Made by a program: the position numbers and the translations under genes. The notes under the pieces were generated by a model. That model saw only the letters and a program-made list of their open reading frames with translations. It did no database searches and had not been told where the DNA came from. A stretch of DNA of 39,466 nucleotides from assembly GCF_000003605.2 (NCBI RefSeq), contig NW_003108581.1, positions 270,963 to 310,428 of the forward strand. The letters run 5' to 3'. Shown here in pieces: positions 1 through 39,466 of this stretch. Every line of letters starts with the position of its first letter. The stretch's first letter is position 1. Origin of the DNA: Saccoglossus kowalevskii. Taxonomy: Eukaryota > Hemichordata > Enteropneusta > Harrimaniidae.

Positions 1-390
1 GCTATTTTTGTGCTAAAAAAATCCTTGAATATCAAGCATTTCTTGCATTTATGGATGGATTTTGTTCAAACTTATAACACACATTAGACATTACAGGTTC
101 CTGATGCATGTCATTTTATTTTCAGATTGGATTCAAAATAGCTGACTGGCGGCCATTTTGTTTTAATGATTGGGCTTCTAGAGCCATATCTCTTAAATAC
201 TTTGACTGATTATATTCAAATTTTATATATTCGTTATACATCATGTTATATATATATATACATGTATTCAAAATGGCTGATTTTGAATGCTGTTCCAGAG
301 TAATATCTCTCAATATGGACAAGTACTTGTTTGAGGATCAGATACAAATGTCAATCATTTTAATGTTAAAAAAATCATATTCCTGACATG
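1..390. repeat. Degenerate interspersed repeat, modular (unknown class)
   Basis: This stretch contains phrases that recur in altered form at 2895-3330: a 'tatggatggatttt' phrase followed by a 'gttcaaac'-like phrase, 'ggccattttg' and 'aaaatggctga' blocks, and 'atatctct' blocks after a gag/gagc. The 'atatctct' phrase occurs twice here (near 187 and 303), suggesting internal modules of roughly 100-170 bp. No terminal repeats or coding capacity are visible. It lies inside the presumed intron upstream of the ArsS-like exon at 1189. The class of element is unknown; similarity was judged by eye only. Confidence 0.35.
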
Positions 391-1188
391 GTTATATTTC
401 AGCTATATTACTATAAACATAACTATATATCTCAAATTTGATAACTAACGGGGACTGTGCCATGCATGGCTTGTTCTTTCGTGGGAACATCACTGTTAGT
501 GACATTTCCAGGATCTTTTCCATTATTTTTAATACAAGAAAAACATTTCTCTCAATGTTCACAGCACTCTTACACATATTGATACTTAAAAGTTTAATAC
601 AAAATTTAGAAAAAAGAACAACTCTGCATGCAAGGTGCTGTAAATCGGGGTCGTCTAAAGATTATGGTCAAATAAACATCCTTGGTAAAATTTAACAATG
701 AACTGTTGGCCTATTGAGTCAAAATAAGTTGGAAAAAAACTGAACAGAATTCTTTATTCAGGGAGGAAAAACTTTTTTTTTCAACATAATTTTCAACAAC
801 AATTCCACTAAATGTTGCCACAATCAAAATATTAGGAATGACCCAGTTGTTCATAAGATAAAATGTAATATTTGTTCATGCATTCTTGTGTTGATGTAAA
901 TACCAACATTTTGAATAATAATAATACATGTATACTGTTTAATAATCTATCTTTTGATCTAACCAATTAACTGAGCAAAATGATTAGGATTATTGCAACT
1001 TTCTAGCGATGAATATGTTTTCAAAAATATTTGCCATCTTAGAAAAATCACGTAATTGTTCCATATTTGGAATTAACATTTCTTAATATGGTATTAGGCA
1101 GATACTGATGTGTAATACTGCACACTTAAAGCAGGCTGTAACTTGAGTCGATATAGTGACAGATGTATAATAGATTATTATTTTGTAG
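391..1188 (+). other. Presumed intron of the ArsS-like gene (3' part)
   Basis: No exon could be recognised here. The next exon needs a preceding phase-1 intron, and the acceptor ttattattttgtag ends at 1188. The preceding ArsS segment, which in bacterial relatives reads like 'LVYNP', was not found in 1-1188, so the upstream exon lies beyond the left edge and the intron exceeds 1.1 kb. The interval is A+T-rich with short poly-T and poly-A runs only. Confidence 0.6.
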
Positions 1189-2049
1189 GGGCATTCCTGC
1201 CACCGGGTCAGAAGCAATTGGAAGAGAAGTATCGAGAGGAATTATGGAATATGTTTGGTATTGAATTTAACAAACTCTTCACCATTACTAACATGCCAAT
1301 TAAAAGATTTGCTGATTTCTTATACAGAAGGTATTGATCCCTTGTCTTGTTTATAATTGTTGAACTTTAAGTTTCTGATTGACTAACATTGGTTTGAAAA
1401 TGCAACTTTGAAGAATGTGTGAATATGTGTGCTCGAAGTTGACTGCTGTATTAAACTTGAAAATAAAAATAAATAATTGAAAAAAAAATTGCTTCAGTCT
1501 GCTGGGAATTATGATACTCTTCAGTTGGTGAGAACTTAAAGTCTTGCCAATAAATTAGTAAGAATTACAAATACAAATATGAGAATTTTATATCATATCA
1601 ACTGATTGATGAAAATGTACTCACTCAATCCTACCCCGAGTATTTTGGTGCATCTGTTTTCAACTTGTCAAAATACCACTTGTAAATATGATGCAAAGTT
1701 TTTTTGTTTTTCATTGAAATATACTTTATATTGTAGATTTTGTGTACTGAAACGAAATTTGTATATAGCATATAATACTTAGTATGTTTTTAATTTCTTA
1801 CATGGAGAAATGAATTACAAGACTATATGGATGTATTGGTTAGGAACTTTAATCCTGCTACAGTGCCAGGTTTAATGTGCTATAATACACTGAGTGTCAA
1901 TTGGAATGGGCAGCTATTTGATTGTGACTTTAATCAACAGTTGGATATTGGCATTAGTACAAAGAAAGTTCATGGTATGTTGAATAAATTCACCGAATTC
2001 ACTGCCTGGATGAATGGAGGTTTCCTAATTACGGATTACTGATTTATTC

Positions 2050-2089
<40 letters not shown>

Positions 2090-2370
2090 TTGTTTGAATT
2101 ACAATAATTTATATTAAATACGATTGGAGTATGTCATTAAAGATGTAGACAATTTGGGTGGTTTTCTTATTATTATCAATTTGTTTTTTTTTTTGTTTTT
2201 TTCACTCAGGGCGAAGTGATCATCTGGATCGATTGAAGTCAAATTTCCTGAATGTACACGATATTGAATCGTGTGATGATTTGATTGATGTGCGAATTGC
2301 TGTTGACAATCATTGTTTCGGCTGCACTGCTGGTATGGGCTCTAGCTGACAGGGAGTGACTGCACAGTAA
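1189..2370 (+). CDS. ArsS-like radical-SAM protein, C-terminal three exons (partial), probable selenoprotein
   Basis: These are the last three exons of an animal homologue of ArsS (arsenosugar-biosynthesis radical-SAM family; C-terminal DUF3641 domain). Exon A is 1189-1330 (GAFLPPGQKQLEE..., then FNKLFTITNMPIKRF). Exon B is 1808-1974 (YMDVLVRNFNPATVPGLMC, then NTLSVNWNGQLFDCDFNQ). Exon C is 2210-2370 (ending DNHCFGCTAGMGSS). Acceptors are ttttgtag, catggag and tttttcactcag; donors are aag/gtattg and catg/gtatgt. Phases agree: A ends 'ag', B supplies 'a' (Arg), B ends 'g', C supplies 'gg' (Gly). Family signatures are FTITNMP, LMCxNTLSVxW, DCDFNQ and HCFGCTAGxGSS. The visible part is ~155 residues, about one DUF3641 domain; the radical-SAM core with its CxxxCxxC cluster is outside the window. 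TGA at 2347 sits at the Cys that follows GSS in bacterial relatives; reading through gives SSUQGVTAQ and TAA at 2368. The conservative alternative is termination at 2347. In bacteria ArsS acts after ArsM in making dimethylarsinoyl-riboside; the animal reaction is unproven. Confidence 0.88.
2053..2087. repeat. (TA)n microsatellite
   Basis: A 35-bp uninterrupted TA run lies within the last intron of the ArsS-like gene, between exons B and C. Confidence 0.97.
2347..2349 (+). other. In-frame UGA, probable selenocysteine codon
   Basis: The codon follows CFGCTAGMGSS directly. Bacterial ArsS relatives continue with Cys (recalled pattern GSSCGG), and the family is known to include selenocysteine forms. 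After the TGA the frame gives Gln-Gly-Val-Thr-Ala-Gln and then TAA (2368-2370), so the Gly after the next residue also fits the family tail. A SECIS-like fold lies ~297 nt downstream. The family position and the SECIS together argue for recoding, but recoding itself cannot be seen in DNA. Confidence 0.68.
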
Positions 2371-2645
2371 TTGTGCTCTGTTTTAATTTTCATGACACTC
2401 CATTATACATATATTCTGGGTTTGTATTCTGTTGAGTGTTATAAGTGTGATTGTGCACACACATCTACATAGATTACTTAAGACAAAATGACAAGTTGCA
2501 TTTCTTGAAAAATCTGCTTCAATATTACAATATATTACATTGACCTTGTACTCAAGACAATGTATTTAATGAATTGCATTTAATATTGTATTATGAAACA
2601 CTCACTTAAATTCTGAACAAGTTATCTTGTCTCTCATTTCAATTT

Positions 2646-2689
2646 ATGACATAATTGGCTTAAACTAGAAATAAGTGGCCGATTCTCGA
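2646..2689 (+). promoter_or_regulatory. SECIS-like element in the 3' UTR (core)
   Basis: The core has the order expected of a eukaryotic SECIS. ATGA is at 2646-2649. A 5' helix strand follows at 2650-2661, then AAA at 2662-2664 opening a 14-nt apical loop. The 3' strand is 2676-2687 and GA is at 2688-2689. Pairing register by register gives A-U, A-U, A-U, U-A, U.G, G-C, G-C, C-G, U.G, with C/C and U/C mismatches near the core and a terminal U/U. The 12-nt distance from ATGA to AAA is typical. A weaker lower helix may form between about 2630-2645 and 2690-2702 (ctct with gaga). The element lies between the coding end and the AATAAA at 2790. Confidence 0.65.
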
Positions 2690-2789
2690 TGCTTTGTGAG
2701 ATGAAAGACTAACTCCTGGTATATTTATGTATTTGACTTCTATTATGAATAACATGTATTGACATAATACATTGTACTTACTATGAAAC

Positions 2790-2795
2790 AATAAA
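2790..2795 (+). terminator. Candidate polyadenylation signal of the ArsS-like gene
   Basis: AATAAA lies ~100 nt after the SECIS-like core and ~420 nt after the coding end. It would enclose the SECIS in the 3' UTR, as a selenoprotein mRNA requires. AATAAA is frequent in A+T-rich DNA, so the assignment rests on position. Confidence 0.45.
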
Positions 2796-2894
2796 TTACA
2801 AAAGTATTGAGTCGTTTTACCATGTTGGATTACTAATCTGCAATACACCATACATCTTGGGATACATATCCACGTCCATTCGTTACACGATCCG

Positions 2895-3330
2895 ATTCGA
2901 GTTGGCTGAATGATGGCCATTTTTATGGTTAAAATTCATCATTCAAGCATTTATATCATTCTTGAGCTAGATCCTGGTTGTGTATGGATGGATTTGTTTA
3001 AACGTAGTACATACGTTGCACATAACGAACCCTTGATCATTATGTTTTTTAGACCATATTTAATTTCAACAAATGCTGTTCGGAGCTGTATCTCTGAAAT
3101 GCCTTCACAATCATGTTCATACTTAAAGTTGATAATGCAACACAAAAAATGGATACCAATGGATATCTTTCAACCTTGGTGCATACATTAAAAATAATGT
3201 TCCAGGGCTATAGTGCTGACATGCATACATCAATAGATGTCACACATACGGACCTGCATTCATTCGACAATTATATCCAATATTGCAAAATGGTGATCAT
3301 TTTAGTGATCATTTGACGTGTTTCTAATTG
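2895..3330. repeat. Second degenerate copy of the modular repeat seen at 1-390
   Basis: It shares ggccatttt, 'tatggatggattt', gagctgtatctctgaaatg and 'gttcatacttaaa' phrases with 1-390, in a similar order. Short open frames on both strands here are not convincing. A small palindrome, tgatcattttagtgatca, lies near 3293-3310. Confidence 0.35.
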
Positions 3331-4049
3331 TTTCGCGCCATTAGGCTTTAAAATAGTTCTTCTGTTACAGTAACAGAACTCACTTTCTAAGGATGTTAGT
3401 TCACCAATACAGTCAATCAGTCACATTGGCAAGTTTAGTTAGTTGGTTAGTTTTAAATGTTGCTTCTTCATCAAGTTGATCTGATGTTGCTATCCACCTT
3501 TGTTCTATTACTATAGAGGGGCTTTTCCCCACTTCGTCAAACTGTTCAGTACAGTCCTTTAGTTCCTTTATGAGTGCACTGATTTTCTAATTTGCTGACT
3601 AAGTTCCGATCAGTAACTGGCTTCTGGATATATGCCTAGACAATTTCTTTACCAAGTGGCAGTCGAGAAGTTGTGCTCCCTGGTAGTTTTGTAATTGACG
3701 TTGAAGGTTGTTGATTCCGCTGGCATTAGAGTAATTAATTTCCCCCAGCTTCACAGTTACTTTCAGTGTAAGTCTTGAGAATATGTTTTCTAGTTGTAGT
3801 CAACACTAACTAGATAAATATTTTGTCCCCACTACATCTCACACACGAGAGACTTCTGATTCAGTTCACCAAACATAGATCATGTCTCAATCTTATAAAC
3901 TCTTTTAAGTCCAATATTTAGCTTTGAAGAATTTTCTTGATGGTCAATGATGACCATACCCTAAGGCAGATCACCTATCACCTACTACGGATATGCTTTG
4001 TACTTTGCATACTAGTCTGGTATAGTGAGTATGATGTCCCTTAAATTTT
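3331..4049. other. Intergenic, no gene recognised
   Basis: No open frame of note and no terminal repeats were seen. The stretch is somewhat less A+T-rich than its flanks and may be part of an old interspersed element continuing into the SINE-like head at 4146-4222. Confidence 0.4.
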
Positions 4050-4222
4050 ACATAGTGAAGTCATACTGATTATATTCCGGCCTGCCTCCCACCACTACAA
4101 TATTTTGTCGACCCTCCCCTCAGGCTGACGTATTTTACTGACACCGGGGTTCTAACAGTTCCAACATGCGGCCTCCTCTGGCAGTAAGCCCAGTAATCTA
4201 TCCGATACTAAGCTATTTCTAT
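4050..4222 (-). repeat. Possible tRNA-derived SINE (minus strand)
   Basis: Read on the minus strand, tagcttagtatcgga (4215-4201) resembles a pol III A box and gttagaacccc (4156-4146) resembles a B box. They are ~59 nt apart, wider than in a tRNA but common in decayed SINE heads. A non-tRNA body would follow toward 4050. No A-rich tail or target-site duplication was established. Confidence 0.35.
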
Positions 4223-4895
4223 GGTTTGACTTTACTATACAGCATTTCAAATTATTCCAGAGAATTTGTTTATATTTTTCAAATAGTATATGTAACTAAA
4301 CTGTTGGTTAGGTTATATAGTTAATAAACACAGTACTGCTTACCAGTACGGTAATAGAAGTAACCAAGGTAACCAAATCAGGATAATAATAAAATATAAT
4401 TTTGATAACAAACATGGATTCACAATATTATATTACTAATATATTATTTTTACGAAAGCGTATGCACATTAGAAATTCTAGTCAAGTCATGTGACTATGA
4501 CTGGAAATTGAATGCTCTCACATAATATTTTTCGATGACTTCGGCCTGATTCTATGGCAATTAACTGTATGGTTTGCACTTCAAAAATCAATTTCAAACA
4601 ACAGAAATAAACTGAAAATGTACTGTATAACCAAACCATTTTCACACTGTTTTACTCGACCAACAATAATCGACAATGAAACTGTATGATGATTGTATAA
4701 AAAGAATTAATTAATTAATTAATTAATACAATTAATTAATACAAATCTATATTAATACAGAACTTTCACAAAACATTTCAGATGAATGATTTGGAAATTT
4801 TCACTTTCACATGTTATAACATCTATGCGATTCATTTGTTGGAAATCAAACTCACCGAGCTTGGTGACAATTTCGAATACGAATCCAGCCTCTTA
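4223..4895. other. Intergenic A+T-rich DNA with an (AATT)n run
   Basis: No gene was recognised. A short AATT/TTAA tetranucleotide run lies at 4705-4728, with an imperfect continuation to about 4742. Confidence 0.6.
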
Positions 4896-5170
4896 CCCAA
4901 TCACATGTCTGCCCTATAAGACCAATTACCATATCACTTAATCTTACATTTAAATGTAACGAATCAAATGTGACCGGATGTAAAAAGTAGCCAATCATAG
5001 CGCATCTTAATTGACCAATTATAACGCTGCCATTTATACTCTTCCCGTCCAATTCAGAATGTATATAAGTCGATCATAAGTCATGACTGTATCGGTGTTT
5101 CAATAAATCTGTTCAACTGCCAATAAGCTGTTGTCGCTTCTTTCATCACCCGACGAATCTTACTCCACAT
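4896..5170 (+). promoter_or_regulatory. CCAAT/TATA/AATAAA block: solo-LTR-like fossil or promoter
   Basis: Five CCAAT pentamers occur at 4897, 4922, 4991, 5015 and 5049. TATATAAG follows at 5062-5069 and AATAAA at 5102-5107. The order U3-like CCAAT/TATA, a short R-like stretch, then a polyadenylation signal ~40 bp after the TATA box resembles an LTR of a retrotransposon. Clear TG...CA ends and a target-site duplication were not found, so the limits are approximate. The alternative is an ordinary promoter, but the next gene starts 1.3 kb away. Confidence 0.35.
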
Positions 5171-5629
5171 CATTCTCGTTTTACAATGATATTTATAATG
5201 ATATGAGTACACTAATGTTTGTTATGCTTAAAATAAACATACAAATAAATCAACCCCCTATAGATAATATAAGTTTGACTACTGCTCTAAGATGTTGGTT
5301 TGTCCGTCTACATCACTGAACAAAATGCGCAATTAAAATAATTGAAGTGCGTCAAGCAAAATATCAAATGCAAACTGTTATTAAATGCGACAGCTGGACC
5401 TGTGGTAAGCAACGACATGCATTAACATGTTTACCTTAGTAATCCAGAATATAGTAGAAATGCTTTCCCCGTGACTTGCTACTTAGTTATTGTTCAAAAT
5501 GCTGAGATATTTAATTAAAATTAAATTCGGAGTTCGTTAAATGATTTTTGTAAATAGTTTTGGCTGATAAAATTTCGAACCTACCGATACGAACATTTTC
5601 AGTTATATTGTTTTGAGCCGTCTTGTTTT
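5171..5629. other. Intergenic, nothing recognised
   Basis: A+T-rich DNA with short open frames only. No repeat ends, splice-bounded exon or pol III boxes were seen. Confidence 0.5.
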
Positions 5630-5720
5630 GACGGCTTGGGTGGCGTAGTGAGTTGCCTTGCGTGTCTGTGTATTGTGGCTGGACGCATTTGCCAAGGTTG
5701 TGAGACCGTATGCGTGTTTA
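5630..5720 (+). repeat. tRNA-like SINE head
   Basis: TGGCGTAGTGAG (5641-5652) closely fits the pol III A-box consensus, and GGTTGTGAGACC (5696-5707) fits a decayed B box 55 nt downstream. An open frame of 125 codons spans this segment to 6013. It has no recognisable domain and starts in the SINE head, so I regard it as fortuitous. Confidence 0.42.
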
Positions 5721-6335
5721 TTATATACCAGGGCTTGAATTTCATTGAGAAATTAAATGCGATTGCCTCGACGCCTGAAAATCTACTTTGGCGCCCTTCA
5801 AAATGGGGTATTCTTCCAATAGACAATTCTATCAAATTTGGACTTGCAAAAAGGTGTTCTCGCAACTCAGAAGCTTTAGCCTTGACAAACTTAAGTCTGT
5901 CCTGTAATTTATATTATTTGTTCATTAATGAAGATAGCATATGCTATCATCTGATTAGTATGCAAAGCTGTGATATTATTCCCGCGATAAGCCTAATTTA
6001 CTATGTGATGTAGTGTTAATTGATTCAGTTTTTTTTTGCGGATTCAATATACAGTGATAAATGTTAACCGATATGGTGACAGTTTATAATTTATTTCCCC
6101 CCAATTGGTTTCAAATTCCTGATTGTTTACATACAATAAACTACGGATTAATGCGCAGTGTTGTTGGAAAGAGGTGATTAGTTCCTTCTCGCTTGAACTG
6201 CAACCGTAACCTTGCACCATCCTGAACTGTCATCAACACTAATGATGTAGTGTAGACTAAATTAATTCACAGTCATGCATGCCCGAGTTACAGCTGTTAC
6301 TGCCGCGCATATCGCGTTTTGATTTATACACATTT
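5721..6335. other. 5' flank of the sulfotransferase gene
   Basis: The first part may be the body of the SINE at 5630-5720. The rest is the presumed promoter and 5' leader of the gene at 6358. No convincing TATA box was placed; the transcription start cannot be set by eye. Confidence 0.4.
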
Positions 6336-6365
6336 ATGTCCCCTTTAACAAGGCGTGATGTTTAA
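6336..6365 (+). other. Short upstream ORF overlapping the sulfotransferase start
   Basis: ATG at 6336 opens nine codons (MSPLTRRDV) ending in TAA at 6363-6365. It is out of frame with and overlaps the chosen start ATG at 6358. If the leader includes 6336, scanning ribosomes would meet it first, which could lower translation of the main frame. Confidence 0.4.
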
Positions 6366-7533
6366 CAGGTATCTATCCAGATATGCTTCAACTCCAATAT
6401 TCACAATCGTCGGGTGCGTTATTATATTGTTTGTTTACAACCACGTGAGCCTCAAGCCTTGTAGAACCGATGACAAATTTCTAAAAAACGCTCTTCCAGT
6501 AGTGACTACAGTATACACAACTAGGCCTAGGACAACTGCTCAGACAGGCGATGGTTACTTACCCATAGATGTACCATGGACGGCCGCTCACAATAAAGAT
6601 GACTACGTGAAAGCTAAGTTTGACAAATCATGTTATACGGCGACATTACCTTTTCACATCCCCAAAGCGTTACGTAACGATTCGGAGTTGCATGAACGCG
6701 ATTGTGTGCAACGTGTTCCTAGGGCCATCATTCCGGGAATTCGTAAGTGTGGCACTGCCGCTCTTCAACATTTTTTGACTGTCCATCCTTATATTACTGG
6801 TCCTATCTTGGAGGTTCATTTCTTCGATTCAAAGGGAAAATATAATACAAATGGAGACTCTGAACCAAGTTACGGGTGGTATAAACAACAGATGCCGTAT
6901 ACGACCGTTGAAGAGATTGGTATTGAAAAGACTCCAGCCTACGTGTTCCGACCCCCCGATCTGCCTCGTAGAGTCGCCGAGGAAATGCCCCCGGAAACTG
7001 TGTTTATCGTAACGCTTTGTGATCCAGTGAGGCGAGCCGTTTCGGATTACTTGGAATACAATCGAAAGAAAACTGGTACTGAGGAAATGATGGGACTCCA
7101 CAAGTACGTTGGGGAAACGTTCGAAAGTTCTGTAATACGAAACGGTTATCTAGACCAGTTAAACGAGTTTGTTGATATGGGAATTTACTTAAAACACCTC
7201 CTACGATGGTTAGACCATATACCGATGAATAGATTACACGTAGTTGACGGCGGGATATTGGCAGAGGACCCTGCCCTAGAATTGCGAAAAATTGAAACTT
7301 TTCTCGGCGTTCCGCATTTTTTCAGAAGAGAGCATTTTTATCGGAATGAATCACGGGGACTACAGTGCATGTCGTTTCCATCAACACAACACTGCTTACC
7401 CTTGAACAAAGGAAGAGTTCACCCAGATGTTGCTCTTGATGTTTTTAAACAACTATGTGATTTTTATCGACCATATAATCTCGCTCTGGAGAATCTGTTC
7501 CGTCAAAAATTCACTTGGACAGAAATTTGTTAA
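6358..7533 (+). CDS. Heparan-sulfate 3-O-sulfotransferase-like enzyme, single exon
   Basis: A 391-residue intronless protein of the HS3ST family, which moves sulfate from PAPS to the 3-OH of glucosamine in heparan sulfate in the Golgi. The start is ATG at 6358. Residues ~12-31 (TPIFTIVGCVIILFVYNHVS) form a signal anchor, giving a type II membrane protein. A stem of ~80 residues follows, then the sulfotransferase domain (~120-391). The 5'-phosphosulfate loop is R122-AIIPGIRKCGT with Lys130. EVHFFD (152-157) carries the family's catalytic Glu, and EKTPAY (190-195) its conserved Lys. The 3'-phosphate motif is CDPVRRAVSDY (221-231), keeping Ser229. Cys337 and Cys346 are nine apart, matching the family disulfide pair, followed by the KGR segment. 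Sequons are NDS and NES. Oddities are Cys at 221 where relatives have Arg (RDP/RNP), and CGTA where relatives have GGTR. The length lies between 3-OST-1 (~307) and 3-OST-3A (~406). The subtype cannot be set. Confidence 0.94.
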   Translation: MFNRYLSRYASTPIFTIVGCVIILFVYNHVSLKPCRTDDKFLKNALPVVTTVYTTRPRTTAQTGDGYLPIDVPWTAAHNKDDYVKAKFDKSCYTATLPFHIPKALRNDSELHERDCVQRVPRAIIPGIRKCGTAALQHFLTVHPYITGPILEVHFFDSKGKYNTNGDSEPSYGWYKQQMPYTTVEEIGIEKTPAYVFRPPDLPRRVAEEMPPETVFIVTLCDPVRRAVSDYLEYNRKKTGTEEMMGLHKYVGETFESSVIRNGYLDQLNEFVDMGIYLKHLLRWLDHIPMNRLHVVDGGILAEDPALELRKIETFLGVPHFFRREHFYRNESRGLQCMSFPSTQHCLPLNKGRVHPDVALDVFKQLCDFYRPYNLALENLFRQKFTWTEIC

Positions 7534-8230
7534 GACAAATTATTACTTATTATTAAGTTAGCACTTTACCAACGTATTTTATAAAATTGCGGGTGAAAGA
7601 ACAGTAGTATAAAATTATGTGTACGAGCACGCACACCATACATGTAATATTATATTCCAACTCACAATCACTAGAAACGTCACGCAAATGTTGGCCGCGT
7701 TGCTTATCACGTCAACCCAACTGTCACAAAACGAAATATTAGTGAACACGGCCATTTCGACTACAATGCAGTGCGTACGTCGAATCTCGCACAATACAAA
7801 CAACACGTAGACATATTTAAACAAATTCAAAGCCATGTAATTATTGTAACAATGATGATACGAATTTATAAAAGAACTGGTTAGTTCAGTAAAACACTAT
7901 TCCATAGTTTTGTAGTTTTTTTTTTGGGGGGGGGGTTTATATTTCAATATATCATATTGGCACGCGATTGTTAAATTGATAAATTAATATGTAAAGTACA
8001 TTTGCGGCCTTTGGTCCGTATGTCAGTACAATTGTGTGTGAAAAGTGTATGTGTCTTTTCAAAGCTTGTGAACATATATCCTAATGCATTTCATCCCAAC
8101 ATCTGTCACAATACGCAACAATAGGCATGCCCGTCAGTACTATAATACAACAATAATCAAAAAGGAACGATTGATAAGAACAACATTCCCCTGCATGTAA
8201 CATTATTTATTATTCGCATGGAATTTATAC
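7534..8230. other. 3' flank of the sulfotransferase gene
   Basis: It contains a run of ten T followed by ten G (7916-7935). No unambiguous polyadenylation signal was chosen here; the nearest AATAAA on this strand that I noted is at 8595. No other gene was recognised. Confidence 0.5.
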
Positions 8231-8467
8231 TCATCTGGTTAAATCATTTGCATACGGAATAGGCCCAAGGATGTTAACTATATCTAAGTGTAGGTGAATA
8301 GGGATGCGTTGTTTTGATGCGAGTGACTGGCCTAGTTTTATTCCGTGTACTGATTTATGATACGTGTTGCGTGTGTGTGTGGTGGGAATGTTCGTTATTT
8401 TAAACACGGTAAGTATCATGGAACGAACATATAGAATTTTGGTCCGGTAAATGAACTTTGTACACAC
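8231..8467 (-). mobile_element. Ty3/Gypsy-like integrase fossil
   Basis: The minus-strand translation contains IHLHLDIV followed closely by LGPIPYANDLTR. This resembles the Gypsy integrase passage 'xHIDIVGPLPxSxGxT' at the start of the catalytic core, preceded by a K-I...T-H-T-R segment like the linker after the zinc-binding region. Only this short piece is recognisable; no LTRs, gag or reverse transcriptase were found nearby. It is a degraded, old and clearly broken fossil. Confidence 0.48.
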
Positions 8468-8967
8468 ATCAATGATGAGTGTCGTTTAACAACATTAGAC
8501 TAACAAAATACTCATGTTTCTGGGTACTGCGCGTTTCAGGTAAAAACGTGGGCGTCGCATTTTTGTGTAAGAATTTCAGAAAATATAATAGAAAAATAAA
8601 TATCCATTAAAAAAATCACAAATTTAATGAAAACAGATTAAAAGCAGCCCGTGCATGTCAATTTTAGAATAAAATGTACCGGAAATTGTTTCATATCTTT
8701 GGTGTCAGTTGTTAGTTGTCCCATAATATTCAAATTAGATTTCCGTGCGCTTCTAGGAAATTGTCATAAATAGTTAATGTTGATTCGTAATTGATTTTAT
8801 AAATATATACGAGGTTGTAATAATTGTGTATTTTTAAGAATGAAAAAATACAGATAAATTTAATTATGGTGTTAGTAGATTGTTACCTATATTACCTCCG
8901 GGTTCTCAGGCCATCATAATGTCAAGTAGCTGTAAACACATATTTGTATCTACATATTGATCGACAG
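8468..8967. other. Intergenic, nothing recognised
   Basis: A+T-rich DNA with poly-A patches around 8590-8630. No gene or defined repeat was seen. Confidence 0.5.
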
Positions 8968-9044
8968 TTCCAACGACGGTTCGTGGTGAGGATTTCAATC
9001 GTTGTTACAACAATTTAGAGGAGAACCACCCACACCACGAGTCT
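8968..9044 (+). other. Exon-like segment, unrecognised
   Basis: The acceptor-like tgatcgacag ends at 8967 and a strong donor, gtaagt, starts at 9045. One frame is open across the 77 nt (PTTVRGEDFNRCYNNLEENH followed by PHHES), leaving phase 0 at the donor. The polypyrimidine tract is weak and no family is recognised. It could be an orphan exon or chance. Confidence 0.2.
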
Positions 9045-11466
9045 GTAAGTAAACACTCTTCATATTTCTCTTGTGTAATCCCTGTCATAAATCAAAAAGA
9101 GACTTGTTGAATTGTAATTTCGTATCATACAGCGCGTCTACCCACCGTGACGAGTAGCATTGTTATAGTTGTGTGTTTGTGATATACCTTATTGTAATTT
9201 ATTGTACAAGACACGCTTGTAGTCATGGTAATTCGATGTAATAAAAATCTATTCATTACAATATGTCCCAGATAATATTCATGAGACAAAACGATAAAAC
9301 ATCATACACAAATATGAAAACTTTTATATACATGTAGTTGTAATTGAACATACCGAATTCGCCATAACAAAGTTCTGTTGACAGGATAGAATACTTTGTA
9401 AATGTTAGTACAGCGCTCTCGCAAGTGCGACTACTAAACCGGAAATGACTGATATACTGTTTAAACAATCTTTGCCAGTTTCGTATACGACCTTAGCTTA
9501 GGCCAAAAAAAATGTTTTGTTGCCCTCGGCGACCGACCGAAAAATATGAAATATCGGTTCGCGGTTTTTTTTTAATAGGCCCAAATATAAAGTTGCGACT
9601 TTGATCTGTATTTCTCTGACATGTTCCGAATAATAATTTTAAATACATGGAATGCACAAAATTTTATTGAATTTACATCCGCTTACATCACAAACAAAAC
9701 GACGGCTCTTGCACGTTGTTTTAGCGCTGTCAGTATTCTCACTTCCGGGTTTATCCTCGTGTGTACGTACATGTGTACAACGGTAACGAAAATGGCGAAC
9801 ACGTTTGCTGTGTACATGACAGCAAAAGCTGGGTCAACTATTAAATTTAGCAAAGTCACGGAGCTTAAAAAAAATCCGACCGACCGACCCAATTTTTCAG
9901 GACAACAAGTGTTCGATGTACAGACACAATTGTAGCCCAATTTGCGATTCAATTCATTTGGTGCGTGAGACTGAGTTGCATAAATATACTTTTTATATAA
10001 TAATAACGCGGTGGAAGCTTGGTCAATGTGTTAAAATCAATTTATTTAACGTTGTTTGCAAATTAAATAGCAGAATAACATTACAAACTAGAAGGCAAAG
10101 AATTCGATATTTCCACTAATACATCTACCCTATTACAATAATGTATCGTTTATAAACAATTGCACAATACACAAATGTATTTGACCCGTTTTGACTGCAT
10201 CAATGTTTGGTAAACTGAATTAAAAGAAAACTTGTTTTTTGTTTTGTTGTATTTCGATAATATATAATACATAAATACATATCAAATGTAAATGTTTATT
10301 ACATCTGATGTGTATGATACATATCAATAAATCTGTATATATCATAACCATATCGTCAACACCACAATCATATTTCCATGGCAAATTCTTGGGTCTTTAT
10401 AGTAATTCCCAATGAAAATGTCTTGGTAATACCCATGACATGACTCGTGAACATTGTGAACATTTCATGAATTCATAACTAGTGTGATTTAACAATAAAG
10501 ACCTTTTCACAATTCCTGTATCATGGCAACCGGATCCAAAAGACTACCAACATTTAGTGAATTTGTCTTTGTTATGAGCTTTTTTATGAGAGTGCATCCA
10601 TAAGAAAATCACCACTTGATAACATCAGATCAATAACACTTTTTTCTTTTACAACACATTCAATTTTAGTGTCTACTCATCAAATCTGCAACATCTCTAT
10701 TGCACCTACGCAGCGATTTATATTTTTCAGCAATTTTTCTTGTAAATGAAATTAAAGCAGTCAGTACGTAAAACCATGGCCAGCGAGCAGCATTTTTTGT
10801 TGTTGCGATTACGCTCTAACAATTCTATGTAGTTCCAAGGTGTTACATATACTCATACTACGGATTGCCGCGCCCTTATTGTTCTAACCATGCTTTTTTG
10901 CTTCTATTATTTACATTTTCCCTAGAATTGGTCAGTTTCCTCGCTAGGAACTGTACGAGTTAACTAGTCTCTTTCTTTGTTTTGAGAGCTGTCTTGAAAA
11001 CTGTTTTGAAAGCTGTCTGGCTTTGCTGGTTTATCAGATAGTTTCAGGCTAACCATGTTCATTCACACATTCACTTTTTTCTAATGACAGGAGCACGATT
11101 TTAACACAGGTTTACATGATGACCGTATTATCTGGGTTAGAATCCTTGTGACTTTTATATTTTTAATTCAACATATTTATTTGCAATGAAAGGCGTGTAA
11201 CCACACGATTTGCAAAAAAAAATATATGGTTAGTATTTACATTGACAGCTGTATACGATTAGTATATTGTGTGTTCCATTCACATTAATGAATGTAAAAG
11301 TACATTTGTTTGCCGTTAGTGTGCCCTTTATATACCCGAGATCATGTTCTGGATAATGTAGTTAGTATTGTATTATTTTTTTTAGTCTGAGAAAATTGCT
11401 CTTGGTCTAGTGGAAAGCTGATCTGTATTCAAAGACGATTGTTGACAATGCTTTGCTTTGATTCGC
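9045..11466. other. Intergenic; includes a GACCGACC-bearing segment
   Basis: No gene was recognised. Two CGACCGACC-type blocks in the same orientation lie near 9530 and 9878, flanking a small open frame that includes aaaatggcgaacacg near 9789. The remainder is A+T-rich without clear repeat ends. Confidence 0.45.
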
Positions 11467-11713
11467 TTAAAGCGCGGCAGTCGTCGCGCTGCGCATGTGC
11501 CACATTTGTGTGGATAAACATTGATTTTCCCTAAATTCAATGCGCTCTTCAAATGGAAATCGCAAGTATGAGGTTTGACCTGGGCGCGACTTGCACTGAT
11601 TACCGCGGGTGACTCCTTCGATACCTTCCAATCACATGAAAATTACTTATCTAAAGCTTGGAAACGTCCCATATATCCTGTACATGCGCAGCTCGACGAC
11701 TACCGCGCTTTAA
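11467..11713. mobile_element. MITE with 28-bp TIRs and TTAA target-site duplication
   Basis: The left TIR (11471-11498, starting AGCGCGGCAGTCG) and right TIR (11682-11709, ending CGACTACCGCGCT) are inverted copies with two mismatches in 28. Each end abuts TTAA (11467-11470 and 11710-11713). The 239-bp core has no coding capacity, so this is a non-autonomous DNA transposon. TTAA duplication is typical of the piggyBac and Kolobok superfamilies. The AG...CT ends, lacking the usual piggyBac CC, make Kolobok somewhat likelier, but the parent element is not in view. Confidence 0.9.
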
Positions 11714-11953
11714 CCCTATGTTGAACGTTGTGCCGTATTTAAAATTTCGTATATTGATATATTCATGTTCTCTAGAAAAGTTTGATAACATGAGTATTAT
11801 TGCATTCGCAGTTTCTACTTTCATGCTATAGCGTTACTGGTGGTGAATTTCTACAGTCATAAAGTCATAAGAGACATGCCATAGTGTCACTGATTATAAT
11901 TTACTGTTGCAAACTGTGATGCAGTTTGTACGAAGGTTTCCTGTTGTTGAGAG
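11714..11953. other. Intergenic, nothing recognised
   Basis: Short stretch between the MITE and the pentanucleotide repeat; no gene or repeat was seen. Confidence 0.5.
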
Positions 11954-12001
11954 TTAAATTAAATTAAATTAAATTAAATTAAATTAAATTAAATTAAATT
12001 T
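11954..12001. repeat. (TTAAA)n pentanucleotide microsatellite
   Basis: A 48-bp uninterrupted run of the TTAAA unit, about 9.6 copies. Confidence 0.97.
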
Positions 12002-12349
12002 CAGTATAAAATGTCTATAATAAACCGAAATTCACACTAACTCACGAGTTCCATATATATATCAACAAAACCAAAGCAATCCCTGTACAACATAACAATT
12101 TTCAAATCTTCGCTCCCAATGGCGTAAAGCGGACTCCAAAAAATAAGGCTTTTCTTAGGTTTAACCTATGAACTATTACCCGTTAACCCTGCTTGATTAT
12201 TTTAATTCAATTTCAAATTAAATACTTATTTTCTATGCCGTGTTTATTATTATAGTTAGTTGATGGCTGCGAAAAGGGTAAACTGCAATTGCAGACTAAA
12301 ATAATAATGACAAACAACAACGATAATCTGTATGGATATTCCATTACAC

Positions 12350-12362
12350 GGGGGGGGGGGGG
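12350..12362. repeat. Poly-G tract
   Basis: A run of thirteen G bases. A nuclear-receptor DR1-like site (rc AGGTCAATGGTCA) lies shortly after, at 12391-12404, and is probably fortuitous. Confidence 0.95.
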
Positions 12363-12814
12363 TAAAAGAAAAAAAGACTCACCATGTCATTGACCATTGA
12401 CCTTGAAAATTGGTCGTGACCTTTCTGATCTATACCAACGAAGAAAATAAAATATACAAAACTCACCATTTTCTGCACTATAGTATACATCGAAGTAATG
12501 AATGTATATTTAATTTGATTACTGGTTCAAAACCACAACATGACTTCTCTAGTTGTCTACGTATGTCTCAATCATGTGTACAGCACAGAAACTGGATTCC
12601 TATATAATGGGAAATTGTCCTTAGATCTAATAAAAACAAGTCTCTGAGAACGCGGAAAATTATAGACGAATCTAACATTTAAACAAGTATGAAACTTATA
12701 TTTCAAATAGTAACTCGCATCTGCTACCGACGGTAAATTATAAAATACCGCCCTCAACTGCTATGCGAAAAACACTTTTTGCGTTACTTGGCATTTCACC
12801 TTTTCTGAGACTGT

Positions 12815-12860
12815 TAGTGTGGCTAACTGAGACACTTTGCAAGTAAGTTCGAATCCTATA
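12815..12860 (+). repeat. Truncated tRNA-like SINE head
   Basis: TAGTGTGG (12815) followed by GGCTAACTGAGA resembles an A-box region, and AGTTCGAATCC (12846-12856) is a near-perfect B box. The spacing of ~31 nt is too short for a tRNA, suggesting internal loss. Confidence 0.35.
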
Positions 12861-14721
12861 TTTTAGTAATATGAATGTAATTAATATTCTAAGGAACATT
12901 GGCTTGCTAAATAATATGTTGGGTTAAAGATATTCAGTGCACAATATGTAGCTATTCCGGGTATCTAAATGAAGTTATAGGTGCAGGTCCGTACAGCCGA
13001 ACACCTATATTAAATGTCTCTGTATTTAGTCTGTCTTGGTTGCATACTGTTAAAATAATGAAGCTGTATTGAAGGTGAAATTTTTTATAGTAATATATAA
13101 AAGTTCAAACAAATCTAAAATACCTTACATACCACGATTTTCTGTGTTTAGAATTGGGCCTCAACGTGAATAACATACAGTAAGGTTAAATCCTTCTGTC
13201 AACTGAAGTCGACAAAAATATTATTTTACAAAATCTCGTGGCTTCTGGGAGTAGGGTGGTTAATTCTCGAAATGACCAATTTTATCTAATAATGTAATTT
13301 GTTTTCCTGCTAAAGTTACTTTCGTAAAATTGACTTCATATACCATTAATATTTAAATCCCCCGGGTATTAATGACGTAATATAATTCAATTGTTGGAAT
13401 ATTGTCTGTATTTGTGTGGCAGTATGAGGTGAACGTATTTTTTTGTGAATCAAGTCGTTTCAAGAATCTAATGAGTAATTAAAAAACATTTTATCTACAC
13501 GCAGAACGAAATAGTCAGAGTACTATTTCAAAAACTTCCAAGACGAGCAGGGTTGAAAAATGAGTTGACGATAGAGTATATACGATGTATATAACACGTA
13601 TTTTTTAAGGCTATCTTCCTATAATTCTACAGATAAGATATATAATTGTTTACTGGAATTGCATCTTAGTAATAAGACAATCTTATCCAGTTGCCATAGA
13701 GTTCTATATATGACGCCAACGAGTCACTTAAAAATTCATATGCTTATCATTTTTGAGTGCGACTGCCATTGGGATTCGTGTTAACGATTGTGATTCATGT
13801 TCAGTAATGCAGCAAATACTGTGACGACATAAGAGTAAATTCCTACTTTGTTGGATTGACGTTTCTTGTCCAATGATTGACAGCTGTGCGATGTGAATCA
13901 TTTTTTTTTCTGAACGAGAGTTAAGACAAACAAGTGTTTGATTTGATGTGTTGATTTCAACACAATTATAAATATAGGCACATACAGCTGTACGAAATCG
14001 GACATACAACGCAACAAATTGTGCTAATTTAAAATCCATACAATTCTTTTAATTATTCAATCACGTTTGTACATTACACTGTCGGTTCTTGTGCGCATGA
14101 GAAGTGTCCATTCCGCTGTCACATATATATAAGATCACATATAAAATATGACATATTCAGGCACGTACGGAAACGCATGTTTTAATTGAAATCGACAGCT
14201 TATGTTTAATTGAATTTACCGGTAAAATATAATGAGCTATTTCCATAATACGGAATACTATAGTTTACATGACACGATTACTCAACAGAATATTAAATAA
14301 ATTGATCGAAAATATGCACGCCAATGTGCAAATATACATGTACAGTATCAGCTTTAATAATGAAAATTAAGGTAAATGTTTAGTTATAGCGCCCTCTAGC
14401 AACCTCATCTTTATTTGGAATCCTCTGATTGGATGGAAGTTTTAGCCTGGCAAAGCGTGATATAATTGGCCTGTTATCTTTCAAATGGACCTCTAATTTG
14501 ACAGGGAAGTGATACTTATAATGCAGAAAGTTGTTTTAATCGCCGTTGTGATAAAGTTTTTATATTACTCTATACACTGAAAAATCAGTGTAAAATCCCT
14601 GCAGTTAAGGCTCTTATTGATCAAGGCATTTTTAAAAATCATGATATTTAACTCCCGTCAAGTTATGACCCGTGATCCCCACCCTATAAGATAATGATTG
14701 CATCCAAAATTAAAAATAAAG
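12861..14721. other. Intergenic, no gene recognised
   Basis: A+T-rich with several short open frames on both strands, none with a recognisable domain. 'gcgccctctagc' near 14390 resembles common repeat ends, but no partner was found. Confidence 0.5.
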
Positions 14722-14838
14722 ATGGCGGCCTATAGCGTTGAGCCATCTCGTTCTACTACGGATTACAATTCAGTCCTTTGCAATGCTTCAGTCAATCTAT
14801 TTCGTCGGGCGGTATGTGGCAGGTGTGACATATTTAAG
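14722..14838 (+). other. Possible first coding exon, unrecognised
   Basis: AAGATGGCGGCC around 14720 matches a YY1-type initiator overlapping a start codon. The frame from ATG 14722 gives 39 codons (MAAYSVEPSRSTTDYNSVLC onward, ending GRCDIFK) before a donor-like aag/gtgggt at 14838/14839 in phase 0. The same frame stays open to about 14964, so the exon end is uncertain. No family is recognised and no following exon was found. It may instead belong to a dispersed element. Confidence 0.25.
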
Positions 14839-17800
14839 GTGGGTTTAACAGGGAGTGAGGCAATTGTCACATTTAGTTCTCATCGAAAATGTTCTTTGTC
14901 CGTGAGTACATACAGGTTTATAGGTTTGCCTGCTTCTGGTGGAAATTTAGCTGATCTTGTTACCTAAGGCAGTTGAACATTTGCCACATGTCACAACACT
15001 CATTTCCAAGTGCTACTACACCTTAGAACACGTAGTCAAATCTGATATTCACTGGAACTTATGTTCACATGGAAATGGTCATGGTGAAAGGCAAACTGGG
15101 TGGTCAGACTTGGCAACAGTAATAAAAATAAGCACCGGCCTACTCTACTCCCACCACTATGAATTAAATGGCCGTTTATAAGGCCACGTTTGATGGTTTC
15201 ATGTTTACTATGAATATCAACTTTAATTTTAATCGTGGGGAGTCCATCATACTTAACAACTAGTGTCAATTTTACTAAGAAAATTGAATAGTATATAACT
15301 TATCTATATTTTCATTAACAATAATGACAGATTTCAGTTCAATTGCAACATTTTTAGTTTATGATAAATCGTAATCCATTTGTCATGGAGTATCGAACAA
15401 TTTTTTTTTTTAAATTATGTTTTCGTCCGTATTACATCTTTATACTATACACTATAGTGATATTGTCTAACGCGTTTCCATCTTGTTTTGTTGAAATACC
15501 ACCTGACTAAACGTGTTATCAAAATACAGTTGCTGATTAACTTCTACTTCAACATGTTTTTTGGCTTTTTATTGTGATTCTAATCAATATATCCGGTGAT
15601 AGTTGGTCGTGTAATGCAGGAAGTAAATTCTAGTATTTTAATCAATTTAATATGCGTACGCGGTCTTCCCTTTTATCAGCATAACTGTTTACGTCCAAGC
15701 TAGTCGACGATTTGTTTCTTTGACGTCACTCACAGTACGCTCCGAGAATTACTTTGGATTGTTCTGACATTGATTAAGGAAAAGAGTCTAGCAATTTTTG
15801 TCGAATACGTAATTAATTTAGTTAATTTAGGCGTGCATGATCTGAAAAGGCACACGGTTGGTCACACTATCTCACGAAACTACACAGATTACAGACAATA
15901 CTACGAATTAATGACTTGGTTTGTGACAACAACAACCATTTTACATCAGACCCGAAAGGTCAGTCAAGTTTCTCTCTCTTTCTCTCATTTTAAATACGCA
16001 TTGATATTTCTTTATCAGCATTTGCACGCGACAGCATGACTTTTTAAAGGGTTATTGTTTGTCGTTTCCTGTCTCTGAACTTCAACTAAATCTAATTCGT
16101 ACTTCCTAAATTCTTAATCGCATCTTATATAAACAAGGTCATACTGACTCAGCGACGGCCGCACACCCTCCACAAAATCTTCCTTCTCACCGTACATATC
16201 AACCAATTTAAACGTGTTTGAAAAAACTGTTCATGCTTTCCGTGCTTTAATCATGATTCCATGTATTACAAGGCCTTCACTTACTTGTACACTGTTAATA
16301 ACATGATTTCTATACATATACTGACATGATTCTGTTCAAAAGCTTCTGTAGGAGGTTCTCACGACAGTGTATTCTTCAACTGTAATGTTTTTTGTATATA
16401 ATCACATTGTTCAGCATGTTAAATAAATATCGGTTAATTCTTTGAAAGTACTCGTGATTTGCACATATAATAGACGTATTATATTAGTGTCGTGACCAAT
16501 GCATATGTTACTTTATACTGTACATCATCTGACCCTTGTACTTGAATGTAGTGCGGATGCACAATAATATTACCTACTACAATAGTACAATGAATCATTA
16601 TATAGCACTATATATGCGCATATATGTTTACAATCATTCAAAAGGTGCGTTGATATCAACGCATTACTCATTTGACGAATATCTCAGAGCGTGTGAATTC
16701 GAAAATTTTACATTTATACAGGACTTAATGTTCGTCACATATTTACTGCACCTAAACAGAACAATTTCCACATGGTACGAGCAGCAGTTATTTTTCTATG
16801 TTTTTTTTCTTCAAATTTTCTTGGATCATGATTTTTGGAAAAATATTTATTCTATGATATTATGAACAGTGTAGACTGTCATCCATGTCCACACAGTGGA
16901 ATTGGATATACATTCAATGTCTTAAAGAGAGAAAATTATGTTTGTCTATACATATCACTTACATCATAATTGCTAGTAATTATATATGTAAACGTAAGTA
17001 ATTAAACAAACCAATTAACTCTTTCATTAACTTGAACGAGAAAAAAACGCGTCGATTTTGCTATGTGTTGAGTATCATCATTTAGATATAACGTTTAAAA
17101 GGTGCATCGCATCACGTTCATTCGAATTCGTAACAAAACGTTGTATCCTTATCAGTTTCCAGTTTAAATACGTCTACCGTTGAGGTTGTTGCTGACGATT
17201 AGAGAACTGTGCACAATTTGATCGGATAATGTATCAATAATGCTCGGAGAATTTTACCTAATTTCCCTAGGTGATTGACAACTCAGAGCCGTATATGGTG
17301 AATAGCAGGAGGTTAAACGAAGTCAATTTTCCATTTCTCTGCTCGAACTCAGAGAGGTGGTTGATCGACTGTCTATACTCCTAATGGTGTATCAGTCTCA
17401 GTTATAAATGCTTGAGAACGCACTTAAAAATCGACTAAGTGAAGCTGCAATGAAATTGTCTTTAATATAGACAAAATAAAGACTGCGAATGTCTTTACTC
17501 TAGACCTAACTGCTTATTTAGTCTTGTAACACATCGAATACGGGGATCAGTCTAGAGCGCTAAAACTACACATCAAATTTGGCCTCCACGAATTGAACAC
17601 TATGCATGTCTGGATTGTGGGTACCCGCTTGCAAACTTATGCTGAAGTATCGCTTAACCAATAAAGCTTAACCACACTGTAACAAGTTTGAGTATGGGTT
17701 GAAGCAAAATACACATCTTGGAGATGGACAAACCGAAGATATGCTTATGAATTTATTGTTATGATTAAAATAATGAATATTCTCACAACATGTTATCACT

Positions 17801-19172
17801 ATGTCTATTTTAACTGTCAGTTGTTGGTTAATTCATCTCACTCTAATTCGATTTTATGTTGTGAGAAATATTATTATATGTTCTGGTAGATTAAATGAAA
17901 TTTCATATAATCTACTTACAAAAATGTTATGAGATGTACAGACCAATTTGTCTATATCGCACACTCACTCACGCGAGAACACACAGGCGTTCTATATCAT
18001 ACGTGAACACACGCGTTCACAAGAATAACCCATGATAATTACCATGCGACTAGCATGGAGCGATATCGTCTACTGGTCGAACTGACACGACTATGGCTAT
18101 AATGATTATTGTCTTGTGGCGTCAAACCAAGAGAAGATATACAATAATTCATCTTTTGGGAGATTGTTAAAACATTAAACGATCTATAACGGAATCATAT
18201 AGAAATAATTTAACATGAAACAACCATGAGTTTTTTTACATGAAACTTTGAGTTCTTGTTATTATAATAAACACCAATGTGAAAAAATTATCCATTTACA
18301 TGGTTACCTAAAACACAATAATATATTCCTAATCATATCACGGAGAACAAGTGCATTTCATGCCTCAGGCAATGAAATCCTGCTTACATGCACCTTCAAG
18401 GTAATAAAATTAAGTATCTCAGTAGGCACGATGAAAGACAACATGAAAAAAAAAATTGAACGTCAACATGTCAGCATGAAGTCTGCTTGTATATAGGACG
18501 CACTTTGCATACAAATCATGTGTCAGTTCACAATCCGCTGACATAAAACGGCAAAATCAGTGAGCATCCTGTAAACTAACCAATTGAATTTCCCATTACT
18601 TCATTTGCCAATTCCATCGTACTCTGAAAGCATTATAATGGAATTTTTGTGGTCGTATCTAGTTAATAAATGGAATTTTGATGTCGTAGAGATGTGCTGA
18701 CATTCTTAAGTCCTTATCCTGCCGAGCCTGTTATTGCTTTCGTTGCATAGTACTGGAGAATCTAATCACTTGTTCGTAATTTCCGTAAATTGTAGTAGCA
18801 TCTCTGTAATGCCGTCTAGCTGCTTGTGACTCATCTTGTGCTTGTCAATGTGTAGTCTTACGTGCACAGATAATGGAGTTAAGGCAGTCTGAAAATCATG
18901 CCGTGAGTAGAACGATTTTTTCTTTCTTCCATGAAATGTTAAATCAATACAACTAAATATATGAGATGGTCTACATAAACTAGGATGAGAATTAGTTTTG
19001 GAAATATACACTGAATGAAATAACTTGTTTATACTCATGCACACTTTAATGCATATATTATGAATAATATGCTATGCGTCACGTTGTTTTGTTTGCATCG
19101 TCGATATGTATATTTAGAAGTGTATCAATTATCTGTTTAAGTCAATAAGTATTATTGGTCCTAACCTTTGAG
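14839..19172. other. Intergenic, no gene recognised
   Basis: Several open frames of 60-110 codons occur on both strands, consistent with chance in A+T-rich DNA. A pyrimidine-rich CT patch lies at 15970-15990. Short direct repeats around 17960-18020 share cacacgcg/acgcgttc phrases. No transposon ends or splice-bounded exons were convincing. Confidence 0.5.
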
Positions 19173-19226
19173 ATGTACGTTACAACAATTATGAGATGTA
19201 CGTTACATAATTGTTGTAATGTACAT
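19173..19226. repeat. Hairpin: 20-bp arms with a loop copying the arm start
   Basis: The arms 19173-19192 (atgtacgttacaacaattat) and 19207-19226 pair with one mismatch in 20. The 14-nt loop (gagatgtacgttac) repeats the beginning of the left arm. This looks like a local fold-back or template-switch product rather than a transposon, since no target-site duplication is seen. Confidence 0.8.
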
Positions 19227-20189
19227 ATTCAGTAGATAAATAATAAAGCATTTAACATTTTTGAATGACTATGGTCAGTATATGTACGTCATTCATGTTC
19301 AGTAGAGGGCGGACTGGCATTATATGTCAGATAAAATAGCACAGTGTGGCACGACACTTATCCATATTTGAATTAACTGCGTTCACACAAAATGCCTAAC
19401 ATCAAACTTATTATATCCCATTTATGTACATTCATATAGCTGTGTTATAATTAAGGTTTTTAAATGCAAATAAAATGTTGATATTAATTTATAATACATT
19501 TATTTTTGGATTTCCGAACTACCGACAGCGATCCAGCGATTTCTGGGGCTTGCATAATAACTTTAATTGACTTTGAATATAATATGGCGCTATGTTTGTT
19601 ACATCGACCGCTAGTAATGTCCTGATTGCTTCGAAAAAATGTTTCCAACTGTGTTACTCTTCGGGGTTTCGCTGTTTTCATCAAGTATATGTATGTTTTG
19701 TTCTTCTGAATTGAAACAAAAATGTCTAGTTTTCCGCGGCGACTATCGATATCGGCGCCAGAACAAACAGCATATCATATATTGTAATCACATAGTCGCG
19801 TAATAGGTGACATCATCACTAAACACTAGTTGGTTTGATAGTGAACGTTTCCTGGATAGTGAACGCCTGGTTCCATTATGGTAATTTATGATACACCGTG
19901 TGGTAGGACTTTTAAAATTCACAGCGCGATATGTACGTGTGATGTGTCCAAATATGAATAATAATTATAATATGTTACGAAGGTCACATAACTACACCGT
20001 GCGTCGTTTTATTTCAAGGTGTATGTGTCTTATACATAGTTACCAGACTAAATAGTCGGGCTGAAATTGTAGATTCAATTTATAATCCGTTTTGGGGGGA
20101 TTTATGGTTCACGACAAAATACTGAGCTTATAATCGGACGAGAAATATATAATCACCGTCGTTGATCATCAAGCATGCTAGTTCTAACT
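19227..20189. other. Intergenic, nothing recognised
   Basis: A 'tagtgaacg' phrase is repeated twice near 19840-19865. No gene or defined element was seen. Confidence 0.5.
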
Positions 20190-20660
20190 GCTGATAGTGA
20201 AAACTGCATGACCATCGACAATAGCAGCTGCATTTGGTGACCATCGACATAGGTATTAATCACCACCAAGAATGGTGTCTTCGGTAACATTCAATAGTTG
20301 TTGTAATCGGTGAATGTTGAATATAGGGGAAATGAGTGACCGTCTGCAGTGGTGGTAATGTTTGACAGTTTGTTTTGGCGTCAATGAGGCTCATTTTTAC
20401 CATGATGTAAATCGGTGAATGTTGACTATGGTGCTATGGATTGATCGTCTGCATTTGTAATAACGATTGACCATCTGTAGTGGTAGTCATGGACGAATAT
20501 TGACTTTGGCGGTATTGGTTGTCTAGCTGTGGTAGTGGTAATGGTTGACCGTCTGGTGTGGTCGTAATGGGCGAATATTGACTATTGTGATTAGATATGG
20601 CTGTATGTAGTAGTGTCAATGAGAGATTGTTGACTATGGTTGTAATAGTCCAGGAGCTAT
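20190..20660. repeat. Decayed minisatellite (~60-bp unit)
   Basis: Phrases such as tgaccgtctg, ggtggtaatg and gtgaatgttgactatgg recur about every 50-65 bp with substitutions. Examples are near 20337, 20410, 20469, 20546 and 20575. A minus-strand open frame here (20434-20619) has a matching repetitive peptide and is explained by the array. A fragment with related phrases reappears at 21540-21660. Confidence 0.65.
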
Positions 20661-20949
20661 CCTCCCAAAGCTCCTTTTCCGTTTATCCCTACATTTGAAA
20701 CTCAGTATAAGCCTGCGAATATTGTGCAAATTCTAGAGTATCTAAGAAGGTTAGCGAAGTAATTAAGTAATATTGTGTATTTACAAAAGCTCTTACATGG
20801 CATTTTCATGTCAAATAGATAACAGTGTTTTGCTTGAATACATTTTTATTTTCCGATTTTTCAAATCATCATTAATTTTACCAAATTTAAAGTAAACATT
20901 TCATTTAAAAAAAATAAACAGATTATTCGCATGCTATAATTCTTGCAAA

Positions 20950-21370
20950 ATTATATATATCAAAGAGCAAATGTTTTCTTAAGCTTCATGATTCCACTAA
21001 TTAGTATACAAATTATATACCTATTTATTACCTCGGTTATCCTTATATACGATTTTGCATTTGTACTTATCGTAGTTCATTCTGGACAAGTTTCAAATTT
21101 ATATAGTAAGTTTAAATATAAATATGTCTAAAGAAGGATATTCAGTTTCTTTTACATGTTTATTTTTTATATGTCATGAATTTGTCTTCCCTTATCTTTT
21201 TATGAACGCCTAATTAGTATGCAAATTTTATGCATTTTGATATCCGTTATTTTTTATTGAATTTTCGTTTTGTAGTTATAAAAGTTCATTTTGAAAAAGT
21301 TTCAAGTTTAACTGTTTTTTCACTCAATAAGTGTGCTAAATTTAAACTTTACTGAATTGACAGACAAAAA
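20950..21370. repeat. Diverged tandem duplication, ~210-bp period
   Basis: ctaattagtat(a/g)caaatt occurs at 20997 and 21210, and agttcatt(c/t)tg followed by aagtttcaa occurs at about 21074 and 21283. Offsets are 209-213 bp, so two old copies lie side by side. No coding content. Confidence 0.55.
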
Positions 21371-21539
21371 AAAACTTTACTGAATCGGCAGAAAATCAGC
21401 CAAAAGTGTTACTGCCATCCAGGTAATATGTCCCAATGGTAGTACTATCCCATAAAATAGTAAAATCTTTGTCAGTAGACGGGCTAAACGAACTCATTTT
21501 ATAGGCCTCTTTTGAGAATTGCTTCTCGGACTATAATGG

Positions 21540-21660
21540 GTAACCGCCAGCATAGACGGTAATTGATTGCTGGTACCATGATGTTAATGGGAGATCATCA
21601 ATCGTGGTTATAATTGGTGAGTGTCAGGTTAACAATAATGGAAGTGAATGATTGTTGGGG
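21540..21660. repeat. Outlying piece of the 20190-20660 minisatellite
   Basis: It contains gacggtaattgattg, atgttaatgggagatcatc and attggtgagtgtcagg. These echo the unit of the array ~0.9 kb upstream and suggest that the intervening DNA was inserted into, or grew within, a longer array. Confidence 0.4.
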
Positions 21661-24084
21661 TTAATTGCTGGGCTTTCACGCAAGAACATGCTTTTGTGCA
21701 TTTAGATAGTTGGAGACACTTGTTCATTCAAAATTACATTCCACTGTTTTATGTACAGAAATAGAATTCATTATTCTAGACTGCATGGTGTACAATAGAC
21801 ATCTGACTGACATGACTTCTGTAATTCTGTACAATCCATTGTAGCGAGTAAAATAATGTAATTAAAATTTCATGATTGGAGCATATTAACCTTTAAAACA
21901 TATTCTAACTGTAGCTTTCTACAGTAACACTAAGATAATTCCTAACTCGCATCCCCGACCATTTGAAAAACTGATTGAAATCTCGGAAAGTAAGGCTTCA
22001 AAATATTTCACGAAATTAATTCCCTAATTTAAAATATTTGTAATAATATTCATACTTTTTTTAATTTGGTTAATTTAATTTACCATGCACATTCAAAGCG
22101 TAATGAAGAAAGCGTTGAAATCGTGAACGTACTGTAGCATTATTTCAAAGTAGATGTTGATTTGAGTAGACCATTATTTTCATTACTACCCCCTGCTACA
22201 CTAGGGCAATCATAATTATAATTATGGTTCCTCGTCTTCATAATGGCACGAATTGACATAGAACACAGTATTATTGAGTATTTGCCAATGGGATAATATG
22301 CACTTTGATTGATAGGTCTTTCCAAAACTGTGTATAGCTTTGACAACCTAATATCTGGTTAGCACTGAGTCCATCTTAGATATAATAAGTTATATAATAA
22401 AGCGAAACACGTTCTAATTGACTATCGTATTAAATTGAAATAGCTTTTTTCAGCAACGTAAATTACATCATTCTGGTTCGGAGTGTATGTCTGTGGCTTA
22501 ATGTATGGAACTGCCATGATGAAAATTTTACTCCCTTGCGCGCAATTCGAAATGATCAGGCTTTAAAGTCATTCAATCGTCGAATCTTTCCATTCATGGT
22601 AAAATTGACACAGCGGCAGACAAACTGAAAGACAATCGGGAGATTCTATGCTGTTCATCTATTAAAGAACACTCTGGAATACTCAAATAGTCGATTCCAT
22701 TACACTCCTGTTTTCTACACTTTCAATACCAGCAGTAGTATTTTATTGGCGCAAATTTGTAAACCAATTAGAACAAGCCTTATTCAGTACATATAATAAT
22801 TTAAGCCAGAGACTTGGGTTTCTGTTAAAGAGTACAGACATACATTATTAATAAACTCATAACATTTGGCGGTCGATATTATAGGGATATTGACCCAGGT
22901 CAGAGTCGATATAAAAATTTATCGACCAGAAGAGCACATTGACAAAAACAGCCCACTGCACTGGGCCACTAGGATCTAAATACAACGAAATATTACAACA
23001 CGTTCTCGGTAAAATGAACAATTTAATGAAACCCGGATTATGTGCGACACAGATTAGTATTCTTCCCGTAGAAATAATTTATCCTTCAAAATAGCGTTTA
23101 ATGTTTTTTCACACAAATACTAAGTTCCCAAAAGCGTCTCAATTATCACACAATACGTATATTATTACAGAATACTGCATTATATGACCTGGTGGTTAGA
23201 GCAAGTTTAAGTTTAACATCCTAGTCTGTCTCATTACAATTTTATTGTGAACGGAACATTTTGCTAACATTTCGACCATTCTGCTTTGAATTCTTTTCGT
23301 CCGTTCAAAACTTCACCATCTCAAATTATGCGTCATTCTGCATTCTCATTAGATAAATGTTTCATAACTAGTGGCGGAGTCAATGACTACCACACTCGTG
23401 AACGACTAAATCTAGATTCTAAACATGTTAAACATGTGGAATCTTTCAATGTGAAACAATCGTGGAAACACACACACTACTACTATTCGTCGGTACTGGA
23501 CTAGTTAACCGAAGGACACCGGGTTACTGACGAGATATGGCACATTTTTTTAGCTAAATTTGTTAAGATTTTTAAATGCATACCCATCATGGGCCATTTG
23601 AAGATAAAAAGTATATTGCATTTTAGATCACATTGTCATTGAGTATACCGCATTAAAGACCGAATCATAACCACGATTTTTGCATAGGATTTATGGAAGA
23701 GATTTTACTTGGGGTCTTTCGCTTTCTTTTATATTTTAGAAATGCTTAAAATTTTAGTTTTGCTCAGTCATTTTGGTAAACTGTGTGTGCGATATGTTTA
23801 CACAACATGCTAGAATAATTTGCAGAAAAAAAACACGCACGTCCCCATAACGTCTTTTGTAGGGAGCTCCCCTCTCCCACCCGAGCTGTGTGGTGGGTCA
23901 GTGTACGGTAGGTTTTGTGTGTCGTGCCAAAAAAAGCACGTATTGCAAATATTTTATAAAATCTGTTGTTTGACTGTGCAAAATGTTCGATTTTATCAGT
24001 AGACATCTGGCATCGCCTCGGCTTAGACAATCTCACAGCTTTTCGTGATCTCAAGTAGTCTTAGCTGTTTGATATTAGTCGTAC
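21661..24084. other. Intergenic, no gene recognised
   Basis: Short open frames only. TGACCCAGGTCA, a perfect inverted pair of half-sites, lies near 22892-22903. The stretch 23850-23930 is locally G+C-richer, without a recognisable element. Confidence 0.5.
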
Positions 24085-24130
24085 TTTGTAGGAGTATAAT
24101 CAGTACGTATGTATGTATGTATTTATTTAT
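24085..24130. repeat. (GTAT)n/(TTTA)n microsatellite
   Basis: A short imperfect tetranucleotide run, gtatgtatgtatgtat followed by ttatttatc. Confidence 0.8.
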
Positions 24131-25821
24131 CAATATATTTGTAATAGTAGAAAATTTATGATTGAATATGTCTAGGAAGGGGCACTCTTGTATCTATGAT
24201 GGCTTAATTATCGTGTTATTAAACCTTCACGTCAGGAACCAGGGTTTGTTACGTTTACAACCCTTTACCGAACAAAGACACACACAGTTCTAGAGTTTGC
24301 TTCAACTCCTCGTCTCGCCTCCACACATTCTACTCATATAGCCAATCAGTCATTTGTTCCACTCACTGAACACCACCCCCCCCCCACAATACGCCGTATG
24401 AACCTGATCATGTCAGGCTATGAGAAAGTGTGGTTTGACATCTTCCAGAAACCAACTATCCAGGGGTAATCAGTGAATGTCGTTATAATTTCCAAAAGCG
24501 GGATCACATCTCAATACATGGAAATATAAATCATGACATTTCTCTGGTAATCGAAGCGTAACACAGATATAAATGGCCGACCGATTTTCTAGAAGCGGAC
24601 CGATTGAATATATTTATAACCTGCTTCTATGCCATTACACAAATATAGAAATTGGGGATATAGGACAGCTATTACTTATCCTCATCCACATCGAGGGACA
24701 TGGGAGGAAGACGAATTCGAATTGTCATATATTGGAAAGAGAACCGGGACAACACCTAATACTTAGGAACCTGTTTGCATGTACACTTTCTAAGTAAACC
24801 GGAAAGTTCTAACGGGGAACCTTTTTAACTGATGTATAACTGCGATATACAAATAAATATACGGAACATAATAATTATCTTTGCTATATTGTTTGAGTTC
24901 TCCGTCAATCATGACAATGTAGGTATGTCCTGTAGAAGAAAGGTACCACTACCCACCAATGAAAGCTCCATAGTATCACATTGTGCTATAGATTTGATGG
25001 CAAATTGATGTGAATCAACCAGCGGAATATTTAATTTATTATAATGCTATAATTATATACACATACGGAGAAAATCCTGCATCGCAGAAACAATCGTGCT
25101 AGTGCAAGCGTGGGATGCATGGTAGCATACCTTCCCTAGTCAACTGTGAGCCAATACAACGAAGGTGAATAACAAACAAGAAAGAACACTCTGTCGTAAA
25201 AAGAATCCAGACAAATATCAAACATAGAATTTGCGAAATAGAACATGTTTAATATGGAGAACATCTAACTAACTCGCAAAACATGGTGAAGAGGACCTTG
25301 GTGGTGGGGTCTAAACATAAATGCAAATGTTACAACCAGGTGTGACTACATAGGTTAACTACTTGGTATAGTAACCAAATATGCCAAGTTCAATGTTACC
25401 AAAGCACCCCTGCTGCCAATCAAAAAATCATGCCCTTCAGTCACAAACGATCACACGTCGATCTACTATCTATTACTAACCATGATCATACCATACCAAT
25501 ACACATATCGTCACTCTATACTCTGGAAAATATTTATTCTAAATAGGGTTGACTTATGACGTTAGTTATATTGGCAAAGCACACACACGTTCACCTGCGT
25601 TAAAGCTTGCTTGATTTCGACAATATGATATTCCCGTAAATTTTAAACACTAAAACATGTACATATAATCATAAGGGACAGATAACCATAAGTAGAGCAT
25701 TCTTTCACTATCCGAAAATGTAACTAGTCATATATACATTTTCAGGAAACGGGAAATTGAAGAGAAAAGATGTGCGCTTTGTGAGAAACCAAAACAGTTT
25801 TTCACGGGGTGAGCCGTGCCC
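24131..25821. other. Intergenic; possible transposon ORF start at 24573
   Basis: Ten C bases lie at 24376-24385. ATG 24573 (aaatggccgaccg) opens 74 codons beginning MADRFSRSGPIEYIYNLLLC. The start is reminiscent of the N-terminus of some eukaryotic integrase-like transposon proteins, but the match is too weak to name. Otherwise nothing was recognised. Confidence 0.3.
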
Positions 25822-25867
25822 GTTCGTTCATTCATTCATTCATTCATTCATTCATTCATTCATTCAT
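25822..25867. repeat. (TTCA)n microsatellite
   Basis: About ten TTCA units after a gttcg start. It generates the Ser-Phe-Ile-His peptide repeat in a chance open frame (25757-25972), which I do not regard as coding. Confidence 0.97.
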
Positions 25868-27096
25868 CATTTTTTTGCAAAGCTATCTACAGATGCACTT
25901 AATCATAAATTGGACTCAATCAAAGCGTTCAGACTGCACTTCTATAACATGTCTGTGATGTTGTCGACATAGCTCACAGACAAATACTGATAACAAATTC
26001 CTAGACATATTTTTTATGTAGCTAGTTATATAGACTTGCAAAAAAACTATGTGAAAATTGAATGTATTATACTATGTATAATGATGGCCCGCAATTGCGC
26101 CGATTGTGAAATTAATGTGTACAATCGTATTCGGCGGCCGAAACATGTAAACATTGTTATGTCTTATAAGTTTAGCTGTTTTATATAGTGAATGTCTTCA
26201 TTGAACGAATTATTAAATACGTTCCTTGCTGCTACATTAATAACTCGAGGGGGGCATAGGTTCCATTTTTTAATCTGTGTTTAGTTTCTGTGCTATAAGA
26301 TTTTGTTTAAACGTGACAAACAGCGGACATGAACATTCATGTGAGTGAGATTACTTAGCTTATACATACTTACTTATAAATTCTTAATCTGCCAACTTAA
26401 ATATCTGTTCATTTCACCGCTACACGCATAATAGCTGATTAATAATCCAGGTTTCAGCGAACGACCCTTTAATATTCAATAGTATATCACCCGGGTTACT
26501 GTTACAATCGACACACGACTGAATCTAGAACGCATCGCACATACCATACATTAGCATACCAATTATGTGAAAATAAGATTATTTTACATTGTACGTCTGA
26601 CTTTTCAATTTGAAAGCATTACATTTGCTTGAAGTAACAATAATATGTTATAACTCATATGAAAAAAAATCTCTAATCAAACATGAAACTAGCTTTCAGA
26701 AAAATTTATTCATATTAATATATTCTCAAATAATCGTTAAGTGATCATACCACGGTTTTATTCATTGTACTACATCTAGTCGGGAATGTTATTTGAATAT
26801 GCGTTATTGATGCTATTCATAAGCTCCAATAATGATAAACGTATATTAAATGGTGCTGACGATATCACTTTCCTTTAGGGGATCTGGAATTTTGCTCATT
26901 ACTGATTAACAATGTTACGTCATTGTAGATATATAGTATGAATGTTTATTATCTGACTGACTGTCAATTGCATCGTGTTTATCTCGTCTCCACGGTCAAG
27001 CAGAGGTTTACTTGGATTTTACTAATGGAATCTTCTCAATATGTTTGTATCGTGTTATTGGTGCTTCATTGTCGTCCGCACGTACTACAGTTTCAG
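25868..27096. other. Intergenic or intronic, nothing recognised
   Basis: A+T-rich. It precedes the exon-like segment at 27097 and could be an intron of that putative gene; no upstream exon was identified. Confidence 0.4.
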
Positions 27097-27262
27097 GGTT
27101 GATGTTTTGGAGTCGTTGCTAGGACAACACCAGATCTGCCCGGGAGGATTGTTTGTCGCGGACACTGGAACTGTGTGCGTTCTCCTGCTAACATCAAATA
27201 ATTACTCTCTTCTGAAAAGTCTTCAATCTAAACCACAGCATCGATCATTGAATGACGGAGAG
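27097..27262 (+). CDS. Probable orphan internal exon, unrecognised protein
   Basis: A 166-nt segment is bounded by the acceptor ctacagtttcag (ending 27096) and a textbook donor gag/gtgagt (27263). The open frame enters with one base of a split codon and exits in phase 0. It encodes 55 complete codons: VDVLESLLGQHQICPGGLFV, then ADTGTVCVLLLTSNNYSLLK, then SLQSKPQHRSLNDGE. The peptide has globular-protein character, with alternating hydrophobic positions and a CPGG turn, unlike the Asn/Ile/Tyr-rich chance frames around it. I do not recognise the family and found no partner exons, so the gene would need long introns. It could instead be a fragment of an old retrocopy. Confidence 0.42.
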
Positions 27263-28583
27263 GTGAGTGTTAATTTATTGGCAGTCGGGTACATCCTGGT
27301 TGTTCGAATCTGACGGAAGAACATATATTATTTGATTTTTTTAGTGGATACTTAAGTATATTGCGGTGATCAATTAAGAATGACAAGTGTGGTTACAAGT
27401 AGGGATATTAGGTGTATGAACAAATCACTAAACCCAGTCACGTACATGGACAGATATGTAATGTTATTGGTTTGTAGTACATTTCCTTCAAGATGAGAAT
27501 ATTGATGTAAGAAATTACTGAAATTGTTAACGAAGACGAAAAATTGCTTTAAATTCTATTGACATTTTAATTTGTGTAAACTATAAAAGATGGATTCTAT
27601 GTATATATTTTCACCTCTTTCTGTATATCTAGTAAGTGCTATAATATCATAGTAAATATAAAAATGATATCTGCAGGATATACAAATCAGTCATCCAATA
27701 CAGTATGTTTTGAACAAATTTCATTTGTATAGTAATATCATTAATGTTTTTTCCTTTTTATCAAGAAACGTATGCTTCAACGTATGTGAACATTTCTGAA
27801 ACATTACTGGGGAACGATACAATGAAACAAATATAGTAGGGTCACATGTTCTAAATGTTATTGACAACGCTCTCATCCGAGGAAATTGAATACTGTTAGT
27901 ACAAATGTAATTCGAATTGATGTACTCGTTTACCAATCAAAACACCCAATTAACACCCGGTGCTCTTTGGTCGTACTACTCACACGAAGGTTAATGTAGC
28001 AATATACATTAAATCGAATGATAAATTGTATCAATACGCAGTCGCAGATGTGATGATTGCACGTACATTCATGTATAATGATACGCTGCCGAATAGGTAA
28101 CATCCATGCATTGACGCATTTCTATCATACAACTATGTCCACAACACATACAAAGTATGTTGATTACTAGTGGCAACGTTTAGAAATTAAATTTGTCTCC
28201 CCTTCCACATTTATACATTGATTGCACGGATTGCTGCATGTTACGCCATGCTACATAACGTGAAGGCAAATAATTAGCTTAGGAAATTGCTCGGATCGTG
28301 TCATTTGTAATCTGGCGTGGACGTTCTTTGAATTTGTCATGCCCAACTCAAGTGAAGTCAGGAAGTACTTGGAGCAATATCATTTAATACGAGAGTTTAT
28401 AATTTATTATACACATTTTGTAGCACGTTCCAATATGTACTTCATACCTTCATTTTCATTTGTACTTACACTGGGCTCATAATGATTTAGATAACTTATT
28501 TTGTTCTATGCATAAAATAATTACGCGTCACTGTGTGACTGTGTTCACTACACGCTATTACTGTCTTCTTTGGAACTAGAAGG
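27263..28583. other. Intergenic or intronic, nothing recognised
   Basis: Downstream of the exon-like segment. A+T-rich, with short open frames only. Confidence 0.4.
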
Positions 28584-28650
28584 GTAGTGTTTGGTATATG
28601 TATGTCTACAATGACAACGCCCTTGTGAGTTCGTGAGTTCGATTCTCGTG
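28584..28650 (+). repeat. tRNA-like SINE head
   Basis: TAGTGTTTGG (28584) may be an A box. GAGTTCGATTCTCG (28635-28648) contains a near-perfect B box 52 nt downstream, inside a T-arm-like stem (cgtgag... and ...ctcgtg). A T/A-rich tail follows to about 28690. No target-site duplication was established. Confidence 0.42.
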
Positions 28651-29746
28651 CTTCATGTTAAAAATTATTTTTAGAAATTTAAAAAAATGATGAGCTAGTA
28701 ATCGATTCTTAGTTAAAGTTCTAAACTGCGGTTATGATAGTTTTAATAATTGCGGTATATATGTAACGTTATGTTATTAAGCACGTGCTACTGATTTCAC
28801 TAATTCGCAATCAACGTAAAACTATTTGCATTTGAATAAATAAACAAACACACCCATCACCACGAAAACATAATAAATATGTTCTAATATATGACACAAG
28901 GTATTTTCTTTTGTGTAGAAGAGAAGGGGACATAATAACGATGACCAACTATGAACGCATTATTTGTGTCAGACAATTAGTGGCACGCTTACTGGGTAGA
29001 CTTCTGAAACTCATGTTGTGGCCATATCATCTGGTGAGATACTGTAACTAAGCAATAAATATGACAGTGTATATCATGACGCAACATATACGAGGCGATT
29101 TAGGTGATTTATGATATAATTATCTGTATAATATGGTAATTGTCCGACAGTGGTCGTAGTTGGGATATAAATTATTACAACTTGGGCATATTTGTCAAAG
29201 AAAAAAATTGCTCGTTTTTAGTGTACGGTAAAGCCACGTTTAGAAAATAAACAAAAATGGTTCCAAAGTAACTTAAACCTCGTGTTTTGTAAATATATCG
29301 ATTTTGCCAATTTTCTGACATATTTGAAAAATAGGCTGAATACAAAAGATAAAAAGCATACCTGCAAGAATATCTTTTTTCTCTATGTCAAGGCCGATTA
29401 TGAGCATCAGAGCCGGCGACTGGACTTCTCAGCTGGGAGGCACATGGAGGTTCCTTTTAGCAAAAACAAGTTTAGTAGGTTTCAACAAATGCATTCCACT
29501 CAATGGAGCCAGCATTACTCAACTCATGATTTACATCTACTGGATGAAAATACAGTGAGAGAAGGAAAAACAATTTTGAACAAATATTGAACCTAAAGTA
29601 AACCTGAAGATGAAATACACATAGACCTGTATTTAAGTTGTGCTCAGATCAATTGTGATCAAATTAGCCGATTTAATGTACAAACTTCTACTCGATGATC
29701 TACAAATTGGTGACAATCTGTACAGACGGAATATATTTTACTACTC
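28651..29746. other. Intergenic; open frame at 29282-29590 of unknown nature
   Basis: A 102-codon + strand frame (29282-29590) includes RRLDFSAGRHMEVPFSKNKF and lies just upstream of the LINE-like tail. It may be part of the same decayed element, but no motif supports this. Confidence 0.3.
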
Positions 29747-30019
29747 TTGACTAAAAGTCAGCTATGTAGAGTAAAAAATGCCTGTGTTCTTATGCTTTTT
29801 GACTGCTATAGAGTAGTTTCACTATGGCGCGAAATTGAAGCATGTTTATCGCGTACTATGCTATATCCCGGCGATATTAACATGGCAACTATAATCTGTG
29901 GTCTTCCAAGCGCAAATAATTGCATAAACTTGCTAATCGTTACCGCGGCTTTTTCAATCTATCCAAATCGTGGCTATTATACAAAGATTCAGAAAAGTTC
30001 AACAAAACAAGTCTCTTGA
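29747..30019 (+). mobile_element. Possible LINE ORF2 C-terminal remnant
   Basis: The frame reads VLMLFDCYRVVSLWREIEAC, then (after intervening residues) ICGLPSANNCINLLIVTAAF. This resembles the tail after the reverse-transcriptase domain in many non-LTR retrotransposons ('HLFFDCxxVxxFWxEIExWI ... N..INLLILxAKxFIY'). No reverse-transcriptase core was seen upstream, so this would be a truncated and diverged piece. The match is by pattern only. Confidence 0.4.
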
Positions 30020-30037
30020 AAACTTTTCTAGCTGAAT

Positions 30038-30249
30038 TACTGTAAAATGACTAATTTTCACTGGGTTTAAATTTCACTGATTTACCATTTCAGGCATATT
30101 CAGTGGGTTTAAAATTCACGGTTTCGTCATTTAGATAATGTGTTCTATGCTAAACTTTACATATTCACTGTGTTTTAATTTAGCGCATTTTTCCAGTCAG
30201 CGAAATAAGCTAAATTAAAACCCAGTGAATAATTACCCCCTTTACAGTA
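30038..30249. mobile_element. TA-flanked fold-back MITE
   Basis: The element starts TA-CTGTAAAA and ends TTTACAG-TA, with ~39-bp imperfect terminal inverted repeats (30040-30078 and 30209-30247). A motif like ttcactgggtttaaattt occurs four times: direct at 30057 and 30098, direct at 30163, and inverted at 30209-30230. The last two form a 22-bp stem with one mismatch and a 24-nt loop. The TA duplication points to Tc1/mariner-type mobilisation. There is no coding capacity. Confidence 0.82.
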
Positions 30250-33200
30250 GTTTGGAGAATATAACTATGTTTTAAACACAGTAGCTGCATTACGCAAGTA
30301 AATACGGCATATAAGAACTTACGCTTAAACGTTATATAGAGCGCCAATTTAACCACTTAATCAAATGTTTGTACTAAAAATAGCTATACCAACAATTGTA
30401 CTTTCTAACATAAATCTCAGCAGTTGTCAAAGTTATTAGTAAACATTCATTTATTCACAATGAAAAAGTTAGATTAACATTTCAGAGAACTGCAAGAATT
30501 TCATTCCAGCACGCCTTGCATCACTCTGTGACGTCAACAGCAGTGACAAAACGCATGATACCGCATGAGTTCCCAGGTTCCGGGCAAAAGTTATTTCAAA
30601 CGCGTTGGCCATCTAAGATTTCAGATGGTAGTAATCAAATCACCAAGAGTCAATGAATGCATGTTCATAATTCTGATGTTAAAGATTTTTGGAGAGTGTG
30701 AAAGATTTATTTCAAAAGATAAATAAATGGGTTTGATGAGATGATAGAACCAAGACAGAGAGAAAGAGAAAAAGAGAGTTGAAATCATTCGTTAGAGAAA
30801 TCCATGGAAGGAAGGAATTCAGTTTGAAAGATTACATTAACGATAAGCTTGAAGCATAAGATGAAATTTTTAGATATGAAGTCACCTTGCTTGATCTCTT
30901 CGGTCAAGCTGAATCGATTTGTGATGCCATCCGCATTCTTAACCCACCCCTTAGCCATAGAATGCAATTGCTTAAGATAACGGACAAGGCCGGCTGGGAC
31001 GTCAATGTGCAGTCAGGTACTGCCTAGGGTCTTTGAGGTCGGAAATAATAAGTGCTCTTTGTGTAGACGAACTGAGCAGTAATTATTTGATGGGAGAGGC
31101 TTTAGTATATATAGAAACTTGTTTCATCATCACAGTTTATCAGATTGTTGGCACAGACATAATTTTCAATTTTACTAACCATAATTGTAGTAGTTTTCCC
31201 AATTCTTGAGAACTAGTCTGCAATTTGCTGCTTTCAATTGGTTCCCCCCGTGTAGAATAGAATTACAATCAGTTCAGTTCACGTATGCAAGGGACCTTCA
31301 TTATCGGGGGCTTTTTGACATACCTTATCCAGTGTTTTGTGTGTAGATTATTTCAGATAGGTATAGATGATGCAAACTTTATCAACCATTCCATTCACAT
31401 TCATCTGTGCTAGGGAGTGAAATTATAAGTACCGTCAGTGGTGGTTGCTTTCTGGAAATGACAGGTTTTTGGATTATGGTTTGCGTGGAAACAGTAAAAG
31501 CTACTTATGGCTGATTTGATGTGACAGTTATTATTTCCTAGGTAATTCTGAAACGCTGGAATGTTTCAGCAGAGATTGTTGGACTTTATTTTGAACGAGG
31601 TACAATGGTGTGGAAATCAGTATTGATCTGACGTACATGGGTGAGTTTGAAAAATAAGAACCATACTGTTTGGGATTTTTTTTCTTTGAGCATCTAAACG
31701 AAGTTTGAAAAGCGTGTTTTGCAGGTGCTTCATTTTGAAGGATTACCTGCATTCGCTGAGTATCTCATAGGCAAGCAGATTTAGCCTGTACTTGCTTGGT
31801 GATGAATGTGAAGTTATCCTCTGTTCTCAGTGTGTGTCATATGGGATAACGTACTTGTTATAGCTTCCTCTAATTTCTGTAGAAGTAGTATTGCAATATT
31901 GTTGTCAGATGATTTTTTTTAATTGTAGTGATGGGGGCATTTCCTCTATTTCCAAGTGCCTGATTAATGGTATGTTAGTGTATGAATGTGTCTGGTTTGC
32001 ATGAGTACTGTTTATAAGCATCATTTGTTCATGCGTTGAAATATATAAAAATGTCAGAAACTGACACTGATAGTCCATTCCATGTTGTTCGTTGCCCTGT
32101 GGCGGATTTACTATTTCTTTCGTACTGTATAGTTTACAAACAAATCATGAGAAGAATCATTATATTTATTTCAAAAAACATCGGCAAAGGCATACTATAT
32201 ACGACAATTCTGTGAAACGCCGTTGTTTATGTAGCAGTCGATAAAGCATACGCCAGTCAAATTAGCAGCAACATTGACGCGTCTCGGATTCAACTTCCGT
32301 GTAACAAATGTCCGAGTGAATTATAATATTAAACAGGGAATTAAATTTTCGTTAACCTTATTTTTACATACATATATGTAAAATTGACACGGAAATTGTT
32401 AAAATTAGTTGGTACGTTTTTGGGCTCTGCATTAGACAAATCACTAACAAATATCGAAAAAAATGGCAAAGTGTTATAATGTTATAATGTGTAAGGGTTG
32501 GACGAGGTAGATGCGGAATACTTAACAGCAGTGTGCACGCACGGTGCCAGTAGAATATAAGTAAGTGAAAGACCGACGCTGTCTGTATATCATTGTTTCC
32601 ATTTCAAGTTAGAACTAATAGATCCTCTGGAGAAAAACAGTCAAAGTAATTGGCAACTACACATCACGAATTACGACATGTGCAAATCCCAACGGATTAT
32701 TGCTGAGAGAAGTAACGTGTTGTGATGATAGTGGGATGTGACCTGTTGTTTTTTTCACTTTATGTAGCATTTCAAATTGTTTCACATAAATCTTTGTCTA
32801 AATCGAATTAGATTGATCATAATCCTAACCTTTGATTCTATTCACGTCACGTTCCCATGCCCGTAACATAGGGATGTGAATAATCACTTGAACCTTCGAC
32901 ATTTATTTTATTGTTATTCGTAGAAGAAGTAATATCAACAAAAACGTGAACGTCACTTCCAAATATCTACAAGTAAATAACACACGCCCAACTTATCACA
33001 TATATAACAATGGTAATGTGTTAAATACATATATTGAATATAATATAATATAATTCATAATATATTTAAGTAGTTTTCAATTTGACATGACATTTCTTTA
33101 ATTACATTGCGGTTCTGTAGCAGTAAATGCATTTCTTTTTTTTAAACGCAGAGTACGTTAATGTTTTACTGATTTCCTACTGTGTATTCAACTACTGTGT

Positions 33201-34496
33201 AAATCTGCGGTGCGTGTAAATTGTGAATTAGCGTGTATGATGCTTACCTGCTGAACTGTCTTCCATGCGGAAAAATTGCGTGTCATTTGTGTTTTATTTT
33301 CAGTTTGTTGTTCCCCATCGAGGTAATGTAACTCAGTGGGGAGTGTTCTGACTGATTACATGTGCTAAAAGTGTACAAATACGTGACAACTTCAAATGCG
33401 AATGTATCCATTTGCTTGGCCGAACCACAAGGTGCAATTACATTAAAACTACTCGTAGTCACTGGTAAATGTAAAAACACGTCACATAACATTGTATCAA
33501 CTTCCGGCTTATTGTCTCAGTGCGTCACATGTACTGCAACGAATCGGTGTAAAGTGGTAAAGGTTAATAATAACAAATCAACAGTGTATTTATTAAGTAC
33601 CGTTGTAGTTTCAGTTTATTCGAATGACTCACAGATCACATTTACACTGCATGGATACAGTGCGAGAAACATATTGGCAACCCGCCGATGCAATACATGC
33701 GCTCTGTGAAGTATCCAACGTAAATCTAAAGGTTCATACGACTATCAATATGAAAGATTATTTTAGCGAGTGAAAATTATGCGATCATCCATTTTGTCAA
33801 ACTACCTGAATTATCCAATTCGTTATATATCAAATATATGTATGTCCATATATTCAAAACTGTTGTGTTTGAATTTGTTTTACGTCGCTTATATTGTTGC
33901 AATGAATATAATGATTTATGGAAAGATTCATTCATTCACAATCCACGTAAGCTGCCAATGAGATAGAAATGCAACGACATATTTAAAAAATATTGACAAT
34001 CGCTGTTACATTGCGAACTGTAATTATAAGCATAATAGTCACTCGACTGACTGACTGAACATTCGTACGACTGTTCAAGTGAGACACATTAAAGTAATTA
34101 AATTATGGGAGATCCGCAATACACACACATTGAAGGAAGATAGAGCTAAAATGTCAATACGTTCTGCTAAATACGGCTGTAAAAAGTCATGTAAAGAAAT
34201 TTCATGTTGTAACCCAGCGTCTACGGTTTTAGACATATGTTTTCAACGAGAAGCACAATCTTACTTCTATTAAAATTCATTCTTCAAAATTGTTACACAA
34301 CGAATGTTAATATATTTATTGACGATGAGCATTGTTCAAAATTAAAGACGACTACATGATTAGTAATAGAAACAATAGAGAGATGCATGTCACTTATTGA
34401 GAAACAGAATTTCGGGTTAATACATATCCTATATTTGTTATATCAAAGTATCTTGACAAAATTAACCTTTTGAATTGTGCTTAAATAGTTTTGGGC
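30250..34496. other. Intergenic, no gene recognised
   Basis: A G/A-rich patch (gagagaaagagaaaaagagag) lies near 30758-30778. The part 31260-32060 is G+T-richer on this strand than its surroundings. A + strand open frame at 33362-33709 (115 codons, Thr/Val/Cys-rich) has no recognisable domain and no in-frame ATG at its start. No transposon ends were found. Confidence 0.45.
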
Positions 34497-34625
34497 TTAA
34501 TTTTTTTATTGATTTTTAAATATGCGTTTTGTTATTTTACTTTTTATTTTATTTATAGTTTATTTATATTTTATTTATATTTTATTTTATTATTTTTTAT
34601 TTCATTATTTATTTGCTGGAAACAG
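34497..34625. repeat. T-rich (TTTAT)n-like low-complexity tract
   Basis: Imperfect repetition of tttat/ttta units around 34540-34615. It produces a Phe/Ile/Tyr-rich chance frame. Confidence 0.85.
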
Positions 34626-35302
34626 CCAATAATAGCTAGCCTGTTATATAGATTGAGATCTTGCTCACAGGAGAAAATTAACAAATAGTTAAAGATAAAG
34701 ATGTTGTGTTCAAGACATGAGTTTCATTTGATGTCCATTTAAATGGCAAGTTTGAAGGCTAAAATAACTGTTTCTTTTGACAATTTTCATAAGTTTGTGG
34801 CAAGGACAAGCTCGATAATTCCCCTCACCTTGGCCGCAGCTGCTGTTTTGTGACAATTTGTGTGTAAGTATCACTAAACACGGCAGTACATAAACCATTA
34901 GATCATCATCCAACATCGTTTTGGCAATCTGAATTAGCGGCTTTTTGCCGAAGTTCTTTATTTTATTTAGAAATGATGAAACAAATTAAGTGCTACAAGT
35001 CATGCAGCGTTTATGTAAATAGAACAAAACAATGATATTATCATTGCAATTTTTTTAGTATAATGCATATGATTGTATATTTGTCATGAGTTTACACGTT
35101 TCGAATTACGAAATTTCTTCAGTAGCTCATTTTCAGTTTAATTGTATAAAATAATAAAAAAATACACGCCCAGATTGGGTAAAATTGAGACCTCGTCATG
35201 ATTTTACATTATTGTTTTGATGAGTTTTAGTTCAAAAACATTTAATCCGTTGGAAAACTGCACAAGACACTTACGTTAGCGCCTCCAACCAATTGATTAC
35301 CA
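34626..35302. other. Intergenic, nothing recognised
   Basis: No gene or element. A short palindrome, atgatattatcat, lies near 35033-35045. Confidence 0.5.
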
Positions 35303-35858
35303 TACGCACGTAGTTGTGTGCAATTTTAGTACTTGACAAACAATAAGAAATAACATATGTCGAGTGCCGAATTACCATATTCGATCGTGATTGATATATT
35401 TCCCTACTGAAATTACTTCACTCTTTATTTCCCTGATATCAAATTTTCAAACACATTAGCTCAATTCACTTCAGTAAACATCGGGTACTCTATGGGTAAT
35501 TTTCAATAACAATACTTGAATACATTTACTAGATTACGTTTATTTTTTAAATGGGAGTAATATATTCATGCCAGGCTATGTACGCACGTAGTTGTGTGCA
35601 ATTTTAGTACTTGACAAACAATAAGAAATAACATATGTCGAGTGCCAAATTACCATATTCGATCGTGATTGATATATTTCCCTACTAAAATTACTTCACT
35701 CTATATTTCCTTGATATCAAATTTTCAAACACGTTGGCTCCATTCACTTCAGTAAACATCGGGTACTCTATGGGTAATTTTCAATAACAATACTTGAATA
35801 CATTTACTAGATTACGTTTATTTTTCAAATGGGAGTAATATATTCATGCCAGGCTATG
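35303..35858. repeat. 278-bp perfect-register tandem duplication
   Basis: Copy 1 (35303-35580) and copy 2 (35581-35858) have equal length, begin tacgcacgtag and end ccaggctatg. I count eight substitutions and no indels (about 97% identity). The unit has no recognisable coding content. The abutting copies point to a local segmental duplication rather than transposition. Confidence 0.97.
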
Positions 35859-38800
35859 CACCAAATAATAAGCAACGATGTGTATTAGTGCGTAATTCGA
35901 GAAGATGAAATTTACTACCGAAGACGATAGAATTTAGCGTTTGCATTCGTTCGAAACGTGTTTACATTACGTCACCGACATTGTTCGCGTTGATGAGTAT
36001 TGCCGTCGCATTCGACACTTCCTTTTGATAACATCGGACACAGAAGTAAAGATATAATCCCATCACTCGACGCTTTATGTCTTAAGTTATATCACATTCA
36101 ATTATTACTACATTGTACGAAAAACAAACTTCCGTGTATATTATGACAGAACGTTATGGTGTTCTGTTAAATATGTTCCCAGGCTTTACGAAAATCGCCA
36201 GGAAAATCGTAACCACCTCGTCCAACATGTTCGTATATGCGAGTAAGCACTATTTAAAATGTTATTCTATGATTGGTTAGTCTTGCGTTCCATTCTATTC
36301 ATGTGCAAATGTTGACAGACACACACACGTTGCGTGTTTACCTGGTGTTAGCAACGAAAATGCAGCTTACATGGAATAATATGTTTTAAAAAACAAATAT
36401 AATTCAATATAATCTATCGTGAGAATGGGCTTCTTTATACGTATGTATGACATCGATATAAAAAAGTGACTTTTAATAATATCAAAATTCTGACCAAAGC
36501 TCTACATAGTCATCTTCTTTCTGGGTTTTCGACGCCTTTCAAAGGACGGTTTGTTTTTAATTTGTTAATCTATTTAGAAACGACGCTTTGATTTGTTGTT
36601 TAAAAAGTGCAAAAATGAAAACAAAAATCAATCATGATTAACGTTAATATATGCGTTACTCTCGTAATAAAATCATTATTACAGTGAATAGTATACATGA
36701 ATAATTGAAACGGACATCCGTGTAAACTATACGTAACATTTTATAAAGGATTAATCTATATTATAAATAATGAATCTAATTTGTATATATACACATGCGA
36801 GAACATTTCAACGTATCACAGTTTATACATATGGTATGGGCCAGTGTTGTGGAATAGATCAGTAAAAGAAAATTGAATTGTCTGCATAAAATTAGAATTA
36901 TATAGGAAACAGGAAAAGCAATGTTATATATGAAGAAAGTACCACATTTATATTTATAACTGGCGACTACGTCATTAAATTGCCTAGCTGCACGCCCGAT
37001 CATAGCTTCCACTGGCCCACTGGCATCTCCCAAAAAGCCTTATTCAAACATGAAACAAATATTCCGTTAGTTTAATGTATATATATATTATTGCTTATAA
37101 TAGATATATAATACATGGACTAACGCATAGCAACGCTGAGTATATAAGATATTTTTGTTCCGTAATGCGAAGTTATATTGCAGAATACGTTATGTATCAC
37201 AATTGACAGACATTAAAGTACTTCCAATGTGTTTTTATTACACTTAAATGAAGTCTCTTGATGAATACACTTTGAGTGTCCGCATATATAAGTGGTTACC
37301 ATCGTTGCGTACATTTACATTAATAGTTTGCATTGCGTGGACGCCTATAACGTTTGAGACGGAGATTTATATCATACGAACTACTGTGATATCTTTGGTG
37401 TTTTATTGTTTTTTTATTGTTTATTTATTTTTTGATATTCGATCCACATAGCGTAGTACTTTTCATCTCAAGTGACATATTTTTGTCACTCTGTTTTTAG
37501 CCTGGTCAACAAACAACAACGGCACACGGAGTGTAACTTCGAGTTCAGGAATAGTATCCTTACCATTGTTGATGACTATGTAACCTATTCGCGTAAATCA
37601 CAACACAGTCAAAATCTGTGTCTGTAGAGCTAGTATATATCAGTATATTACTATAAGTTGGCCAGAGATAATATCTCGGGATAACCTAATAATGTTATAT
37701 ACATATGTGTTATTTTTTTAGGAAAATATAAAAACATTGTTACAAATATGCAAACACTATGTTAGAATACACACAATATATTCATGGGCTGATTAGATGA
37801 GTTGTCTAACCCTCAGTCTGTGTATTTATTTGTAACTATTGTCCTATTCATCATGGCTATTGTTGAGGGAATATATCTTGTAGTCTACATTGCTCTATGA
37901 AATCGAAGTGACAGACTAAATTGATTAGTATGTACAACTTCTAGTCTACGCTGACATCAAATAAGAATATAATATGTGGATTTTAGTAGGTTTTATAAAT
38001 TATTACAATTATATACAACAATATACAAACACTATGAATACAATCTTCAACAATTACTCCTGGCGATGTTGAATTACATACAGTAGTCATACATGAATTG
38101 CGTGTAACACATTAAGTCACGATTCCCTGTGTGACTATATTTGAGACGATTGCAATTCGGTGTATAATTGGCAATTTGCCTATTCAACGTTATAACAAGA
38201 TATAAAGAACGCGTGCCGGGTAAATACCAAGCAGACAATTGGCAGCTCATATCAAATAAATGACGTGTCATTTTATTCACAGAAATGTAATTTTATTTTA
38301 CCACACACAATGCCACGTGAAGACAAGATATCTTTAGGTATACACGAAACGCGGAAGTGCGCCCGGGTAATGTAATACTGTATTCTGTTGTTCGTCGCTT
38401 AAACACGTACAACAAATAATTGGGTGTGTGTGGCGGGGGAGGGGGGGGGGGCAAACTAACATTATTACGGTGTTACTAATATATTTTAACGTTGTATTTT
38501 GCTAATGAGTCCAATGATTTTCCAAATTGACTTTCGACCTACACCACTTCATAGATACTTTATTTATTGATGCCCAGTCTTAATGACTTGCAAGTAACAC
38601 GACGTTTTGTCACGTTCGTATCTAATATACAGCGCACGTCTGTGCTATTGAACTCTGTGAAGAGTTAGTTGAACCGAATAATGCAACTCGCTAAGTCACA
38701 TTGACGTCTGTCCAGCGCATACTATGTTGTACATAGTTTATTGCGGTGATATTCTTTTGTGTAGCCACTAGTTCAACATGGGTTAATTTATCCTTCTGTC

Positions 38801-39266
38801 AGTAAGCGAAAACGCCGAACAAAGACAAATATTCATTTTCCTATATTGATGGTAACTACTTACATGATATAAGCGAAAAAAATGATTAAATACAAATATT
38901 TCGAAGATACATATTATTACCTAGTCTTAAACTCACGCGTGAGACATTTTCTTTTATTAAATTTATTTTTAAGCTAAATGAATATAAAAAAAAATACACA
39001 TATCAAGGCTTCAATCGATGATGACGCGTATAATAACATCGGAACACGCCACCAAGCGACTCAAAGTGTACATACAATTAACGTAATATATTGTGGCGGA
39101 TGTCCGTTCAGTTTATTCAGTATTTGCAGCGAAGAAGCGTGTTATTCTAACTGTGTGTCTCTCTTCTTAGCAGATAGTGTTAAATGCAATAATCTAAGAG
39201 TCAATGTCTTTCTATTGCAGTCATAAGGTAAGCAATATACTTTTATTTGTCATTCTAATGACAAGA
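35859..39266. other. Intergenic, no gene recognised
   Basis: A+T-rich. G-rich tracts lie at 38434-38451 (ggcggggga followed by eleven G). Small open frames on both strands are unremarkable. A cag/tcataag/gtaagc motif near 39218-39235 resembles a tiny exon but is not supported. Confidence 0.5.
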
Positions 39267-39376
39267 ATATATATATATATATATATATTTATTTATTTAT
39301 TCCTCCAAATTTATTAGTATTAGTATGCAACCGGATCATATCATATATATATCATGTCATATATACATATATCATG

Positions 39377-39413
<37 letters not shown>

Positions 39414-39466
39414 CAGAACTTACAGAGTCTGGTTGATTACTTAAATAGTGTATATATATATATATA
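39267..39466. repeat. Compound AT-rich microsatellites to the window end
   Basis: (AT)11 at 39267-39288 is followed by a (TTTA)n stretch to about 39300. Irregular catatatat units then lead into a (TA)n run at 39378-39410. A further (TA)n run starts at 39451 and runs off the right edge. Confidence 0.93.

Follow-up and report, generated by a model that had tools for sequence, protein, structure and literature searches.

The closest described relatives of the locus reported here are bacterial. The NCBIfam family TIGR04167 (rSAM_SeCys) carries the name arsenosugar biosynthesis radical SAM (seleno)protein ArsS, and tables in two publications give it as a prokaryotic selenoprotein, in one of them under the label 'Predicted' (PMC9312934; PMC13188914). 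As to its biochemistry, cyanobacterial ArsS is described as acting with ArsM at the start of the arsenosugar pathway (PMC8552651), and the adenosylation of arsenic is described as a radical-SAM step (PMC12159101).

The animal protein has in common with bacterial ArsS the C-terminal domain with its C-X9-G-X4-C and C-X2-C-X7-C/U signatures, and with the TGA-bearing bacterial forms the position of that codon. It differs from them in that the animal gene is split by introns, and in that its TGA is preceded by GSS, as is the Cys in the Cys forms, whereas the bacterial TGA forms have GFT there in 19 of the 20 cases examined. Bacterial SECIS elements sit next to the Sec codon, and eukaryotic ones lie in the 3'UTR; Sec in the animal protein would depend on an element of the eukaryotic kind.

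In a 39,466-base stretch of an animal genome (hereafter the window), we found what, judging by its sequence, is very probably the 3' half of an animal ArsS-type radical-SAM gene whose conserved C-terminal Cys has been replaced by selenocysteine. While ArsS selenoproteins are already known in bacteria, the animal case is new as far as the literature was searched: no animal ArsS selenoprotein appeared among the papers listed, and an earlier report may exist elsewhere. The main text of a metazoan selenoproteome study contains neither 'radical' nor 'ArsS' (PMC3473315), and 'radical' is likewise absent from a sea squirt study (PMC2874816).

Gene structure and family assignment

The three visible exons (Table 1) join in one frame with GT-AG borders and run as a single frame to the TAA, with intron phases, by our own count, of 1 (upstream of the first visible exon), 2 and 1, which bears out the exon structure of the original prediction. 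Together they comprise 470 bases and encode a 156-residue product when Cys is written for the TGA; the frame ends GMGSS-TGA-QGVTAQ-TAA, with HCFGCTAGMGSS directly before the TGA.

Table 1. Features of the ArsS-like locus (window positions; a slash marks a splice border)
Feature	Position	Strand	Basis
Coding exon, first visible	1189..1330	+	Acceptor ...TTTTGTAG/GGGC, donor AAG/GTATTG
Coding exon with C-X9-G-X4-C (MCYNTLSVNWNGQLFDC)	1808..1974	+	Splice sites, motif
Last coding exon, with C-X2-C-X7-(TGA), tail QGVTAQ and TAA at 2368-2370	2210..2370	+	Splice acceptor
Proposed selenocysteine codon (in-frame TGA) at the conserved Cys of the family	2347..2349	+	Alignment with homologues
SECIS-like hairpin: ATGA (2646-2649), 12 bases, unpaired AA(A), in-register helix, GA	2636..2702	+	Rfam SECIS_1, fold, geometry
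First AATAAA/ATTAAA after the TGA	2790..2795	+	Motif scan of 2347-4000

With Cys at the TGA, the joined product matches Pfam DUF3641 with an E-value of 6.3e-51 and TIGR04167 with 2.5e-51, so that the proposed DUF3641-type C-terminus is confirmed by both profiles. The TIGR04167 score of 174.7 bits derives only from the C-terminal profile positions (165-302 of 303) and is to be read against a threshold of 300 bits that is set for the whole protein. In a genome-wide profile search the exons individually align, in order, to TIGR04167 positions 164-212 (E 1.5e-12), 208-266 (E 1.6e-15) and 264-302, the last with one TGA read through (E 9.6e-5). These three exons, constituting one locus, are the only matches to either family listed in the 572-Mb genome (E up to 0.001 and up to 1), and no N-terminal exon of the ArsS family is listed in the genome-wide profile search at E up to 1. 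Since the first visible exon starts inside the ArsS protein, upstream exons are expected. Immediately before the window, where the N-terminal half of the protein would be encoded, the sequence reads N, and the radical-SAM motif (CxxxCxxC) would thus lie outside the visible sequence.

The C-terminal signatures are strictly maintained: C-X9-G-X4-C followed by C-X2-C-X7-C/U is kept in all 104 rows of the set used for the phylogenetic tree, the animal included (the Sec rows being written with C), and the first motif extends as C-X9-G-X4-CD in 104 of 104. The spacing of the first motif in animal and bacterial ArsS agrees with that of the start motif of the SPASM-type auxiliary-cluster domains of radical-SAM enzymes. 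The second half differs from SPASM/twitch domains in reading C-X2-C-X7-C/U, and Pfam SPASM has no match up to E 10 in either of two bacterial ArsS proteins or in the animal protein. What a sequence search of the PDB recovered was for the most part remote radical-SAM proteins aligned over the N-terminal half, for example YydG and SkfB, along with weak matches to fatty-acid-binding proteins.

The state of the coding sequence bears on whether this might be a decaying pseudogene with the TGA as its first disabling change. Such decay would fit a gene that is present as a single locus and has half its length outside the visible sequence, but we regard it as extremely unlikely, given that the 470 joined exon bases contain no frameshift and no stop other than the TGA before the TAA, that all five visible splice sites are intact, and that the residues invariant in a five-row alignment of the animal protein with four plasmid-borne ArsS proteins are retained.

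Chance resemblance to the family is ruled out, and so is bacterial contamination, because the gene has introns; its three exons show eukaryotic splice sites and lie in AT-rich surroundings.

A TGA codon at the position of a conserved cysteine

The TGA at 2347 aligns to an invariant Cys of the four plasmid-borne ArsS proteins, and a Cys stands at this position in every one of the 81 relatives read, as had been anticipated. These comprise 80 genome loci, which are the best 80 of at least 591 confirmed relatives, and one viral contig, the only one that the viral collection gave; the Cys was assigned by codon in 71 of them and by eye in the other 10. One relative (L031) has GSG in place of GSS and nevertheless retains the Cys. 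None of the 81 has Sec at the position, a count drawn from proteins ranked by their similarity to the Cys-written animal protein. Because such a sample leans to Cys forms, we searched 297 genomes of the phylum to which one Desulfohalobiaceae relative belongs (labelled Thermodesulfobacteriota on the tree). ArsS matches over the family cut-off are present in 86 of these genomes and number 90 by our count, of which 26, again by our count, contain one TGA. Twenty of the 26, chosen for carrying one in-frame TGA, were examined, and in all 20 the TGA falls at exactly the codon equivalent to 2347 and is followed by a short tail. The bacterial homologues, as read from their genes, accordingly carry either Cys or a TGA-encoded, presumptive Sec at the position of the animal TGA, in agreement with the entries for TIGR04167 in the publications cited above.

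The codons beyond the TGA also resemble the family. Under the TIGR04167 model the animal product scores 165.9 bits when it is cut at GSS and 169.4 when a Cys is added to that; once the tail is included, it scores 170.3 bits with X written for the TGA and 174.7 with Cys. The six tail codons with X at the TGA therefore add 4.4 bits over the product cut at GSS, and the predicted conservation of the downstream codons holds in this sense: they agree with the family by profile score, and carry no more weight than that gain. In many bacterial proteins the tail begins with C-G-G or C-Q-G, continues for a few residues and stops; that of the animal would read U-Q-G-V-T-A-Q before its stop. In a Leptospirales metagenome-assembled genome (L079), the ArsS tail reads HCFGCTAGMGSSCQGATV and, apart from a Cys in the place of U, equals the animal HCFGCTAGMGSS-U-QG; the two are not close on the tree.

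These comparisons have to be weighed against the simpler reading of the TGA as an ordinary stop that has replaced the Cys codon, in which case the protein would end at GSS with its last Cys lost. A single base change makes a TGA out of TGC or TGT, all 81 relatives have Cys here, and standard translation terminates at TGA. An ordinary stop is nonetheless very unlikely, as it would account neither for the six family-like codons behind it, nor for a SECIS-like hairpin in the right place and on the right strand, nor for the bacterial homologues with TGA at the same position.

A candidate SECIS element in the predicted 3'UTR

The hairpin starts 266 bases past the TAA and, because an AATAAA-type signal follows it, would lie inside the 3'UTR. 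Rfam SECIS_1 aligns to it over its full length (1-64 of 64) with 21.3 bits, which is below the gathering score of 35; the score was 17.7 bits when the searched stretch ended at 2700, inside the hairpin. The E-value of 1 refers to 4227 families against 3701 bases and, by our own arithmetic, corresponds to about 2e-4 for SECIS_1 alone. Positions 1-2700, 2300-6000 and 3000-39466 of the window gave no further SECIS_1 match at E-values up to 10. A genome-wide SECIS_1 search, in which 150 of 6188 candidates were scored, returned five matches, and the hairpin was not among them.

In terms of fold stability the hairpin has a z-score of -2.07, with 8 of 200 shuffles equally stable. Its geometry was assessed with a second grammar, consisting of ATGA, 10-14 bases, AA, a helix in register, GA and an outer helix, under which it shows 9 of 11 in-register pairs and a total of -22.3 kcal/mol. 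The five genome SECIS_1 matches (three over the cut-off and two under it), one of which lies behind a glutathione peroxidase (GPx) gene, also satisfy this grammar, with totals of -14.8 to -26.8. When the 1 kb behind the stop is shuffled with its dinucleotides preserved, 1 of 2000 shuffles reaches -22.3 and 498 of 2000 hold some passing site, and these odds are only indicative, because the second grammar was written after the candidate had been seen and a stricter first grammar did not report the 2646 site. That first grammar reported three other sites in the window, at 13821 and 17298 on the forward strand and at 23365 on the reverse. Across both strands of the whole window, the second grammar passes 18 sites, of which the one at 2646 ranks first and is the sole site at -14.8 or better, the next standing at -11.8; over 10 kb of the same contig (L004), both strands included, no site is better than -12.9. 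An alignment of six elements shows the ATGA and the AA to be invariant and the spacing matched, and TTTATGA...TAAAC is common to the hairpin and the GPx SECIS. We consider the hairpin a good candidate for a SECIS in the 3'UTR of the ArsS-like gene, with a score below the gathering level.

The hairpin also bears on the chance that the TGA is an assembly error at 2347 in a gene of the Cys type: such an error would leave the SECIS-like hairpin unexplained, and we give it a next to negligible probability. The original prediction that the TGA encodes selenocysteine instead finds support in the combination of Cys in all 81 relatives, TGA in all 20 bacterial TGA forms, the tail score and the candidate SECIS.

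Selenocysteine decoding in the genome

The genome contains 11 matches to tRNA-Sec over the cut-off, and of three such loci scanned with ARAGORN two show the anticodon TCA. The tRNA-Sec gene is mostly single-copy, and eleven matches are an unusual number. Ten of the 11 form an array on one contig (C1591, 112-9534), about 1.3 or 0.5 kb apart, and the best-scoring one stands alone on another (C4068).

Three of the five GPx matches in the genome have a single in-frame TGA, two of them reading ENVASL-TGA-GTT, and the GPx on contig C1345 has a 40.2-bit SECIS 1.5 kb downstream on the same strand. With tRNA-Sec and Sec-type GPx genes both present, this genome decodes Sec. The GPx genes provide the nearest comparison within the genome: they share with the ArsS-like locus an in-frame TGA combined with a 3' SECIS, and the ATGA-to-AA spacing is the same as in the hairpin. 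They differ in that their Sec is internal, that they belong to another protein family, and that the SECIS scores 40.2 bits as against 21.3 here.

Two sub-cut-off SECIS_1 matches elsewhere in the genome, C1549:539993-540056 and C3164:770784-770845 (23.5 and 23.7 bits), pass the geometry scan and may belong to further selenoprotein genes.

Phylogeny and origin of the proposed selenocysteine form

The tree was built from 104 rows (the animal protein, the 80 Cys loci, 20 of the 26 TGA forms and three plasmid genes) over 151 columns, and its bootstrap had not settled. The 20 bacterial Sec rows group together with support of 98/82, the animal row falling outside them. An AU test does not reject a tree that joins the animal to these rows (p-AU 0.383). 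As no neighbour of the animal row is well supported, we name no donor lineage, and Sec may either have been gained independently or come from an ancestor shared with the bacterial Sec forms that already had it.

Predicted mechanism and functional implications

If the locus is read as a selenoprotein gene, the hairpin in the 3'UTR would, with high probability, cause Sec to be inserted at codon 2347, and the ribosome would read on to the stop at 2368. The steps beyond this are less sure. By analogy with bacteria, the enzyme may use SAM radical chemistry on methylated arsenic. The four Cys of C-X9-G-X4-C and C-X2-C might hold an iron-sulfur cluster, and as four suffice for one such cluster, the terminal Cys or Sec would be left free. 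The terminal Sec might then be a fifth, free residue which binds or reduces the arsenic substrate; alternatively, it may itself be a ligand of the cluster.

A wider proposal, which we advance only tentatively and hold to be somewhat doubtful as a whole, is that the gene represents a radical-SAM selenoprotein family absent from the animal lists, with an iron-sulfur cluster in the C-terminal domain, in which the terminal Sec directly handles trivalent arsenic or ligates an auxiliary cluster, that the animal would thereby have its own enzyme for the synthesis or detoxification of organoarsenic compounds, and that its Sec may have arisen independently of the bacterial Sec forms. A search of the genome for the arsenosugar glycosyltransferase TIGR04283 gave no matches; this is not taken as evidence of its absence, and because the search found nothing, a role in arsenosugar formation has no pathway support in the animal. 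A cyanobacterial ArsM protein query likewise gave no matches in the genome, a result that is uninformative without a positive control.

If true, an animal ArsS selenoprotein would connect the decoding of selenium in animals with the chemistry of radical SAM and of arsenic, and would offer a concrete test of whether the animal itself makes organoarsenic compounds. The ArsS-like gene is also of a kind that standard annotation is expected to shorten by its final residues.

Genomic surroundings and source of the DNA

Downstream of the ArsS-like gene, an intronless open frame at 6349-7533 on the forward strand of the window encodes 394 residues and matches the sulfotransferase domain PF00685 (9.5e-12).

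The animal source of the DNA is supported by the genome size of 572 Mb and by the mitochondrial contig of the assembly (C4830, 17 kb), in which TGA stands for Trp, AGA for Ser and AAA for Lys at universally conserved sites, AGG being absent from the five genes read. This code is an animal one and speaks against the vertebrate, echinoderm and ascidian codes. With the open frames named by eye, the gene order on this contig is cox2-atp8-atp6-cox3-nad3-nad4L-nad4-nad5-cob; cox1 is opposite in strand to the other named genes, except for a nad6-like frame, and similar frames are repeated near the contig end.
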